This document shows positions 1 to 64,000 of a stretch of DNA of 64,000 nucleotides, piece after piece. The translations under genes and the position numbers were made by a program. Source of the DNA: Alphaproteobacteria bacterium (GTDB lineage: Bacteria > Pseudomonadota > Alphaproteobacteria > Rhodobacterales > Rhodobacteraceae); contig JAUIFH010000001.1 in the NCBI GenBank assembly GCA_030429495.1, positions 186,001 through 250,000 on the forward strand, in the 5' to 3' direction. The notes below the pieces were generated by a model. The model saw only the letters and a program-made list of their open reading frames with translations, was not told where the DNA came from and searched no databases. Positions within the stretch are counted from its first letter, which is position 1. Every line of letters begins with the position of its first letter.

Positions 1-219
1 TGCGGCAGTGCCGTCGCCGTGGTCATGACCAGCGACGTCGTGATCGTGCCCGGTTGCCTCAGCGGCTTCGCCGGCGCCGGTGAAGTGGACGACCGCCCCG
101 GTTTCATAATCTTCGCCGAGGAGGATCAGTTCCTGGACGAAAGCGAAATGCAGCAGAGCTGCAAGCAGCCCCGCCGCAAAGCCGGCGATCAGCCCGCCGG
201 CCAGCATACGTTGAATCAT
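1..219 (-). CDS. cbtA: CbtA, cobalt transporter subunit (N-terminal part only)
   Basis: Integral membrane subunit of the CbtAB system, thought to import cobalt for cobalamin synthesis. Only about 73 N-terminal residues are present; the gene runs off the left edge. The visible part has a first membrane helix (about residues 5-28, GGLIAGFAAGLLAALLHFAF) and then a His/Asp-rich stretch with two copies of GHDH (as ATGHDHD and AGHDHGDG), a plausible metal-binding segment. It begins 21 bases after the cbtB stop and should share the upstream cobalamin riboswitch. The family assignment rests on the N-terminus plus the cbtB neighbour. Confidence 0.82.
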   Translation of the reverse strand, partial: MIQRMLAGGLIAGFAAGLLAALLHFAFVQELILLGEDYETGAVVHFTGAGEAAEATGHDHDVAGHDHGDGTAA

Positions 220-240
220 CGGTTTGAACCGTCTGCCCGC

Positions 241-411
241 TTAGTGGCAGGGGAAGCCGGTTGCGTGGCGCATGTCATGCGCCGCGTCATGCAGCGTCGC
301 GGACTGCGCATGTCCGGCAAAGAACAGCATCGTGGCGCCGATCAGCGCGACGAAAACAATGGAAAGAAGCCCGGAGGACGTCTTGGCGGCGGATTGGGTC
401 GTCACGTTCAT
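241..411 (-). CDS. cbtB: CbtB, small cobalt transporter subunit
   Basis: A 56-residue protein with one predicted membrane helix (about residues 14-32, LLSIVFVALIGATMLFFAG). Its C-terminal tail is rich in histidine (LHDAAHDMRHATGFPCH), the signature of CbtB. It is the partner of CbtA in the riboswitch-controlled cobalt uptake system. The ATG at 411 follows AAGGAG at a normal distance. Upstream lies a full cobalamin riboswitch on the same strand, and cbtA begins 21 bases downstream. Expression is therefore expected to fall when adenosylcobalamin is plentiful. Length and motif agree with the family. Confidence 0.9.
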   Translation of the reverse strand: MNVTTQSAAKTSSGLLSIVFVALIGATMLFFAGHAQSATLHDAAHDMRHATGFPCH

Positions 412-423
412 ATCAATCTCCTT

Positions 424-645
424 GCCGTCACACCCGACGGCGTTTGTCTGCCTTCACGCACGGCCGGTCTCCTGACTCGCGGGTCGTCGCATGCCTTCCG
501 CCTTCCCGGGGGCGAACCCCAGTGGCCGTTGGAAAGCCGCTCGCCGCTTACAGTCGCGGGGGCGGTTGAGGCTTTGGGTGCCGCGTTTGGTCCACCCTAC
601 CCCATTCCCGTTTCAGTCCGGACGCTTTGCGCCATTCGGACGCCG
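424..645 (-). promoter_or_regulatory. Cobalamin (B12) riboswitch upstream of cbtBA
   Basis: On the minus strand the B12 box AGTCAGGAGACCGGCC is at 462-477. The other conserved blocks are present in the right order: GCCACTG (520-526), GGGAAGGCG, CCCGCGACTGTAAGCGG, and the 5-prime block with ACGGGAAT. A small hairpin (GCCGTC/GACGGC, 424-441) sits just before the cbtB ribosome-binding site AAGGAG, which suggests control of translation initiation or of a short attenuator. The 5-prime boundary is approximate. Confidence 0.93.
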
Positions 646-739
646 TACAATTCACATGTGCCAGCTTGGGCCGGTTCCGGTCAAGCGGCATTGCGTCTTG
701 GAACCGACTGAAAACGACCTCGGCCCCGGTTTGGCACGG

Positions 740-1066
740 CTAGCCCGGAATCCGGGCCAGGGCTTTCTCACGCAACGGGCCAAGCGGGCGGGCGTCGGCA
801 AAGTTGCCGTCCGGGGCATCCCTGTAAAGCCGCAGGAAGACGAGCAGGTAGGGGATGTCGGCCGTGGAGATGTCGCCGAAAAGATAGGCCGTCTTGTGTT
901 CCGCGCGGAACGCCACGGTCGACGACCGGGCACAGCCCGACATGCACTCGACCTCGGCGATGACGCAGGCGAGTCCGGCATCTTCTGTCGCGCTGCGCAG
1001 GCCGTCAGCGAGGCCTTCCCGTCCGGCCGGGCACGATCGGCAGACGGTGACGGTCACATCGCTCAT
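740..1066 (-). CDS. DUF1636 family metal-binding protein (copy B)
   Basis: A 108-residue protein beginning MSDVTVTVCRSCPAG, with a second cysteine pair in VECMSGC. The CxxC...CxxxC spacing resembles thioredoxin-fold [2Fe-2S] ferredoxins and is typical of DUF1636. It overlaps the cobA stop by an ATGA-type junction, so it is the last gene of the corrin operon before the second riboswitch. A related but distinct copy opens the same operon at 13.7-14.0 kb. Its function is not established; a role in metal or electron delivery to corrin synthesis is inferred only from position. Confidence 0.75.
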   Translation of the reverse strand: MSDVTVTVCRSCPAGREGLADGLRSATEDAGLACVIAEVECMSGCARSSTVAFRAEHKTAYLFGDISTADIPYLLVFLRLYRDAPDGNFADARPLGPLREKALARIPG

Positions 1067-1785
1067 TCGCCCTCCGCGAGCGGCCCCAGCAGGATCAGTG
1101 CCGGTCCGTCTGCGGCCTCTGTGGCGATCAGTGCCTCCATTGTGGCCAACGTACCACGAACGAGATTTTGCGCCGGAGTAGAGACACTTTCAGCGAGAAG
1201 GGCAGACGTATCAGCGGGCAGGCCCGCTGCCTGAAGCCGCCGGGCAAGTTCGGCGAATGTCCGTTTCCCCATGAAGATGACCGTCGTGGCCGTCGGGTCG
1301 GCGAGCGCCGGAATGTTCAGATCCTCGGGCAGGGCGCCGGTCACGTCGTGGCCCGTCACGAACTGGACCCGCCGCGCGGTCAGGCGCCGCGTGAGGGGTA
1401 TCCCGGCGGCTGCGGCCGCGGCCATCGCCGACGTCACGCCCGGAATGATCTCGTATCCTATTCCCGCCTCCCGGCAGGCGGTGATCTCTTCCTCTAGCCG
1501 TCCGAACAATCCGCAATCGCCGGACTTCAGCCGCACGACCCGCGCGCCGGAACGCGCATAGTCCACAAGCAGACGGCTCACATGGTCCTGCTTCGGCGAG
1601 GCGCGTCCCGCCCGCTTTCCGACACCGACCATATCCGCCCCCTCACGCGCCTTGGCCAGGATCGGACCAGAGGCGAGGTCGTCGAACAGCACGGCGTCCG
1701 CATTGGCGAGGCGATTCACGGCCTTGAGCGTCAGAAGCTCCGGATCGCCGGGACCCGAGGACACAAAACTGATGAAACCGCTCAT
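1063..1785 (-). CDS. cobA: Uroporphyrinogen-III C-methyltransferase
   Basis: SAM-dependent methylation of uroporphyrinogen III at C2 and C7 to give precorrin-2, the branch point towards cobalamin and siroheme. The 240-residue protein has the N-terminal SUMT glycine-rich motif (SSGPGDPELLTLKA) at residues 9-22. The conserved RLKSGDCGLFGR block follows, and the mid-region IPGVTSAMAAAAAAGIPLT typical of CobA. It overlaps cobB upstream and DUF1636 copy B downstream by four bases each. There is no siroheme (CysG) dehydrogenase domain, so it is the stand-alone form. Confidence 0.95.
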   Translation of the reverse strand: MSGFISFVSSGPGDPELLTLKAVNRLANADAVLFDDLASGPILAKAREGADMVGVGKRAGRASPKQDHVSRLLVDYARSGARVVRLKSGDCGLFGRLEEEITACREAGIGYEIIPGVTSAMAAAAAAGIPLTRRLTARRVQFVTGHDVTGALPEDLNIPALADPTATTVIFMGKRTFAELARRLQAAGLPADTSALLAESVSTPAQNLVRGTLATMEALIATEAADGPALILLGPLAEGE

Positions 1786-3092
1786 GTGGCCTCCGCAATC
1801 AGGTGAAAGAACGTTCCCGTCGCGAGTCCCCGGCGTGATCCGGTCTCTGCAACGGCATCCCCGTTGGCGTCCACAACCCGCGCAAGCGCCAGATCGGGCT
1901 GATCGAGAATCGTCGAGTAGTGAAATTCGTGGCCTCTCAGCCGGGCTCCGGTCGCATGGCCGGGCACCGGCGCATGCAGTTCGGCGAGCCGGTAGCCAAG
2001 GTGCATCTTCCGCTTCTCGAAAGACGTGACGAGGCCGAGAATTCCGGCCATTTCATGCCAAGCGCCTTCCTTGTCGACGATCCCAGCGCCCATCGCCATG
2101 TAGCCACCGCATTCGCCGTGCACCGGGCGTGTTTGGGAAAATAGTCTCAAACCTTGCCGAAAACGCCCCGCCGAGGCCAGTCTACCACCGTGCAGTTCCG
2201 GGTAGCCGCCGGGAAGCCAGCAGCAATCCGCATCCTCGTCCGGAGCCTCGTCGTCGAGGGGGGAAAAGGGTTGGATCTCTGCCCCAGCCGCGCGCCAGCC
2301 GTCAAGAAGGTGTGGATAGACGAAAGAGAACGCGGCATCCCGCGCCAGCGCGATGCGCTGCCCGGGGGGCGTGACGCGAAGGCGGGTACCGCTGTCGATC
2401 CGCGTCGCACCCGCCGCAAGGCGGAGCGCGTCCAGATCGAGATGTTCGGCCACGAACACTGCCGCATCGGCCACGATCCTGTCCAGTTCAGGCGTCTCCT
2501 CCGCCTGGACAAGGCCAAGGTGCCGCTCCGGCATCTCGATCGTCGCGCGCCGTGGAAGTGCTCCGAAGACACGGATGCCAGCCGCCTCCATACCCGCGCG
2601 GACCAGCGCTTCGTGGCGGGGGCTTGCCACACGGTTCAGGACAACGCCGGCGATCCGAACGTCCGGCCGCAGGGTCGCGAAGCCGCGCGCGACGGCTGCG
2701 GCCGACTGCGCCTGACCCGAAACATCGAGGACAAGAACGACCGGCCAGCCTGTCAGAGCCGAGAGGTCCGCAGACGCGCCGGTCCCCGTCTCTCCGATCC
2801 GTGCCACGCCGTCGAAGAGCCCCATGGACCCTTCTGCCAACACGAGGTCGGCGCCCTCGGCCGCACCGATAAGACCGGCCAGTCGATCCGCGCCCATCGC
2901 CCAACTGTCGAGATTGACAGAGGGCCGTCCCGACGCCGCGCGATGAAAGGCCGGGTCGATGTAGTCAGGGCCGCTCTTGAACGGCTGCACCGCTAGCCCC
3001 TGCGCCCTGAATGCGCCCAAAAGCCCCAGCATCAGCGTGGTCTTGCCCGTACCCGAAGCGGGGGCGGAGATGATGAGCCCGGCAGGAATCAT
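1782..3092 (-). CDS. cobB: Cobyrinic/hydrogenobyrinic acid a,c-diamide synthase
   Basis: Amidates the a and c side chains of (hydrogeno)byrinic acid using glutamine and ATP. The 436-residue protein has an N-terminal P-loop ([10 protein letters not shown], about residues 10-19). Its C-terminal class-I glutamine amidotransferase domain has the nucleophile region [12 protein letters not shown] and the terminal HEFHYS block. The length matches CobB. It overlaps cobM and cobA by four bases on each side. As this is an aerobic-type operon, the natural substrate is probably hydrogenobyrinic acid. Confidence 0.95.
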
Positions 3093-3871
3093 TGCGTGTC
3101 AGGGAACCGGGGATGGGTGCCGACAGGGCGGTAGCGGCGATCATAATCGCCTGCATAGAGCCTGCTTTCATCGAAATCCTCCGCGTCGAGCGAGCGGCCG
3201 ACGAAGATCAGGGCGGTGCGCTCCATTTCAGCGCCGACCGCGGTTTCGAGCGTTGCGAGCGTTGCGCGGACAATGCGTTGGTCCGGCCAGGACGCGCGCC
3301 AGATTACGGCAACCGGGCAGTCGGCACCGTAGTGCGGCGAAAGCTCTGCAACGACCTTGTCGAGTACATGGACCGAGAGATGGATCGCCAGCATCGCACC
3401 GGTTCTGGCGAAATTCTCCAGCGTCTCGCCCGGTGGCATTGAGGTTGCCCGGCCAGAGGTGCGGGTCAGCACAACCGATTGCACCACCCCGGGCAAAGTC
3501 AGCTCCGCTCCGAGCGCGGCGGCACCTGCGGCGAAGGACGGAACGCCGGGTGTCACGTCGAACGGAATATCAAGCGCGCGCAGACGGCGAAGCTGTTCAC
3601 CCATAGCGGACCAGACCGACAGGTCGCCGGAATGAAGCCGCGCGACATCATGGCCGGCCTCGTGCGCTGCCGCGATCTCGGCGATGATCTCATCCAGCGA
3701 AAGCGGCGCGGTGTTGACGATCTTCGCCCCGGGCGGGCAATGCGACAGCACCGCCTCGGGCACGAGCGAGCCGGCATAAAGGCAGACCGGGCTGGAAGCG
3801 ATCAGGTCACGGCCGCGCAGCGTGAGCAGGTCTGCGGCCCCGGGTCCCGCACCGATGAAATGCACTGTCAT
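3089..3871 (-). CDS. cobM: Precorrin-4 C11-methyltransferase
   Basis: SAM-dependent methylation at C11 of precorrin-4 to give precorrin-5. The 260-residue protein starts [20 protein letters not shown] and has the conserved [12 protein letters not shown] block. It also has [16 protein letters not shown] and the [20 protein letters not shown] segment expected for CobM/CbiF. It is translationally coupled (ATGA) to cobE upstream and cobB downstream. Its product needs C1 deacylation/methylation by CobF, which is not found in this window. Confidence 0.95.
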
Positions 3872-4230
3872 TCGTCTCTCCCTATCGCAATGGCGGCGGT
3901 TGCCAGCCTGTCGCCCGAAACCGCCCTTGGCCCGAGAAGCCGCGCGCCGGGTCCGGCGGCGGCAAGGGCTGCTGCCTCGGCCACCGATCCCGTGCCGAAC
4001 CGTTCGGCGACATGTGGCGAATGGGTCAGCGTGTCTTCCGCGTCAAGAGCGGCCAGGTCGATTCCACAAAGCCTAAGGCCGAGGAACGCGGCCAACTCCC
4101 GCGCGACTGGCGCATCGGCCTTTGCGGATGCCGTGGCAAGAAGGTCCGCGCTGCCGCCGGCCCGTTCCAGCGCGTCGCGCAAGGAAGCGAGTGTCGCCGC
4201 CTTCCGGAACCCGATCCCCGCCACCCTCAT
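3868..4230 (-). CDS. cobE: CobE/CbiG C-terminal domain protein
   Basis: A 120-residue protein equivalent to the C-terminal domain of CbiG, beginning [21 protein letters not shown]. It carries the family features [16 protein letters not shown] and [24 protein letters not shown]. CobE is found in aerobic cob operons; its exact step is uncertain, though it is linked to ring contraction or precorrin-5 processing. The ATG at 4230 overlaps the cobL stop (ATGA), which fixes the start against a longer open frame. The stop overlaps the cobM start. Confidence 0.85.
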
Positions 4231-5414
4231 CTGACCACGCTCCATTGCACGACCGGCCGCGATGGCAACCAGCCACGCATTCGGCCCAGTGGTGCCGCCT
4301 CGGCGATCTCGACCCGCATCAACGTGCCGCCTTTCGCGGCGTGGCAGGCGGCGAGAAGCGCCTCGGATTCGATGGTCACGGCGTTGACGACCAGCCGAGT
4401 CCCTTCCGGAATGGTTGCCCAAAGAGTGTCTATTCCGCCTGAATTTGCGCCACCCCCGATGAAGACTGCGTCCGGTCGTGGCAGCGTCGCCAGCGCCAAG
4501 GGCCAGTCCGCCTCCGTTACTGTCACCCTGTGCGTCAGGCCAAATGCGGCGGCGTTTGCCGTCACGTTCGCGGCCCGGTCTGCGCGGTTTTCCAGGGCTT
4601 GGGCGGTGGCGCCGGACGCGGCGAGGCACCATTCGACTGCGATTGAGCCGGTCCCGGACCCGAGATCCCAGAGCACTTCACCGGGACGCGGTCCGAGCGC
4701 CGACAGCGTCAGCGCGCGTACGGGCCGCTTAGTCATCACTCCGTCCGAGACGAACAACGCGTCTGGCAGGCCCGAGGCCCGCGGCAGCCCGGCCTCGCCC
4801 TGCGCCTCGATCGCGACGGCGACCGGGTAGGCGGCATCGTCTATGGCGAAGTGATCGGCGGTCGCGTTCCGCACGCGTTCCGACGGTCCGCCGAGGGATT
4901 CGAGGACCGTCAGTCGGGAGGGCCCGAAACCGTGTCCTGACAGCCATGCGGCCAGCGCCGATACCGCGGCCCCGTCGCGGACCAGGCAGATGATCTGCAC
5001 ATCGCGGGCCAGCACCGGCACGAGACGTTCGAACGGCGCGGCGTGCAGGCCGAGGCAGATCACCGTTTCCAGCCGCCAGCCGAGCCGGGACGCGGCCAGC
5101 GAAAAGGTCGACGGCGCGGGATGAGCCACCCATTCGTCCGGTGCAAGATACGGGGCGAGAGACCCGCCGGCACCGTGCCAGAACGGATCGCCCGATGCTA
5201 GCACGACCGTCTTTCGGCCCTTTTCCGCCAGAACAGGCTCTGTCCGGAACGGGACGGGCCATTCTTTTCCACGAGAACCCGCCGCGACCAGATCAAGGTG
5301 ACGCGGTCCGCCGAAGATGCTATCCGCATCGGCAAGAGCGGCGCGGCTTGCGGCGGAGAGCCCTTCCACGCCATCCTCGCCAAGACCGATGATCGTCAGC
5401 CAGGGATCAGCCAT
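4227..5414 (-). CDS. cobL: Precorrin-6Y C5,15-methyltransferase (decarboxylating)
   Basis: Bifunctional enzyme that methylates precorrin-6B at C5 and C15 and decarboxylates the C12 acetate. The 395-residue protein has a CbiE-like N-terminal domain (LTIIGLGEDGVEGLSAAS; VLASGDPFWHGAGGSL). Its CbiT-like C-terminal domain has the SAM-binding VLWDLGSGTGSIAVEW motif and VFIGGGANSG. Its start codon (5412-5414) overlaps that of the divergent cobK within a single CATG, so its own promoter would have to lie inside cobK. Expression more likely comes from read-through of the upstream corrin operon. Confidence 0.95.
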   Translation of the reverse strand: MADPWLTIIGLGEDGVEGLSAASRAALADADSIFGGPRHLDLVAAGSRGKEWPVPFRTEPVLAEKGRKTVVLASGDPFWHGAGGSLAPYLAPDEWVAHPAPSTFSLAASRLGWRLETVICLGLHAAPFERLVPVLARDVQIICLVRDGAAVSALAAWLSGHGFGPSRLTVLESLGGPSERVRNATADHFAIDDAAYPVAVAIEAQGEAGLPRASGLPDALFVSDGVMTKRPVRALTLSALGPRPGEVLWDLGSGTGSIAVEWCLAASGATAQALENRADRAANVTANAAAFGLTHRVTVTEADWPLALATLPRPDAVFIGGGANSGGIDTLWATIPEGTRLVVNAVTIESEALLAACHAAKGGTLMRVEIAEAAPLGRMRGWLPSRPVVQWSVVR

Positions 5415-6162
5415 GACCCGCGTCCTTCTTCTGGGCGGAACAACCGAGGCCTCCGACCTTGCCCGCCATCTCGCGAAAAGCGGCGTCGACGCGGTTTTTT
5501 CCTACGCTGGACGCACAGAGGCGCCGGTCGCGCAGCCGTTGCCGACCCGCATCGGCGGCTTCGGCGGCGCCGAGGGGCTTGCCCACTACCTGAGGGCCGA
5601 GAGCATAACCCACGTCGTCGACGCGACGCATCCCTTCGCGGCCCAGATGAGCCGGAACGCTATCGCGGCTTGCGCAGAAACCGGCACGCCGCTTTGCGCC
5701 TATGAACGCGCGCCGTGGCAGACAGGCGACGGAGATGACTGGACCCATGTTCCTGATCTTGAGGCCGCCATCGCCGCCCTGCCCGAGGTCACGGCCCGCG
5801 TATTCCTTGCCATCGGCAAGCAGAACCTCGCGGGTTTCGCCGCGAAGCCGCAGCACCATTACCTCTTGCGCCTGGTCGACCCGCCCGAAGGTGCGCTGCC
5901 GCTGCCCGATGTTATTGCAGTGATCGCGCGCGGCCCTTTCACCGAAGCTGGCGATCGCGCGCTGCTGAAGGATCACCGCATCACCCATATCGTCGCCAAG
6001 AACTCTGGCGGCAGCGGCGCGCGGGCAAAGCTCGATGCCGCGCGCCAGCTCGGGATCCCGGTGATCCTGATCGACCGGCCGAGCCCGCCGCCCCGCCGCA
6101 TTGTCCGGGACGTGGCGGATGTTATGGTGTTTCTCGCTCACCGCGCCGACCTCGGCGTATAG
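5413..6162 (+). CDS. cobK: Precorrin-6A reductase (inverted within the corrin operon)
   Basis: NADPH-dependent reduction of precorrin-6A to 6B, supplying the CobL substrate. The 249-residue protein starts MTRVLLLGGTTEASDLARHL, the classic CobK/CbiJ N-terminus. It continues with VVDATHPFAAQMSRNAIAA, FLAIGKQNLAGF and ITHIVAKNSGGSGARAKLDA. It is the only plus-strand gene between cobJ and cobL. Its ATG shares bases with the cobL ATG, and its 3-prime end overlaps the cobJ 3-prime end by 25 bases. The codon at 5413 is the natural start because the family N-terminus begins there; the open frame extends upstream antisense to cobL. Confidence 0.94.
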   Translation: MTRVLLLGGTTEASDLARHLAKSGVDAVFSYAGRTEAPVAQPLPTRIGGFGGAEGLAHYLRAESITHVVDATHPFAAQMSRNAIAACAETGTPLCAYERAPWQTGDGDDWTHVPDLEAAIAALPEVTARVFLAIGKQNLAGFAAKPQHHYLLRLVDPPEGALPLPDVIAVIARGPFTEAGDRALLKDHRITHIVAKNSGGSGARAKLDAARQLGIPVILIDRPSPPPRRIVRDVADVMVFLAHRADLGV

Positions 6163-6872
6163 ACGAAGCGTCCGACACGTCGGGTGTCGCGGTTGCCGAA
6201 GATGACGACGGTGCGCATATCGGCCATCTCGGGTGTCGCCTCGGCCAGGGTCACAGTGTTCAGCGCCTCCTCCGGCGTCGTCACCGCGCGGGCGAATGAA
6301 ATCAGCGTCTCCGGCCCCGCCTCCTCGCGCAGGATCTCCAGCGCGCGGGCAAACTGGTGTGGGCGGCTTTTCGAGCGCGGGTTGTAGAAGGCCATCGCGA
6401 AACCAGCTTGTGCGGCAAGGCGCAATCGGTGTTCCACCAACTCCCACGGCTTGAGATTGTCCGAAAGGTTGATCGCGCAGAAATCGTGGCCCAATGGAGC
6501 GCCGAGCCGTGAGGCGGCGGCCAGCATCGCGGTGATGCCGGGCAGGATGCGTATGTCGTAGGCCCGCGCGTCGGGCCGTTCCTCCAGCGTCTCGAACAAG
6601 GCCGAGGCCATTGCGAAGACGCCGGGATCGCCGGAGGAGACGATGACGACGCGCTTGCCTTCACCCGCCATGTCGAGCGCGTGGCCGGCGCGGTCCAGCT
6701 CCACCCGGTTATCGGAGGGGTGCAGGGTCAGCCCGTCCCGCGGTGTGATGCGGGCGACGTAGGGAATGTAGCCGACAACATCGGTCGCCTCGGCCAGAGC
6801 GGCGCGCACCTCGTCGGTCACCAGCCGTTCGTCGCCCGGCCCGAGGCCGGCTACTGCGATCCAGCCGCTCAT
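6138..6872 (-). CDS. cobJ: Precorrin-3B C17-methyltransferase
   Basis: Catalyses SAM-dependent C17 methylation with ring contraction to precorrin-4. The 244-residue protein begins MSGWIAVAGLGPGDERLVT and has VVIVSSGDPGVFAMASALFE. ILPGITAMLAAASRLGAPLGHDFCAINLSD and AFYNPRSKSR are hallmarks of CobJ/CbiH. The ATG at 6872 overlaps the cobI stop; a longer frame begins within cobI but lacks support. The 3-prime end converges on cobK with a 25-base overlap. Confidence 0.95.
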   Translation of the reverse strand: MSGWIAVAGLGPGDERLVTDEVRAALAEATDVVGYIPYVARITPRDGLTLHPSDNRVELDRAGHALDMAGEGKRVVIVSSGDPGVFAMASALFETLEERPDARAYDIRILPGITAMLAAASRLGAPLGHDFCAINLSDNLKPWELVEHRLRLAAQAGFAMAFYNPRSKSRPHQFARALEILREEAGPETLISFARAVTTPEEALNTVTLAEATPEMADMRTVVIFGNRDTRRVGRFVYTPRSAR

Positions 6873-7591
6873 GGCCGCCGCCCCTGTCCGTGCACGACCG
6901 CGATAGAGAAATAGGGTACCTTGGCGGGGGCCTCGCAAAGCCGGTGCACCTTCTGGTCCGTCATCGTGCCGCGCTCCACCAGCCAGGCGGTGTTGAGCCG
7001 CCCCGCCGCCGCCAGGCAGCGTTTCAGCTTTTCCAGATTGCGGCCGATCTTCATCACCACCAGCGCATCGGTGTCGCGGATACGGCGGGTCAATTCGTCC
7101 TCATCCATAGTCGCGGTGACTACGGTCAGAACATCGTCTCCCCAGGTGATCGGCTCACCCGTCGCGGTCCAGCAGCCGGACATGCCGGTGATGCCGGGGA
7201 TCACTTCCACCACGTTGCGCGCGCGGAGCCGCGTGTAGAGATGCATGAAGCTGCCGTAGAAGAACGGGTCCCCTTCACAAAGCACCAAAACAGTCTCTGT
7301 TTCAGCCAAAACCGCTAGTTTTTCCGCCCAGTCCTCATAGAACTCCGCCATCACCCGGTTGTATTCAGGGTCTGAGAAATGGATCTCCGTCGTCACTGGA
7401 TATTCCATGGGATATTCGATGGCATCCGCGCGCAACATGCCGTTGACGATCTTGCGCGCCTGCCCCTCATAACCCGCCTTGCGAAAGTACGCGATATGGG
7501 TCGAGGAGCGCACAAGCCGGTCGGCCTTGACGCTCATCAGATCGGGGTCGCCAGGGCCGAGGCCGACGCAGATGACCTTTCCCATGTTCAT
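6869..7591 (-). CDS. cobI: Precorrin-2 C20-methyltransferase
   Basis: SAM-dependent methylation of precorrin-2 at C20 to precorrin-3A. The 240-residue protein starts MNMGKVICVGLGPGDPDLMS. It carries VLCEGDPFFYGSFMHLY and VEVIPGITGMSGCWTATGEP, both diagnostic for CobI/CbiL. The ATG at 7591 overlaps the cobH stop in ATGA. The open frame extends further upstream inside cobH, but that part is out-of-frame shadow. It sits in the pathway order between cobH and cobJ. Confidence 0.95.
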   Translation of the reverse strand: MNMGKVICVGLGPGDPDLMSVKADRLVRSSTHIAYFRKAGYEGQARKIVNGMLRADAIEYPMEYPVTTEIHFSDPEYNRVMAEFYEDWAEKLAVLAETETVLVLCEGDPFFYGSFMHLYTRLRARNVVEVIPGITGMSGCWTATGEPITWGDDVLTVVTATMDEDELTRRIRDTDALVVMKIGRNLEKLKRCLAAAGRLNTAWLVERGTMTDQKVHRLCEAPAKVPYFSIAVVHGQGRRP

Positions 7592-8217
7592 TCCTTCCGG
7601 CTGGCGAGCGCGTTGACGGCAGCGACGGTAATCGCCGAGCCACCGAGGCGGCCCTTCACGATGACGGACGGCACAGGCAGGTCCTGCATCAGCGCGTCTT
7701 TCGATTCGGCCGCGCCCACGAACCCCACCGGGCAGCCGATGATCGCCGCGGGGCGCGGGCAGGCGGGGTCTTCCAGCATGTTCAGGAGGTGGAAAAGTGC
7801 GGTGGGCGCATTGCCGATGGCGACCACGGCGCCGTCCAGATGCGGCCGCCACAGTTCCAGTGCGGCGGCGGAGCGGGTGTTGCCCATCTCTTTCGCCATG
7901 CCGGGGACGCGCGGGTCCTGCAGGGTGCAGATGATCTCGTTGCCCGCTGGCAGGCGCGAACGGGTGATGCCCTCGCTGACCATGCGTGCATCGCAGAGGA
8001 TCGGTGCTCCGGCCTCAAGTGCTGCTCGGGCGGCGATGGCCATGCCTGGTGAAAAGCGGACATGTTCCTCAAGTCCGACCATCCCGGCGGCGTGGATCAT
8101 GCGGACGACGATGACCTCCTCCTCTGGCGTGAAGCGGGAAAGGTCGGCCTCGGCGCGGATGGTGGCGAAGCTCTCGAGGTAAATCGCGGCGCCGTCGGTC
8201 TGGTAGCTATGGGGCAT
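7588..8217 (-). CDS. cobH: Precorrin-8X methylmutase
   Basis: Moves the C11 methyl group to C12, giving hydrogenobyrinic acid. The 209-residue protein has ERVVxRMIHAAG-type sequence (VVRMIHAAGMVGLEEHV), DARMVSEGITRSRLP and ALFHLLNMLEDP. The CPVGFVGAAESKDAL block near the C-terminus contributes to the CobH/CbiC active site. It overlaps cobG by 11 bases upstream and cobI by 4 downstream. Length is normal for the family. Confidence 0.95.
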   Translation of the reverse strand: MPHSYQTDGAAIYLESFATIRAEADLSRFTPEEEVIVVRMIHAAGMVGLEEHVRFSPGMAIAARAALEAGAPILCDARMVSEGITRSRLPAGNEIICTLQDPRVPGMAKEMGNTRSAAALELWRPHLDGAVVAIGNAPTALFHLLNMLEDPACPRPAAIIGCPVGFVGAAESKDALMQDLPVPSVIVKGRLGGSAITVAAVNALASRKE

Positions 8218-9385
8218 CTTGGGTCTCGGTCAGAAGGGCGGGAGTGGCGGTGAGCGTCGCGGGCGAAAGCCCGGTCCGCGAAGGCGTGTCGGCGGCGGTA
8301 CCGTTCCGGATCAGGTCGATGGCGCCGCCGGCGCGGCCGACGAGCGTCAGGGCCGAGGGCGCGGGATGGGCGCAGCCCTTGGCGCAGCCGGAGACATGGA
8401 GCCGGTCAGCGGGTGCAAGTGACGCGCAGAGCGCGCGCGCCAGCGGCCGCGTCGCGATCAGTGCCTGCGGGCAGCCGGGTGCGCCGGTACAGGCGGTCAC
8501 GCGCAGCATCGGGTCGGCGGGATCGGTGATCAGGCCGGGAATGGCGGGCGCCTGCTTGGCGCCCTCGATCAGGATCATGCGCCAGGGCGTGATCCGCAAA
8601 GCACCGCTTTCGGCAAGAACAGACAAGGTTTCGGCCGCCATCTGGCCGAATTCGAAGCCGACGAGGTAGCCGAGCGGCAGAGGTCCCGGCACGGGGGCGG
8701 GGGCGCTCGCGCGCGGCAGCGCCGGGATCTCGGTGAACAGCTTGGGCTGGCGCGCACCGCGCGCCAGATGCGCCGCCATGCGACCGCGGCCATCGGGCGC
8801 GCCGCCGGTTTCGAGGAACCATTCCGCGAGCCTGAGCGCCAGCCGCGCCGCGGTTTGTTGCGTCGCCTCGGCGCCTGAGCCCACGCCATCGGGGCGGACC
8901 AGAAGGACGCCGCCGGGGCCGCGCTCGATCCGGATATCGGCGGAGGTTTCGCTGAGAACTGGCTGGTTCCCGCAATCAACGACATAGCCGAACTTACCCG
9001 GCGTCTGCGGCGCGTCCGGCTGGCCCAGTGCTTTGGCCAGCGACCGCACCACCTCCTGCACCCCGTCGCCGTCCTGCCAGTAGGGCGTGACCACGATATT
9101 GCGGCGGCTCTCGGCCTCTGTCGTCTCGTCGATCAGGCCGAGGGCGGCGAGGCCCTCGATCAGCGGGCCGTGTGCATCTTCGGTCACGCCCCGAAGCTGG
9201 ACATTGGCGCGGGCTGAGAGGTCGATGAGCCCGTTGCCATACTGCGCGGACAGCGCGGCGATGCCCTTTGCCTGCTCCGGCGTCAGCCGCCCGCCGCGTG
9301 GTCGGATGCGCACGACAAGACCGTCGCCCGACATCATTGGCCTTAGGGCGCCGGGGCACCAGCCCTTGATGACAGGATCGCTCAT
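8207..9385 (-). CDS. cobG: Precorrin-3B synthase
   Basis: Oxygen-dependent C20 hydroxylation and gamma-lactone formation on precorrin-3A. Its presence marks the aerobic route, as opposed to CobZ or the anaerobic CbiH route. The 392-residue protein is a nitrite/sulfite-reductase-like ferredoxin-half protein. The C-terminal cysteine set CTGAPGCPQ...SGCAKGCAHP ligates the [4Fe-4S]/siroheme-type centre, and the N-terminal half has RGVTEDAHGP. It is coupled to cobN (ATGA) and overlaps cobH by 11 bases. Confidence 0.93.
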   Translation of the reverse strand: MSDPVIKGWCPGALRPMMSGDGLVVRIRPRGGRLTPEQAKGIAALSAQYGNGLIDLSARANVQLRGVTEDAHGPLIEGLAALGLIDETTEAESRRNIVVTPYWQDGDGVQEVVRSLAKALGQPDAPQTPGKFGYVVDCGNQPVLSETSADIRIERGPGGVLLVRPDGVGSGAEATQQTAARLALRLAEWFLETGGAPDGRGRMAAHLARGARQPKLFTEIPALPRASAPAPVPGPLPLGYLVGFEFGQMAAETLSVLAESGALRITPWRMILIEGAKQAPAIPGLITDPADPMLRVTACTGAPGCPQALIATRPLARALCASLAPADRLHVSGCAKGCAHPAPSALTLVGRAGGAIDLIRNGTAADTPSRTGLSPATLTATPALLTETQDAP

Positions 9386-12300
9386 TCCCCCGCCTCCATC
9401 GCAATGGAGTTGCGCCGGGTGACCCAGAGCCCGGCATCGCGCAAGGCGGCGAAGCGGTCGCGCATCGCCTGAAGGGCGGCGGGGTTTTCCGCCTCCATGA
9501 AGGCCACGACGTCATCCCGGCCTATGGTCGCCTCGTGATAGAGGTCGAAAAGATGCGCAGGAACCGCGCGGGCGAGATGGGCGAAGGCAGCCATATGGTC
9601 GAGCGTCGCCGCGATCTCGGCCGCACCGCGGAAACCGTGGCGCATCATGCCGTCGGCCCAGTTCGGGTTCGCCGCACGGGCGCGGACGACGCGACCAATC
9701 TCCTCGGGCAGCGTCCGGGCACGGGGTGTGTCGGGACGGGTCGCGTCAAGATGGTAGAGAGCCGGGGCTTCACCCCCCAGTCTTGCGATGGCGGCGGCAA
9801 AACCGCCCTCATGCGCGGCGTAGTCGGACGCCAGCAGCAGGTCAGTTTCGGCGAGGTCCTGAATGTGGACGAAACCGTCCGCGCCCTTCACCTGTTCCTC
9901 CAGTGCCGCGCGTGCGGGACGGGTCGCGCCCGAAGCGTCGATGGCCCATTCGGAGCCTGACAGCCATGCCTCACCGGCGGCATGTTGGCCCTCGGGTCCG
10001 TAGTCCTCGATCGCCTCCCCCATGGCGAGGCCGTAGAGGCCTGGCTTCGGACCGAAGACACGGGGAGAAGCGCGCAAGTACGGGTTGTCCGCCGCCGCTT
10101 CCTCACGCTCGGCAAGCGCCTTGGCTGCGGCTTCGAAAAGCTGGGCCAGCCCTGAGAAAACGTCTCTGAACAAGCCCGAAACGCGCAAGGTGACGTCGAT
10201 CCGGGGGCGGCGCAGAAGGGCGAGCGGTATGACCTCGAAGCCCGAGACACGCTCGGACCCCTCGTCCCATTTCGGGCTGACACCGGCGAGGTGCAGAGCC
10301 ATCGCGAATTCCTCACCTGCCGTGCGCATCGTGGCGGACCCCCAGAGGTCGATGACCAGAGATTTCGGCCAGTCGCCGTGGTCCTGCAGGTGGCGGCGCA
10401 GCAGCTCCTCGGCGAGTTTCACGCCCTGCGCGTGGGCGGCGCGCGAGGGCACCGCACGCGGGTCTGTCGTGAAGAGATTACGCCCCGTGGGCAGCACGTC
10501 GGAGCGGCCCCGGAACGGTGAGCCGGAGGGGCCGGCCTCCACCCGCTGGCCGTTCAGCGCGGCCAAGAGCCCTTTGCGTTCCTCCGCGCCGCACTGACCG
10601 GTGCCGAAGATATGCAGCCCATCGCCATACTGGCTTTCCTTGATGTCGCAGACGAAGCGGTCGATCCGGGTGATTGCCTCGGCGGGCGAGGCGTCCTCGG
10701 GGATGCCAAGATCGTCCTCCACCCCGCGCCCGCGTGCTTCCTCGCGGATCGACTGAATGAGCCGGTCTCGGCGGGCGGGGTCGAGCCCGTCGGCGGTGGA
10801 ATACTCGTCAAGCAGCCTTTCGAGCCGGTTCAGGTCCTCCGGCACCGCGCTGTCGACCAGAGGCGGCGGCAGGTGGCCGATGGTCACGGCGCCAATGCGG
10901 CGCTTGGCCTGCGCGGCCTCGCCCGGGTCGTTGACGATGAAGGGATAGATGACGGGCAGGGGGCCGGTCAGCGCCTCGGGCCAGCACGCGGCGGAAAGGG
11001 CCACCGACTTGCCCGGCAGCCATTCCAGCGTCCCATGCGCGCCGATATGGATCAGCGCATGGAGCCCCTGCGCCCGGAGCCAGAGGTAGAAAGCAACATA
11101 GGCATGGCGCGGGGTTCGGCTCAGGTCGTGGTAGTCGTCGCTCCGGGTTGTGACCTCGCCGCGTTCGGGTTGCAGGGCGAGGATGGCCTTTCCACGACGA
11201 ATCGCGTTGAAGCGGAAGTGACCGTCCGTGACGGAGGGATCGGTTTCAGGCGCGCCCCAGGCGGCAGATAGCGCGTCGCAAAGGGGGGCGGGTAGGGTCG
11301 AAACAGTGTCTATGTAGGCTGAAACGGGCCATTCCAGCGTTTCCGCCATCAGTGACTGACCAAGGTCCTCACCCGCGTTCACATCATGATTTCCGTCGGC
11401 AAGGGCCGAAAGGATGCCTTCTGCCGAGGCCAGCGCGTCGAGGCCCACGGCATGGGCCAACTGGTGTGTCTTGCCGGGATAGGTGGACAGGACCAGCGCG
11501 ACGTTGCGGTCAGGCGCGAGCGTCATCGACAGGCGGTGCCAGCCCGCCACGCGGTCGGCGACGGCGGCGATGCGATCGGGGTCGGCGCGGTGGGCGAAGC
11601 GGGAATATTGCAGGTCGGGGTCGCGGCGGCCGGGGCTCTTGAAGCTGGTGACGCCGGCGAAGACGCGGCCATCGACCTCCGGCAGCACGACATGCATGGA
11701 GAGATCGGCGGGCGAGAGGCCGCGTTCGGCCTCTTCCCAGTCCTTTTTCCGTGCGGTGGAAAGGGCCACCTGAAAGACCGGGCACCCAGAGGCGTCGAGG
11801 GGAGAGGAGGAACCATCCGCGCCTTTGGCCGAGAAGGCTGTGGCGTTGACGATGACGGCGGGTTTGAGCCGTGTCAGCTCAGCGCGCAGCCATGCTGCGG
11901 CGGAAGGGTCCTTCAGCGAGGCGGCATAGGCGCCGATGGCGGCGAAGCCGCGTTCTTCCAGCGCCGCGACCAACGCGTCCACTGGATCGGTGTCGGCCGA
12001 CGTCAGGTAGGAGCGGTAGAAGGTGACGACGGCGAGGGGGCGGTCGGACGCCTCGGGCGTAGGCGCGACACCCTTGCGCGGCAGGTACCAGCCGAAGGCG
12101 GGCACAGTCTTGTCACCGGCAACCGGCCCGGCATAGAGGCCTGCCGCCAGCGCCATCTGCTGAAGGGCGGCCTGCGCTGCCACCGCTCCGCCCGCGTCGC
12201 AGAGCGATTGCAGGCGGCGGAGGGTCGATTTCGGTAAGGTCGAGAGTTCGTCGAGCCGCGCATCCTCGCGCCCGTCCGCGGGCAGTATCGCCAGCGCGAT

Positions 12301-12624
12301 CTCGTTCCGGCGCGCAAGGTCCTGCACCTGCGCGAGGCCGTAGGGCCAGTAGCTTTCGCCGCCGATGAGCCGCACGAGGATGCCCTTCGCCCCGGCCAGC
12401 GTCCGTTCGGCATAGGTATCGACAGACAGTGGATGCCGAAGGGCCACGAGGTTCGCCAGCCTGAGCGTTGGAAGGCCGCCTGCGGCCCGGTGCCATCCCG
12501 CCGCGAACGCACCAAGGTCGCTGTCGGAAAACGACAGCACCACCAGTTCGGCCGGGTCCTGACCCAGGTCGACGGGGGTGTCTGTTTCCTCCAGCCCGTG
12601 GCTTTCGCGGAAGACGACATGCAT
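9382..12624 (-). CDS. cobN: Cobaltochelatase large subunit CobN
   Basis: Large subunit of the ATP-dependent CobNST chelatase that inserts cobalt into hydrogenobyrinic acid a,c-diamide. The 1080-residue protein has the CobN/BchH features HAYVAFYLWLRAQGLHALIHIGAHGTLEWLPGKSVALS, cited here only as landmarks HIGAHGTLEWLPGK and WPEALTGPLPVIYPFIVNDPG. FHIFGTGQC-like sequence also occurs near residue 670. It is shorter than the roughly 1275-residue Pseudomonas denitrificans protein. The CobS and CobT partners are not in the window. The ATG at 12624 lies 6 bases after the cobW stop. Confidence 0.95.
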   Translation of the reverse strand: MHVVFRESHGLEETDTPVDLGQDPAELVVLSFSDSDLGAFAAGWHRAAGGLPTLRLANLVALRHPLSVDTYAERTLAGAKGILVRLIGGESYWPYGLAQVQDLARRNEIALAILPADGREDARLDELSTLPKSTLRRLQSLCDAGGAVAAQAALQQMALAAGLYAGPVAGDKTVPAFGWYLPRKGVAPTPEASDRPLAVVTFYRSYLTSADTDPVDALVAALEERGFAAIGAYAASLKDPSAAAWLRAELTRLKPAVIVNATAFSAKGADGSSSPLDASGCPVFQVALSTARKKDWEEAERGLSPADLSMHVVLPEVDGRVFAGVTSFKSPGRRDPDLQYSRFAHRADPDRIAAVADRVAGWHRLSMTLAPDRNVALVLSTYPGKTHQLAHAVGLDALASAEGILSALADGNHDVNAGEDLGQSLMAETLEWPVSAYIDTVSTLPAPLCDALSAAWGAPETDPSVTDGHFRFNAIRRGKAILALQPERGEVTTRSDDYHDLSRTPRHAYVAFYLWLRAQGLHALIHIGAHGTLEWLPGKSVALSAACWPEALTGPLPVIYPFIVNDPGEAAQAKRRIGAVTIGHLPPPLVDSAVPEDLNRLERLLDEYSTADGLDPARRDRLIQSIREEARGRGVEDDLGIPEDASPAEAITRIDRFVCDIKESQYGDGLHIFGTGQCGAEERKGLLAALNGQRVEAGPSGSPFRGRSDVLPTGRNLFTTDPRAVPSRAAHAQGVKLAEELLRRHLQDHGDWPKSLVIDLWGSATMRTAGEEFAMALHLAGVSPKWDEGSERVSGFEVIPLALLRRPRIDVTLRVSGLFRDVFSGLAQLFEAAAKALAEREEAAADNPYLRASPRVFGPKPGLYGLAMGEAIEDYGPEGQHAAGEAWLSGSEWAIDASGATRPARAALEEQVKGADGFVHIQDLAETDLLLASDYAAHEGGFAAAIARLGGEAPALYHLDATRPDTPRARTLPEEIGRVVRARAANPNWADGMMRHGFRGAAEIAATLDHMAAFAHLARAVPAHLFDLYHEATIGRDDVVAFMEAENPAALQAMRDRFAALRDAGLWVTRRNSIAMEAGE

Positions 12625-12630
12625 CGCGGA

Positions 12631-13680
12631 TCAGGCCCCCACGGCTTCCGGTACCAGAACCGAGCGGATTTCGGCGGGGTCGACATCGTCGTGCTCGCCG
12701 ATCACAACAAGCTTGGAGGCGCGCGGAGTATCGCCCCAGGGCTTGTCATATTGCGCACGGATCCGCGTTCCGACGGCTTGGACAAGCATCCGCATCGGCT
12801 TGCCCGCGACCGCGACATAGCCCTTTACGCGCAGGATATTCTGTTCCCGCGCCAGTCGGACGATAGCGGCCTGCAAGGCGTCAGGGTCGGCCACCTCCGG
12901 CAGGTCGATCACCACGGTGTCGAAATCGTCGTGCTCATGGTCGTCATGACCGTCATGATGCGAGGGGCGGGCATCGAGATCGTCCTCGGCGGCAGCGCCA
13001 AGCCCGAGGATGACGGCGGGGTCGATGCGGCCTTCTTCCATGGCAAGGATCGGCAGCTTGCGTGGGGCTTCGGCCTCGATCACCGCCTTGGCGGCCGCCA
13101 GACCCGCCTCCCCCGCGAGATCCGCCTTCGACAGAAGCACGATATCGGCGCACGAGATCTGGTCTTCGAACACCTCGGACAGTGGCGTTTCATGGTCGAT
13201 GCTGTCATCCGCCTCGCGCTGGGCCTGCACTGCATCGACATCGGGGGCGAAGCGGCCGGCCGCGACCGCCTCGGCATCGGCCAGCGCGATGACGCCATCG
13301 ACGGTGATGCGTGAACGGATCGCAGGCCAGTCGAAGGCCTTCAGAAGCGGCTTCGGCAGGGCAAGGCCCGAGGTCTCGATCAGGATATGGTCGGGGCGCT
13401 GCGGCAAAGCCATCAGCGCCTCGATCGTCGGTATGAAATCGTCGGCGACGGTGCAGCAGATGCAGCCGTTGGCGAGCTCGACGATGTTCTCGGCCGGGCA
13501 GTTCTCGTCCGCGCAGCTTTTCAGGATATCGCCGTCGACGCCCACGGTGCCGAATTCGTTCACCAGAACAGCGAGGCGCTTGCCTTGCGGGTTCTGCATC
13601 AGGTGACGGATCAGGGTCGTCTTGCCGGATCCGAGGAAACCGGTGATGACGGTGACGGGAATCTTGTTCAGGTCGGACAT
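12631..13680 (-). CDS. cobW: CobW-type GTPase metallochaperone
   Basis: COG0523 G3E GTPase, thought to load cobalt for CobN. The 349-residue protein has the P-loop GFLGSGKTTL at about residues 14-23 and the metal-binding GCICC motif near residue 72. A histidine-rich insertion (SHHDGHDDHEHDDFD, around residue 230) precedes the C-terminal CobW_C domain. It lies between DUF1636 copy A (adjacent, no gap) and cobN. The context supports cobalt rather than zinc, but metal selectivity cannot be read from the sequence. Confidence 0.93.
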   Translation of the reverse strand: MSDLNKIPVTVITGFLGSGKTTLIRHLMQNPQGKRLAVLVNEFGTVGVDGDILKSCADENCPAENIVELANGCICCTVADDFIPTIEALMALPQRPDHILIETSGLALPKPLLKAFDWPAIRSRITVDGVIALADAEAVAAGRFAPDVDAVQAQREADDSIDHETPLSEVFEDQISCADIVLLSKADLAGEAGLAAAKAVIEAEAPRKLPILAMEEGRIDPAVILGLGAAAEDDLDARPSHHDGHDDHEHDDFDTVVIDLPEVADPDALQAAIVRLAREQNILRVKGYVAVAGKPMRMLVQAVGTRIRAQYDKPWGDTPRASKLVVIGEHDDVDPAEIRSVLVPEAVGA

Positions 13681-14040
13681 TCAGCTCTCCATCGGGGGGA
13701 TGCGGGCAAGGCTCTGCTTGCGAAAAATCACGGGACGATCACGCCATGGCACGATTCCGTCGCTTGTTGCGGCGTAAGCGGCGACACCCGCGAGGATGTC
13801 GGCGACATGTTCGTCGGGATCGAGGCCGCGATAGACATAGGACCAGCGGCCAGGGCCGGAAAGCGCGATATTGCAGCCGTGATCGCAGGCCGAAAGGCAT
13901 TCGACGGGGACGATTCGTACGCCATCGGGCGCGCCTGCGGCCTCAAGCGCCTCAAGCAGCCTCGCGCCGGGGCGCACATCCTCTTCGGGGATGGTCTGGC
14001 CCATCCGGCAGGTCGTACAGACATGCAATGTGACGGTCAC
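13681..14040 (-). CDS. DUF1636 family metal-binding protein (copy A)
   Basis: First gene after the operon-leading cobalamin riboswitch. The protein, about 119 residues, has HVCTTCRMG near the N-terminus and VECLSACDHGC in the middle. This gives the CxxC...CxxxC arrangement of a [2Fe-2S] ferredoxin-like fold, with an extra cysteine. The start is a GTG: 14040 has AAGGA nine bases upstream, while the GTG at 14046 is only three bases from it. No role is established. A second copy ends the operon at 740-1066. Confidence 0.75.
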   Translation of the reverse strand: MTVTLHVCTTCRMGQTIPEEDVRPGARLLEALEAAGAPDGVRIVPVECLSACDHGCNIALSGPGRWSYVYRGLDPDEHVADILAGVAAYAATSDGIVPWRDRPVIFRKQSLARIPPMES

Positions 14041-14139
14041 TCGCACCGATCCTTTCCATCTTCGCGGAAAGGGGAGAGCCCGCATCGGACAGCCTTCCTG
14101 CCCAAAGCCGGTCGCGGAATCCCCCGTCCGCCGAAACGT

Positions 14140-14335
14140 CCTTGCGCTGGCAGGTCTCCCGGCTTGCGGATGTCGGGGCGCCTATCGCCCCGGCGGCCCT
14201 CCCGCCTTCCCGGCATTCGCCAGTGGCATTGGGGGACCTCTCCGGTCACGGTCGCGGGGGCGGCTGCGCTTCGGCCCTGACCCCCTATCGGTCGCAAAGC
14301 CTGTCGCATTCCCTCTTCGCCTGCCCTAAGACAGG
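14140..14335 (-). promoter_or_regulatory. Cobalamin riboswitch leading the corrin operon
   Basis: On the minus strand the B12 box AGCCGGGAGACCTGCC is at 14149-14164. GCCACTGG (about 14220-14227), GGGAAGGCGGG, CCCGCGACCGTGACC and the 5-prime GGGAATGCGACAGG block all occur in order. It precedes DUF1636 copy A and the corrin genes and should repress them when cobalamin is abundant. The remaining space up to cobO (14336-14394) must hold both promoters; I see no clear consensus there. Boundaries are approximate. Confidence 0.93.
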
Positions 14336-14394
14336 AACCAGCGCCGCCTCACCTGAGGCATGAGGCGCCTACTTGTCAAGCAACGGAAGGGACC

Positions 14395-15027
14395 ATGGCC
14401 GCACCGAAACCGACCGATCCGGCGGAAGACGCCGCCCGCCACGCCCAGAAGATGGCGAAGAAGAAGGCCGCGCGGGACAAGATCATGGCGACGAAGGAGG
14501 GCGAGAAGGGCCTGATCATCGTCCATACCGGGGCGGGAAAGGGTAAATCCTCCTCGGGCTTCGGGATGATCCTGCGCTGTATCGCGCATGAAATGCCCTC
14601 CGCCGTCGTGCAGTTCATCAAGGGCGCATGGTCGACAGGCGAACGCACGCTGATCGAGGCCAACTTTGGCCATCTCTGTCAGTTCTACGCGATGGGCGAG
14701 GGCTTCACCTGGGAGACGCAGGACAAGACACGCGACGTCGCCGCCGCCCGCAAGGGCTGGGAGAAGGCGAAGGAGCTGATCCGGGACGAACGCAACCGGA
14801 TGGTGCTGCTCGATGAGATCAACATCGCCCTGCGTTACGACTACCTGGATGTGGCCGAGGTGGTTGCCTTCCTGAAGGACGAAAAACCCGCCATGACCCA
14901 TGTCGTGCTGACGGGGCGCAACGCCAAGGAGGAACTGATCGAGATCGCAGACCTCGTGACCGAGATGACGCTGGTGAAGCACCCGTTCCGGTCGGGGATC
15001 AAGGGTCAGAAGGGGGTCGAGTTCTGA
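14395..15027 (+). CDS. cobO: Cob(I)yrinic acid a,c-diamide adenosyltransferase
   Basis: Transfers the adenosyl group from ATP to Co(I) corrinoids. The 210-residue protein has the P-loop HTGAGKGKSSSGFG (about residues 44-57), the CobO/BtuR signature. RMVLLDEINIALRYDYL and HVVLTGRNAKEELIE follow, and the C-terminus ends in the expected GIKGQKGVEF. GGAAGGG precedes the ATG. It is divergent from the corrin riboswitch and is followed after 8 bases by an unknown gene and then cobQ. Confidence 0.96.
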   Translation: MAAPKPTDPAEDAARHAQKMAKKKAARDKIMATKEGEKGLIIVHTGAGKGKSSSGFGMILRCIAHEMPSAVVQFIKGAWSTGERTLIEANFGHLCQFYAMGEGFTWETQDKTRDVAAARKGWEKAKELIRDERNRMVLLDEINIALRYDYLDVAEVVAFLKDEKPAMTHVVLTGRNAKEELIEIADLVTEMTLVKHPFRSGIKGQKGVEF

Positions 15028-15035
15028 CAAGCGAA

Positions 15036-15581
15036 GTGCCGAACGATGCGCTCGTCCTCGCCACTCTGGTGACCATCGACGCGGTGTCGGGTGGCGCGTT
15101 GCAACGTGGCAGTCTGAAAGAGTGGGCTGACCAATTGATCGAGCGCGGACATTTATCGCCTTCGATCTGTACACTCGCCCTAGATGGAAGCTCTGGAAGC
15201 GAAAGTGAAGTTCGTCACCTCGCCAAGCTCGCGCTGGGTGAACTCGACATTCAGGCCGAACGGTTTGCCGACGACCGTCTTCTTCTTTCCGCTTACCTAG
15301 AGACGAAAAATGCAATGGCCGAGATTGAATCCGAATTCGCGTTCTTGGCGACACGGGGAGACAACGGACGCTGCTTTGAAGACGATCGACTGTGGGCGTT
15401 CTACATCCTGTCATGCGGTATAGATGACATCCGATCGGGCATGGGGTCTTCGACGCATGTCTGGGGCATGACGGATGTGAACTGGAAACAAATAGCGCGC
15501 AGGGAGTGCGAAAATTGGTTGCTGGAACATGCTGAACTGGCTGAAAAAGCGCTGACCGATCTTCGCAGGTCTCTGGCATGA
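15036..15581 (+). CDS. Hypothetical protein inserted between cobO and cobQ
   Basis: I do not recognise this 181-residue protein. It is probably soluble, with no signal peptide or clear membrane segment. It is rich in Leu, Glu, Ala and Asp, with a helical look ([39 protein letters not shown]). A GTG start at 15036 lies 8 bases after cobO, and the stop overlaps the cobQ ATG, so it is co-transcribed and coupled. Its DNA looks less GC-biased at third positions than its neighbours, which could mean later acquisition. Function is unknown; no catalytic motif is visible. Confidence 0.7.
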
Positions 15582-17023
15582 CCCGAGCGTTGATGATCCA
15601 GGGCTGCGGCTCCAATGTCGGTAAGTCACTGCTGGTCGCGGGGCTCTGCCGCGCCGCCCGGAGGCGTGGGTTGAATGTCGCGCCGTTCAAACCGCAGAAC
15701 ATGTCGAACAACGCCGCCGTGACCGTGGACGGGGGTGAGATCGGGCGGGCGCAGGCCTTGCAGGCGCTTGCCTCGGGGCTAGAGCCGCATACCGACATGA
15801 ACCCCGTTCTTCTCAAACCCGAAACCGATACCGGCGCGCAGGTCGTGATTCAGGGGAAGCGGCTGACGACCGTTCGCGCAAGAGACTATTCCGCCTTGAA
15901 ACCGCAACTTCTTGCATCGGTTCTGGACAGTTTCGGGCGCCTTGGCGCGGCACATGATCTGGTCATCGTCGAAGGGGCAGGCAGCCCGGCGGAAGTCAAT
16001 CTTCGGACAGGCGACATCGCCAATATGGGGTTCGCACGGGCGGCGGATGTGCCGGTCGTCCTGGTCGGCGACATCGATCGCGGCGGGGTCATCGCGCAGA
16101 TTGTCGGAACGCAGGCGGTGCTTGATCCGGCGGATGCGGCCATGGTCGTAGGGTTCCTGATCAACAAGTTCCGCGGTGATCCGTCGCTTTTCGACGATGG
16201 CTATCGCCTGATTGCCGAGCGCACCGGCTGGCGCGGATTCGGCGTGCTGCCGCATTTCGGCGATGCAGGGCGGCTGCCGGCCGAGGACGCGCTTGACCTT
16301 GGCGGGAAGACCGGCAGCGGCCCGGTAAAGATCGCGTGCCTCGCCCTTTCACGCATCGCCAATTTCGACGACCTCGATCCGCTGATGCTGGAACCATCGG
16401 TCAGCGTCGTCATGGTCAGGGCCGGGGAGGCGGTTCCCGGCGACTGCGCGTTGGTGATTCTGCCCGGATCGAAATCGACACGCGGGGATCTTGCCTTTCT
16501 GCGTGCACAGGGCTGGGACACGGATATTGCGGCCCATATCCGCCGGGGCGGCCATATCCTTGGCATTTGTGGCGGCTATCAGATGCTTGGCCGGACGATT
16601 GCCGATCCCGACGGGATCGAGGGTGAGCCGGGAGAGACCGAGGGCCTCGGCCTTCTGGATGTGGTGACGCAGATGACGGCCGACAAACGCCTGACCCGTG
16701 TCAGCGCAAGCCATGCCCCGAGCGGCGCGCCGATGGAGGGCTACGAGATTCATATCGGACGCACCGATGGACCGGACCGGGCGCGGCCCTTCGCCTTTGT
16801 CGGAGGCGAGCCGGAAGGCGCCACCTCGGCCGACGGGAGGGTCATCGGCAGTTATCTGCATGGAATGTTCACCGGCGACGCCTTTCGTGCAGCCTTTCTT
16901 GCTGGTTTCGGGGCGCAATCGACGGGCGGATATGACGCGCTGGTCGAGGATGTGCTCGACCGGCTCGCCGATCACATGGCCGCGCATATCGACATCGACG
17001 GGCTGATTGCGCTGGCGCGTTGA
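15578..17023 (+). CDS. cobQ: Cobyric acid synthase
   Basis: Glutamine-dependent amidation of the b, d, e and g side chains of adenosylcobyrinic acid a,c-diamide. The 481-residue protein has [20 protein letters not shown] at the N-terminus. [27 protein letters not shown] and [11 protein letters not shown] follow. The glutamine amidotransferase nucleophile region is [13 protein letters not shown], and the terminal catalytic His is in GSYLHGMF. It overlaps the preceding gene by four bases and converges on bluB with a 17-base gap. Confidence 0.96.
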
Positions 17024-17040
17024 TGGCACCAACCGCGCGT

Positions 17041-17664
17041 CTACCGTTCCTCCCAGTCGGTTGGTTGGTTCTCCTGCCACCCGGTCCGATGCAGCAACGG
17101 TGTGTCATCGGTAAATTCGGGCCAGCCGAGGCAGAGATAGGCGCTGAACTCCCACCCTTCGGGGGCGTCGAAAATCCGCTCGATCACCGCGGGTTCGAGG
17201 ATCGAGACCATGCCGAGGCCAAGGTTCTCTGCCCGCGCGGCAAGCCAGAGCGTGTGGACCGCCATTGCGGTCGACTGGTGCAGCGTTTCGGGCATCGTCC
17301 GGCGGCCAAGACGGCGGCCTGCGGCCGGATCGGTGACGGTGAACACCGCCAGATGCTCGGGCGCTGCGTCGAGGCCGGCAAGCTTCAGCCGCGCATACTC
17401 CGCGCGCGTGCCGTCATCGTAGGCTGCCGCTGCTTCGTTGTTGCATCGCTCGAACTCGGTCCGCACCGCCGCGCGCAGGGCCGCGTCGGTCACGCGAAGC
17501 ACCCGCCAGGGTCGCGCGTTGCCAACCGACGGCGCAAGAGACATCGCCTGTTTCAGCCGTAACAGGGTCGATTCCGGCACCGGCGTCGTACGAAAGTGCC
17601 GCACATCTCTGCGCCAGCGCAGTACGCGGGTCAGGGTTGCGGCGTCGTCCTGGGAAAAGTCCAT
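17041..17664 (-). CDS. bluB: 5,6-dimethylbenzimidazole synthase
   Basis: Oxygen-dependent fragmentation of reduced FMN to dimethylbenzimidazole, the lower ligand of cobalamin. The 207-residue nitroreductase-like protein begins MDFSQDDAATLTRVLRWRRD. It has RDVRHF, APSVGNARPWRVLRV (flavin-binding, SVGxxxPW) and ENLGLGMVSILEP, as in BluB. It is the last gene of a minus-strand block (phosphatase, kinase, cobD, cobC, bluB), 9 bases after cobC. It confirms that this organism makes true B12 rather than pseudocobalamin. Confidence 0.94.
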   Translation of the reverse strand: MDFSQDDAATLTRVLRWRRDVRHFRTTPVPESTLLRLKQAMSLAPSVGNARPWRVLRVTDAALRAAVRTEFERCNNEAAAAYDDGTRAEYARLKLAGLDAAPEHLAVFTVTDPAAGRRLGRRTMPETLHQSTAMAVHTLWLAARAENLGLGMVSILEPAVIERIFDAPEGWEFSAYLCLGWPEFTDDTPLLHRTGWQENQPTDWEER

Positions 17665-17673
17665 TTTGCTTCC

Positions 17674-18636
17674 TCAGCCCATTGCCTCGCCGAGTCTCGC
17701 CCATTCCGCCTCGGTTCCTGGCAGGCCCAGGCGAAGCCATCCGGGTGAATAGGGAAACATCCGCGACCAAATCCGGGCTTCTGCGAGCCGGTCACGGGCT
17801 TCCGGCGCATTGCCCGTTTCATACAGTCGGAACAGATGCGCGCCACCGACTGTCCGCCATCCGGCACGGTCGGCCAGCGCATCCAGCCGTTTCGTTTCGG
17901 CGGCTAGCCGGGCAGTCGTTGCAGCGGCCCAGCCGCGATCGTCAAGGGCCGCCCGGCCGACGGTAATCGCCACGCCGGATACCGGCCACGGCCCTGCCAT
18001 GTCGCGTAGCGCCGCGATGTCCCCATCGGCGCCGACAATGAACCCGAGCCGCAGACCGGCGAGGCCGTAGAACTTGCCGAAGGACCGCAAGACGGTAAGT
18101 CCGCCCCGACCAGCTTGCGACGCAAGGGACAGGTCCGGCACCGGGTCGGCGAAACTTTCGTCGACGACAAGCCGGCCGACTCGCGCGGCGAGTGCCGTCA
18201 TGGCATCGGGCGCAAATGTCTGCCCGTCGGGATTGTTCGGATTGACGACAACGGCGAGATCGGCGCCAGCCAGCGCGGCCATCTCTGCGACTTCCTCGAC
18301 CTGCCAGCCGGCCGACCGCAGCGCGGCAGCATGTTCGTTGTAGGTGGGCGCCAGCACCCGCGCCCGACCGGGCGGGATCAGGCGCGGGATCATCTGGATC
18401 GCCGCCTGCGCGCCCGCGACCGGGAGGATGGCGGCGTTGGTTCCGTAGGCCTCTGCCGCTGCCTTGCAAAGTGCCGCCATCGCGGCGCGCGTGGGCAGCG
18501 TGCTCCATGCCTCCGGCGGGATAGGCGGCAGCGGGTAAGGCACCCGGTTGATGCCGGTGGAGAGGTCGATCCAGTCCTCCGGCGCGCCACCATACCGGTT
18601 GATCGCCCAGTCCAGGTTGCCGCCGTGATCGCGCAT
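17674..18636 (-). CDS. cobC: Threonine-phosphate decarboxylase (CobC-type aminotransferase)
   Basis: PLP enzyme that makes (R)-1-amino-2-propanol phosphate from L-threonine phosphate. The 320-residue protein starts MRDHGGNLDWAINRYGG, which matches the family N-terminus and settles the start at 18636 within a longer open frame. PNNPDGQTF, VDESFADPVPDL and LRSFGKFYGLAGLRLGF (PLP lysine in SFGKFYG) are typical of class I/II aminotransferases of this group. It follows cobD by 11 bases. In the Salmonella nomenclature this enzyme is CobD. Confidence 0.93.
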   Translation of the reverse strand: MRDHGGNLDWAINRYGGAPEDWIDLSTGINRVPYPLPPIPPEAWSTLPTRAAMAALCKAAAEAYGTNAAILPVAGAQAAIQMIPRLIPPGRARVLAPTYNEHAAALRSAGWQVEEVAEMAALAGADLAVVVNPNNPDGQTFAPDAMTALAARVGRLVVDESFADPVPDLSLASQAGRGGLTVLRSFGKFYGLAGLRLGFIVGADGDIAALRDMAGPWPVSGVAITVGRAALDDRGWAAATTARLAAETKRLDALADRAGWRTVGGAHLFRLYETGNAPEARDRLAEARIWSRMFPYSPGWLRLGLPGTEAEWARLGEAMG

Positions 18637-18647
18637 CGGCCCTCCGC

Positions 18648-19589
18648 TCAGACGATCGCACATAGGCCCAGCAGCAGGGCCAGTACGAGGATGGTGTGAC
18701 GAAACAGCGCGAGGCCGCGGCGGATGTCGCTGGCAGACGGGTCGGGCGCGGCGCCGTTGACCCACGGCTCCTCCGCGATGCCTTCAGCGTAGACGCGTGG
18801 CCCCGACAGGCGGACGCCAAGGGCACCGGCCAACGCCGCTTCCGGCCAGCCGGCATTTGGCGACCTGTGGTGGCGGGCGTCGCGCCACATCGTCGAGAGG
18901 CCGTCGCGCCACCGTCCTGAAACAAGCGCGAAGAGGACCCCGGTCAGCCGCGCCGGAAGCAGGTTCGCGATGTCGTCGATTCTGGCGGAAGCCCAGCCGA
19001 AGGCCTCATGCCGCGCCGTCCGGTGGCCGATCATCGAATCGAGCGTATTGATCGCCTTGTAAGCGGCGATTCCCGGCAGTCCGAAAATCGCACCCCAGAA
19101 GACGGGCGCCACGATGCCGTCTGACGTGTTCTCGGCAAGGCTTTCCAGTGCCGCGCGGGCCACGCCCGCTTCGCCAAGGAGCGCCGGGTCACGCCCGACG
19201 ATGAGAGAGACGGCCTGCCGCGCGGCATCAAGATCATCACCCGCGAGGGGGGCCGCAACCGCGCTGACATGGTCGTGGAGCGAGCGCGTGGCAATGAGAG
19301 GCCAAGCGATAAACCCGCCAATGACGATCCCGGTCCAGCCATCGGGCAGAAGCCGCGCCAGAAGCCAGCCGATTTCCGCCGTCAGGACGATGACGGCAAG
19401 GGCCGCGACCACCCCGGCCCGGCGCCTGCCGCCGGCATCCGACCCGTCGAGGTTCAGCCATTCGTCGAGCCGGGCGATCAGCGCGCCGATCCACGTCACA
19501 GGATGGCCGATGGCCGCGAAAAGTGGCTTCGGCCAGCCGATGACCGCGTCGATTGCCAGTGCGACCAGCATGATTGCGGCGCCGGTCAT
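18648..19589 (-). CDS. cobD: Adenosylcobinamide-phosphate synthase (CbiB-type)
   Basis: Membrane enzyme that attaches aminopropanol (phosphate) to adenosylcobyric acid. The 313-residue protein has several hydrophobic helices and begins MTGAAIMLVALAIDAVIGWP. The family features HPVTWIGALIARLDEWLN, ESLAENTSDGIVAPVFW, KAINTLDSMIGHR and SPNAGWPEAALAGALGVRL are present. It overlaps the upstream kinase gene by four bases. In Salmonella naming this is CbiB. Confidence 0.95.
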   Translation of the reverse strand: MTGAAIMLVALAIDAVIGWPKPLFAAIGHPVTWIGALIARLDEWLNLDGSDAGGRRRAGVVAALAVIVLTAEIGWLLARLLPDGWTGIVIGGFIAWPLIATRSLHDHVSAVAAPLAGDDLDAARQAVSLIVGRDPALLGEAGVARAALESLAENTSDGIVAPVFWGAIFGLPGIAAYKAINTLDSMIGHRTARHEAFGWASARIDDIANLLPARLTGVLFALVSGRWRDGLSTMWRDARHHRSPNAGWPEAALAGALGVRLSGPRVYAEGIAEEPWVNGAAPDPSASDIRRGLALFRHTILVLALLLGLCAIV

Positions 19590-20398
19590 CCATGCCCTCC
19601 CACCGAGAAGCTAACGATTTCGCGAAAATACGCCCGGCGCAACCGTTCGCGCGCCTCGTCAGGGCGTGTGCCGGGCCGGAACAATAGTGCACGCGCTGAT
19701 CCGGTATGCGCGATCGCGAAGCCAAGCGCGCCGAGTTCGGTTGCCAGCGCCTCGGTCGGGTCCGCCTCTGGTCCGCGCAAGGCCAGCGTTCGCCGCGCGG
19801 ATTCCGAGGCCAGGGCGGCGCAGGTCGCTGCGTCGCCGCCGGCTTGCCGCCATGCATCGACCAGATCGGCAATGTCAGGAAAATCCATGTCGCGCGCGTC
19901 GGTCCGCCGATGCGGGCCGAAAAACCCACCGATGATGTCGAGACGCGGCAAAGGGGGCAGATCCGCCAGCGCCTCGCCCCGGCGAGACGCCCAGAGAATG
20001 CGGCCGGGGTTCGGAAACATCAGCGGATCGCTTGCCCCTTCGGCGGTAACACAGGCGCGGGCCAGAGCGGCCGGTGCGACCTTTGCGCCCGCAATCCGCG
20101 CGAGTGCGACAAGTGTGGCCGTAGACGCGCCGGCACCGCCGCCGGCGGGCATCCCGGCGCGCAGAAGGATGCGGCCTGATAGAACCGATTCCAGCCGAAA
20201 AAGGAACTTCCGGGCGCGTTCGGGCGTCATCAAACGTTGCCCCGCGCCGTGAATGGAGAGGCCCGGGCCAGGCACGTGCCAGCCCTCGACCGCCAGCGAG
20301 GGGCAAGGAAGCGAGATCAGCGCGACCGGCCCATCGCGACCGATCCGGCCTTGCATCAATTCGCCGAAATGGCCGGCAACACGAACATGACGGGCCAT
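19586..20398 (-). CDS. GHMP kinase, PduX-like L-threonine kinase
   Basis: Probably phosphorylates L-threonine to feed the CobC decarboxylase. The 270-residue protein starts MARHVRVAGHFGELMQGRIG. The GHMP glycine-rich loop MPAGGGAGASTATLVALARI lies near residue 100, and FRPGTRPDEARERL is near the C-terminus. The ATG at 20398 overlaps the stop of the upstream phosphatase, ruling out the long upstream extension of the open frame. Assignment to L-threonine kinase rests on GHMP motifs and on direct coupling to cobD and cobC. Confidence 0.82.
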   Translation of the reverse strand: MARHVRVAGHFGELMQGRIGRDGPVALISLPCPSLAVEGWHVPGPGLSIHGAGQRLMTPERARKFLFRLESVLSGRILLRAGMPAGGGAGASTATLVALARIAGAKVAPAALARACVTAEGASDPLMFPNPGRILWASRRGEALADLPPLPRLDIIGGFFGPHRRTDARDMDFPDIADLVDAWRQAGGDAATCAALASESARRTLALRGPEADPTEALATELGALGFAIAHTGSARALLFRPGTRPDEARERLRRAYFREIVSFSVGGHG

Positions 20399-20976
20399 CA
20401 ACCCGCGCCTCCGTTGACCATGGCGACCGACCATTCGCCCTCTCGCGTCACCCGCAGGCACGTGACCGACAATGGTGACACGTCGAAACGAAGGGCAGGG
20501 CCAGCTGCACCGATGGCACGCGCGATTCCGGCGCGGACGACTCCGGCATGGGCGACGATGGCAACGCGCCCACCACTTGCCGCAGCGGACAACGCCGGCG
20601 CGACGCGGGCACAAAGATCCTCGAAGCTTTCGCCCTGTGGAGGTCGGTGCGCGGCCAGCGCCTCTGATGAAAGGTGCCCGAGATCGGGCAGTTCGGTAAA
20701 CGGAAGCCCGTCCCAGGCACCGAAATCCTGCTCCCAGAATGCGTCGACGTTTTCCGGGGCCGTGTTTTCGGGCCAGATGGCGGCGGACGTCTGGCGGCAC
20801 CGGAGCGCGGGGCTGGAAATCACGCGGTCAGGTGGGCCGAGCAGCGCCCTGAGGGCGCGGATGCGTGCCGTATCGCTGCAATCGGCCGGAACGTCCGTGC
20901 GTCCGCAGAGTCGGCCGTCATTCATGGCCGGTGCATGACGGATCAACAGCAGCTCTGTCGCAGCCCCACCTTTCAC
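20398..20976 (-). CDS. Histidine phosphatase family, probable alpha-ribazole phosphatase
   Basis: A 192-residue phosphoglycerate-mutase-like phosphatase with the catalytic LLIRHAPAMNDGRLCGRTD motif. The common RHG is RHA here, and the second histidine is in VAIVAHAGVVRAGIARA. QDFGAWDGLPFTEL is usual in alpha-ribazole-5-phosphate phosphatases. I place the start at a GTG (20976) with GAAGGGAGA eight bases upstream; the longer frame runs into the divergent cobP. It heads the minus-strand lower-ligand block. The Salmonella-type name would be cobC, which is avoided here because that symbol is used for the decarboxylase. Confidence 0.82.
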   Translation of the reverse strand: MKGGAATELLLIRHAPAMNDGRLCGRTDVPADCSDTARIRALRALLGPPDRVISSPALRCRQTSAAIWPENTAPENVDAFWEQDFGAWDGLPFTELPDLGHLSSEALAAHRPPQGESFEDLCARVAPALSAAASGGRVAIVAHAGVVRAGIARAIGAAGPALRFDVSPLSVTCLRVTREGEWSVAMVNGGAG

Positions 20977-21027
20977 CGTCGTATTCTCCCTTCCACGCGC
21001 CGCCCGTTTCTGCTTTGTCAGCGAGCC

Positions 21028-21534
21028 ATGAGCAAGACGATACTCATCACCGGCGGGGCCCGGTCGGGCAAAAGCGGCATTGCCGAGACGAAGACGCTCA
21101 GTCTTGGTCTGCGCGCCGTCTATATCGCGACCGCCGAAGCGCGCGACCGCGAGATGGAGCAGCGCATCGCGGATCATCAGTCACGGCGTGGCGCCGAATG
21201 GGCGACACATGCCGAGCCTCTCGATGTCGTCGCCGTGCTCAAGGCGACTGACGGTCAGGGACCAAGGCTGCTTGACTGTCTGACGCTCTGGCTTTCGAAC
21301 CTCATGTTTGCCGGGCGCGACTGGCAGGCGGCAGGCCGCGACCTTGTCGCGGCCCTGCCGACGCAGCGCGACCCGGTGGTGATCGTCACCAACGAGGTCG
21401 GCGGAGGGATCGTGCCCGAAAACAAGCTCGCCCGGGAATTCCGCGATGCGGCCGGGCTTCTCAATCAATGGGTGGCGGCAGAGGCGGACGAAGTCTGGCT
21501 TGCCGTTTCCGGACTTCCCCTGAAAGTGAAATGA
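21028..21534 (+). CDS. cobP: Adenosylcobinamide kinase / guanylyltransferase
   Basis: Bifunctional enzyme that phosphorylates adenosylcobinamide and transfers GMP to give adenosylcobinamide-GDP. The 168-residue protein starts MSKTILITGGARSGKSGIAE (P-loop GGARSGKS). YIATAEARDREMEQRI, LLDCLTLWLSNLM and NEVGGGIVPENKLAREFRD, all diagnostic, follow. The ATG at 21028 matches the family start; the open frame extends upstream antisense to the phosphatase. It is one base from cobT. It is also called CobU. Confidence 0.94.
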   Translation: MSKTILITGGARSGKSGIAETKTLSLGLRAVYIATAEARDREMEQRIADHQSRRGAEWATHAEPLDVVAVLKATDGQGPRLLDCLTLWLSNLMFAGRDWQAAGRDLVAALPTQRDPVVIVTNEVGGGIVPENKLAREFRDAAGLLNQWVAAEADEVWLAVSGLPLKVK

Positions 21535-21535
21535 C

Positions 21536-22555
21536 ATGAGCCTACCGCGCATAGCCGCCCTCTCTGATATCGCCAGGCTTGCCGACCGGCTGCCCGAAGC
21601 CGACAAGGCCGCGGCCGAAGCGGCGCGCGCCCGACAGACCTCGCTGACCAAGCCGCCCGGCTCACTCGGGCGGCTGGAGGAACTGGCCGAGTTCATGGCC
21701 ACGTGGCGTGGCACTGCCCGGCCCGAGATCTGGCGGGCGCAGGCTTTGGTCTTCGCCGGCAATCACGGCATCTGCGCTCAGGGCGTGAATCCCTATCCGC
21801 AGGAAGTGACCGCTCAGATGGTCGCGAATTTCGAAAACGGCGGGGCGGCCATCAACCAGCTTTGTGCCGTCAACGGGGCCGATCTGTCGGTCATCGCGTT
21901 GGAGCTGGAGCGGCCGACCGGAGACTTTACCCAAGGGCCCGCCATGTCCGAAACCGATTGTCTCGACGCGCTCTGGCAGGGCGCCTCGGCGGTCGACGAG
22001 GGGGCGGACATCTTGATCCTCGGCGAAATGGGGATCGGCAATTCCTCCGTCGCTGCGGCCCTGGCGGCGGCCTGTTTCAGCGGTGATATCGCGGAGTGGG
22101 TTGGCCCCGGAACAGGCTCTGACAAAGCTGGAATCGCACGAAAAGTGGATGCGATTGCGCGCGGGCTGAAGCGGCATGAAAACGTGATGGGCAATGCACC
22201 CGCCATCCTTGCGGCCCTCGGCGGGCGCGAGCAGGCGGCGATCTGCGGCGCGGTTCTGGCAGCGCGGGCGGCACGCATCCCGGTGATCCTCGACGGGTTC
22301 ATCTGCACCGCTGCGGCCGCTGTCCTTTATGCCGCAGACAAGCGGCTTCTCGATCACTGTCTCGTGGGTCATGCCTCGGCCGAGCCGGGCCACCGCAAGC
22401 TCCTCGCAGCGATCCACAAGCGCCCCGTCCTTGAGTTCGACATGCGGCTTGGCGAAGGGTCCGGTGCGGCCTTGGCACTCGGGATCGTGCGGTCTGCGCT
22501 TGCCTGCCACAACGGCATGGCAACCTTTGGCGAGGCGGGGGTTTCGGAGGCATGA
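21536..22555 (+). CDS. cobT: Nicotinate-nucleotide-dimethylbenzimidazole phosphoribosyltransferase
   Basis: Forms alpha-ribazole phosphate from dimethylbenzimidazole and nicotinate mononucleotide. The 339-residue protein has [16 protein letters not shown] near residue 42 and [55 protein letters not shown] and [12 protein letters not shown] are all strong CobT (Salmonella naming) or CobU (Pseudomonas naming) motifs. It overlaps the ribazoletransferase gene by four bases. Confidence 0.96.
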
Positions 22556-23301
22556 ACCCTTCGCGCGTTGCAGAGGTCCGGCTGGCCTTCATGCTACTGT
22601 CGCGCCTGCCTGCCGGGCGGATCGCGGGGGAGGCGCCCGGATTGGCCGCATCCTTCTGGGCGTGGCCCGTCGTCGGCGTCGCGATCGGGGGCATCGCTGC
22701 GGTTGCCAACGGTTTCGGCCTCTGGATCGGGCTGCCGCCCATGATGGCCGCGCTCCTCGCGCTCGCGGCGGGGGCGTTGGCGACGGGCGCAATGCATGAG
22801 GACGGGCTGGCCGATCTTGCCGACGGCTTCGGCGGCGGCCGCGACCGGGAGCAGAAACTTGAGATCATGCGGGACAGCCGGATCGGCTCGTACGGTGTTG
22901 TGGTGTTGATCCTGGCCCAGGCCTTCCGCGCGTTCGGCATCGCGACGCTGGCCGAGGCCGGATTGGCGGCCATCGCCTTGATCGGCATTGCGGCGGCCAG
23001 CCGGGCGGTACTTCCCGCCGCGCTTGTCCTGATGCCGGCCGCGCGTCAGGACGGGCTGGGCCGGTCGGCGGCGGGCGATGACCCGCTGCCTGCCGCGATC
23101 GCCGCAGGTATCGGCTTTCTCTGCCTTCTGCCGCTGGGATTCGGCGCCGCCGTGACCGCTGCCGCGACGATGGCGCTGGCCGCTCTGGTCCTTGCCGGGC
23201 TCGCGATGCGCCAGATCGGCGGGCAGACCGGAGATGTGATGGGCGCCATGCAGCAGGTAGCCGAGATCGCAGGCTGGGTCGCTTTGGTCGCTCTGGTTTG
23301 A
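22552..23301 (+). CDS. cobS: Adenosylcobinamide-GDP ribazoletransferase
   Basis: Integral membrane cobalamin synthase joining adenosylcobinamide-GDP to alpha-ribazole; called CobV in Pseudomonas. The 249-residue protein has an early LLSRLPAG block and hydrophobic helices throughout. The signature [34 protein letters not shown] is represented by [15 protein letters not shown] and [10 protein letters not shown]. The C-terminal region has [20 protein letters not shown]. It ends the cobP-cobT-cobS group. Its last codon lies within a GGTTTGATCAAACC palindrome. Confidence 0.95.
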
Positions 23302-23372
23302 TCAAACCGAAGCTACGTAGATACTGCTAAACTGTATTTCCTTGCATTTCTTTTCTTCCAATTTGATCAAAT
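23295..23372. promoter_or_regulatory. Pair of TTTGATCAAA palindromes, candidate operator
   Basis: GGTTTGATCAAACC (23295-23308) and ATTTGATCAAAT (23361-23372) share the 10-base core TTTGATCAAA, with centres 65 bases apart. The first overlaps the end of cobS; the second is about 36 bases upstream of the following aminotransferase ATG, before its ribosome-binding site AAGGAG. Such paired identical palindromes suggest a dimeric regulator acting on the aminotransferase/ligase genes. The regulator is unknown. Confidence 0.5.
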
Positions 23373-23407
23373 CTACGAAATAAGAGTGCGTCGCAAGGAG
23401 TGACGCC

Positions 23408-24781
23408 ATGGCCCGCACGTCCGATCTGATCGCAGGTATCGACAAGACCCGCCTCAAGGCTATCGCGAAGCGCGAGGCCGAGCGTTTCGTCGGAGCGCGC
23501 CCGAAGACGCAGGCTACGCTGAGAGGGGGCGCGGACGCTTATCTCGATTCGGTGCCGATGCACTGGATGAAGGACTGGCCAATGCCGTTTCCGATGCTGG
23601 TAGCCGGCGCGAAGGGGGCAAGGCTGGCCGATATCGACGGGCACGAGATCGATGACTTCTGTCTTGGCGATACCGGGTCGATGTTCGGCCATTCGCCCGA
23701 ACCGGTCGCAAAGGCGATCAGCCGGCAGGCACGAAACGGGCTGACCTATATGCTGCCGACCGAGGCGGCACTGGAGGCCGGGCGCCTGCTGACTAGGCGC
23801 TTTGGCGATTTCAAATGGCAGATCGCCACCACCGCGACCGATGCCAACCGTTTCGCGATCCGGGTGGCCCGCGCGGTGACCGGCAAGCCCAAGGTGCTGG
23901 TCTTCAACGGCTGCTATCACGGCACCGTAGACGATGCGATGGTGGCGCTCGCCAACGGCAAGACCGTGACGCGTCCCGGCCTGACCGGCCAGATCACCGA
24001 CCTGACGACGCTCGCCGCCTGCGCCGAGTTCAACGATCTTGCCAGCGTCGAGGCAGCCCTGAAGACCGGCGAGATCGCCGCGATCCTGACGGAGCCGGTG
24101 ATGACCAATTCCTGCATGGTCCTACCCGACCCCGGCTTCCATGACGGTCTTCGCAAGCTTGCTACCCAATACGGCGCGCTGCTGATCATCGACGAAACCC
24201 ACACCATTTCCTCCGGCCTTGGCGGTTATACCGGCGTTCACGGGCTGAACCCGGATATCTTCGTCGTCGGCAAATGCGTGGCGGGGGGGATGCCGACCGC
24301 TGTATGGGGGCTCAGGCCGAAACTGGCCAAGGACTACATCCGCTACAATGGCGGTCGTGCCTCGGGTCATTCCGGCATGGGCACCACACTTTCGGCCAAC
24401 CCGATGCAGTTCGCCTGCCTGACCGCCAACCTGTCCGAGGTAATGACGGAAAAGAACTACGCCCGCATGGAGAAAGGCGCGCAAAGGCTCTATTCCGGCC
24501 TGAAAGCGGCGATCGAGGCGCATGGCGCGCCGTGGCACGTTGTCCGCGTCGGCGCACGGGTGGAGTTCATCTGCGCCCCCGGACCCTTGCGAAACGGCAC
24601 CGAGGCAGGCATGGCTCACATGCCAGAGGTCGAGGCAACGCTGCACACCGCGCTTCTCAATCGCGGTTGCCTGATCGCGCCTTTCCACAACATGATGCTG
24701 GTCAGCCCTGCGACGAAGAGACGCCAGATCGACCGGCTGATCGCCGCATTCGACGACATCCTGACCGAACTTTTTGCCTGA
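23408..24781 (+). CDS. Class III aminotransferase (aspartate aminotransferase family)
   Basis: PLP-dependent aminotransferase or aminomutase-fold protein of 457 residues, substrate unknown. VFNGCYHGTVDDAM, the cofactor aspartate in LLIIDETHTISSGLGG and the PLP lysine in FVVGKCVAGGMPTAVWG place it with the glutamate-1-semialdehyde/omega-transaminase group. AAGGAG is seven bases before the ATG. It lies 7 bases before a glutamine-synthetase-like gene, so the pair probably handles an amine or amino-acid substrate together. A heme-type GSA aminomutase role is unlikely given this context. Confidence 0.85.
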   Translation: MARTSDLIAGIDKTRLKAIAKREAERFVGARPKTQATLRGGADAYLDSVPMHWMKDWPMPFPMLVAGAKGARLADIDGHEIDDFCLGDTGSMFGHSPEPVAKAISRQARNGLTYMLPTEAALEAGRLLTRRFGDFKWQIATTATDANRFAIRVARAVTGKPKVLVFNGCYHGTVDDAMVALANGKTVTRPGLTGQITDLTTLAACAEFNDLASVEAALKTGEIAAILTEPVMTNSCMVLPDPGFHDGLRKLATQYGALLIIDETHTISSGLGGYTGVHGLNPDIFVVGKCVAGGMPTAVWGLRPKLAKDYIRYNGGRASGHSGMGTTLSANPMQFACLTANLSEVMTEKNYARMEKGAQRLYSGLKAAIEAHGAPWHVVRVGARVEFICAPGPLRNGTEAGMAHMPEVEATLHTALLNRGCLIAPFHNMMLVSPATKRRQIDRLIAAFDDILTELFA

Positions 24782-24788
24782 GGACGCC

Positions 24789-26180
24789 ATGACCAACACC
24801 TGCCCCTCGGGCGCAACCCTTGCTGAGGCTGAGGATTTCTTGGCCGAACATCCAGAGATTGAGGCGGTGGACATCGTGCTGCACGATTCCAACGGCATCG
24901 GGCGCGGCAAGATCATCCGGCGGCACGAACTGCCCTCGCTCTACAAATCCGGGCGGCATATGCCGATCTCGATCCTCGGTCTCGACATCTGCGGCGAGGA
25001 CGTGCACGAAACCGGCCTGATCTGGGATCAGGGCGATGGCGATCTGCGGGCATGGCCCATTCCCGGCACGCTCAAGGCTTTGCACAATACCACGCCACCC
25101 CGTGCCGAGGTGCTGATGTCGCTTTACGAGCTGGACGGCAGGCCAATGACCTCTGACCCGCGCCATGCGTTGCAACGCCAGGTCGACGCTTTCGCCAAGC
25201 GCGGCCTGAAACCTGCGGGAGCGTTCGAGCTGGAGTTCTTCCTTCTGGCAAAGGAACGCGGACCCGACGGCATGGTGCGCCCCGCCGCCGACGTGCTCGA
25301 CGGTCGCGACAGCCACAAGACCGAGGTCTATTCGGTCGATCACCTGCATGGGATGCTGCCCTTGTTCTCGGACATCTATGCCGGGGCGGCCAAGGCCGGG
25401 ATCACGGCTGAAACGATGATCTCGGAATACGCACCCGGCCAATACGAGCTGACGCTGCACTACCGCGAGGATGTGATGCAGGCGGCAGACGACCTGATGC
25501 GGCTGAAGCGGATCGTCCGGGCGCAGGCGCGGGCGCATGGCGTCGTCGCCTGTTTCATGGCGAAACCGATTGCGGATTATGCGGGGTCCGGCATGCATTT
25601 CCACGTCTCTCTGATGAACGAGGGCGGCGAAAACGTCTTTGCCGAGAAGACGCCGGGCGAATGGACCGACACGCTGCTTCATGCACTGGGCGGGCTGAGG
25701 ACGACGATGGCGGAATCGATGCTGGTCTTCGCGCCGCATCTCAATTCCTGGCGCCGCTTCGCCAATCAAAGCTATGCGCCGATCTCGACGGCTTGGGGTG
25801 TCAACAACCGCTCCGTCGCGCTACGGGTTCCGGCCGGTGATCTGCGGGCCCGCCGGATCGAGCACCGCCCGTCCGGCGTCGATGCCAATCCCTATCTGGT
25901 CGCGGCGACCGTTCTTGGCGGTATTCTTCATGGCCTCGACAAGCGGATCGACCCCGGCCCCGAAACCACCGGGAATGCCTATGAGGAGGATGCAGGTGGC
26001 GCAACGATCCCCCGCGACTGGCGCGCAGCGATCGAGGCGGCAGAGCGGTCGGCCTTTCTCAAGGACGCGTTGGGCGAAGACATGCACCGCACCTTCACGG
26101 CGGTGAAAGCGGCGGAATACGCCCGCGTCGCGCGCACGATCTGCGACGTGGACTACGACCTCTATCTTCACACGGTCTGA
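24789..26180 (+). CDS. Glutamine synthetase family ligase (PuuA-like)
   Basis: A 463-residue glutamine-synthetase-fold enzyme. GAFELEFFLLAKE, ISEYAPGQYELTLHY, GSGMHFHVSL, NSWRRF and RIEHRPSGVDANPYL are the metal, ammonia and ATP/glutamate-site motifs of the family. The family pattern is closer to gamma-glutamylpolyamine or other gamma-glutamyl-amide ligases than to housekeeping GlnA, for which the context gives no support. It is coupled to the preceding aminotransferase, suggesting gamma-glutamylation in amine catabolism. Its 3-prime end overlaps the next, opposite gene by 13 bases. Confidence 0.85.
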   Translation: MTNTCPSGATLAEAEDFLAEHPEIEAVDIVLHDSNGIGRGKIIRRHELPSLYKSGRHMPISILGLDICGEDVHETGLIWDQGDGDLRAWPIPGTLKALHNTTPPRAEVLMSLYELDGRPMTSDPRHALQRQVDAFAKRGLKPAGAFELEFFLLAKERGPDGMVRPAADVLDGRDSHKTEVYSVDHLHGMLPLFSDIYAGAAKAGITAETMISEYAPGQYELTLHYREDVMQAADDLMRLKRIVRAQARAHGVVACFMAKPIADYAGSGMHFHVSLMNEGGENVFAEKTPGEWTDTLLHALGGLRTTMAESMLVFAPHLNSWRRFANQSYAPISTAWGVNNRSVALRVPAGDLRARRIEHRPSGVDANPYLVAATVLGGILHGLDKRIDPGPETTGNAYEEDAGGATIPRDWRAAIEAAERSAFLKDALGEDMHRTFTAVKAAEYARVARTICDVDYDLYLHTV

Positions 26181-26737
26181 TCCGACCCCGGAATCGGTGA
26201 CGCGCGCAGTTCGGCGGCGATGTCGGCGTCCAACGGCGTCTTGAACGACTTCAGGATGAAGGCCAGGGTCGAGTAGAAGCCGACCGTCGCGATCAGGTCG
26301 AGGATGCCTTCCTTGCCGATCGCCGCATCCAAGGCTTTCACCGTGGCGGGCCGTAGTCTGGCGGAGTCGAGCAATTCATCGACTGCCCCGGCGAGAAGGG
26401 CATCGTCCGGCGCCATTGATGCCGGTTTCTGCCTCAAAGTCAGGATGCGCGCGTCATCAAGGCCGCAGTTCCGGGCGCGAACGACATGCTGCGCCCATTC
26501 GTAGTCGGAGCCGAGCCGGAAGCCCGTTCGCAGGATCACGACCTCGGCACGAACCGGGCCGAGCGATGTCCGCCGGACGATGTGTTCCCTCAGATCCGCC
26601 CATGCCGCGAGAAGCGCGGGGTGATGCGCCATCGCGCGGTAGACATTGAGCTTGCCCGCGAAGCCCGCGCGCATATCGGCGATTTCCTGCGGCCAGCCCG
26701 TGTCGCTGACCGGTGCGAAAGGCCCATTCACGCTCAT
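26168..26737 (-). CDS. Carboxymuconolactone decarboxylase-fold protein
   Basis: A 189-residue all-helical CMD/AhpD-like protein. ILRTGFRLGSDYEWAQHVVRARNCGL is the family core, shown by GSDYEWAQH. The redox CxxC of AhpD is absent, so peroxidase activity is unlikely. The ATG at 26737 has GGAGAGGAG upstream; a longer frame starts at 26767. It lies 42 bases after a class III aminotransferase on the same strand, possibly one operon. The substrate is unknown. Confidence 0.75.
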   Translation of the reverse strand: MSVNGPFAPVSDTGWPQEIADMRAGFAGKLNVYRAMAHHPALLAAWADLREHIVRRTSLGPVRAEVVILRTGFRLGSDYEWAQHVVRARNCGLDDARILTLRQKPASMAPDDALLAGAVDELLDSARLRPATVKALDAAIGKEGILDLIATVGFYSTLAFILKSFKTPLDADIAAELRASPIPGSDQTV

Positions 26738-26779
26738 TCCGAAACTCCTCTCCGGCGATGCTGCCAACGGGGTAGCCGC

Positions 26780-28102
26780 TTACCCGATCGCCGCCAAGAT
26801 CGCCCCATCGAGCTTGTCGACCAGTTCGTCGATCTGACCGTCTTCGATGATGAAGGGCGGCGCGAGAAGCACGTGATCGCCGCTGCGGCCGTCGATGGTT
26901 CCGGCCATCGGATAGCAGATCAGGCCTGCTTCGAAAGCGGCCTTCTTGATCTTCGCGGCGATTCCCCGCGCCGGGTCGAAAGGGGCCTTGGTTTCACGGT
27001 CCTCGACGAACTCGATCCCCCGGAACAATCCGCGCCCGCGGATATCGCCGACATGCGGATGCTGGCCGAACCGGTCCTCCAGCCGCTCCATCAGTTTGGC
27101 GCCCTGAACCCTGACCCGCTCGACAAGACCTCGGTCCAGGATGGCCGATACCACGGCATGTCCGGCCGCCGCTGCTGTCGGGTGGCCGATATAGGTGTGG
27201 CCATGCTGGAAGAAGCCGGAGCCATGCGCGATCGCGTCGTAGATGGCACCTGTGCACAGCATCGCGCCAATCGGCTGGTAGCCCGCGCCGAGACCCTTCG
27301 CGATGCAGAGAATGTCGGGCGCGACCCCGTCCTGCTCGCAAGCGAAAAGCGATCCCGTGCGGCCCATGCCGCACATCACCTCGTCCAGGATAAGAAGGAC
27401 ACCGTAGCGATCGCAGATTTCGCGGATTCTGCGGAAATAACCGGGCGCGGGCGTCAGCGCACCGGCAGTCGCGCCGACAACCGGTTCGGCCATGAAGGCC
27501 ATTACGGTCTCGGGCCCGAGGCGAAGGATCTCGGCTTCAAGCGCGTCGGCCGCGCGCAGGCCATAGGCTTCGAGGCTCTCACCCGCCGCACGGTTGCGGT
27601 ATTCGTAGCACGGCTCGATATGGCTGACATCGAGCAGCAGGGGACCGAACTGCGCGCGGCGCCATTCGTTTCCGCCGGCGGACAGGGCACCGATCGTATT
27701 GCCATGATAGCTCTGCTTGCGCGCGATGAGGCGGCCGCGCTGCGGTTCGCCCTTTTCGACCCAATACTGGCGGGCAAGCTTGATCGCCGCTTCGGTCGCT
27801 TCCGATCCGCCCGAGACGAGGTAGACCCGGTCGAGGTCGCCGGGCGCGTGGGCGATGAGAAGATCGGCCAGCGCCTCTGCCGGCTCAGACGTGAAAAAGC
27901 CGGTATGGGCGAAGGCGACCTTGTCGAGCTGCGCCTTGATCGCGGCGGTGACGGAAGCGTCGCCATGCCCAAGGCAAGAGACGGCGGCACCGCCCGACCC
28001 GTCCAGATAGCGCTTCCCGGTGCTGTCGATCAGATAGCAGCCCTCGCCACCGACGGCGAGGGGCGGCGCGGATTTCGTGTGGCGCGGAAAGACGTGGGAC
28101 AT
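26780..28102 (-). CDS. Class III aminotransferase, second copy
   Basis: A 440-residue PLP aminotransferase. YLVSGGSEATEAAIKLARQY, QSYHGNTIGALSAGG, LLILDEVMCGMGRTG (cofactor Asp) and ILCIAKGLGAGYQPIGA (PLP Lys) are typical of omega-amino acid, polyamine or diaminobutyrate-type transaminases. It is distinct from the plus-strand aminotransferase at 23.4 kb. The region upstream of its start carries a strong inverted repeat. Substrate cannot be told from sequence alone. Confidence 0.87.
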   Translation of the reverse strand: MSHVFPRHTKSAPPLAVGGEGCYLIDSTGKRYLDGSGGAAVSCLGHGDASVTAAIKAQLDKVAFAHTGFFTSEPAEALADLLIAHAPGDLDRVYLVSGGSEATEAAIKLARQYWVEKGEPQRGRLIARKQSYHGNTIGALSAGGNEWRRAQFGPLLLDVSHIEPCYEYRNRAAGESLEAYGLRAADALEAEILRLGPETVMAFMAEPVVGATAGALTPAPGYFRRIREICDRYGVLLILDEVMCGMGRTGSLFACEQDGVAPDILCIAKGLGAGYQPIGAMLCTGAIYDAIAHGSGFFQHGHTYIGHPTAAAAGHAVVSAILDRGLVERVRVQGAKLMERLEDRFGQHPHVGDIRGRGLFRGIEFVEDRETKAPFDPARGIAAKIKKAAFEAGLICYPMAGTIDGRSGDHVLLAPPFIIEDGQIDELVDKLDGAILAAIG

Positions 28103-28207
28103 GGCGTTCTTCCTTTCGTTTCATCCCGCCCGATCGGCACGAAGCGCGTCGGTTGTCGCACGCGCCCGGGGGCGACGAAAGGGATTGTCAGCGGTTTAAG
28201 GCGTTTC

Positions 28208-28264
28208 GGGTTTCGATTGAAACAACACCTGTCGGAATTCGAACGAAAAAGGTTCGAATTCCGA
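28208..28264. repeat. Perfect inverted repeat between usp and aminotransferase
   Basis: TCGGAATTCGAAC (28232-28244) and GTTCGAATTCCGA (28252-28264) are perfect 13-base arms around a 7-base loop GAAAAAG. Just beside it, GTTTCGATTGAAAC (about 28210-28223) is a near-palindrome. The site lies after the usp stop and 130 bases before the aminotransferase start on the minus strand. There is no T-run after the stem, so it could be an operator, a hairpin terminator without a clear U-tract, or both. Confidence 0.6.
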
Positions 28265-28298
28265 TTCAACGTAATCCCGAAGCGCCATAGCAGTCCCG

Positions 28299-28727
28299 TT
28301 ACCGGACGACGAGAACGGAAACCGGCGACCGGCGCACAACCCGGTCGGCCTGCGATCCCACAAGGAATTCCCGCACCCGGTCCGGCGCATGGCTCGCCAT
28401 CACGACAAGATCAGCGCCGGAGGACGTGATGTGATCGAAGATGACTTCGTGCACCCGGCCCACGGCGACGTGGCTTTGCAACTTCAAAGGCCAGGGCACT
28501 TCGCCGCCGAGCAGTTTCTCAAGCCGCGCCTTCGCGGCCTCAAGCGCCTTTTTCTGGAAGTCGGGCGGAAAATCGGCCGCGACGAGCGGTGAGCCGAAAT
28601 CCGGCACGACCGACAGAACGTGCAGCGTCGCATCCGAATCCCTAGCGATCTCGGCCGCCGTCGGCAGTGCCTTCTTCCAGGACGCCTCGTGTTCGAGATC
28701 AACGGTCAGGAGGATGTTCTTGTACAT
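28299..28727 (-). CDS. Universal stress protein, UspA family
   Basis: A 142-residue UspA-fold protein beginning MYKNILLTVDLEHEASWKKAL. The ATP-binding-type C-terminal region is ADLVVMASHAPDRVREFLVGSQADRVVRRSPVSVLVV, cited by its landmarks GSQADRVVRRS. It starts 10 bases after the TRAP permease stop, so it is co-transcribed. UspA proteins coupled to TRAP genes are known (TeaD with the TeaABC ectoine transporter), where they modulate transport. That role is inferred here. Confidence 0.88.
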   Translation of the reverse strand: MYKNILLTVDLEHEASWKKALPTAAEIARDSDATLHVLSVVPDFGSPLVAADFPPDFQKKALEAAKARLEKLLGGEVPWPLKLQSHVAVGRVHEVIFDHITSSGADLVVMASHAPDRVREFLVGSQADRVVRRSPVSVLVVR

Positions 28728-28737
28728 GGTGGCCTCC

Positions 28738-31500
28738 TCAGGCTTCCGCGCGGCGCGGTGTCGGTGCCCGCCCGCGTTGCATCATCACGATCAGCGCCAA
28801 CAGCGCGAGGGCGGGAAGGAACATCCAGTACTTCGACGGAACGGAGGCCGGGCGCAGGACGCGCAGAACCTCCTGATCCCAGTCGAGTCCGGCCTTCTGC
28901 GCAGGCGAGTCATAGGCGGCGTCGTCGATGATCATCTTGTCGCCATCCTGCCGGAACGCGAGACCGGCAGCCGCCAGCTTTTCGTCGCCGGTGGCTTCCG
29001 CGCCCATCGGCACGAGCGCGACGAACTGGATCGGATCACCGAGGTCGTTCACGCCGGCGACCCTTACGCGAAGATTCTCACCCGCAGGCGTGTCCTCCGC
29101 CGCTGCCGCGATCTCGGTCGGCGGGACTTCGGTGAAGGGCGGGAAGATCATGTCCATCCAGAAGCCGGGCCGGAAGAGTGTGAAGGCGACCAGCAGCAAC
29201 GCCACGCTTTCGTAGATGCGGTTGCGTGCGAGGAACCAGCCCTGTGTCGCAGCCGCGAAAAGCAGCATGGCGATCGTGGCGATGATGAAGACGAATATAC
29301 CCTGCGCCCAACCAACATTGATCAGCAGAAGCTCGGTATTGAAGATGAAGAGGAAGGGCAGGGCTGCGGTTCTGAGCGAGTAGAAGAAGGCCACCACGCC
29401 GGTCTTGATCGGATCGCCCCCGGAAACGGCGGCGGCGGCAAAGCTCGCGAGGCCGACGGGCGGGGTCACGTCGGCCATGATGCCGAAGTAGAAAACGAAG
29501 AGGTGGACGGCGATCAGCGGCACGATCAGCCCGTTCTGCTGCCCGAGCGTGACGATGACCGGCGCCAGCAGCGCAGAGACGACGATGTAGTTCGCCGTGG
29601 TCGGAAGGCCCATGCCAAGGATCAGCGAAAGAATCGCGGTGAGGACCAGAATGGCGAGGATGTTGCCACCGGACAGCACCTCCACCACGTCCGCCAACGC
29701 CGATCCGACGCCCGTCTGGCTGACCGCTCCGACGATGATACCGGCCGTTGCGGTGGCGATACCGATGCCGATCATGTTGCGCGCCCCGGTGATGAGGCCG
29801 TCAAACAGATCGCTGATGCCGTTCTGCACGGCGGTTCCGAACTCTCCCTCGCCGCGCATGATCGCGAGGATCGGGCGCTGCGTGACAAGGATGAAGATCA
29901 TGTAGGCGGTCGCCCAGAAGGCCGATAGGCCGGGCGACAGGCGATCAACCATCAGCGCCCAGACCAGAACGACGACCGGCAGGATATAGTGCAGGCCGGC
30001 CCGGATCGTCGGCCCTGGCAACGGCAGTTTCGTCACCGGTGCGTTCGGATCGTCGAGGTGCAGCGGCGCTTCCTTCGACGCGATCCAGAGCAGGCCGACA
30101 TAGACCGCCGTCAGGAAGGTGAAGATGATGTAGCCCGCCGTCGCCGGGAAGGCCGGGCGAATCCAGCCCATGCCGTAATAGACGGCAAGCGAGATGGCGC
30201 AGATCGCAGCGATGGTGAAGGCGATGCCAATCAGGCGCTGTACGATGGGCTTGGGGGTATAGGCGCGCGGCAGTCCCTCCATCCCGGCCTTCATCGCCTC
30301 AAGATGCACGATGTAGACCAGCGCGATGTAAGAGATGACGGCCGGCAGGAAAGCGTGGCGCACGACGTCGAAATAAGGGATGCCCACATATTCGACCATG
30401 AGGAACGCGGCAGCGCCCATCACCGGCGGCATGATCTGGCCGTTGACCGAGGAGGCAACTTCAACCGCGCCGGCCTTTTCGGACGAGAAGCCCACCTTCT
30501 TCATCAGCGGAATGGTGAAGGTGCCCGTCGTGACCACGTTGGCGATGGAAGAGCCCGAGATGAGGCCCGTCATCGCCGAGGACACGACGGCGGCCTTGGC
30601 CGGCCCGCCGCGCATGTGGCCCATGAGTGAGAAGGCGACCTGAATGAAGTAGTTCCCGGCCCCGGCCTTATCCAGGAGCGAGCCGAAGAGAACGAAAAGG
30701 AAGACGAAGGAGGTCGAAACGCCAAGCGCGATGCCAAAGACGCCCTCGGTCGTGATCCATTGGTGGTTCACGATCTCGGACAGGTTGTTGCCCTTGTGGG
30801 CGATGATCTCGGGCATGTAGGGGCCGAGAACGGTGTAGACGAGGAAGATGCTTGCCACGATCATCAACGCCGGCCCGAGTGCACGGCGCGTCGCTTCGAG
30901 CAAGATCATAAGACCGATCACCGAGACGACGAAGTCCTGAAGGATCGGTGCGCCGACCCGGCTCGAGATATCCTTGTAGTAGACATAGAGGTAAAGCGCG
31001 GTCGCCGCGCCGACGACTGCCAGCGCCCATTCCCATGGTGGAATACGGTCCTTTGGCGAACCGAGCAGGATCGCCGCGACGACGGCGATCGAAACGAGCG
31101 GAATCCACCAGACCGGCGTGCCGGCCTTGGCCGATACGAAGAACAGCGCGCCGAGGATGACGGGGACGCAAATCCCCAGGATCAGCTGCACCTTGGTGCG
31201 GGCGGCCGGGAAGGCCGCGAAGGCGAGGAAGATCGCGAAGGCAAGGTGGATCGACCGCGCCTCGGTATCATTGAAGACGCCGAAACCGAGCATGAACGGG
31301 ATCGGTGACGCGATCCAAAGCTGGAACAGCGACCAGGCCAGCGCGACAATCGCGATGAAGACGCCAACTGTGCCCTGCTGCCCGCGCGCGCCGGTATCGG
31401 AGGACGCGACGAGTTCGTCGAGTTCGGCCTGGCTGAGACCTCCGCGCCCTGCGGCCTCGTTCTCCACCGCGGCTGCCTGTTGCTGGTCCTGGTCTGTCAT
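28738..31500 (-). CDS. TRAP transporter fused permease (4TM/12TM)
   Basis: A 920-residue inner-membrane protein fusing the small (DctQ) and large (DctM) TRAP subunits, with many hydrophobic helices. GMGLPTTANYIVVSALLAPV is typical of DctM, as are VNGQIMPPVMGAAAFLMVEY and the ADVTPPVGLASFAAAA helix. A C-terminal soluble part (about residues 790-880, with VPMGAEATGDEKLAAAGL) corresponds to the DUF3394 region of such fusions. It works with the TAXI-type binding protein encoded upstream. Substrate is unknown. The linked usp follows. Confidence 0.93.
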   Translation of the reverse strand: MTDQDQQQAAAVENEAAGRGGLSQAELDELVASSDTGARGQQGTVGVFIAIVALAWSLFQLWIASPIPFMLGFGVFNDTEARSIHLAFAIFLAFAAFPAARTKVQLILGICVPVILGALFFVSAKAGTPVWWIPLVSIAVVAAILLGSPKDRIPPWEWALAVVGAATALYLYVYYKDISSRVGAPILQDFVVSVIGLMILLEATRRALGPALMIVASIFLVYTVLGPYMPEIIAHKGNNLSEIVNHQWITTEGVFGIALGVSTSFVFLFVLFGSLLDKAGAGNYFIQVAFSLMGHMRGGPAKAAVVSSAMTGLISGSSIANVVTTGTFTIPLMKKVGFSSEKAGAVEVASSVNGQIMPPVMGAAAFLMVEYVGIPYFDVVRHAFLPAVISYIALVYIVHLEAMKAGMEGLPRAYTPKPIVQRLIGIAFTIAAICAISLAVYYGMGWIRPAFPATAGYIIFTFLTAVYVGLLWIASKEAPLHLDDPNAPVTKLPLPGPTIRAGLHYILPVVVLVWALMVDRLSPGLSAFWATAYMIFILVTQRPILAIMRGEGEFGTAVQNGISDLFDGLITGARNMIGIGIATATAGIIVGAVSQTGVGSALADVVEVLSGGNILAILVLTAILSLILGMGLPTTANYIVVSALLAPVIVTLGQQNGLIVPLIAVHLFVFYFGIMADVTPPVGLASFAAAAVSGGDPIKTGVVAFFYSLRTAALPFLFIFNTELLLINVGWAQGIFVFIIATIAMLLFAAATQGWFLARNRIYESVALLLVAFTLFRPGFWMDMIFPPFTEVPPTEIAAAAEDTPAGENLRVRVAGVNDLGDPIQFVALVPMGAEATGDEKLAAAGLAFRQDGDKMIIDDAAYDSPAQKAGLDWDQEVLRVLRPASVPSKYWMFLPALALLALIVMMQRGRAPTPRRAEA

Positions 31501-31587
31501 CTGATCCCCCTTGGCCGCTCTGCGCCCATTTCCGACGTTGTGCCGTTATTTCCAGTGCCGGCAGGGTGGCTGCCGGTACCGCATCAG

Positions 31588-31613
31588 GCGCCGCCCCGGG
31601 GTTGGGGCGGCGC
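31588..31613 (-). terminator. Stable hairpin between TAXI binding protein and TRAP permease
   Basis: GCGCCGCCCC (31588-31597) and GGGGCGGCGC (31604-31613) form a perfect 10-base-pair GC stem with a 6-base loop. It lies just after the binding-protein stop and before the permease. No T-run follows on the minus strand. It may be a processing or attenuation signal that keeps the binding protein in excess over the permease. Confidence 0.5.
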
Positions 31614-31624
31614 GGCGGGCCGGA

Positions 31625-32581
31625 TTACATCCAGCCACGTTCCTTGTAGTACTTCTCGGCGCCCGGATGCAGCGGCGCCGACAGGCCGTCCGCGATCATG
31701 TCGGCTTCCTGTAGGTTGGCGAAGGCCGGGTGCAGGCCCTTGAAGCGGTCGAAGTTGTCGAAGACCGCCTTGACGACTTCATACACCACCTCGTCGGGTA
31801 CGTCGGCCGAGGTCACGAAGGTCGCCTTCACGCCGAAGGTTTCCACGTCATTGTCAGTGCCGGCATACATGCCGCCGGGGATCGTCGCCTTGGCGTAGTA
31901 GGCATTGTCGGCGACCAGCTTGTCGATCGCTTCGCCGGTGACGGGCAACAGCACGGCTTCGACGGTCGAGGTCGCTTCCTGGATCGAACCGTTCGGATGG
32001 CCGACGGTGTAGATGATCGCGTCAACCTTGTTGTCGCCAAGCGCCGCTGCCTGTTCCGCAGGCTTCAGTTCCGAAGCGAGCGCGAAGTCCGCGTCCGACT
32101 TGCCCATCGCGTTCAGGACGACTTCCATCGTCGCACGCTGTCCGGAGCCGGGGTTCCCGACATTCACGCGCTTGCCGAAGAGATCGTCGAAGGAGGCTGC
32201 GCCACTGTCCTTCCGGGCGACGACGGTGAACGGCTCGCCGTGCACCGAGAAGACGGCGCGGAGCTTGTCGACCTTCTTGCCCTCGAATTCGGACGAACCG
32301 TTATAGGCGTGGTACTGCCAGTCGGACTGGGCCACGCCCATGTCCATGTCGCCGGCGGCGATCGCGTTGATATTGGCAATCGACCCGCCCGTCGACGGCG
32401 CCGTGCACTTGATTCCGGTGGTCGGCGTGTCGCGGTTCACAAGCCTGCAAATCGACTGGCCGACGACGAAGTAGACGCCGGTCTGGCCGCCGGTGCCGAT
32501 GGTGATGAACCGCTCTTCGGCGGTGGCGGCCGTAGCCATCGCCATCGCTCCCGCGAACGAAAGGGTCTTGAGGTAATTCAT
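31625..32581 (-). CDS. TAXI family TRAP transporter solute-binding protein
   Basis: Periplasmic binding protein of 318 residues. The signal peptide is MNYLKTLSFAGAMAMATAATA, followed by EERFITIGTGGQTGVYFVVG, the TAXI N-terminus. Further family features are CTAPSTGGSIANINAIAAGD, MGVAQSDWQYHAY and VNVGNPGSGQRATMEVVL. It delivers an unknown solute to the downstream fused permease. The ATG at 32581 has AGGGAGA upstream. It begins the TRAP-usp operon, and a long intergenic region lies before it. Confidence 0.93.
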   Translation of the reverse strand: MNYLKTLSFAGAMAMATAATAEERFITIGTGGQTGVYFVVGQSICRLVNRDTPTTGIKCTAPSTGGSIANINAIAAGDMDMGVAQSDWQYHAYNGSSEFEGKKVDKLRAVFSVHGEPFTVVARKDSGAASFDDLFGKRVNVGNPGSGQRATMEVVLNAMGKSDADFALASELKPAEQAAALGDNKVDAIIYTVGHPNGSIQEATSTVEAVLLPVTGEAIDKLVADNAYYAKATIPGGMYAGTDNDVETFGVKATFVTSADVPDEVVYEVVKAVFDNFDRFKGLHPAFANLQEADMIADGLSAPLHPGAEKYYKERGWM

Positions 32582-33125
32582 TATCTTTCTCCCTGTAACA
32601 CAAACCATGATGCTCGATGACACCCGGGATCTTGCCGCCCCGGCCTTGGCCACCCTGACTGAACCTGCGGTTCCGCAGCGCATTTCACATGCTGGCACGG
32701 AGTATCACGCCAATCGTCCGGGCCTTCCGGCCCGATTTCTTGCTGTGCAGTGAATGCCCGCCGCCCAGATGAAGCGGACTGTCCCGAGCGGCGATGCGCC
32801 GAAGACCCGCAGTTGTGAAGCTTCACCGATACGGTAGCGTCGTTGAAAACTCTATTCAACCTTGTTTAGAAAAACGCAGCCTTACCCAAGGTTTTCCTTT
32901 AAAACCAGTAGCTTTACGGGCGCCTTGCCGTCTGAATTTCAATGATGCTCGCCCGGCTCCGCGCCGCGTCACTGCCCCGCGCGGTATCATAATCGGGCCT
33001 CTTATCCGTTCCCGAAGACGACCGGGACGTCATGCTGGCGATACGAATGTGACACCTAATCTTCGTAATTCGGAAGCCTGCTTGTCACAGATCGGGCCTA
33101 GGTCAGCCAGCAAATGGGGGCCTGA
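32582..33125. other. Intergenic region between the TRAP and phn transporters
   Basis: About 540 bases with no supportable gene. It is lower in GC than its surroundings around 32840-32910. It contains GTTGAA-7-TTCAAC (32842-32860), and AACCTTG (32858-32864) with CAAGGTT (32890-32896). Closer to phnC are TGTGACA (33048-33054) and TGTCACA (33083-33089), an inverted pair. Divergent promoters for the TRAP operon and phnC must lie here. A convincing 7-4-7 Pho box is not visible. Confidence 0.5.
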
Positions 33126-33947
33126 ATGAAGCTGCAAGTCATCAACGTCAGCAAGATCTACGGCGACAGGGCGGCCGTGGATGATGTTTCCTTTACGCTC
33201 GAAGGGGACGGCTTCGTCGGCGTCATCGGCCGCTCCGGCGCGGGGAAATCCACCCTGCTGAGGATGCTCAATCGGCTGACCGACGCTTCGCGTGGTGAAA
33301 TCCGTTATGAAGGCACCGATATCCTGTCGCTGCGCGGCGCCGAAAGGCGCGCCTGGCAGAACCGCTGCGCCATGGTGTTCCAGCAGTTCAATCTCGTGCC
33401 GCGGATGGATGTCGCGTCGAACGTGTTGCACGGGCTGCTCGGCCAGCGCTCCACCCTGACCACGCTGTTCAACCTGTGGAGCGAGGCGGACATCACGCGC
33501 GCGCTTGAAATCCTCGACCGGCTCGGGATTGCCGAGCAGGCCGCGAAACGGGCTGAGGCCCTGTCGGGCGGACAGCAGCAACGCGTGGCCATCGCACGGG
33601 CGCTGATGCAGGACCCCAGGATCATCCTCGCGGACGAACCGATCGCTTCGCTCGATCCGATGAATGCGCAGATCGTGATGGAGACGTTGAAGCGGATCCA
33701 GACAGAAGACGGGCGCATGGTGATCGCAAACCTTCACACGCTCGATACCGCGCGTCGCTACTGCGACCGGGTGATCGGCATGCGTGACGGGCGCGTTGTC
33801 TTCGACGGAACGCCGGAGCAACTGACCGCCGGCGTCGCCCGCGACATCTACGGCGCCGATGCCACATTCTCGGAGGCCGCCACGTCGACATCGATCGACG
33901 CGCTGAACCCCGACACCGATTACGCAGTCGCGATGCTGGGCGACTGA
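33126..33947 (+). CDS. phnC: Phosphonate ABC transporter ATP-binding protein
   Basis: Cytoplasmic ATPase of the PhnCDE importer, 273 residues. Walker [10 protein letters not shown] is near residue 38. The Q-loop region is [12 protein letters not shown], the ABC signature [15 protein letters not shown] and Walker [15 protein letters not shown]; the spacing and VxRMDV segment are usual for PhnC. GGGGG precedes the ATG. It is followed after 51 bases by phnD. Confidence 0.95.
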
Positions 33948-33998
33948 GTAGCCACGGGCGAGGGCCACCGTGGCCGAGCCCACAAACCGGAGACGAAC

Positions 33999-34910
33999 AT
34001 GAACAAACTGCTTGCCGTTCTGGCCGCTACCACCGCGTTTGCCGGTGCTGCTTCCGCCGCGGATATCACGGGTTTCAACATCGGCATCCTTGGCGGCGAA
34101 AACGCCCAGGACCGTCTGAACTCGAACGAGTGCCTGCGCAAGTATACCGAAGAAGAGCTTGGCGTACCTGTGAAGCTTTTCGCCCCGGCGGACTATGACG
34201 GCGTGATCCAGGGCCTTCTCGGTGGGACGATCGACATGGCGTGGCTTGGCGCTTCGGGCTATGCGAAAACCTACCTGACGGATGCCGAGGCGGTTGAGCC
34301 GGTTCTGGTCAAGGCCAACCTCGACGGTTCGTTCACCTACTACTCGATCGGCTTCGCCCGCAAGGACAGCGGAATCACCTCGCTGGCCGATATCCAGGGC
34401 AAGAGCTTCGGTTTCGGCGACCCCAACTCCACTTCGGGTTACCTGATCCCGTCGGTCGAGATCCCGAAAGAAACCGGCCACTCGATGGAATCGGGTGACT
34501 ACTTCGGTGAAGTGAAGTTCACCGGCGGCCACGAACAGACAATCGTCGCGGTCAACAACGGCGACATCGACGCTGGCGTGACCTGGGCTGACGGTCAGGG
34601 CAACTGGGAAGACGGCTACAACTCCGGCGCTCTGCGCAAAGCCGTTGATGCCGGTCTCGTCGACATGAACGACCTCGTCGAGATCTGGCGCTCGAAGCCG
34701 ATCCCGGAAGGTCCGGTCGTGCTGCGCAAGGCGCTGCCGGAAGAGGTCAAGGTGAAGATGACCGCGCTCATGGCGGGTCTCAAGGACAAGGACGCGGATT
34801 GCGCCTACGGCGTCGCTGCCGGGGATACTGCGGGCTTTGTTCCGATCACCCATGACTACTACGACTCCATCATCGAAGTGCGTCGTCAGAAGATCGAAAG
34901 CGGTTCCTGA
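33999..34910 (+). CDS. phnD: Phosphonate ABC transporter substrate-binding protein
   Basis: Periplasmic phosphonate receptor of 303 residues. The signal peptide MNKLLAVLAATTAFAGAASA precedes the mature ADITGFNIGILGGENAQDR. FAPADYDGVIQGLLGGTIDMAWLG and FGFGDPNSTSGYLIP (phosphonate-contacting region) identify PhnD. A strong terminator-like hairpin follows immediately, probably making phnD more abundant than the permeases. Confidence 0.95.
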   Translation: MNKLLAVLAATTAFAGAASAADITGFNIGILGGENAQDRLNSNECLRKYTEEELGVPVKLFAPADYDGVIQGLLGGTIDMAWLGASGYAKTYLTDAEAVEPVLVKANLDGSFTYYSIGFARKDSGITSLADIQGKSFGFGDPNSTSGYLIPSVEIPKETGHSMESGDYFGEVKFTGGHEQTIVAVNNGDIDAGVTWADGQGNWEDGYNSGALRKAVDAGLVDMNDLVEIWRSKPIPEGPVVLRKALPEEVKVKMTALMAGLKDKDADCAYGVAAGDTAGFVPITHDYYDSIIEVRRQKIESGS

Positions 34911-34920
34911 TACGCTTACC

Positions 34921-34952
34921 GGCCGGGAGCAGTTTCTGCTCCCGGCCCTTTC
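34921..34952 (+). terminator. Attenuator hairpin after phnD
   Basis: GGCCGGGAGCAG (34921-34932), loop TTT, and CTGCTCCCGGCC (34936-34947) form a perfect 12-base-pair stem, followed by a short CTTTC. It is a typical intrinsic terminator or partial terminator between a binding-protein gene and its permeases. Confidence 0.8.
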
Positions 34953-34967
34953 ATGCCCGGACGATCC

Positions 34968-35822
34968 ATGAGCCTCGCAATTCATCCCGCCACGTCGGAA
35001 TATCTTTCGCTGATACGTCGAAAGCGTCTTTACGGGGGCATCCTTGTCGCCCTGTTCGCTGTGTTGCTGGCAAGCGGTTTCCGGGTTGCCGACGATCGCA
35101 ATGCCGGCGGCTTCTTCGAGGGTTTCCATCGGATTCTGGATTTCCCGACTGAGATATTCTCCGAAGCGGCGACCAATTGGCGCAACCTTCCCGGTCTGTT
35201 CGTCCAATTCATTCCCTCGCTGATCGAGACGTTGAACATCGCCGCCGTCTCCACTCTCTTCGGGGCGCTTCTGGCGTCGCTTCTGGCGTTTCTTTCGACG
35301 CGCGGCCTTGCACTCTGGCCGCGTATGATCCCGGTCTTCCGCACCTCGATGGACATCATGCGCGCAGTGCCCGAGATCGTCATCGCGCTCGTGCTGATCT
35401 TCCTGCTCGGCGGCGGGCCGGTGCCCGCGATGATCGCGATCGCGTTCCACACGACCGGCGCGCTTGGCAAACTGTTTTCCGAGGCCGCTGAAAACGCGGA
35501 CATCAAGCCGGTCGAAGGGCTGACTTCGGTCGGCGGCAACTGGATGCAACGGGTCTGGCTGGGCGTGTTCCCACAGGTCGCGCCGAACTGGTCCAGCTAC
35601 GCGCTCCTGCGTTTTGAAATCAACATCCGCGCCTCGGCCATTCTCGGCTTCGTGGGGTCGGGCGGTATCGGCTACGATCTGAAGACTGCGCTGCAATGGG
35701 GGCAGGGCAAGTACGATCAGGTCGTCGCGATCTTCACACTTCTCCTCATCACGATCTCCATCGTCGACCATTTCTCGGACCGCGCGCGCGCCCGGCTCGT
35801 CAAGGGAGGGAACAGCGCATGA
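34968..35822 (+). CDS. phnE: Phosphonate ABC transporter permease PhnE1
   Basis: Inner-membrane permease of 284 residues. It has about six hydrophobic segments and the inner-membrane coupling motif GNWMQRVWLGVFPQVAPNW. RFEINIRASAILGFVGSGGIGYDL is characteristic of PhnE. I prefer the ATG at 34968 over 34953, because 34953 directly abuts the hairpin stem; neither has a strong ribosome-binding site. Its stop overlaps the start of the second permease gene. Confidence 0.9.
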   Translation: MSLAIHPATSEYLSLIRRKRLYGGILVALFAVLLASGFRVADDRNAGGFFEGFHRILDFPTEIFSEAATNWRNLPGLFVQFIPSLIETLNIAAVSTLFGALLASLLAFLSTRGLALWPRMIPVFRTSMDIMRAVPEIVIALVLIFLLGGGPVPAMIAIAFHTTGALGKLFSEAAENADIKPVEGLTSVGGNWMQRVWLGVFPQVAPNWSSYALLRFEINIRASAILGFVGSGGIGYDLKTALQWGQGKYDQVVAIFTLLLITISIVDHFSDRARARLVKGGNSA

Positions 35823-37150
35823 GCATGGCCGCCGCAGACATGAATTCCCTGCGCTCCGACCTGGTGCGGAGCTTCCTGCGCCGCAAGAGGTTTTCGCTCG
35901 CGGTTCCGGGGCTGATCCTGCTCTACCTGACCTACATCTTTTTCGCGTTCGACGTTCCTGGCCTGGTTTCCCGCGCGCGGCCGGAGAATGCCGCGATCCT
36001 TCTTGGCGATTTCTGGTCCTACAAGACGCATGTGACGCGCGATAACCGGACCGGCGACGTTCAGGCGGCGATAGAAGGCGAGCGCAAGGGCGAATACCCC
36101 GACGGCACGATGCCGGATTGGGTGACGACGGGCGAGGAAACCGCCATCGCGCTGCCACACGGAGCAGAAGTCCGCTACCTCGCGGACGGGTCCGCGGCGC
36201 TGTCGATCCCCGAATTCGGTGATCTGCATGTCGGGCTGGACGGCCGACAGATTGTCGCGACCCTTCCTGACGGCACCAATGTTCCGGACTGGATGAGCCT
36301 TTCGCGGAACCGGATCAGCATCAATCAGAATGATTGGCGCTTTTCGATGACGCCGGCCAAGACGGAGACCTTCCGCTACCAGATGGGGTGGGAGCTGTTC
36401 TTCTTCACCCTCGACAGCCAGTTTCACGGGAGATCGGCGGGTGAGTTGATCGCGCTGGCGTTCTGGGAGCCGCGGCTGGAACCGGACCGGAGCAACATCT
36501 CGGCCATGGCGCGCGACGTCTGGACCAACAAGATGTGGCGCCACGGCGACGTTGCCTGGGCCATGGGCGAAACTGTCCTGATGGCCTTTCTCGGAACGAT
36601 GGGTGCCGGGCTGATCGCCCTTCCGCTCGCCTTCTTTGCGGCGTCGAATTTCGCGCCGGCCCGGTGGCTCCGGCTGTCGTTGCGCCGTGTCTTCGATCTG
36701 CTGCGCGGGGTGGACGGGCTGATCTGGACCGTCATCCTGTCGCGCGCCTTCGGGCCGGGTCCCCTGACCGGCTCGCTCGCGATCCTGATGACGGATACCG
36801 GAACGTTCGGCAAAACCTTCTCCGAGGCGCTGGAGAACATCGACGACAAGCAGGTGGAAGGGATCCAGTCAACCGGTGCCAGCGCGGTTCAGCGGATGCG
36901 GTTTGGCGTCATTCCCCAGGTGGCCCCGGTCATTCTGTCCCAACTCCTCTACTACCTTGAATCCAATACCCGTTCGGCGACCGTGATCGGTGCGCTTGTC
37001 GGTGGCGGTATCGGACTTCTGCTGACGCAGGCGATCATTACCCAGAAGGACTGGGAAGAGGTGTGCTACTACATGATCCTGACTGTCATCACGGTGATGA
37101 TCATGGACAACCTCTCGGGCTGGATTCGGCGCCGGATCATCAAGGGCTGA
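35819..37150 (+). CDS. phnE: Phosphonate ABC transporter permease PhnE2 (long form)
   Basis: Second permease, 443 residues. After an N-terminal helix (about 28-45) comes a hydrophilic stretch of some 170 residues that is probably periplasmic (FWSYKTHVTRDNR to QMGWELFFF). The usual PhnE membrane part follows, with VQRMRFGVIPQVAPVIL, YLESNTRSATVIGALVGGGIG and the coupling region. The ATG at 35819 follows AGGGAGGG and overlaps the phnE1 stop. The long insert makes it much larger than PhnE1. Confidence 0.9.
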   Translation: MSMAAADMNSLRSDLVRSFLRRKRFSLAVPGLILLYLTYIFFAFDVPGLVSRARPENAAILLGDFWSYKTHVTRDNRTGDVQAAIEGERKGEYPDGTMPDWVTTGEETAIALPHGAEVRYLADGSAALSIPEFGDLHVGLDGRQIVATLPDGTNVPDWMSLSRNRISINQNDWRFSMTPAKTETFRYQMGWELFFFTLDSQFHGRSAGELIALAFWEPRLEPDRSNISAMARDVWTNKMWRHGDVAWAMGETVLMAFLGTMGAGLIALPLAFFAASNFAPARWLRLSLRRVFDLLRGVDGLIWTVILSRAFGPGPLTGSLAILMTDTGTFGKTFSEALENIDDKQVEGIQSTGASAVQRMRFGVIPQVAPVILSQLLYYLESNTRSATVIGALVGGGIGLLLTQAIITQKDWEEVCYYMILTVITVMIMDNLSGWIRRRIIKG

Positions 37151-37154
37151 TACC

Positions 37155-37805
37155 GTGCGCATTCTGATCACGGGCGTGAAACGCGGTATAGGTAGCGAAA
37201 TGGCGCGGATCGCCGTATCGCGCGGCTGGACCGTCCACGGTACGCTCCGCTCGGGTGAGGCACCGGAGGGTGTTGTCGAGCATCGGCTGGACGTGACCGA
37301 CTTTACCGCCCTTTCCGCATTGTCGGACGCCGCTGGTCCGCTTGACGCGCTGATCAACAACGCCGGCATCATCGGACCCGAACGGCAATCCCCGCTCGAC
37401 ATGGATTTCGACGGTTTCCTTCAGACACTGACGGTCAACACGCTCGCGCCGCTGGCCGTGGCGCAGGCGCTCTTGCCGAACCTCCGGCAGGGCGCGTCAC
37501 CTCGGATCGTCTCGATCTCATCGCAGATGGCCTGGATGGGTTACCGCAAGGCCGACCGCATCGCCTACCGGGCGTCCAAGGTAGCGCTGAACAAGGTGAT
37601 GCAGGGCCTCGCGACGATGCTTGAGCCAGAAGGCATTCCCGTCGCGCTCATCGATCCCGGTTGGGTCAGAACCGATATGGGCGGCGCCATGGCGGACCGC
37701 GACACCGGGGATGTCGCCGCCGAGATTCTCGCAACCACCGAGACGCTCACCATGCAATCGACGGGTGCGTTTCTCTCGTCGGCAGGCACGCCAAGACCGT
37801 TTTGA
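37155..37805 (+). CDS. Short-chain dehydrogenase/reductase in the phn operon
   Basis: A 216-residue NAD(P)-binding SDR. The TGVKRGIGSEMA cofactor motif is at the N-terminus, with INNAGIIGPE, the catalytic serine region VSISSQMAW and YRASK (YxxxK) following. A GTG start at 37155 lies 4 bases after phnE2, so it is co-transcribed with the transporter. The substrate is unknown; its place suggests a phosphonate-derived carbonyl or alcohol. It is not one of the core phn genes. Confidence 0.8.
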   Translation: MRILITGVKRGIGSEMARIAVSRGWTVHGTLRSGEAPEGVVEHRLDVTDFTALSALSDAAGPLDALINNAGIIGPERQSPLDMDFDGFLQTLTVNTLAPLAVAQALLPNLRQGASPRIVSISSQMAWMGYRKADRIAYRASKVALNKVMQGLATMLEPEGIPVALIDPGWVRTDMGGAMADRDTGDVAAEILATTETLTMQSTGAFLSSAGTPRPF

Positions 37806-37809
37806 TACA

Positions 37810-38427
37810 ATGCCACGCCTCAGCGCTTCAGAGCCTTTCATCCAGCCCGGTTGCACGATCCAGAACGCAACCTTCGGCGCCTATACCGAGGTCGGCACGG
37901 GATCGCGTATCCTGAATAGCGAGTTCGGCGACTACGCCTATTGCGACCGCTACGCGGACATCGCGAACACGACAGTCGGGCGGTTCGCGAACATCGCGGC
38001 GTTCACTCGCATCGGTCCCTCGGACCATCCATGGCGCAACGCCGCGCAGCATCATTTCCTTTACCGTTCGGCATCCTATTTCGACGATGCAGAAGATGAT
38101 GCCGCATTCTTCGCGCACCGCGCCTCGCGCAGAACCACGCTTGGTGCGGATTGCTGGATCGGTCACGGTGCGATCGTGCGGCCCGACGTTACCGTGGGCA
38201 TCGGCGCGGTCGTCGGCGCGGGTGCTGTCGTGACACATGACGTGGAACCGTTCGCGATTGTCACCGGCATTCCGGCGCGACCCATGCGCAAACGGTTCCC
38301 CGACGCGATCGCGGAACGCCTGCTGGCGCTGGCCTGGTGGGACTGGGATCATGATCGGTTGCGTGGGGCGCTTGATGATTTCCGCCGGCTGCCGGCAGAG
38401 GCGTTTCTGGACGCCCACGGGGGCTAG
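37810..38427 (+). CDS. Hexapeptide-repeat phosphonate metabolism acetyltransferase-like protein
   Basis: A 205-residue left-handed beta-helix protein with hexapeptide repeats (IQNATFGAYTEVGTGSRILN; LGADCWIGHGAIVRPDVTVG). The catalytic-type histidine region is in GPSDHPWRN. This type occurs regularly with C-P lyase genes (phosphonate-metabolism transferase family). It may acetylate an aminophosphonate or sugar phosphonate; activity is inferred. The ATG at 37810 matches the start of the family. Its stop overlaps the opposite phnF stop by four bases. Confidence 0.85.
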   Translation: MPRLSASEPFIQPGCTIQNATFGAYTEVGTGSRILNSEFGDYAYCDRYADIANTTVGRFANIAAFTRIGPSDHPWRNAAQHHFLYRSASYFDDAEDDAAFFAHRASRRTTLGADCWIGHGAIVRPDVTVGIGAVVGAGAVVTHDVEPFAIVTGIPARPMRKRFPDAIAERLLALAWWDWDHDRLRGALDDFRRLPAEAFLDAHGG

Positions 38428-39137
38428 GGCACCTCGTCCGCTATCGTCAGCGCCACTCTTTCGCCGGCAAACCAGCTTGACCCGAGTTCCACGATGCGAC
38501 CGGTGGAGTCCACGTTGACGGCCTCTGTTCGAAGGATCGGCGCGCCTTCCGCGATCCGCAGCAGCCCGGCACGGGGCCCATGCGCGGTCTTTGCCGTGAT
38601 CCGTGTCGAGGCGCGGGTATAGTCCGTGATCCCCATCTCGGACAGCGCGGCCGTGACCGATTTCAGCCGTCCCAGAGCCTCCGGTAGACCGGGAAGCCGC
38701 CCCGCCGGAAAGACCGAGCAAAACAGGCAGATCGGAGTTTCATCGCCGAACGATAGCCCTTCGTAGACATGAACCGTTGTGTCCTGGAGTATCTCCGCCT
38801 CTGTCGGGGTTGCGGGCCGCGTTTCGATCCGGAGAACCTGTCGCGATGGCGCCCTGCCGCTGGCGGTGACGTTCCGCTCGAACCGGACACGCCGGCCCAG
38901 TGGATATTCAGCGCGCGGGGCGGCGGTAACGAATACACCGGCACCGCGCCGGGCGTGGGTCAGGCCGTCCGCCGCGAGATCGGCAAGCGCGTGGCGGACC
39001 GTGTGGCGGTTGACCCCGAAACGGGCCGCCAGCGCCGCCTCTGTCGGCAGCTTGGTGCCGGGCGTGTAGATGCCCATTGCGATCTCGCTTCGCAGCGTGG
39101 CGGCGATGGCGCGCCAGACAGGTTCGCGGCGTGTCAT
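38424..39137 (-). CDS. phnF: GntR-family phosphonate regulator
   Basis: A 237-residue GntR/HutC-type repressor. The N-terminal winged helix has PGTKLPTEAALAARFGVNRHTVRHAL at about residues 26-51, cited by RFGVNRHTVRHAL. A UTRA ligand-binding domain follows (VYEGLSFGDETPICLF; ARASTRITAKTAHGPRAGLL). It is divergent from phnG, with an inverted-repeat operator in the shared region. PhnF proteins are known to regulate phn genes. Confidence 0.9.
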   Translation of the reverse strand: MTRREPVWRAIAATLRSEIAMGIYTPGTKLPTEAALAARFGVNRHTVRHALADLAADGLTHARRGAGVFVTAAPRAEYPLGRRVRFERNVTASGRAPSRQVLRIETRPATPTEAEILQDTTVHVYEGLSFGDETPICLFCSVFPAGRLPGLPEALGRLKSVTAALSEMGITDYTRASTRITAKTAHGPRAGLLRIAEGAPILRTEAVNVDSTGRIVELGSSWFAGERVALTIADEVP

Positions 39138-39173
39138 GAAAAGTTCATTTGCGTTTGGGTGCTCTCGGCGGAT

Positions 39174-39205
39174 ATTTGTCTAGTTGTATAGAAAATTAGA
39201 CAAAT
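39174..39205. promoter_or_regulatory. Probable PhnF operator in the phnF-phnG intergenic region
   Basis: ATTTGTCTA (39174-39182) and TAGACAAAT (39197-39205) are perfect 9-base arms. Inside them TCTA...TAGA forms a smaller repeat. A TATAGA -10-like sequence (39187-39192) lies within the spacer, so a bound repressor would cover the phnG promoter. The right arm ends only 7 bases before the phnG ATG, leaving no usual ribosome-binding site. Confidence 0.8.
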
Positions 39206-39212
39206 CTGCAAG

Positions 39213-39662
39213 ATGTCCACATTGACCAAGGATCAGATCGAGCGGCGGGCGCGCATGGGGCTTCTTGCGCGCGCGCGGCCCGAACGGCTCGCGATGCTGT
39301 TTCCCACGCTTCCGGCGCATGAATTTGTCCGGCCGCCCGAAATCGGTGCGGTTATGGTCCGCGGCCGCATCGGCGCCGCGGGTGGGCCGTTCAACCTTGG
39401 CGAAATGTCGGTGACGCGCTGTACCGTCCGGCTTGGCGACGGGGTGGTTGGCCATGCCTATGTGCAGGGCCGCGACAAGACCCATGCCGTTCGGGCGGCA
39501 GCAATCGACGCGCTGATGCAGCGGGCCGATAGCTCCGCGATCGAAGCCGCGATCCTCGCGCCCCTGCGGGAAGAGGAAGGGGTGCGCCGCCGCGCACGGG
39601 CTGACAAGGCCGCGGCGACGAAGGTCGAGTTCTTCACGATGGTTCGGGGCGAGGACGCATGA
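39213..39662 (+). CDS. phnG: C-P lyase core subunit PhnG
   Basis: Subunit of the PhnGHIJ core complex that couples phosphonate to ATP ribose. The 149-residue protein has LLARARPERLAMLF, PPEIGAVMVRGRIGAAGGPFNLGEM and RCTVRL, with VVGHAYVQGRDKTHAVRAA typical of PhnG. There is almost no ribosome-binding site upstream, only CTGCAAG, because the operator abuts the start. Its stop overlaps phnH. Confidence 0.94.
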   Translation: MSTLTKDQIERRARMGLLARARPERLAMLFPTLPAHEFVRPPEIGAVMVRGRIGAAGGPFNLGEMSVTRCTVRLGDGVVGHAYVQGRDKTHAVRAAAIDALMQRADSSAIEAAILAPLREEEGVRRRARADKAAATKVEFFTMVRGEDA

Positions 39663-40228
39663 CGATGGACGTTGCTCTTTCGGGCGGATTTGCCCGCCCC
39701 GCCGAGCATGCCGCGCGGGCGTTTCGTGCCTGCCTTCAGGCCATGGCACGCCCCGGCCGCATCTATCCGGTGACCGGCGCGGAGCCGCCGGCACCGCTGT
39801 CGCCGGCAGCCGGCACAATTCTGCTGACGCTCGCGGATTCCACGACACCGCTTCACCTCGCGCCGTCGCACGATACGCCAGCGATCCGGCAGTGGATCGC
39901 GTTTCATTGCGCCGCGCCGCTCACCGGCGCCGGGACGGCGACTTTCGTTGTCGGGAACTGGGCGGCGATGCAGCCCGTCGATCGGTTCGCTCGCGGCACA
40001 GCGGACTATCCGGATCGCTCCGCCACCCTGATCATCGAGATGGAGGAGGGCGACCCAAATGCGCGCCTGACCGGCCCCGGGATCGAAACTGCCATCGATG
40101 CACGGCTGCCCGAAATCACCGCATTCGAGGCCAACAACGCGGTCTTCCCGCTGGGCTTCGACTGCTACCTGACGCATGGCGACCGGATTTCGGCATTGCC
40201 GCGCTCGACCCGGGTGGAGGCGCTTTAG
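39659..40228 (+). CDS. phnH: C-P lyase core subunit PhnH
   Basis: A 189-residue PhnH, part of the alpha-D-ribose 1-methylphosphonate 5-triphosphate synthase complex. FRACLQAMARPGRIYPV, GTILLTLADSTTPLHL and TGPGIETAIDARLPEI match the family. The protein ends close to EAL with a stop just before phnI. Start overlaps phnG (ATGA). Confidence 0.94.
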   Translation: MTMDVALSGGFARPAEHAARAFRACLQAMARPGRIYPVTGAEPPAPLSPAAGTILLTLADSTTPLHLAPSHDTPAIRQWIAFHCAAPLTGAGTATFVVGNWAAMQPVDRFARGTADYPDRSATLIIEMEEGDPNARLTGPGIETAIDARLPEITAFEANNAVFPLGFDCYLTHGDRISALPRSTRVEAL

Positions 40229-41317
40229 ATGTATGTCGCAACAAAAGGCGGGGAACGCGCGATCGAAGCCGCGCATCAATGGCTCGGCGAAATGCGGCGC
40301 GGCGATACCGAGGTTCCCGAACTGAGCGTAGCCCAGATCCGGGAACAGATGACGCTTGCCGTCAACCGGGTGATGGCCGAGGGGTCGCTCTATGATCCGG
40401 ATCTGGCCGCTCTGGCGATCAAGCAGGCACGCGGCGATCTGATCGAGGCGGTCTTCCTGATCCGCGCCTATCGCACGACCCTGCCGCGTTTCGCTGCGTC
40501 CCTTCCGGTCGACACCGATCGGATGGAGATCACCCGAAGAATATCGGCGACCTTCAAGGACGTTCCGGGCGGGCAGATTCTGGGCCCGACATTTGACTAC
40601 ACGCACCGTCTCCTCGATTTCGCGCTGATGGCGGATGGCAATGCACCCCGGGCAGAGAGCAGGGAGGCGGACGGGTCGCCGTCGCCGCATATCCTCGCGC
40701 TGCTTGATCGCGATGGGTTGATGGAACCACTTGCGGCGACCGACGAAACGCCGCCCGATCTGACGCGGGAGCCGCTGGAAATGCCTGCCAGCCGTCCCCT
40801 CCGGCTTCAGGCGCTGGCGCGGGGGGATGAGGGGTTTTTGCTCTCGATGGCCTACTCGACCCAGCGCGGATATGGCCGGACCCATGCCTTTGTCGGCGAA
40901 CTCAGGATCGGCGCTTGCGCTGTCGAGATGGACATCCCCGAACTCGGCTTCGCAGTCGAGATCGGCGAGATCGAGCTTACCGAATGCGAGACGGTGAACC
41001 AGTTCAACGGGTCCAAGACAGAGCCGCCTCAATTCACGCGCGGCTATGGCCTTGTCATGGGCCAGTCGGAGCGCAAGGCGATCTCCATGAGCCTTGTGGA
41101 CCGCGCCTTGCGCTGGGAGGAGCTGGGCGAGGAGAACACCGGCGCCCCGGCGCAGGACGCCGAGTTCGTCCTTTACCATTCGGACAATATCCAGGCGACC
41201 GGCTTCCTCGAACATATCAAGCTGCCGCACTACGTCGATTTCCAGTCGGAGCTTGAGCTCATCCGCAAACTGCGCCGCGAGGCGGGTTCCGATGACCGGC
41301 AGGAGGCAGCGGAATGA
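40229..41317 (+). CDS. phnI: C-P lyase core subunit PhnI
   Basis: The 362-residue core subunit shown in E. coli to have nucleosidase activity and to catalyse ribosyl transfer with PhnGHL. MYVATKGGERAIEAAHQWL, RGDLIEAVFLIRAYRTTLPRF, RRISATFKDVPGGQILGPTFDYTHR (shown as FKDVPGGQILGPTFDYTHR) and YGLVMGQSERKAISM are PhnI features. It directly follows the phnH stop and overlaps phnJ. Confidence 0.95.
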   Translation: MYVATKGGERAIEAAHQWLGEMRRGDTEVPELSVAQIREQMTLAVNRVMAEGSLYDPDLAALAIKQARGDLIEAVFLIRAYRTTLPRFAASLPVDTDRMEITRRISATFKDVPGGQILGPTFDYTHRLLDFALMADGNAPRAESREADGSPSPHILALLDRDGLMEPLAATDETPPDLTREPLEMPASRPLRLQALARGDEGFLLSMAYSTQRGYGRTHAFVGELRIGACAVEMDIPELGFAVEIGEIELTECETVNQFNGSKTEPPQFTRGYGLVMGQSERKAISMSLVDRALRWEELGEENTGAPAQDAEFVLYHSDNIQATGFLEHIKLPHYVDFQSELELIRKLRREAGSDDRQEAAE

Positions 41318-42183
41318 CCGATCAGGCCTACAACTTCGCCTATCTCGACGAGGCGACCAAGCGAATGATCCGCCGCGCGATCCTGAAAGGTCTGGCGGTC
41401 CCGGGATATCAGGTGCCCTTCGCCAGCCGCGAGATGCCGATGCCCTACGGCTGGGGCACCGGCGGGGTGCAGGTCACGGCCGCGTGCCTTGCGCCGGAAG
41501 ATATACTGAAGGTCATCGACCAGGGCGCGGACGACACCACGAACGCCGTATCGATCCGCAAGTTCTTTGAGCGTACGGGCGGCGTGGAGACGACCGAACA
41601 TACCGCCGAGGCGACGCTGATCCAGACCCGGCACCGCATCCCCGAACATCCGCTGACCGAGGACCAGATCCTCGTCTACCAGGTGCCGATCCCCGAACCC
41701 CTGCGCTTTCTCGAACCGCGCGAGAGCGAGACGCGGAAGATGCATGCGCTTCAGGAATACGGGCTGATGCATGTGAAGCTGTACGAGGACATCGCCCGGC
41801 ATGGCGCCATCGCAACCTCTTACGCCTACCCGGTGAAAGTCGAGGGGCGCTATGTCATGGACCCTTCGCCGATCCCCAAGTTCGACAACCCGAAACTGTC
41901 CGGCAGCCCGGCGATCCAGCTATTCGGTGCGGGGCGCGAACAGCGCATCTATGCCCTGCCGCCCTACACCGAAGTGGTCAGTCTGGATTTCGAGGATCAC
42001 CCGTTCGAACCGAGCAAGGCGGACCACGCCTGCGACCTCTGCGGTGCGGCGGAAACCTATCTTGACGAAGTCATCACGGACGACCGGGGCGGGCGCATGT
42101 TCGTCTGCTCGGACACCGACTACTGCACCGGCCGCCAGGCCGCCGGGCATCGAGGCCGTCTCAGCCCGGAGGATGCCGCATGA
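41314..42183 (+). CDS. phnJ: C-P lyase PhnJ (radical SAM)
   Basis: Catalytic C-P lyase: a radical-SAM iron-sulfur enzyme that cleaves ribose 1-phosphonate 5-phosphate to release the alkane. The 289-residue protein has YNFAYLDEATKRMIRRAILKGLAVPGYQVPF-type N-terminus (landmark ILKGLAVPGYQVPF). The glycine region is YGWGTGGVQVTA. The cluster ligands are CDLCGAAE and CSDTDYC near the C-terminus, as in PhnJ. Coupled to phnI and phnK. Confidence 0.96.
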   Translation: MTDQAYNFAYLDEATKRMIRRAILKGLAVPGYQVPFASREMPMPYGWGTGGVQVTAACLAPEDILKVIDQGADDTTNAVSIRKFFERTGGVETTEHTAEATLIQTRHRIPEHPLTEDQILVYQVPIPEPLRFLEPRESETRKMHALQEYGLMHVKLYEDIARHGAIATSYAYPVKVEGRYVMDPSPIPKFDNPKLSGSPAIQLFGAGREQRIYALPPYTEVVSLDFEDHPFEPSKADHACDLCGAAETYLDEVITDDRGGRMFVCSDTDYCTGRQAAGHRGRLSPEDAA

Positions 42184-42971
42184 CCCTGTTTGACCGTACG
42201 CTTTCGCAGGACGCTGAAACACCTCTTCTGGAGGTCGACGGGTTGACCAAGCGCTACGGTGCGCGAATCGGCTGCGCCGATATCAGCTTCGACCTCTGGC
42301 CGGGCGAGGTATTGGGCATCGTCGGCGAAAGCGGCTCCGGCAAGTCCACGCTTCTGTCATGCCTCGCCGGCCATCTCGAGCCGGGCGAGGGCCGCGTCCT
42401 CTATCGCGGACGCGATACGGTCGCGATGCCCGAGCCGGCGCGGCGGCTTCTGTCGCGCACCGAATGGGCGTTCGTTCACCAGAACCCGCGCGACGGGCTG
42501 AGGATGGGCGTATCGGCCGGCGGCAATGTCGGCGAACGGCTGATGGCGGTGGGTGCGCGCAACTACGGGACCATCCGCGCCGCCGCAACCGACTGGCTTG
42601 GCCGGGTCGAAATCGCCGCGGAACGGATCGATGACAAGCCGCGCCAATTCTCCGGCGGGATGCAGCAGCGCCTTCAGATTGCGCGCAATCTGGTGACCGG
42701 TCCGCGTCTCATTTTCATGGACGAGCCGACCGGCGGACTTGATGTGAGCGTTCAGGCCCGGCTGCTCGATCTTCTGCGCGGGCTTGTCCGGGAGATGGGG
42801 CTGTCAGCGATCATCGTCACCCATGACCTTGCCGTGGTGCGGCTTCTGGCCGACAGGCTGATGGTGATGAAATCGGGCCATGTCGTCGAAAGCGGCCTGA
42901 CCGATCAGGTCCTGGACGACCCGCAGCATGCCTACACGCAGTTGCTCGTATCCTCGGTGTTGCAGGTCTGA
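42180..42971 (+). CDS. phnK: C-P lyase ATP-binding subunit PhnK
   Basis: ABC-type ATPase that binds the C-P lyase core through PhnJ. The 263-residue protein has Walker [31 protein letters not shown] (PhnK-typical), FSGGMQQRLQIARNL and Walker [21 protein letters not shown] (landmark FMDEPTGGLD). The start overlaps the phnJ stop. A CorA-like gene begins two bases after it, separating it from phnL. Confidence 0.94.
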   Translation: MTLFDRTLSQDAETPLLEVDGLTKRYGARIGCADISFDLWPGEVLGIVGESGSGKSTLLSCLAGHLEPGEGRVLYRGRDTVAMPEPARRLLSRTEWAFVHQNPRDGLRMGVSAGGNVGERLMAVGARNYGTIRAAATDWLGRVEIAAERIDDKPRQFSGGMQQRLQIARNLVTGPRLIFMDEPTGGLDVSVQARLLDLLRGLVREMGLSAIIVTHDLAVVRLLADRLMVMKSGHVVESGLTDQVLDDPQHAYTQLLVSSVLQV

Positions 42972-42973
42972 CG

Positions 42974-43933
42974 ATGCTTCATGCCTACAGATATGCCGGG
43001 CCGGGGCTTGCTGCGATCCCGCACGATGCCGATCTGGCGGGCGCGCTGTGGATCGACCTCTATCGTCCCCTCGATGCCCAGGTCGCAGCCGTCGCGGCGC
43101 TTGGCATCGTCGTGCCGTCGCTCGCGGATATGGAAGAGATCGAGATATCCAACCGGCTCTTTCGTGAGAACGGCGTGGACCAGATGACCGTTGTCCTGCC
43201 CGGTCTTTCCACATCAAGGACGCCAACCGCCGGGCCGGTGACATTCATCCTCGCGCCGAACCGCCTAGTGACCGTGCGCCACCATGCGCCGCGCCCGTTT
43301 GAGACGTTTCCAGATCGTGCCGAAAGGGCAATGGCGGGCTGCGCCAGTGCCGAGCGGTTGTTTCTTGGCCTTGTCGAGGAATGCGTCGCGCGCCTTGCCG
43401 ACCTGCTCGAAGGCGTGGGGCGGGAACTCGATACCGCGTCGTCCGCCGTGTTCAGCGGTTCCGCTGCGCAAAGGCCGGATGTGCTGCAGACCGCGCTTGA
43501 GCAGACGGGCCGGCAGGGCGATCTTCTCAACCGGATCCGGCTTGGCCTTCTGTCCCTCGAACGGGCGATGAGTTTCTACGTATTGGGCGCCGCGGAGCGG
43601 GCGGAGGGCAAGGCGCTGCGGGCCGTGGCCAAGGCGCAGATGCGTGATCTTCAGGCGCTTGAGGTCCACGCTGATTTCCTGTCCTCGCGCGTGGGACTCG
43701 CGGTCGATGCGACGCTTGGCATGGTGAACCTCGCACAAAACGCGACGGTGCGGATCGTTTCGGTCGTCGCGGTGCTGTTCCTCCCGCCGACGCTGATCGC
43801 CTCCATCTACCGCATGAACTTCGCCCGTATGCCCGAATTAGCGGCGTCGTGGGGCTACCCATTCGCGCTGGTCATGATGCTGGTCTCGGCGCTGGGCACG
43901 TATCTTTTCTTCAAATGGCGCCGATGGCTTTGA
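42974..43933 (+). CDS. CorA-family Mg2+ transporter-like protein inside the phn operon
   Basis: A 319-residue CorA-like protein. A soluble N-terminal domain is followed by two C-terminal membrane helices (about residues 257-277 and 296-314). The selectivity motif after the first helix reads YRMNFARMPEL: the normally invariant glycine of GMN is arginine (codon CGC at 43811-43813). It starts 2 bases after phnK and ends 19 bases before phnL, so it is co-transcribed. It might be a non-transporting sensor or a changed channel; that is inference. A CorA insertion between phnK and phnL is unusual. Confidence 0.85.
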   Translation: MLHAYRYAGPGLAAIPHDADLAGALWIDLYRPLDAQVAAVAALGIVVPSLADMEEIEISNRLFRENGVDQMTVVLPGLSTSRTPTAGPVTFILAPNRLVTVRHHAPRPFETFPDRAERAMAGCASAERLFLGLVEECVARLADLLEGVGRELDTASSAVFSGSAAQRPDVLQTALEQTGRQGDLLNRIRLGLLSLERAMSFYVLGAAERAEGKALRAVAKAQMRDLQALEVHADFLSSRVGLAVDATLGMVNLAQNATVRIVSVVAVLFLPPTLIASIYRMNFARMPELAASWGYPFALVMMLVSALGTYLFFKWRRWL

Positions 43934-43952
43934 CGCGCCGGGAAGCAGGCTG

Positions 43953-44636
43953 ATGATTGAAATTCGTGATCTGTCCAAATCCTTCACTCTGCACAATCAG
44001 GGCGGTGCGGTGATCCCGGTGATGACCGGGGCACAGCTTTCGGTCGCACGCGGAGAATGCGTGGCGCTGACCGGCATGTCCGGGGCGGGGAAATCGACGC
44101 TGATGCGGATGATCTACGGCAATTATCTGGCCGCATCCGGTTCGATCCGCGTTGCCGGGACCCAAATCACCTCGGCTCGGCCTCGCGACATCATCCGGCT
44201 GCGGCGCGAGACGCTCGGCTATGTCAGCCAGTTCCTTCGTGTCGTGCCAAGGGTGCCGACGCTTCGCGTCGTGGCCGAGCCGCTTCTTGCATTGGGACAG
44301 CCGGAGGACGAGGCGCTCGCCCGTGCGGCGGTGCTGCTGACGCAGCTCAACATTCCGGAACGCCTGTGGTCGATCTCGCCCACGACCTTCTCGGGAGGTG
44401 AGCAGCAAAGGGTGAACATCGCGCGCGGATTTGCCCATGACTACCCGGCCCTGCTTCTCGACGAACCGACCGCCTCGCTCGACGGGGCCAATCGCGACGT
44501 TGTCCTCCGGCTGATCGAAACCGCCAAGGCGCGCGGCGCCGCGATCGTCGGCATCTTCCATGACGAAGCGGCCCGTAATCGCGTCTGCGACCGCGAGGTT
44601 GACGTGACCGGCTTCACGCCGGCGCGGGTGGCCTGA
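43953..44636 (+). CDS. phnL: C-P lyase ATP-binding subunit PhnL
   Basis: A 227-residue ABC-type ATPase needed with PhnGHI for phosphonate coupling. FTLHNQGGAVIPVM, Walker [39 protein letters not shown], signature FSGGEQQRVNIARGFAHDYP and Walker B LLLDEPTASLDGANR are PhnL motifs. It precedes phnN by one base. Confidence 0.94.
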   Translation: MIEIRDLSKSFTLHNQGGAVIPVMTGAQLSVARGECVALTGMSGAGKSTLMRMIYGNYLAASGSIRVAGTQITSARPRDIIRLRRETLGYVSQFLRVVPRVPTLRVVAEPLLALGQPEDEALARAAVLLTQLNIPERLWSISPTTFSGGEQQRVNIARGFAHDYPALLLDEPTASLDGANRDVVLRLIETAKARGAAIVGIFHDEAARNRVCDREVDVTGFTPARVA

Positions 44637-44637
44637 G

Positions 44638-45186
44638 ATGGGCGTGGCGGGCGGCCGCCTCTTCGCCATTGTCGGCCCCTCGGGCGCCGGCAAGGACACG
44701 CTTCTTGACGGGCTTGTCCGCGACTGGCCGGCAATTCACCGCGCGCGGCGCACGATCTCGCGCCCGCCATCCGCCACCGAGGCGTTCGAAAGCGTTACCG
44801 AACACGACTTTGCCGCGCTTCGCCGCTCGGGCGCTTTCGCCCTCGACTGGCAGGCCCACGACCTTTGCTACGGTATCCGCCAGTCCGAGTTCGCGTCGCT
44901 TCGCAATGGGGGGACGGTGGTCTTCAACGGCTCCCGCAAGGCGCTGCCTGCCGCGATCGCCCGGTATCCCGATTTGCAGGTCGTCGTGATCTCTGTTGCG
45001 GCAGAGACCCTCGCGCGCAGGCTTGCCAAGCGCGGCCGCGAGAGTGCCGGGGAAATTGTCCGGCGTCTCGACCGTGCCGGGTTTGATCTGCCGGACGGCA
45101 TCAACGGGAAAGTGGTCTGGAATGACGGCACCCCGGCCGAGGGGGTCGCGCGGCTTGTCGCGGCACTTCAACCGGTCAGCGCATGA
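44638..45186 (+). CDS. phnN: Ribose 1,5-bisphosphate phosphokinase
   Basis: Phosphorylates ribose 1,5-bisphosphate to PRPP, the last step of C-P lyase. The 182-residue guanylate-kinase-like protein has the P-loop IVGPSGAGKDTLL at about residues 12-24. RARRTISRPPSATEAFESVT and FALDWQAHDLCYGI are typical of PhnN. It starts one base after phnL and overlaps the 3-prime end of an opposite-strand gene by 19 bases. Confidence 0.94.
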   Translation: MGVAGGRLFAIVGPSGAGKDTLLDGLVRDWPAIHRARRTISRPPSATEAFESVTEHDFAALRRSGAFALDWQAHDLCYGIRQSEFASLRNGGTVVFNGSRKALPAAIARYPDLQVVVISVAAETLARRLAKRGRESAGEIVRRLDRAGFDLPDGINGKVVWNDGTPAEGVARLVAALQPVSA

Positions 45187-45839
45187 CGGGATACAAGATG
45201 AAAACGCCCGTCTTCGTCCTCACCGAAAAGACAGATATCGGCAATCCGGAATGGAGCTGTCGTATGGGCGGCGAACCAGCTGTACGCCGCATACTCGATC
45301 GCGCATGCATTCTCGTCCAAAGGCCCGGTCAGGGTGAGGTGGAAGCGGAATTCATCCATCACATAGGGGTAGCCGTATCGGTCAAGCAACGCGCGCTGCC
45401 GTACGGTCAGGCGTTCGGGGCGGCGGCGTGCGGTCTCGGCTTCGGTAAGCGGCGCGCGAAAGCGTTCGAAGCGATCGACGATGCCTGCGGCAAGCACACC
45501 GATGGCGGCAAGCGGATCTTCCGGGACGAGCGCGAGGAACCGGCCGATGCGGCGAACCGAGAGGCGGCCGGCGGTTGCCGCGGAAACTGTCGCAGCATGA
45601 GCGCAAAGGGCCTTGCCCAGAGCGTCGGCGTGAGTCCCCGGCGCCAACCGGAAGGGCGGTTTCAACGTCCCGTGAAAACCGTATCTGCGGGGTTCCGCCG
45701 TCAGATCGGAAAAGCCCGGAACGCCGAAGTCGGGCTGCTGGACCACGGCCCCGGTCAAAGCGTCGCGGCCGAGCCAGCTTGCAGCGGCGTTCGCGAACGC
45801 GCCTTCGGGCGGAGCGAAGTAGATCGCGTAACGTTTCAT
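45168..45839 (-). CDS. DUF1045 protein, 2H phosphoesterase superfamily
   Basis: A 223-residue protein beginning MKRYAIYFAPPEGAFANAA. It has two HxT motifs, FHGTLK (H56) and FHLTLT (H167), the paired catalytic histidines of 2H phosphoesterases that act on cyclic phosphodiesters. This family is regularly encoded with C-P lyase genes. Here it is inverted between phnN and phnM and the window lacks phnP, so it may open the 1,2-cyclic ribose phosphate. That is inference. Confidence 0.85.
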   Translation of the reverse strand: MKRYAIYFAPPEGAFANAAASWLGRDALTGAVVQQPDFGVPGFSDLTAEPRRYGFHGTLKPPFRLAPGTHADALGKALCAHAATVSAATAGRLSVRRIGRFLALVPEDPLAAIGVLAAGIVDRFERFRAPLTEAETARRRPERLTVRQRALLDRYGYPYVMDEFRFHLTLTGPLDENACAIEYAAYSWFAAHTTAPFRIADICLFGEDEDGRFHLVSRHALTG

Positions 45840-45866
45840 CCTCATCCCGCCGCAGTCGCACGGCTT

Positions 45867-45884
45867 TGTCACCGGCATGTGACA
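45867..45884. promoter_or_regulatory. TGTCAC-N6-GTGACA inverted repeat before phnM
   Basis: TGTCAC (45867-45872) and GTGACA (45879-45884) lie in the 90-base divergent gap between the DUF1045 gene and phnM. Read as direct repeats, TTGTCAC and ATGTGAC are 4 bases apart, loosely like a 7-4-7 Pho box. Similar TGTGACA/TGTCACA words occur upstream of phnC. It is a weak candidate. Confidence 0.4.
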
Positions 45885-45929
45885 TTTGCCTGCGACAGAG
45901 CGGCCTGACCAGACCTCCCGGAGCTTGCG

Positions 45930-47072
45930 GTGACCGAAACCATTCTTTCCAATGCGACAATCGTCCTGCCCGAAGAAGTTGTCACCGGGTCCCTCGTGAT
46001 GCGGAACGGCCGGGTCGCCGCGATAGACGAGGGGAGCACGACGCATCCGGGCGCGGTCGATTGCGAAGGCGATCTTATCATGCCGGGCCTGATCGAGTTG
46101 CACACCGACAATCTGGAACGCCACATTCAGCCGCGCCCGGGCGTGGACTGGCCCCACGCCGCCGCCATCGTGGCCCATGACGCAGAGTTCTGTTCGGTTG
46201 GCGTCACGACGGTGTTTGACGCGCTCCGCGTGGGATCGGTTTTTTCCAATGACAGGGCGCATTACGGTGAATATGCCCGCCAGCTTGCGGATGAGCTTCT
46301 TGAATTGCGTGCGGGCAACACGCTTCGGATCAGCCATTTCCTGCACCTGCGCGCAGAAGTCTGTTCCGAAACCCTGATCGAGGAACTGGACAAGTTCGGG
46401 CCGGACGACCGGGTCGGCATCGTGAGCCTGATGGACCACACCCCCGGAGAGCGCCAGTTCCGCGATGTGACGAAGCTGCGTGACTACATGTGCGGCAAGC
46501 ACGGCCTGACAGAGGCGGAGTTCGAGTCGCATGTGGCCAACCAGATCGCGATCAAGGAACAGTTCGGTTCCCGGCACGAGGCGGCGGCCGTTGCAGCCGC
46601 CAAGCGTTATGGCGCGACGCTTGCCTCGCATGACGACTCGACAGCCGAACAGGTTGCCCGCTCGGCTACGCATGGTGTGCATTTCGCCGAGTTCCCGACG
46701 ACGGCTGAGGCGGCGCGCGCCTGCCATGACCGGTCGATCGCTGTCATGATGGGCGCGCCGAACCTGATCCGCGGCGGGTCTCATTCGGGGAATGTCGCGG
46801 CCCATGTCCTCGCCGAGGACGACCTGCTTGATATCGTCTCGTCCGACTACGTTCCCTCGGCGCTCCTCGCGTCCGCGCTGTTCCTCGGCGACCTGTGGGG
46901 CGATGTCGCGCGCGGCGTCCGGACCGTGACGGCGGCTCCGGCCAAGGCGGTCGGCCTTGACGACCGCGGTCAGATCGCCACCGGACTTCGCGCCGATGTG
47001 ATCCGCGTCCGGCGGATTGGCAAGACCGGCGCGGTGCGCGGGGTCTGGGTGAAGGGCGAACGGCTCGGCTAG
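45930..47072 (+). CDS. phnM: Alpha-D-ribose 1-methylphosphonate 5-triphosphate diphosphatase
   Basis: Metallo-amidohydrolase that removes pyrophosphate from the ribosyl triphosphate intermediate. The 380-residue protein has IMPGLIELHTDNLERHIQPRPG (metal ligand region HTDN), VGVTTVFDALRVG and LMDHTPGERQF. LASHDDSTAEQV and IVSSDYVPSALLASALFL complete the set, all PhnM features. A GTG start matches the family N-terminus. It is the last phn gene. Confidence 0.95.
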   Translation: MTETILSNATIVLPEEVVTGSLVMRNGRVAAIDEGSTTHPGAVDCEGDLIMPGLIELHTDNLERHIQPRPGVDWPHAAAIVAHDAEFCSVGVTTVFDALRVGSVFSNDRAHYGEYARQLADELLELRAGNTLRISHFLHLRAEVCSETLIEELDKFGPDDRVGIVSLMDHTPGERQFRDVTKLRDYMCGKHGLTEAEFESHVANQIAIKEQFGSRHEAAAVAAAKRYGATLASHDDSTAEQVARSATHGVHFAEFPTTAEAARACHDRSIAVMMGAPNLIRGGSHSGNVAAHVLAEDDLLDIVSSDYVPSALLASALFLGDLWGDVARGVRTVTAAPAKAVGLDDRGQIATGLRADVIRVRRIGKTGAVRGVWVKGERLG

Positions 47073-47123
47073 GCCGCCGCCGATGTTCCCGGCGCAGCAT
47101 CGTTCGCGTTTCGGGCAGGCTGC

Positions 47124-47151
47124 TTGACACGAAATTGCCGTTGGCTAATGC
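47124..47151 (+). promoter_or_regulatory. Sigma70-type promoter of the amide operon
   Basis: TTGACA (47124-47129), a 16-base spacer and TAATGC (47146-47151) are close to consensus. The start of transcription is expected near 47158, just before the leader hairpins of the amiC operon and after the phnM stop (47072). Confidence 0.7.
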
Positions 47152-47163
47152 TGACGACAAGAA

Positions 47164-47241
47164 TCGGTATCATCACCGAATGGCAATCGGGCCTCGAATC
47201 CAGTTCGCGAAACGCGGGCAGGATCGGGGCCTTTCTGTTTT
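47164..47241 (+). terminator. Leader attenuator of the amiC-amiR operon
   Basis: A first hairpin, TCGGT-ATCATC-ACCGA (47164-47179), has a six-base loop. Next GGCCTCGAATCC (47190-47201) pairs with GGATCGGGGCC (47221-47231), with one bulged A, and TTTCTGTTTT follows (47232-47241): an intrinsic terminator. A competing small hairpin CGAA-TCCAG-TTCG (47195-47207) overlaps the terminator 5-prime arm. This fits ANTAR-protein (AmiR) antitermination, though the loop sequences do not exactly match the AxxGxx consensus. Confidence 0.65.
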
Positions 47242-47251
47242 GGGGGCACGT

Positions 47252-48355
47252 TTGGCGAAGCGACGGATAGAAATCGGTCTGCTCTACTCTCGCTCAGGCA
47301 CCTACACGCTGATCGCGGAGGCCTGCCGGACCGGCGCGCTTTCGGCGATCGCCGAGATAAATGCCGATCCGGACTGCGATGTGACCTTCATCCCGGTGGA
47401 GCGGGACCCGGGTGGAAATATCGACCACTACGGTCCGCTCTGCGAGGAAATCCTGAGCCAGACGTCGGCGCGCCACATCATCGGCTGTGTCACGTCGTGG
47501 AGCCGCAAGGAAGTCATCCCGGTGCTTGAGCGGTCCGGCGGGACCCTCTGGTACACGGTCCCCTATGAGGGGTTCGAGGCTTCCGATCACGTGGTCTATA
47601 CCCATGCCTGCCCCAACCAGCACCTTATCCCGCTGCTCGACTGGGCTCTGTCGCGCCATGGGCGGCGCGTCTATCTGACCGGGTCGAACTACATCTGGGG
47701 CTGGGAGATGAACCGTCTCACCCGCGAGATCGTGTCCGGGGCAGGTGGCGAGATTCTGGGCGAGCGGTATCTGCCGATCGGCGGGCTGGAGATCGGACGG
47801 ATCGTCGACGAGATCGAGGCAACCCGCCCGGATTTCGTGATGAATTCCCTGATCGGTGCGTCGCAGTATCAATTTATCGCGGCACTTCGGGATCTCGGGC
47901 TCTCGGACGAACGCTTCGCGCCCGAGAACTGCCCTGTCCTGTCCTGCAATCTGACGGAATGTGAACTGCCGGCCCTTGGTGCCGCGGGTGAGGGGCTGGT
48001 GGCGGCGGGACCGTATTTTCGCGGTTCAACGAGCTGGCCCGGCGGGGGCAGTTTCGGGTCGTCGCACGAAGCGGCGACGGCTGCGGCAGTTCATGCGCTT
48101 GCAAGACTATTGGCAGGACGCCCCGGCGCGGAATACGAAAGCTTGTCCTCGTTGCTGGCCAGTCCGACCGCAGGGGCGTGCAACATCGACCCGAAAACAC
48201 ATCATTCGACCCTGCCGGTCCTCATCGCGCGGGTGCAGTCGGGTCAGTTCCGGATCATCGAGGAATGCGGGCTCGTCGCCGGCGATCCGTATCTGACGCG
48301 TGACCGGTCGCAGGCCACCGCCCCCGAGGGCCGAACGCTGAGGGTGGTGAAATGA
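47252..48355 (+). CDS. amiC: AmiC-like amide-sensing binding protein
   Basis: Periplasmic-binding-fold cytoplasmic sensor, about 367 residues, with no signal peptide, as expected for AmiC. IEIGLLYSRSGTYT and RHIIGCVTSWSRKEVIPVLERSGGTLWYTVPYEGFEAS (landmark TVPYEGFEAS) match Pseudomonas AmiC. LTGSNYIWGWEMNR and HHSTLPVLIARV do so as well. In the known system AmiC binds amide and frees AmiR. The start is uncertain: TTG at 47252 lies after the leader terminator with GGGGG upstream, but the frame is open from 47135. It overlaps amiR. Confidence 0.82.
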   Translation: MAKRRIEIGLLYSRSGTYTLIAEACRTGALSAIAEINADPDCDVTFIPVERDPGGNIDHYGPLCEEILSQTSARHIIGCVTSWSRKEVIPVLERSGGTLWYTVPYEGFEASDHVVYTHACPNQHLIPLLDWALSRHGRRVYLTGSNYIWGWEMNRLTREIVSGAGGEILGERYLPIGGLEIGRIVDEIEATRPDFVMNSLIGASQYQFIAALRDLGLSDERFAPENCPVLSCNLTECELPALGAAGEGLVAAGPYFRGSTSWPGGGSFGSSHEAATAAAVHALARLLAGRPGAEYESLSSLLASPTAGACNIDPKTHHSTLPVLIARVQSGQFRIIEECGLVAGDPYLTRDRSQATAPEGRTLRVVK

Positions 48356-48966
48356 GGCCCGGCCTTCATATCCGGAATCTTGGCGGCGCTCACGCGGCCA
48401 TCCTGCATCGGCCGCATGCCGTCGTGCAGTCGCTGGCGCGCCAGCTTACCGCGATCGGCCTTGAGGTATCGACACACTGGCCGGACCTCGGCGCCGATGC
48501 GTTCAATGCGGATTTCATCTTCTTCGACGTCGATATGGGCCACGACGCGCAGTTCCCATGGCCGCCGGGCGAAGCGCCGATGCCGACAGTCGCGCTGATC
48601 GGATCGGAGGCGCCGGGGCGGATCGAATGGGCGCTGGCGATGGGTGCCCATGCCCAGCTTGTCAAACCTATCGGGGATAGCGGCGTCTACAGCGCCCTCC
48701 TGATCGCGCGTGAGGCATTCTACGCCCGCAGGGCGCTTTCGGATGAAATCAAGAGCCTTCGGGAACGGCTCGACGAGCGGAAGACCGTGGTGCGCGCCGT
48801 CACTTTTCTGGCCGCGCGCGGGATGAGTGAGGCGGAAGCATATTCGCAGATCCAGCGGATGGCGATGAACTGGCGCGTGAGTTTCGAGGCGGCTGCCCGC
48901 CGCATCGTCGCACGCTACGCGGAAGAGGACGGGAAGGACGGCGATGAGCGAAGCCATGGTCGCTGA
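48352..48966 (+). CDS. amiR: AmiR-like ANTAR transcription antiterminator
   Basis: A 204-residue protein with a degenerate receiver-like N-terminal domain (FFDVDMGHDAQFPWPPGEAP), a coiled-coil linker (RALSDEIKSLRERLDERKTV) and a C-terminal ANTAR RNA-binding domain (about 145-195, VRAVTFLAARGMSEAEAYSQ). This matches AmiR in order. It overlaps amiC by four bases and the permease gene by 23. It should act on the operon leader to allow read-through when AmiC is loaded. Confidence 0.88.
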   Translation: MRPGLHIRNLGGAHAAILHRPHAVVQSLARQLTAIGLEVSTHWPDLGADAFNADFIFFDVDMGHDAQFPWPPGEAPMPTVALIGSEAPGRIEWALAMGAHAQLVKPIGDSGVYSALLIAREAFYARRALSDEIKSLRERLDERKTVVRAVTFLAARGMSEAEAYSQIQRMAMNWRVSFEAAARRIVARYAEEDGKDGDERSHGR

Positions 48967-49834
48967 GGGGCCACGGAAAGAACCGGCAGGCGTCCTGACG
49001 CGGATCCTGCGCCGGAAGTTGGCTCTGTTTGGGCTTGTCGTGATCGCGGTCGTGACCGCGGGCGCGGTATTTGCCCCCTGGATCGCGCCCTACCGGCCCG
49101 ATGAACAGTTCTTTGACGGCCTGACGCTTGAAGGCGCGCCGCTGCCGCCGGGCGGGCGGTTTCTGCTGGGCACCGACCTGCTGGGCCGGGACCTGCTGAC
49201 GCGGATTCTGCATGGCGCGCGCACGTCGCTTATCATCGGCGTTCTCGCGAACGGCATGGCGCTTGTGATCGGAACGCTGGTCGGGCTGACGGCCGGCTAT
49301 TTCCGGGGCGTGATCGGCGCGGTGCTGATGCGCTTCACCGATCTCATGATGGCATTTCCCGCGCTGCTTCTGGCGATCTGCCTCGCCGCGATATTCCAGC
49401 CGTCGCTCTGGATTGTCGCGATGGTGATCGCGCTGGTGAACTGGGTGCAGACGGCCCGCGTGATGTACACGGAAACGACCTCGCTGTCGGAACGGGATTT
49501 CATCGCGGCGGAGCGGACCCTGGGCGCCGGGACCGGCCGCATCCTCTTTCGCCATATCCTTCCCCACCTTGTGCCCACGCTGATCGTCTGGGGCACGCTG
49601 GGTATATCCACGACGGTTCTCCTCGAGGCGACGCTGAGCTTTCTCGGTGTCGGTGTTCAGCCGCCGGTGCCAACCTGGGGCAACATCATCTTCGAGAACC
49701 AGACCTACTTCCAGGCGGCACCGTGGCTCGTCTTCTTTCCCGGCGCGGCGATCCTGCTCTTGGCGCTTGCCTTCAACCTCGTCGGTGATGCGCTGCGCGA
49801 GGAACTGGACCCGACACAGAGAGGGCGTGCGTGA
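48944..49834 (+). CDS. Peptide/amide-type ABC permease (DppC-like)
   Basis: A 296-residue inner-membrane protein with an N-terminal helix and the usual DppC/OppC start. HPFGTD-like LGTDLLGRDLLTRILHGART, TDLMMAFPALLLAICLAAIF and the coupling-loop EAA motif ERDFIAAERTLGAGTGRILFRHILPHL (landmark AAERTLGAGTGRIL) are typical. It overlaps amiR upstream and the next permease downstream. Unusually, the C-type permease precedes the B-type one. Confidence 0.92.
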   Translation: MSEAMVAEGPRKEPAGVLTRILRRKLALFGLVVIAVVTAGAVFAPWIAPYRPDEQFFDGLTLEGAPLPPGGRFLLGTDLLGRDLLTRILHGARTSLIIGVLANGMALVIGTLVGLTAGYFRGVIGAVLMRFTDLMMAFPALLLAICLAAIFQPSLWIVAMVIALVNWVQTARVMYTETTSLSERDFIAAERTLGAGTGRILFRHILPHLVPTLIVWGTLGISTTVLLEATLSFLGVGVQPPVPTWGNIIFENQTYFQAAPWLVFFPGAAILLLALAFNLVGDALREELDPTQRGRA

Positions 49835-50754
49835 TGGCTGCCTATTTCATCCGCCGCATCGTTCAGTCGTTGCTGATCCTTCTTGGCATCTCGTTCGTGA
49901 CGTTCGTGCTGCTCTATATCCTGCCGGCCGATCCGGTGCGCCAGATCGCGGGACGCTCGGCCACAGCGCAGACGGTCGCCAATATCCGCGAACAGTTGGG
50001 CCTCGATCAGCCCTTCATCGTGCAATACGGCCGCTACCTTGCCGGGCTCGTGCAGGGGGATCTCGGTCGCTCCTACCTTCAGAAGACCGAGGTCGCGACG
50101 CTTATCGCATCGCGCCTGCCGGCATCGCTGCAACTGATGGCGGGCGGCATCCTGTGCGAACTTCTGATCGGGCTGAGCTTCGGCGTGATCGCGGCCCTGC
50201 GCCGCGGAAGGATGGCGGATCAGGTACTGATGATCACATCGTTCGTAGCGGTATCCGCGCCGCAATTCGTGGTTAGCCTGCTTCTGCTCTACGTTTTCGC
50301 GGTGAAGCTCGGCTGGTTCCCGATCGGCGGGTACGGCACCTTCGCGCATCTGGTCCTGCCGGCGCTGACCCTCGGTATCCTCGGCTCGGGCTGGTACAGC
50401 CGGATGATGCGGTCCTCGATGATCGAGGTTCTGCGCACGGACTACATTCGAACGGCCCGCGCCAAGGGGCTGAGCCGGGCGCGGGTGATCCTGCGCCACG
50501 CGCTGCCCAATGCGATCCTTCCCATCATTGCGATGATCGGCATCGACATCGGCATCTTCATGGGCGGGCTCGTCGTTGTCGAAAGTGTTTTCGGCTGGCC
50601 CGGCATCGGCCAACTGGCCTGGCAGGCGATCCAGCGCGTCGACATCCCGATCATCATGGGTGTCACGCTTGTATCGGCCTGCGCCATCGTCCTCGGCAAT
50701 CTTCTGGCGGACTTCATCGCGCCGCTTATCGACCCGCGCATCCGGTTGCGCTGA
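49834..50754 (+). CDS. Peptide/amide-type ABC permease (DppB-like)
   Basis: A 306-residue permease starting at ATG 49834, although a GTG three bases earlier is possible. IRRIVQSLLILLGISFVTFVLLYILPADPVRQIAG is represented by YILPADPVRQIAG. IREQLGLDQPFIVQYGRYL, the EAA region YIRTARAKGLSRARVILRHALPN and VESVFGWPGIGQLAWQAIQ match DppB/GsiC types. It forms the pore with the preceding DppC-like protein. The binding protein gene follows after 41 bases. Confidence 0.92.
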   Translation: MAAYFIRRIVQSLLILLGISFVTFVLLYILPADPVRQIAGRSATAQTVANIREQLGLDQPFIVQYGRYLAGLVQGDLGRSYLQKTEVATLIASRLPASLQLMAGGILCELLIGLSFGVIAALRRGRMADQVLMITSFVAVSAPQFVVSLLLLYVFAVKLGWFPIGGYGTFAHLVLPALTLGILGSGWYSRMMRSSMIEVLRTDYIRTARAKGLSRARVILRHALPNAILPIIAMIGIDIGIFMGGLVVVESVFGWPGIGQLAWQAIQRVDIPIIMGVTLVSACAIVLGNLLADFIAPLIDPRIRLR

Positions 50755-50795
50755 CACGACCCACGATCAACGGACAACAACCAAGGGAGCATGAC

Positions 50796-52418
50796 ATGAA
50801 GACCTGGCTTACCACGACAGCGCTGGCACTCTCGCTCGCGATGCCTGCCATCGCGCAGGACTATCAGCCCGACCCGAATGCGAAGGCGGGGGGCAGCATC
50901 GTCATCACCTACAAGGATGATGTCGCAACACTCGATCCGGCGATCGGCTACGATTGGCAGAACTGGTCGATGATCAAGTCGATCTTCGACGGGCTGATGG
51001 ACTATGCGCCCGGCACGACGGAACTGCGCCCGGGCCTTGCCGAAAGCTACGACATCTCGGATGACGGACAGGTCTTCACCTTCCACCTGCGTCCGGGTGT
51101 GAAATTCCACAATGGCAGGGAAGTCACGGCTGATGACGTGAAATACTCGCTTGACCGGGTGACGAACCCGGCAACGCAGTCGCCCGGCGCGGGTTTCTTC
51201 GGCTCGATCAAGGGCTATGACGAGATCGCCAGCGGCGCGAGCGAGACGCTGGCGGGCGTCACCGTCGTCGACCCGATGACGGTGCAGATCGAACTGTCAC
51301 GGCCCGACGCGACGTTCCTGCACGTCATGGCGCTGAACTTCGCCTCGGTCGTGCCGCAAGAAGCGGTCGAGGCCGCAGGGGCGGATTTCGGCAAGCAGCC
51401 CGTCGGCACCGGGGCCTACAGCCTTGCGGAGTGGACCATCGGCCAGCGCCTCGTCTTCGCGAAGAACGCCGACTACTGGCGTGATGGCGTGCCCTATCTC
51501 GACGAAATCGTCTTCGAGGTCGGGCAGGAGCCGATCGTGGCGCTGCTCAGGCTTCAGAACGGTGAGGTCGACGTTCCGGGCGACGGCATCCCGCCCGCCA
51601 AGTTCCAGGAGGTGATGGCCGATCCCGAGCAGGCCGCGCGTGTGGTCGAGGGCGGCCAGTTGCATACCGGCTATATCACCATGAACGTGAACACCGCGCC
51701 ATTCGACAACGTGAAGGTCCGTCAGGCTGTGAACATGGCGATCAACAAGGACCGGATCGTCCAGATCATCAATGGCCGCGCCGTGCCCGCCAATCAGCCG
51801 CTGCCGCCGTCGATGCCGGGCTATACCGAGGGCTACGAAGGCTATGCCTTCGATCCGGAAGGCGCGAAGACGCTGCTGGCCGAAGCCGGTGTCGGCGACG
51901 GGTTCGAGACCGAGCTCTACGTGATGAATACCGATCCCAACCCGCGCATCGCGCAGGCGATCCAGCAGGATCTTTCGGCTATCGGCATCTCGGCACAGAT
52001 CCAGTCGCTCGCCCAGGCCAATGTCATCGAGGCGGGCGGCAACGGTTCGGCCCCGATGATCTGGTCGGGCGGTATGGCCTGGATCGCGGACTTCCCGGAC
52101 CCGTCGAACTTCTATGGCCCGATCCTCGGCTGTGCCGGGGCGGTCCAGGGCGGCTGGAACTGGTCCTGGTACTGTAACGAGGACCTTGATGCCAAGGCGA
52201 CCGAGGCCGATTCCATGGCCGACCCGTCGCAGGCAGAGGCGCGCCTCAAGCTCTGGTCGGATGTCTATGTCGGGATCATGGCCGATGCGCCCTGGGCGCC
52301 GGTCTTCAACGAACAGCGCTACACGATGAAGTCCGCGCGCATGGGCGGCGCGGATGAACTGTATGTCGATCCGGTATCGATCCCGGTCAACTACGACTAC
52401 GTCTACGTTACCGAGTGA
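50796..52418 (+). CDS. ABC transporter substrate-binding protein (SBP_bac_5 family)
   Basis: Periplasmic receptor of 540 residues. The signal peptide is MKTWLTTTALALSLAMPAIA, followed by QDYQPDPNAK. SBP_bac_5 motifs are SIFDGLMDYAPGTTELRPGLAESYDIS, shown as FDGLMDY and LRPGLAESYDIS. FTFHLRPGVKFHNGREVTADDVKYSL and VRQAVNMAINKDRIV are also seen. This family usually binds peptides, nickel or glutathione; here coupling with an amidase and AmiC suggests an amide compound. AAGGGAGC precedes the ATG. Confidence 0.92.
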   Translation: MKTWLTTTALALSLAMPAIAQDYQPDPNAKAGGSIVITYKDDVATLDPAIGYDWQNWSMIKSIFDGLMDYAPGTTELRPGLAESYDISDDGQVFTFHLRPGVKFHNGREVTADDVKYSLDRVTNPATQSPGAGFFGSIKGYDEIASGASETLAGVTVVDPMTVQIELSRPDATFLHVMALNFASVVPQEAVEAAGADFGKQPVGTGAYSLAEWTIGQRLVFAKNADYWRDGVPYLDEIVFEVGQEPIVALLRLQNGEVDVPGDGIPPAKFQEVMADPEQAARVVEGGQLHTGYITMNVNTAPFDNVKVRQAVNMAINKDRIVQIINGRAVPANQPLPPSMPGYTEGYEGYAFDPEGAKTLLAEAGVGDGFETELYVMNTDPNPRIAQAIQQDLSAIGISAQIQSLAQANVIEAGGNGSAPMIWSGGMAWIADFPDPSNFYGPILGCAGAVQGGWNWSWYCNEDLDAKATEADSMADPSQAEARLKLWSDVYVGIMADAPWAPVFNEQRYTMKSARMGGADELYVDPVSIPVNYDYVYVTE

Positions 52419-52427
52419 GCAGACAGG

Positions 52428-53387
52428 ATGTGCAAGAACTGCGACTACACGATTCATGGCGCGCAGCATCATTTCGGCTGGGACAACACGATTGCCCCGG
52501 CCGAAAGGGTGGAGCCGGGCGCCACGATCCTGTTCCATTGCCATGATTCCTCGGCGGGCCAGCTAGGCCCGTCGTCAACCGTCGCGGACGTCGTGGCGCT
52601 GGACTTCGGCAAGATCAACCCGGTCTCCGGGCCGATCCATGTCGAGGGTGCGGTGCCCGGGGACGCGCTGAAGATCACAATCGAAAGCTTTGCACCGCAA
52701 CGCCATGGCGGTCGGGGCTTCGGCTGGACGGCGAACATTCCGGGTTTCGGGCTGCTTGCCGACCAGTTCACCGACCCGGCGCTTACCGTATGGTCCTATG
52801 ATCCCGACACGCTCGATCCGGCGCTCTGGGGCAGCGAGGGGCGCGTGCCGCTGAAACCGTTCGCGGGCACGATCGGCTGCGCCCCTGCAGAGCCAGGGCT
52901 GCATTCGGTGGTGCCGCCGCGCCGCGTCGGCGGCAATCTCGACATCCGCGACCTTGCCGCCGGCACCACGCTTTACCTGCCGGTGGAGGTGGCGGGCGCG
53001 CTGTTCAGCGTTGGTGATACCCACGCAGCACAGGGTGACGGCGAGGTCTGCGGCACGGCCATCGAAAGTCCGATGGATGTGGTCCTGACACTCGACGTCG
53101 TGAAAGGGGCGAACCTGAAGACACCGCGCTTTACCACGTCAGGCCCGGTCACGCGGCATCTGGATGCCAAGGGATACGAGGTCACGACCGGCATTGGCCC
53201 GGACCTGATGACGGCCGCACGCGACGCGGTGGCCGGCATGGTGGACCTGCTGACCGCGCAGCGAGGCATGGCGGCTGTCGATGCCTACATGCTTGTCTCG
53301 ACCTGCGGCGACCTGCGAATTTCCGAGATCGTTGATATGCCGAACTGGGTGGTCAGCTTCTACTTCCCGAGGGCCGTGTTCGAATGA
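52428..53387 (+). CDS. fmdA: Acetamidase/formamidase family enzyme
   Basis: Hydrolyses short amides such as formamide to ammonia and acid. The 319-residue protein has ILFHCHDSSAGQLGPSSTV, IHVEGAVPGDALKI, GFGLLADQFTDP and KPFAGTIGCAPAEPG. PPRRVGGNLDIRDLAAGTTLYLPVEVAGALFSVGDTHAAQGDGE is represented by GGNLDIRDL and SVGDTHAAQGDGEVCG. These are strong FmdA/AmdA motifs, with the metal-binding H/D residues present. It is 9 bases after the binding protein and overlaps the ATPase gene, so the operon imports and hydrolyses an amide. Confidence 0.92.
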   Translation: MCKNCDYTIHGAQHHFGWDNTIAPAERVEPGATILFHCHDSSAGQLGPSSTVADVVALDFGKINPVSGPIHVEGAVPGDALKITIESFAPQRHGGRGFGWTANIPGFGLLADQFTDPALTVWSYDPDTLDPALWGSEGRVPLKPFAGTIGCAPAEPGLHSVVPPRRVGGNLDIRDLAAGTTLYLPVEVAGALFSVGDTHAAQGDGEVCGTAIESPMDVVLTLDVVKGANLKTPRFTTSGPVTRHLDAKGYEVTTGIGPDLMTAARDAVAGMVDLLTAQRGMAAVDAYMLVSTCGDLRISEIVDMPNWVVSFYFPRAVFE

Positions 53388-55174
53388 ACGCCGATGCCAA
53401 ACAACCGTCCGAGGCCGCGCAATCGGCCCCGGACAGCGCCGAAGTTCTTCGGGTATCCGGGCTGAATATCGCGGTCAGGACCGAGCATGGCTTGAAACCG
53501 CTGGTCGAGGACATGAACCTGACGCTCCGGCGGGGCGAGACGCTTGCCATCGCCGGTGAAAGCGGTTCGGGAAAATCGCTCACGTCACTGGCGATCATGG
53601 GTCTGCTTCCGCCACCTGCGGTGCGCGTGACCTCCGGAACGATCCGGTTGGGGGATGTCGAGCTGACGGCCCTTCCCGAGGCCGAGATGCGCAGCGTGCG
53701 CGGCGACCGCGTGGCGATGATCTTTCAGGAGCCGATGACATCGTTGAACCCGGTTCTGACGATCGGTACGCAACTGACCGAGGCGATCCGGGCGCATGTA
53801 CCTGTCACGCGCGCGGAAGCCGCCGAACGTGCGATCGCGGCGCTGAAATCGGTCCGGATTTCCGAACCCGCAAAGCGGATGGGCCAGTATCCGCATGAAC
53901 TCTCCGGCGGGATGCGCCAACGGGTGATGATTTCGATGGCGCTCGCGCTGAAGCCCGAGGTGCTGATCGCGGACGAGCCCACGACTGCGCTTGACGTGAC
54001 GGTTCAGCGCGAAGTGCTTGATCTTCTGCGCGACCTGCAGCGCGAAACGGGGACGGCGATCCTTCTGATCACGCATGACATGGGTGTGGTGGCAGAGATG
54101 GCCGACCGCGTGATCGTCATGCGGGACGGCAAGATCGAGGAAGAGGGCACAACCCGCCGGATATTCACCTCTCCCGAACGCAGTTATACGCGCGACCTTC
54201 TGGCAGCGGTTCCGAGGTTGGGTGCGGGCGCAGCGCGTGGCGGGGCAGCGCCGGACGCCGCCGATCCGGTCGCCCGCCTGACGGATGTGTCGGTGCGCTA
54301 CGACCTTCACGGCGGGCTTCTTGGCCGCGTGACCCATCGGGTCCATGCTGTCGAGCGGGTAAGCTTCGATATCAGGCGCGGCGAGACCTTCGCGCTGGTC
54401 GGTGAATCCGGCTGCGGCAAGTCCACGATCGCGCGCGCGCTGGTTGGTCTTGTCCCGCATGAGGGGCGGATCGAAATCGCCGGAAAGCACCTTGCCGGGC
54501 TTGACGGCGCGGGGATGAAGGCCTTGCGGAGGAACATCCAGATCGTGTTCCAGGACCCGATGGCCGCGCTCGACGCGCGCATGAAAGTGGCCGATCTGGT
54601 CGCCGAACCTTTGCTGATTCACGGCCTGGGTGACGCCGGCGAACTCCGCGCCAGGACCGACGATCTTCTGAAGCGTGTCGGTCTTTCTCCCGATCACGGC
54701 GACCGCTATCCGCACGAGTTTTCGGGCGGGCAGCGCCAGCGGATCTGCATCGCCCGTGCGCTCGCCCTGCAACCCGACCTTATCATCGCCGATGAATCCG
54801 TCTCCGCACTTGACGTGTCCGTGCAGGCGCGTGTTCTCGAGTTGCTGGAGGCGCTGAAGACCGAGTTCGGAATGTCCTACCTGTTCATCTCGCACGACAT
54901 GGCGGTGGTCGAGAACATCTCGGACCGCGTCGCCGTGATGTACCTGGGCCAAATCGTCGAGATGGGCACGCGCGACCAGGTCTTCGGCAATCCGCAGCAC
55001 CCCTATACCCGCCGGCTGATCGACGCGGTGCCGATACCGGACCCGGATATCCGCCCCGCGCGAATCCAGTTCGGCGCGGGCGAAGTGGCAAGCCCGGTCT
55101 ATCCCGCCAATACCGGTCCGACCCCCGTCAGGCTGGTCGACCGGGGGGGTGGGCATCTGGCGGCGGAGCACTGA
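53384..55174 (+). CDS. Fused double ATP-binding protein (DppDF-like)
   Basis: A 596-residue protein with two full ABC ATPase domains. Domain 1 has Walker A GESGSGKS near residue 55, signature [15 protein letters not shown] and [14 protein letters not shown]. Domain 2 has GESGCGKST near 342, [15 protein letters not shown] and [14 protein letters not shown]. It energises the two permeases and ends the operon. The oligopeptide C-terminal segment [15 protein letters not shown] is present. Such fusions are common in alphaproteobacterial Dpp-type systems. Confidence 0.94.
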
Positions 55175-55195
55175 ACCGGCGCCCTGCCGTGCAGG

Positions 55196-55642
55196 TTATT
55201 TGACATCGCGTACCAGCAGTTTGCGGCCGTTGAATTCGCAGGTGTCGCCCGCCTTCTTGCCCTCCAGCGCCGCGTAGATCGGAGCGGCAGTCGAAATGCC
55301 GATGAAATTGCGGCCGGCGCATTCGAACGCGCCGGTCGATACCGCAACAACGAGGTAGCGGTCACCAAGATCTACTGCCGCGCCTTCCTCGACCTCGGAT
55401 TTCGGTCCGAAATCAATCTGCCTGAGCGCGCGCAGCTTGGCTTCGTTGTCGTGCGTGTTGTCGTCGAAAGCCTCCGCAAGATCGGCGGCGGTTTCGGCCT
55501 GAGCCTGTTCGTCAGCCTCGATCGGTTCGGTCCGGTCAAGCCGCGCCGCCTCAAGGAACTGCGCGTATTTCCGTTTTGCCTGCGCCAGATCGGCCTCGGC
55601 CAGGGCCATCATCGTCGCTCTGAGGTGTTCCTTGTCGATCAT
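55196..55642 (-). CDS. GreA/GreB C-terminal-domain-like protein
   Basis: A 148-residue soluble protein starting MIDKEHLRATMMALAEADLA. The helical N-terminal half is rich in Glu/Ala (EPIEADEQAQAETAADLAEAF). The C-terminal beta-rich half is GISTAAPIYAALEGKKAGDTCEFNGRKLLV, cited by PIYAALEGKKAGD, resembling the GreA/GreB FKBP-like domain. It may bind RNA polymerase; that is a weak inference. The ATG at 55642 is preferred to the longer frame start. It is convergent with the amide operon, with a 21-base gap. Confidence 0.65.
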   Translation of the reverse strand: MIDKEHLRATMMALAEADLAQAKRKYAQFLEAARLDRTEPIEADEQAQAETAADLAEAFDDNTHDNEAKLRALRQIDFGPKSEVEEGAAVDLGDRYLVVAVSTGAFECAGRNFIGISTAAPIYAALEGKKAGDTCEFNGRKLLVRDVK

Positions 55643-55742
55643 TGTTTTTCCTTTTCTGATGCAGTCGTTAAACTCGGTGTTCCGCACTGCTCTGAACCCT
55701 GCCGGACGGGATCATGGCAGACCAGCGAAGGGGGGACGAAAC

Positions 55743-56432
55743 TTGGGCGCTGCATTGTCGATTGCCGTCCTTTTCACGGTTTCCAGCACGATCGTCCGCG
55801 TTGCGAGCGTCGTTCTGGAGCATTCGGGCATTCCGATGTCGGTCGCCCGGATTCAGGCGTTGTCGGCGTTGAGCGGCACGGGTTTTACGACGACTGAATC
55901 CGAGATGATCCTTCTGACGCCTGTCCGGCGGAAGGTTCTGGCGACACTGATGATCGCGGGGAGTATCGGACTTGCATCCATCGCGGCGACGATCGTGGTC
56001 GGCGCCTTCGGGGTCAGCAAGACGCCCAACGGGCTGGCCGGACAGGTGGCCGCTATCGCCGCCGCAATCGTATACGGGCGCTACATCCTGCTTTCGCCGC
56101 GCGTCGATGCGTTTGTCTGCGGGTTCGCCTATCGCTGGCTGGAGCGCGAGGGCGAGGGCCGGTGCAGCTTCACTGTCGTTCACCGTCTTGCCGAGGATTG
56201 GCTGATCGCCGAACACCTTCTGCGGGAGGATATTGCGGCGGAGCCTGCGGAATGGTCCTTCGAAGGGCTGACGCCCCTTGGCGTCCGCGACCCGGTTTCG
56301 GGCGAGGCCGAACACCCCTGGAGCGGCGCACGGCCGGAACGTGGGCAGGCACTTGTCCTTCTCGGGCCAATCGCGGCCCATTCCAGCTTCGCGGACCGCT
56401 ATGGAAGTACGGCGTTTGGCCGGGGTCACTGA
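55743..56432 (+). CDS. Small membrane protein with cytoplasmic domain (TrkA-C-like)
   Basis: A 229-residue protein with a TTG start, chosen because of GGGGGGA seven bases upstream and the hydrophobic start LGAALSIAVLFTVSSTIV. Two to four helices (about 5-25, 60-85, 92-112) are followed by a soluble C-terminal part. QALSALSGTGFTTTESEMI and LTPVRRKVLATLMIAG resemble a family of TrkA-C-domain membrane proteins. It is 3 bases from a CorA/ZntB-type gene, so ion homeostasis is likely. Function is not known. Confidence 0.6.
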   Translation: MGAALSIAVLFTVSSTIVRVASVVLEHSGIPMSVARIQALSALSGTGFTTTESEMILLTPVRRKVLATLMIAGSIGLASIAATIVVGAFGVSKTPNGLAGQVAAIAAAIVYGRYILLSPRVDAFVCGFAYRWLEREGEGRCSFTVVHRLAEDWLIAEHLLREDIAAEPAEWSFEGLTPLGVRDPVSGEAEHPWSGARPERGQALVLLGPIAAHSSFADRYGSTAFGRGH

Positions 56433-56435
56433 TCC

Positions 56436-57371
56436 ATGAAGGACGCGCAGACGAACCCGGGCTTCATCCACTTGTTCGAACTTGGCAGCGGCGCGCTGTC
56501 CTGGCTGCACATGTGCATCCGTCACGAAGAGACCAGCCGCTTCCTGATGGATGAGGTTGCGCTGGACGATCTGATCGTCGACGCGATGATCGAGGAGGAT
56601 ACCCGATCGCGCATCCGGGTGCGTCCGGACGGGATCATGGTCTTGCTGAAGGCCATGCATGTGCAGGGTGAGGACATGGCGATGCCCGAGGACATGATCT
56701 CGCTCCGCATATGGATCGACGAGCACCGCATCATCACCACGCGCGAGGCCGACATCGACCCGATCCGCGAGATGGTCCGGCGCATCGGGGCGGGCCGTGG
56801 ACCAGAGAATGCAGGCGCATTCCTGGCGGACCTCATCGAACTCCATCTCGATGAGGTCGACCCCTATATCGAACGGCTTGAGGATTCGGTGAACCACCTC
56901 GACCGTAAGGTAGCCGTGCACGATCTTGAAGAAAGCTGCCCCCGGCTCTCGGACACGCAGTTGCAGATCAGCGCGTTCCTGCGCCACCTCGAACCGCAGC
57001 GGCATGTGTTGCAGGTTCTGTCCGCGCTCGACCACCCAGTCCTTGCGGACCGGGACCGCACACGTTTCGACAATGCGCTGAACCAGTTGCTGCGGATACT
57101 CGAAACGCTCCAAAGCCTGCGTGAGCGTTCCGACATCCTGAACGACCAGATGACGAGGATACAGGATCGTCAGCTTGCGCGAACGTCCTACATCTTCGCT
57201 GTCGCGGCGACGGTCTTCCTGCCGCTCGGTTTCGTCACCGGCCTGTTCGGCGTGAACCTTCTGGGAATTCCCATGTCCGGTCATCCGCAAGGCTTCGCGA
57301 TCCTTCTCGGCGTCTGCGCACTGGTCAGTGTGGTGCTTCTGGCATTCTTCCGGTGGCGCCGCTGGTTCTGA
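56436..57371 (+). CDS. CorA/ZntB-type divalent metal transporter
   Basis: A 311-residue protein with a long soluble N-terminal domain (helical in LDRKVAVHDLEESCP and RLLRILETLQSLRERSDIL). Two C-terminal helices flank the motif GLFGVNLLGIP. The GVN form is typical of ZntB-like members, in contrast to the RMN of the CorA-like protein at 43 kb. The FRWRRWF tail is as expected. Metal could be Mg, Zn or other. It is coupled to the preceding membrane protein gene. Confidence 0.85.
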   Translation: MKDAQTNPGFIHLFELGSGALSWLHMCIRHEETSRFLMDEVALDDLIVDAMIEEDTRSRIRVRPDGIMVLLKAMHVQGEDMAMPEDMISLRIWIDEHRIITTREADIDPIREMVRRIGAGRGPENAGAFLADLIELHLDEVDPYIERLEDSVNHLDRKVAVHDLEESCPRLSDTQLQISAFLRHLEPQRHVLQVLSALDHPVLADRDRTRFDNALNQLLRILETLQSLRERSDILNDQMTRIQDRQLARTSYIFAVAATVFLPLGFVTGLFGVNLLGIPMSGHPQGFAILLGVCALVSVVLLAFFRWRRWF

Positions 57372-57405
57372 CTGAGACAAGCGGGGGCGGCCGTGGACCC
57401 GCCCA

Positions 57406-57720
57406 TCACGCGCCGCCGCGTGTTTTCGCGTGGTGCTCGACCACTTCGGCAACGACGACATCGTATTCCAGGAACACATCGGCTTTGCCGCGTTCCTTGG
57501 CGTATTTGTGTTCGGGATGGACGTCCCATTCCTCGATGGCCTCGAAACTCTCGAAATAGCCGATGAGGACCGCCTCTCCGTCTGCGGCGGTGAAGACCTT
57601 GTGGCTGATATATCCTTTCAGCCCGCGCACGATGGTGACCATCCGCGTATAGAGGTCATCGAACTCACCCTTGAAATCCGGGTCGACGCGGTGCCGGAAC
57701 ACTTCGACATGCATGGCCAT
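57406..57720 (-). CDS. Antibiotic-biosynthesis-monooxygenase-fold protein
   Basis: A 104-residue ABM-like dimeric alpha/beta-barrel protein. It starts MAMHVEVFRHRVDPDFKGEF and has GLKGYISHKVFTAADGEAVLIGYFESFEAIEEW, cited by GYFESFEAIEEWDVHPEHK. The spacing of aromatic and His residues matches the superfamily, but no activity can be assigned. It is 23 bases after the antiporter gene, the last gene of the stress operon. Confidence 0.7.
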   Translation of the reverse strand: MAMHVEVFRHRVDPDFKGEFDDLYTRMVTIVRGLKGYISHKVFTAADGEAVLIGYFESFEAIEEWDVHPEHKYAKERGKADVFLEYDVVVAEVVEHHAKTRGGA

Positions 57721-57743
57721 CTACTATTCTCCTCCTTGGCAGA

Positions 57744-58946
57744 TTAACGGGGTTTGGACATTCGTCCGATGCGCGTGGCAAGCGGGTTGGCGGATAGCCC
57801 GTGCAGCAGGATCGACATGCCGACGGTCAGAGAGACGCAGGCAAGCAGTTCCTCTTCACCGGGGAAATCGAACTCATCAATCATGATGAGAGTGAAGAGG
57901 ATCGAGGCAAGCCCGCGCGGGCCGAACCATCCGAGGAACAGCTTCTCGTGCGTGGGCAAGCCCGATCCGGCGAGCGACACGAAGATCGGCAGAACGCGGA
58001 CGATCGTCAGAAACAGAAACGCCAGAACAACCGTGCCGTCGCCGACATGGCGAAGGCCGTCAGGCAGCAGGAACGCGCCGAACACGAAAAAGGCGGACAT
58101 GGTGAGAATCTGGCCGGCGCCTTCCATGAACTCCCTCACGAAGTGAATATCGTGCCGGTAGGTGTTGCCGAACGTCATCCCGGCAACGAACGCGGCGATG
58201 AAACCATTGCCGCGGATCAGTGTCGCGAGCAGGAAGGCAGCGAAGGCAGTGCACAGGAATATCACTCCTGTCGCGGCCTCTGCCGTCATGTCATGGTTCT
58301 GCGCCCAGTCCAGCAGGCGCGCGACGATCCACCCCACCGCGATCCCCGCAACCGGTGCGAGAACAATCTCGGTGATCGCCTCCAGCGCCAGTCCATGAGT
58401 GTCGGCGGGGCCCATCGTCGCGGAAGCAAGGATCGCCCCGAACAGGACGAACGGCAGGGCCAGCCCGTCGTTCAGCCCACTTTCGACATTGATGCTGCGG
58501 GCGAGGTGTCCGGGGACGTCGGGACTCGTCACTACCGATTGGCCGAGTGCCGCATCGGTCGGGGTCAGCAGCGCCGCCGTCAGCAGCGCCATCGCCAGCC
58601 CCGATCCGGGGTTCAGGCCGTAGGCGACCGCAGTTCCGAGGGCGACAGTCAGCGGCATGCCGATCACGAGCATCCGCGCGGGGATTGTCCAACTGGACGC
58701 GAGCTTGCGGAACCGGACATGGCTGGCGTCGGAGAACAGGACGAGGATCAGCGTGACTTCGGCCAGCTGCCGCTTGCCTTCGCTGAGCAGTCCGGGATCG
58801 GAATACATGGTCAGCGGCCTTGAAAGGACAAGGCCAAAGGCCGTGAACAAGATCGGCAGCGTCAGGATGCTGCGCCCAAGGGCTTTGCTGAACAGCGAAT
58901 AGGCCGCGAAGGCCACCAGGACGGCGAGGGCAAGGAACGGCGTCAT
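57744..58946 (-). CDS. Cation/proton antiporter (CPA family)
   Basis: Inner-membrane Na+ or K+/H+ antiporter of 400 residues with about 12 hydrophobic helices. SRPLTMYSDPGLLSEGKRQLAEVTLILVLFSDA-type residues and LLTPTDAALGQSVV (ion-binding region) are seen. NVESGLNDGLALPFVLFGAILA is the CPA1 landmark, and WFGPRGLASILFTLIM occurs near the end. It starts 2 bases after msrA, in the SelO/redox operon. The link suggests pH or salt stress. There is no C-terminal TrkA-N regulatory domain. Confidence 0.88.
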   Translation of the reverse strand: MTPFLALAVLVAFAAYSLFSKALGRSILTLPILFTAFGLVLSRPLTMYSDPGLLSEGKRQLAEVTLILVLFSDASHVRFRKLASSWTIPARMLVIGMPLTVALGTAVAYGLNPGSGLAMALLTAALLTPTDAALGQSVVTSPDVPGHLARSINVESGLNDGLALPFVLFGAILASATMGPADTHGLALEAITEIVLAPVAGIAVGWIVARLLDWAQNHDMTAEAATGVIFLCTAFAAFLLATLIRGNGFIAAFVAGMTFGNTYRHDIHFVREFMEGAGQILTMSAFFVFGAFLLPDGLRHVGDGTVVLAFLFLTIVRVLPIFVSLAGSGLPTHEKLFLGWFGPRGLASILFTLIMIDEFDFPGEEELLACVSLTVGMSILLHGLSANPLATRIGRMSKPR

Positions 58947-58948
58947 GA

Positions 58949-59434
58949 CTACGTATCCTTCATTAGGGCCGGAAGCTGCCGCCGCAGCTTCGCAAGCTTC
59001 GGGTCGATATAGGTCTGGCAGAACGGTCGGCCGGGGTCTTTCGCGTAGTAGTCGTGGAATCGCTCATCGGACGGTTTGAACGATCGGTGCGGGAGGATGC
59101 GGGTCACGAACGGCGTCCCCGTCTCGGCCGACAGGTCTTGCAAGTGTTTGCGCGCCTGATCCGCCTGCTCCGGGTCGAAGGTATAGATTGCGCTGCGGTA
59201 CTTCCCGCGCAACTTGTGATCGGACGTGCTGGCATGGGTCAGCAGATGGGCGAGGATCAGCGCGCGCAGGTCCGCGACCTCGGCGTCGAATGTCACCATC
59301 ACGGCTTCGGACAAGCCGTCATCTGGTGGGTCAGAGGCGATGAAGCCCTGTGCGGCATTCTCGACGCCGCGCAGCGACTGGAACACCGCCTCGGTGCACC
59401 AGTGGCATCCGCCGCCGAATCCGATGCGCTGCAC
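58949..59434 (-). CDS. msrA: Peptide-methionine (S)-S-oxide reductase
   Basis: Repairs oxidised methionine. The 161-residue protein has GFGGGCHWCTEAVFQSLRGV with the catalytic cysteine C10 and a second at C13. DHKLRGKYRSAIYTFDPEQ and FVTRILPHRSFKPSDERFHDYYAKDPGRPFC, in shortened form FHDYYAKDPGRPFC, follow. The catalytic motif is GCHWC instead of the common GCFWG. It is 3 bases after the AhpD-like gene and 2 before the antiporter. Confidence 0.9.
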   Translation of the reverse strand: MQRIGFGGGCHWCTEAVFQSLRGVENAAQGFIASDPPDDGLSEAVMVTFDAEVADLRALILAHLLTHASTSDHKLRGKYRSAIYTFDPEQADQARKHLQDLSAETGTPFVTRILPHRSFKPSDERFHDYYAKDPGRPFCQTYIDPKLAKLRRQLPALMKDT

Positions 59435-59437
59435 CGC

Positions 59438-59896
59438 TCAGCCCGCCACCGGAACGGCGCCCTGGGCGAGTTTCAAGCGCGTCCAGACATTCATGTTGAT
59501 GACGATCGCGGCGATCTCGGCAATCGCCTTTGCATCGAAATGCGACGTCAGCGCCGCGTGCGTGGCAGGAAAGGCCCGCAGATCGTAGTTCGTCAGCGCT
59601 TCGCAATAAGCCAACGCCTCACGCTCGGCGTCGGTGAACATCGTGCTTTCGCGCCAGCTGGCGAGGTGGGCGACCTTCTCGGTCGCGATTCCCTGATCCT
59701 GCGCGGCTTTCGTGTGCAGGATCAGGCAATAGGAACACGCGTTGATCTGCGCGACACGCAGCCGCAGCAACTGCGCCAGTTGCCCGTCTACCGTCAGGTC
59801 CGCCGTGTAGCCCACGGACTTCGCCATCTGTTTGGCGAGGTCGTGAAACTCGACCAGATCCGGATCGAACCGCGTGTTTTCGAAGGTCACATTCAT
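59438..59896 (-). CDS. AhpD/carboxymuconolactone decarboxylase-like protein with CxxC
   Basis: A 152-residue helical protein with the redox motif INACSYCLILHTKAA (C54, C57, H61), characteristic of alkylhydroperoxidase-type CMD proteins. The C-terminal half has YCEALTNYDLRAFPATHAAL and the conserved AEIAAIVINMNVWTRL. The ATG at 59896 overlaps the upstream fusion-gene stop (ATGA). It probably reduces peroxides, unlike the CxxC-lacking CMD at 26.2 kb. Confidence 0.85.
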   Translation of the reverse strand: MNVTFENTRFDPDLVEFHDLAKQMAKSVGYTADLTVDGQLAQLLRLRVAQINACSYCLILHTKAAQDQGIATEKVAHLASWRESTMFTDAEREALAYCEALTNYDLRAFPATHAALTSHFDAKAIAEIAAIVINMNVWTRLKLAQGAVPVAG

Positions 59897-60426
59897 ACTC
59901 GTTCCCCCAGATTGAATTTCCTGCGCCATTCAGGCCGCGTCGATGCAACGCGCCGCATGAACGGGCAGGTGATGCGTATTTCATGCGGGCGGGTTTCGAC
60001 CTCTTCCAGGACCTCGGTCACAAACCGCGTGCCCAGACCGGAGCCGCGCAGGCTTCCGTCCACCTCCACATGGGTCAGGACCATCCGGTCGCCCTGACAG
60101 ACATAGCTGACGAACGCATCCGCAGACGCCATGTGTCGGACGAAGCGTTGCGAGTGTTCGTCGTGGATCAGCCCGGGGTCGTAGAGGCCCGCGCGCGCAA
60201 GCGCCTTGTCGAGGTCCGGCAGCAGCGGGTTCCGCAGCTTTCGGCCCTTGATCGCGAAAGTGGGAAACTTGGTCGGGCTGCCTGCAAGCTCCGTCAGCCG
60301 GCGCGCGGCATCCACGTCCCGATCCACCTCGGCCAGTTCATAGGGCAGGCCGCGCTCCTCAAGCGCGGCCTGATAGAACCGCGTCTTCGGACACCGCACT
60401 TCACCGAAAAGGGTGATATCAGCCAT
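59893..60426 (-). CDS. Glutaredoxin - GNAT acetyltransferase fusion
   Basis: A 177-residue fusion. Residues 1-80 form a glutaredoxin-like domain (ITLFGEVRCPKTRFYQAAL with C12 of CPKT, and a cis-proline region TKFPTFAI), monothiol in form. Residues 85-177 are a COG2388-type Gcn5-like acetyltransferase (VDGSLRGSGLGTRFV acetyl-CoA loop; ITCPFMRRV and RPEWRRKF). It overlaps the oxidoreductase by 8 bases upstream and the AhpD-like gene by 4 downstream. Function of the combined protein is unknown. Confidence 0.8.
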   Translation of the reverse strand: MADITLFGEVRCPKTRFYQAALEERGLPYELAEVDRDVDAARRLTELAGSPTKFPTFAIKGRKLRNPLLPDLDKALARAGLYDPGLIHDEHSQRFVRHMASADAFVSYVCQGDRMVLTHVEVDGSLRGSGLGTRFVTEVLEEVETRPHEIRITCPFMRRVASTRPEWRRKFNLGERV

Positions 60427-61543
60427 CGGCGGCCAGCCTCCGCGCGTCGCGAAGCGATAGCCCGGTCCGGCCGAGCGGCGGGGCGGTGAACATCGCATAG
60501 GTCGCCGGCCGCTGATCGGCGTCGCTCCACTGATGCAGGTCGCGCAGGCCGTCCAGTTCGGCCAGGACGCTCTCGTGGTCGTGGTAGCTGGTATGGGTGA
60601 AGGCGCCACGCCGGTTCACGTCGCCGAGTGCCCAGATGCCGTTCACGTTGGTTCTCAGATGCGCGTCGGTCGGGATGTAGCCCCGCTTTTCGAGCGTGAC
60701 GCCGACCGCGTCGAGGTTCAGCCGGTCGGTGTTCGGCACCCGGCCGGTGGCGAACAGGACATGGCTGCCCGCGATCTCCTGCCCGTTCTCAAGCGTCATC
60801 AGGACGCCGCGCATGTTACGCGCGACCCCGGCGATTGCCGCGTCGAGATGAAGGGTGATCCCCTCGTCGCGCATGATGTCGGCGATGATGCCCGAGATGT
60901 CCTCATCCTCGCGGTCGGCAAGGTGGCTTCCGCGATGAACAATCGTGATCTTCGATCCGAGGCGACGGAATATCTGGCCCATCTCCAGCCCGATATAGCT
61001 GCCACCGACCACGATCAGATGGTCCGGCCGTTCCGTCAGCGACAGGAGCGAGGCATTGTGGAGATGGGGCACGCCGTCGAGCAGCGGCACCGGCGGAACC
61101 GGCGCGCGTGTGCCGGTGTTCAGGAACACCCGATCCGCGAGAATGCGTCCATCATCGACACCAACGACAAAGCCGCCCCCTTCATAGTGACCCTGAAGGC
61201 TTCCCCGGCCGCGAATGACCTCAACACCGTCGGTTCCGCCCAGCCAGTCGGAAAGCCCGGCACGCGCGGTATCGACACGATCTCGCATCCGGGCCATCGC
61301 CGCGGCGAAACCCACCTCGCCCGGCCCGCTGCGGATGCCGAAATCACCCGCGCGCCGGACAAGATGCGCGACGCGCGCCGATTTCCTCAACGTCTTGGTC
61401 GGGGTGCAGCCGGTGTTCACGCAGGTTCGGCCCAGCCGGTCAGCTTCGATCAGTGCGACCCGCTGGCCGCGCTTTGCAAGCCCTACGGCCAGCGAGGGTG
61501 CGGCCTGACCGGAGCCGATAATGACGCTGTCATACTTTTCCAT
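60419..61543 (-). CDS. Pyridine nucleotide-disulfide oxidoreductase, C-terminally short
   Basis: A 374-residue class-I flavoprotein of the mercuric/dihydrolipoamide reductase type. The FAD motif is VIIGSGQAAPSLAVGL, the redox disulfide CVNTGCTPTKT (C41, C46), and the NAD(P) loop IVVGGSYIGLEMGQIF. ILFATGRVPNTDRLNLD and GIWALGDVNRRGAF are present. The usual family length is about 450-460. It stops soon after APPLGRTGLSL, so most of the dimerisation domain, including the HPT..E catalytic motif, is missing. The next gene overlaps its end, and no remainder is found downstream. Confidence 0.85.
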   Translation of the reverse strand: MEKYDSVIIGSGQAAPSLAVGLAKRGQRVALIEADRLGRTCVNTGCTPTKTLRKSARVAHLVRRAGDFGIRSGPGEVGFAAAMARMRDRVDTARAGLSDWLGGTDGVEVIRGRGSLQGHYEGGGFVVGVDDGRILADRVFLNTGTRAPVPPVPLLDGVPHLHNASLLSLTERPDHLIVVGGSYIGLEMGQIFRRLGSKITIVHRGSHLADREDEDISGIIADIMRDEGITLHLDAAIAGVARNMRGVLMTLENGQEIAGSHVLFATGRVPNTDRLNLDAVGVTLEKRGYIPTDAHLRTNVNGIWALGDVNRRGAFTHTSYHDHESVLAELDGLRDLHQWSDADQRPATYAMFTAPPLGRTGLSLRDARRLAADG

Positions 61544-61561
61544 TGTCACGGTCCTCATTGA

Positions 61562-63040
61562 TCAGGTGCCGCAGAATGTCTTGTACCTCCCGAAATCCGC
61601 CGGGGCGGGTTCGGCATAGTCGCCGCAGCCATCCTGTTCGCTGAACGGATCGGACAGCACGGCCAGCAGCCGGTCGAACGGCGCCATGTCGTTCTGCAGC
61701 GCCGCCTGCAACGCTTCCTCGACCTTGTGGTTGCGCGGGATGTAGAGCGGGTTGGCCCGGTCCATCGCGGCTGCCCGCGCCGTTGACCCGATTTCCTCCT
61801 GCGCCAGCCGCAGGTCATAGCGCCCCCGCCATTCGTCGAACCCTGCGGGGTCGTCGAACAATGCCTGTGCCGGCGCGGCGTTGCCGCGTGCGACGCCGGA
61901 CATGGCCCGGAAGAGCTTGGTGAAGTCGACGTTCTGCCCCTCCATCGCGGTGTGCAGATCGTTGGCGAGGTTGATATCGTCTGGCAGTTCCCTGGCGAGA
62001 CCAAGCTTGGCGCGCATCACGTCCAGCCATGCGCTCTGGTAGTGGCCGGGGAAGGCGTTGATCTCGTTCGTGGCCTGCCGGATCGCATCGTCGGTATCGG
62101 CGGGGTTGATGAGTTCCAGAAGCGTTTCGGCGAACCGCGCGAGGTTCCACTGCGCGATCGACGGCTGATTGCCGTAGGCGTAGCGGCCGAGCTGGTCGAT
62201 GGAGCTGAAGACCGCTTTCGGATCGTAGCTGTCGATAAAGGCGCAGGGCCCATAGTCGATCGTTTCGCCGGAAATGGTCATGTTGTCGGTGTTCATGACG
62301 CCATGAACGAAGCCGACACCCACCCATTTGGCGACAAGCGCGGCCTGCGCATCGCGCACACGGCGCAAGAGTTCGATATAGCGATCATCGCGGTCCGCAA
62401 TGTCCGGGTAGTGCCGGGCGATTGCGTAGTCGGCCAGCTGGCGGACCTTGTCGGTCTCTCCGCGCGCCGCGAAGAACTGGAACGTCCCGACCCTGAGATG
62501 CGAAGCCGCGACCCGCGCGAGTACCGCGCCGGGCTGATAACCATCGCGCTCGACCGCCTCGCCGGTCGTGACAGCCGCGAGCGCACGTGTGGTCGGAATG
62601 CCGAGCGCATACATCGCCTCGCCGATCAGATATTCGCGCAGCACCGGGCCGAGTACCGCCTTGCCGTCGCCGCCGCGCGAAAACGGTGTGCGGCCAGAGC
62701 CCTTCAGGTGTATGTCGCGCCGGTGGCCGTTGCGGTCGATCACCTCGCCAATCAGCAGCGCACGCCCGTCGCCAAGTTGCGGCGAGAAGCCGCCGAACTG
62801 GTGACCAGCATAGGCCATCGCAAGTGGCGTCGCGCCTTCGGGGCTTTCGGCCCCGGAAAAGATCGCGGCGCCGGCTTCACCCTCCAGCGCATCGGCGTCC
62901 AGCCCGAGTTCAACCGCAAGCGGTCGGTTGAGGCGCAGAAGCGTCGGCGCGGGCACCTTCGCGCCCGTCCAAGGCACGTAGAAACCTTCAAGGTCGCGCG
63001 CGTAGGAGTTGTCGAATGCGAAACCTGTGAATGCGTTCAC
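61562..63040 (-). CDS. selO: Protein adenylyltransferase SelO (YdiU/UPF0061)
   Basis: A pseudokinase-fold protein that AMPylates targets; in E. coli glutaredoxin and other redox proteins are targets. The 492-residue protein begins MNAFTGFAFDNSYARDLEGF. It has YAGHQFGGFSPQLGDGRA, KGSGRTPFSRGGDGKAVLGP, HGVMNTDNMTISGETIDYGPC (shown as HGVMNTDNM) and a C-terminal FCGT tail. It is the first gene of a redox-stress operon with 18 bases before the oxidoreductase. Length and motifs agree with SelO. Confidence 0.95.
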   Translation of the reverse strand: MNAFTGFAFDNSYARDLEGFYVPWTGAKVPAPTLLRLNRPLAVELGLDADALEGEAGAAIFSGAESPEGATPLAMAYAGHQFGGFSPQLGDGRALLIGEVIDRNGHRRDIHLKGSGRTPFSRGGDGKAVLGPVLREYLIGEAMYALGIPTTRALAAVTTGEAVERDGYQPGAVLARVAASHLRVGTFQFFAARGETDKVRQLADYAIARHYPDIADRDDRYIELLRRVRDAQAALVAKWVGVGFVHGVMNTDNMTISGETIDYGPCAFIDSYDPKAVFSSIDQLGRYAYGNQPSIAQWNLARFAETLLELINPADTDDAIRQATNEINAFPGHYQSAWLDVMRAKLGLARELPDDINLANDLHTAMEGQNVDFTKLFRAMSGVARGNAAPAQALFDDPAGFDEWRGRYDLRLAQEEIGSTARAAAMDRANPLYIPRNHKVEEALQAALQNDMAPFDRLLAVLSDPFSEQDGCGDYAEPAPADFGRYKTFCGT

Positions 63041-63153
63041 TTGGTGGCTCCTTTTCCGTTTGGCTGTCCGATCGGGTCGCTCATGTTCGTTATCTTTTCG
63101 GCGGCTATCCCGAGGTGCCTGTGCATCTCGCGTCCGCCGCCGCTGGATAGGAA

Positions 63154-63178
63154 GGCCGGTCGACGCCGTCGACCGGCC
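63154..63178 (-). terminator. Hairpin after the redoxin gene
   Basis: GGCCGGTCGAC (63154-63164), GCC loop and GTCGACCGGCC (63168-63178) form a perfect 11-base-pair stem just beyond the redoxin stop on the minus strand, followed by TTCCT. It probably ends the redoxin transcript before selO. The rest of 63041-63183 holds no gene. Confidence 0.65.
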
Positions 63179-63183
63179 AAGGG

Positions 63184-63684
63184 TCAGGCCCGCTTCAGGT
63201 CGGCACTCTCGGCCCCCAGTGCGGCGAGGAACCGGGTGGGATCAAGCCGGAAGTCGGCGTAGACCACGTTGCCCTCGGGGTCGATCACGGTGAACCACGG
63301 GGTCCCGCCCGAACGATAGTCCTCCATGAAGGTCGGGTAGCGCTCTCCTTCGGGCGGCAGGTCGTGGCCGAACGGAATCTTCAGGCCGTACTGTTCCTGA
63401 TTGACCCTGAGCTTGTCGAACGTGTTGGTCTCGGCCCCTTCGAACACGGTCTGGATAACGGCGAAGCCGAAGCCCATGTCCTTCAGGTTCCCGTGCAGGT
63501 AGCGCAAGGTTGGGAATCCGCGCGAATGGCAGCCGGGGCACCAGTGCTGGAAGCAGTAGATGATCTTGTAGCCGTCGCCCAGATCGGCCAGCCGCAGCGG
63601 CCGCTCCATCGGATTGCCGTCGGCGTCGATCCAGTCGTTGACGCGAAGTTCCTTGGCCTTGTCGTGCAGCCCTCCGAATTGCAT
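63184..63684 (-). CDS. Thioredoxin-fold redoxin with CPGC motif
   Basis: A 166-residue thioredoxin-like or peroxiredoxin-like protein. IIYCFQHWCPGCHSRGFPTL holds the CPGC active site; GGTPWFTVIDPEGNVVYADF carries the cis-proline region. The ATG at 63684 has AAAGGA eight bases upstream, better than the one at 63699. It has no signal peptide. It lies upstream of selO on the same strand but is separated by a terminator-like hairpin. Exact role unknown. Confidence 0.82.
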   Translation of the reverse strand: MQFGGLHDKAKELRVNDWIDADGNPMERPLRLADLGDGYKIIYCFQHWCPGCHSRGFPTLRYLHGNLKDMGFGFAVIQTVFEGAETNTFDKLRVNQEQYGLKIPFGHDLPPEGERYPTFMEDYRSGGTPWFTVIDPEGNVVYADFRLDPTRFLAALGAESADLKRA

Positions 63685-63695
63685 CGTGTTTCCTT

Positions 63696-64000
63696 TCATG
63701 CTCGGCCGGTTTGCACCGGGCGCGTTCCTGTCGTGGCGTTGCCCTGTCGTGCCCGCCGCTCAAGCGCGGCCAGGTCGTAAAGCGGGAGGGGTATCACCTC
63801 ATCTCCGATTTCCGTCACGGCGGGCGAGAGGTAGCGAAGCCCTTCCACTTCCGCCTCAAGGCCCGGACCGACGCAAAGCCCGGTCCGGGTGTCGTTCAGT
63901 TTCAGCCAGCCATTTCGCACCAACCCTGATGTCAGCAGGTCGAGGGCAAGCTGGTCACCCGGCCCGGACGTGTTGATCGTCAGGCCCGCCCTCAGTTCCT
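63696..64000 (-). CDS. Unidentified protein, C-terminal part only
   Basis: An open frame continuing beyond the right edge. About 100 C-terminal residues are visible, including GLTINTSGPGDQLALDLLTS, GWLKLNDTRTGLCVGPGLEA and VIPLPLYDLAALERR. No membrane helix or known motif stands out, and I do not recognise it. It precedes the redoxin gene by 11 bases on the same strand and may be its operon partner. Confidence 0.55.
   Translation of the reverse strand, partial: ELRAGLTINTSGPGDQLALDLLTSGLVRNGWLKLNDTRTGLCVGPGLEAEVEGLRYLSPAVTEIGDEVIPLPLYDLAALERRARQGNATTGTRPVQTGRA

Follow-up and report, generated by a model that had tools for sequence, protein, structure and literature searches.

Layout of the locus

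The window, a 64,000-nucleotide stretch of a Rhodobacteraceae contig (JAUIFH010000001.1), carries near its end a series of minus-strand genes around selO (61562..63040), which starts with GTG and encodes a protein of 492 aa matching the protein adenylyltransferase family SelO (Pfam ID PF02696; 1.1e-118). Downstream follow the genes for a truncated MerA/RclA-like FAD disulfide reductase (60419..61558), a Grx-GNAT protein joining a glutaredoxin-like domain to a YjdJ-type GNAT domain (59893..60426; PF14542), a CMD/AhpD-core protein with a CSYC motif (59438..59896; PF02627, with TIGR00778 also above its cut-off), a divergent MsrA with a GCHWC motif, being the second msrA of the operon (58949..59434; PF01625), a Na+/H+ exchanger family antiporter (57744..58946; PF00999), and a small protein with an antibiotic biosynthesis monooxygenase-type (ABM) domain (57406..57720; PF03992). 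The spacings from selO downstream are 3, -8, -4, 3, 2, and 23 bases, and these coordinates bear out the preliminary description, which had placed all the genes that it named on one strand with gaps or overlaps of a few bases. The genes are presumably co-transcribed.

The same description regarded selO as the head of the operon, but it is the sixth gene. Upstream lies the minus-strand gene for a redoxin/TlpA-like protein with a CPGC motif (63184..63699), for which the Pfam AhpC-TSA and Redoxin matches fall marginally under cut-off, followed by genes for an FAD/NAD(P)-binding protein (3' end at 63696..64000, minus strand; NAD_binding_9, PF13454), MsrA, MsrB, and a LysR regulator. The FAD/NAD(P) gene runs past the window end (L038:7697-9142, 481 aa, L038 being the window locus), and the genes beyond the redoxin lie mostly outside, so that the window holds only part of the operon. 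The 143-base gap between selO and the redoxin gene (63041..63183, minus strand) contains a perfect 11-bp palindrome (63154-63178) forming a hairpin with a fold z of -3.17, which was equalled by 2 of 200 shuffles; the terminator scan made no call there. The promoter and terminator scans gave 0 and 5 sites, against 0.9 and 4.3 in shuffles.

Convergent with the operon is a plus-strand gene for a CorA-family transporter (56436..57371; PF01544), an arrangement also found in 12 of the 14 evaluable operon copies. The adjoining plus-strand gene (55632..56432) encodes a membrane protein conserved at this position in relatives, with 53% identity to a Paracoccus yeei homologue (L041:13966-14646) for which no Pfam match was found. 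The left flank matches a contig of another genome (G010:C12, 74%) until about position 55164, whereas the best right-flank match is on a different contig, and no empty insertion site could be demonstrated from this comparison. A PADLOC search with five locus proteins yielded no defence-system match.

The glutaredoxin-GNAT protein and the truncated reductase

The glutaredoxin-like domain scores 19.8 bits against the Pfam glutaredoxin family PF00462 (22.5 in the genome search), under the cut-off of 22.9, and its active site reads CPKT instead of a CPYC-type dithiol. The five AlphaFold models range in mean pLDDT from 93 to 53, with the best one predicting a glutaredoxin/thioredoxin fold, and the structure comparison returned BC3987 (Z 12.8) and E. 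coli Grx3 (Z 10.9). The glutaredoxin assignment made from the sequence thus holds for the predicted fold, which is glutaredoxin-like, and not for the active site or the family score. The plasmid proteins of Aeromonas caviae, Phaeobacter, and Citrobacter likewise carry CPKT or CHKT.

The preliminary description proposed that SelO AMPylates this protein and thereby switches thiol repair on and off. E. coli SelO is reported to AMPylate and inhibit GrxA (PMC8097203, PMC12409994, PMC12663964), with Tyr13 of GrxA as the acceptor residue (PMC8097203, PMC12409994). The catalytic residues of the window SelO are intact, and selO is linked to the fusion in 13 of its 15 copies. In a Saprospiraceae genome, glutaredoxin and GNAT are separate adjacent genes directly before selO, and because this split form is kept beside selO, the linkage is probably meaningful. 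However, the position of GrxA Tyr13 is occupied by Lys14 in the fusion and by Lys in its relatives, which leaves the switch unsupported, and the two other glutaredoxins found in the source genome, with CPFC and CGFS active sites, do not have a Tyr there either. Two Grx-GNAT operons (L046 and L050) are without selO, though both genomes carry SelO elsewhere, and stand-alone CHKT glutaredoxin relatives come after MsrB-MsrA (L053) or MsrB (L037), with no selO close by. RNase Z, the reported deAMPylase (PMC12663964), gave no match above cut-off in the source genome, a weak test given that 5 of 14 control genomes also fall below it. The switch reading is weakened, not refuted, and we regard it as very doubtful. 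A conserved Tyr18, six residues past the active Cys12 and also present in the L052 and L037 proteins, would be a possible alternative acceptor. A wider version is that the msr-linked SelO acts as the writer of a portable stress module, AMPylating the operon redoxins away from the GrxA Tyr site (for example, at Tyr18), with dedicated CxKT Grx-GNAT and redoxin partners that began as separate genes, a state still seen in Saprospiraceae; the module would have passed from one bacterial class to another, with the GNAT domain providing a second, acetyl-CoA-dependent control. We consider this version quite unlikely. Rather than being the target of a SelO switch, Grx-GNAT more likely works within the line of Msr and thiol repair.

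The fusion is rare among the sampled species genomes. A search of 197 further family genomes gave no full-length match, with weak matches in 44 of them, mostly to the GNAT half, and there was no match at E <= 1e-8 in 384 further genomes of the class. The glutaredoxin part alone (E <= 1e-12) was found only in Psychroserpens among 295 genomes of its class, and the P0004 search gave no match in 299 genomes of the phylum but had no positive control and is uninformative. The relatives of the fusion were located through plasmids and a contig scan.

The disulfide oxidoreductase predicted next to the fusion does possess an FAD/NAD domain with a CxxxxC motif (TCVNTGC; PF07992, 202 bits), but the protein has 379 aa compared to about 470 in relatives and is missing the C-terminal dimerisation domain with its His-Glu pair, which is present in four aligned homologues. 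The missing part maps to an in-frame deletion of about 288 bp in comparison with three relatives, the L049 alignment splitting it into two pieces. In addition, the window copy has LGRTC in place of the LGGTC or LGGSC of its relatives, and its function is probably lost. A decaying island in the source strain, in which the gene linkage is the relic of a mobile element, would account for the broken reductase, the Arg in the LGGTC motif, and the absence of genes seen in some relatives (a hypothetical gene after selO, DUF417, and PLD). Yet every other gene is open with its tight overlaps kept, the G+C content of 0.64 is like that of the remaining window (0.62-0.69), and the SelO encoded here is the single one found in the genome, and we judge this explanation unlikely. 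The operon had also been called self-contained, a view left unsupported by the truncated, dimer-less reductase, the 2 of 15 fusion operons without selO, and the failure of RNase Z to reach its cut-off.

SelO and its msr-linked clade

The window SelO matches PF02696 with 397.4 bits (cut-off 22.8) over model positions 6-464 of 466, and this whole-length family match predicts a protein adenylyltransferase. K113, which we take to be the catalytic Lys, N253, and D262 are kept in all 57 aligned SelO rows, including the window copy, and also align to the solved structure 6eac. Catalytic roles of N253 and D262 have been described (PMC8097203), the same source assigning 6eac to P. syringae; further solved SelO structures are 6iii, 9jym, and 6k20. 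In the chains of 6iii and 9jym, the Cys taken by count as Cys272 of the regulatory pair Cys272-Cys476 aligns with Phe278 of the window SelO, while the Cys of a C-terminal CGT and Cys266 are present here and also in the ordinary SelOs of the family. A relocation of the redox switch within the msr-linked clade was considered and rejected, with Cys266 found in 53 of the 57 SelOs and in 29 of the 33 outside the clade.

In the tree of the 57 rows, which contains one very long branch (L112), all 19 rows labelled msr-linked, meaning with an MsrA1- or MsrB-type neighbour, fall inside one 24-row clade with support 100/99; 12 of the 19 stem from records found via the fusion, some copies being identical. 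L051 is unlabelled, its contig starting inside the redoxin gene. The sampled proteobacterial msr-linked SelOs are one supported clade, separate from the usual SelO of the family. A Psychroserpens selO (L131, labelled "other" in the tree) is also msr-linked, through an MsrA2-type neighbour, and has DUF427 and OsmC-type genes alongside; its protein clusters with the Saprospiraceae SelO and is the one msr-linked exception outside the clade. Among 36 family SelO loci besides that of the window, a non-random choice of 20 on long contigs and 16 top-scoring ones with some contigs short, and excluding the loci L128-L131 from other genomes, MsrA1/MsrB linkage occurs in 4 of the 8 that belong to the clade and in none of the 28 that do not (Fisher p 0.0012).

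SelO was found in 144 of 149 genomes of the family, with two copies in P. yeei. The idea that SelO function is lost with the selO-less operons L046 and L050 was rejected, since both genomes encode SelO elsewhere. As several SelO substrates are reported in E. coli (PMC12663964), SelO might be a general stress AMPylase or UMPylase acting on other proteins, such as the redoxin, Msr, or metabolic enzymes, and be co-mobilised without a specific operon partner, which would fit the msr-linked SelOs in otherwise dissimilar clusters (L034, L035, L036, L095, L113, L118, and L120). Against this, the same glutaredoxin and redoxin genes adjoin selO, Bacteroidota included, hinting at a closer partner, and the general role seems to us rather unlikely.

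Spread of the operon and its proposed role

As the preliminary description had it, an AMPylator adjoins a glutaredoxin-like protein in an operon for redox repair, and this arrangement is conserved well beyond the source strain, the gene order recurring in other genomes and on plasmids. On an A. caviae plasmid the order is LysR-MsrB-MsrA-(FAD)-redoxin-SelO-MerA-like-GrxGNAT-CMD-MsrA2-NhaP-ABM|CorA, and a Phaeobacter plasmid has the same gene set, partly rearranged, without the FAD and ABM genes. The operon is also found in genome contigs of Paracoccus, Falsigemmobacter, Defluviimonas, and others. The 15 fusion-bearing copies, which represent about nine lineages because many are near-identical, include CMD in 15, MsrA2 in 13, and the MerA-like reductase in 12; where the contig reaches far enough, MsrB with MsrA and LysR are each found in 13/13 copies, the redoxin in 14/14 (71-88% identity in the remaining evaluable copies), and NhaP in 13/14. 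Conservation of the residues RC[PH]KTRFY and DITLFGE in the 14 contig loci is partly by construction, because the patterns that retrieved these loci included one or the other; the plasmid proteins were retrieved by tblastn without residue patterns. Twenty control windows at fixed offsets in family genomes, searched with the same queries, yielded no msr, no selO, and one OsmC-type match, and together with the recurring order this indicates clustering beyond chance.

The operon relatives move between genera on plasmids and islands. The P. yeei copy shares 98.4% and 98.6% DNA identity with those of the Falsigemmobacter and Defluviimonas isolates over 16.9 and 18.6 kb, respectively, and the latter two share 97.2%; identity of 97-99% over 17-19 kb among three genera therefore shows that operon forms move. 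The A. caviae plasmid is 100.0% identical to two metagenome-assembled genome (MAG) contigs over 13.9 and 16.1 kb, and the MAG contigs L040, L047, L048, L049, and L052 are possibly misbinned plasmids. One clinical Pseudomonas aeruginosa carries a related selO-msr cluster on a plasmid.

We favour, with some confidence, the explanation of a LysR-linked, transferable operon repairing oxidised protein sulfur, both methionine and thiols, with SelO as an accessory AMPylase from the separate msr-linked clade. MsrB, MsrA, and the second MsrA-like protein would reduce methionine sulfoxide, while the redoxin, the CxKT glutaredoxin-like domain, and the CMD/AhpD-like protein may act on thiols or peroxide or in Msr recycling. 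The MerA/RclA-superfamily flavin disulfide reductase could supply electrons in the relatives, and the antiporter, CorA, and the FAD proteins may have accessory roles; the role of the GNAT domain we infer only as part of this line. The operon is possibly directed against reactive chlorine, and the inducing oxidant would most likely be of the HOCl type.

The msr-linked clade, which is accompanied by Msr, redoxins, and a single glutaredoxin-like partner and which passes from genus to genus in operon form, narrows the possible partners and oxidants of SelO to a few that lend themselves to testing. Carriage on plasmids of A. caviae and aquaculture Phaeobacter, and of the related cluster in clinical P. 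aeruginosa, raises the question of whether oxidants such as disinfectants select for it. ICE-betaox of Legionella is a possible parallel. No description of a SelO/Grx-GNAT/Msr operon appeared among the matches listed from open-access PMC titles and abstract starts, in queries that did not cover the GNAT fusion, which is weak evidence of absence; the available portions of PMC10761919 and PMC8490738 contain nothing bearing on it. Dudkiewicz 2012 (PMC3281104) reported msrB to be significantly over-represented near selO, with an uncorrected trend for msrA. The neighbourhood statistics in the accessible part of that paper also place btuE near selO and do not include a Grx-GNAT/CMD/reductase operon, an msr-linked clade, or mobility.

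Another close comparison is the E. coli reactive-chlorine/HOSCN system rclABC (PMC12096828, PMC7464077), where RclA is described as a HOSCN reductase and RclC as a DUF417 protein (PMC12096828). The flavin disulfide reductase superfamily is shared, and L041-L045 also share an RclC-like DUF417 gene before selO (PF04224, 65.4 bits, cut-off 27; RclC model 57.5, cut-off 275). The systems differ in their regulators, AraC-type RclR versus LysR, for which the best 25 of 43 matches to LysR models are all under cut-offs, and the operon reductases fall far below the equivalog cut-offs: the window protein reaches 236 bits for RclA (cut-off 740) and 240 for MerA (cut-off 454), and the full-length relatives L032 and L041 reach 284 to 308 bits across both models. 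No DUF417 gene was found at the window locus, and the chlorine reading depends on the relatives because of this and the truncated reductase. MsrA and MsrB genes are also found on the acquired island GIPye2 of P. yeei (PMC6209633), as in the L041 operon; of such genes, the accessible text gives only Msr as putative virulence determinants, with selO and Grx-GNAT absent there, and GIPye2 is perhaps the L041 region itself.

Gene order and packing at the window locus

The minus-strand genes at window positions 57406-63699 are transcribed in the order redoxin, selO (61562-63040), flavin disulfide reductase (60419-61558), glutaredoxin-like/GNAT fusion (59893-60426), CMD/AhpD-core protein, divergent MsrA (MsrA2, 58949-59434), Na+/H+ exchanger, and ABM-domain protein. 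Starting at selO, the intergenic gaps are 3, -8, -4, 3, 2, and 23 bases, which bears out the tight, single-strand packing of redox genes noted in the preliminary description. The same contig continues beyond the window end, on the same strand, with a FAD/NAD(P)-binding protein, MsrA, MsrB, and a LysR regulator; therefore, selO, the sole copy detected in the genome, is the sixth gene, regulator counted, and does not head the operon as had been proposed. The redoxin and selO are separated by 143 bases, with a GC-rich, perfect 11-bp palindrome (63154-63178) without a clear T run, which might attenuate or separate transcription. A membrane protein (55632-56432) adjoining CorA is kept in eight operon loci besides the window's own, and its homologue in Paracoccus yeei (locus L041) has no Pfam match. 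A minus-strand protein at 55196-55687 appears GreA-like by eye.

The fusion protein and the truncated reductase

The best AlphaFold model of the fusion, built with nine sequences, confidently predicts two domains (mean pLDDT 93.3, pTM 0.83), with the five models ranging from 93.3 down to 53.0. Modeled residues 1 to 84 match the thioredoxin-like BC3987 (Z 12.8, 1.8 Å, 78 residues) and glutaredoxins, and residues 84 to 173 match the GNATs YjdJ and At1g77540 (Z 10-11). The glutaredoxin active-site motif is CPKT or CHKT; the corresponding GrxA motif around Tyr13 is CPYC. Lys takes the place of Tyr13 in the fusion and its relatives, including one plasmid protein found without a motif pattern. As Tyr13 in the active site is the Escherichia coli SelO target on GrxA, according to excerpts of two reviews (PMC8097203, PMC12409994), the known acceptor is replaced, which speaks against the suggestion that SelO switches the operon glutaredoxin by AMPylation. 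Two other glutaredoxins, with CPFC and CGFS motifs, were detected in the genome. In Saprospiraceae, the two halves are encoded separately: the glutaredoxin gene (88 aa, CHKT) and the GNAT gene (94 aa) overlap by 4 bases, and the pair lies between a redoxin and selO. In Psychroserpens, a CHKT glutaredoxin follows MsrB and MsrA, with no selO nearby.

The window reductase has 379 aa, versus about 470 aa in relatives. It breaks off within the start of the dimerization domain and picks up again at the final residues, where it overlaps the next gene by 8 bases; the loss, about 288 bp, is in frame. Similar LAA-coding words lie at both ends of the missing stretch in the P. yeei gene, suggestive of a repeat-mediated deletion. 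At the redox motif, the window protein has LGRTC, versus LGGTC or LGGSC in four aligned relatives. Members of the glutathione-reductase family work as dimers and use a His-Glu pair; because the HPTVxE motif that carries it is gone with the deleted stretch, the window protein probably lacks reductase activity.

Distribution and mobility of the operon

The gene order is not unique to this strain. A tblastn search of 72,556 plasmid records with the fusion, requiring at least 80% coverage, returned three: Aeromonas caviae p3_SCLZS52 (77%) and two Phaeobacter gallaeciensis plasmids (73%). Of the two plasmid operons examined, that of A. caviae has the window order plus two extra genes, and the Phaeobacter one is partly rearranged, with FAD and ABM genes absent. 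Scanning genome contigs with sequence patterns yielded 14 loci. One common query set, applied to 15 copies that carry the fusion (L032, L033, L040-L051, and the window locus), found CMD in 15, SelO and MsrA2 in 13 each, and the reductase in 12. In copies whose contig extends far enough, MsrB, MsrA, and LysR are each present in 13/13, redoxin in 14/14, NhaP in 13/14, convergent CorA in 12/14, and ABM in 10/14. With this query set, the Aliiroseovarius and Oceaniglobus operons (L046, L050) lack selO and the reductase.

Over 17 to 19 kb, the P. yeei locus matches P. lutimaris and Paracoccus sp. S1E-3 DNA at 100.0% identity; its identity is 98.4% with Falsigemmobacter (16.9 kb) and 98.6% with Defluviimonas (18.6 kb). 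Two possibly misbinned MAG contigs, labeled Rhodobacter and Sterolibacterium, share 13.9 and 16.1 kb with the A. caviae plasmid at 100.0% identity. The window copy looks resident, since it shares only about 65 to 80% identity with those copies in aligned pieces and its G+C of 0.64 is like that of the rest of the window (other copies, 0.55-0.60).

Downstream of CorA, the P. yeei locus adds molybdopterin oxidoreductase, uracil-DNA-glycosylase-type, and DUF427-type proteins (L041:15192-16676), as if further repair functions were co-travelling. A second cluster type, msrA-redoxin-selO-msrB-alpha/beta hydrolase, occurs on plasmids of A. caviae (L032:287-4415), Comamonas, and Pseudomonas aeruginosa (L035, L036), and the A. 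caviae plasmid bears both types; in L036, no redoxin is listed ahead of selO. After the cluster in L035 and L036 come DUF427, mercuric reductase-like, sulfite-oxidase-like, egtB, and egtD genes. A Citrobacter plasmid (L037:628-10542) carries msrB-GST-corA, with a tblastn msrA stretch between msrB and GST, and a second group, msrB-Grx(CHKT)-ABM-msrA, adjoining ISVsa3. The published blaAFM neighborhood, as excerpted, reads msrB-msrA-yfcG-corA (PMC9984417).

SelO types, likely function, and known systems

SelO is present in 144/149 genomes of the family. MsrA and MsrB lie within about 7 kb of selO at 4 of the 36 inspected family loci and in 0/20 control windows. In a tree of 57 SelOs, all 19 rows labeled msr-linked (with an MsrA1- or MsrB-type neighbor) fall inside one 24-row clade (100/99), and the one other searched genome of the window's genus has a SelO of the ordinary type. 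Within this non-random sample of 36 loci, linkage occurs in 4/8 clade members versus 0/28 others (Fisher p 0.0012). A Psychroserpens SelO (L131) outside the clade adjoins an MsrA2-type gene, so the SelO-Msr link is not limited to the clade. DUF427 and OsmC-type genes also lie beside this SelO, and the msrB-msrA-Grx group is on a different contig of the same genome.

The gene content makes repair of oxidized methionine and thiols a fairly probable role for the operon. Within this repair reading, a chlorine-type oxidant might be the inducing stress, a choice we favor tentatively on the following grounds. HOCl targets methionine and thiols, with Msr induction a known response component (PMC7464077, in part). 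Five near-identical relatives (L041-L045) encode a DUF417 protein before selO, whose sole NCBIfam match is RclC (57.5 bits, below the cut-off of 275), and the reductase belongs to the RclA/MerA superfamily, below both equivalog cut-offs. In E. coli, RclC is a DUF417 protein and RclA a HOSCN reductase, as an excerpt of PMC12096828 states.

Among the open-access matches listed, none describes a conserved operon with Grx-GNAT or its intergenus transfer, nor an msr-linked SelO clade or the Saprospiraceae split form. Already known, from the parts of the sources seen, are the Msr genes among those of an acquired island in P. yeei (PMC6209633) and the msr genes near selO, with msrB over-represented and msrA likewise as a trend (Dudkiewicz 2012, PMC3281104).
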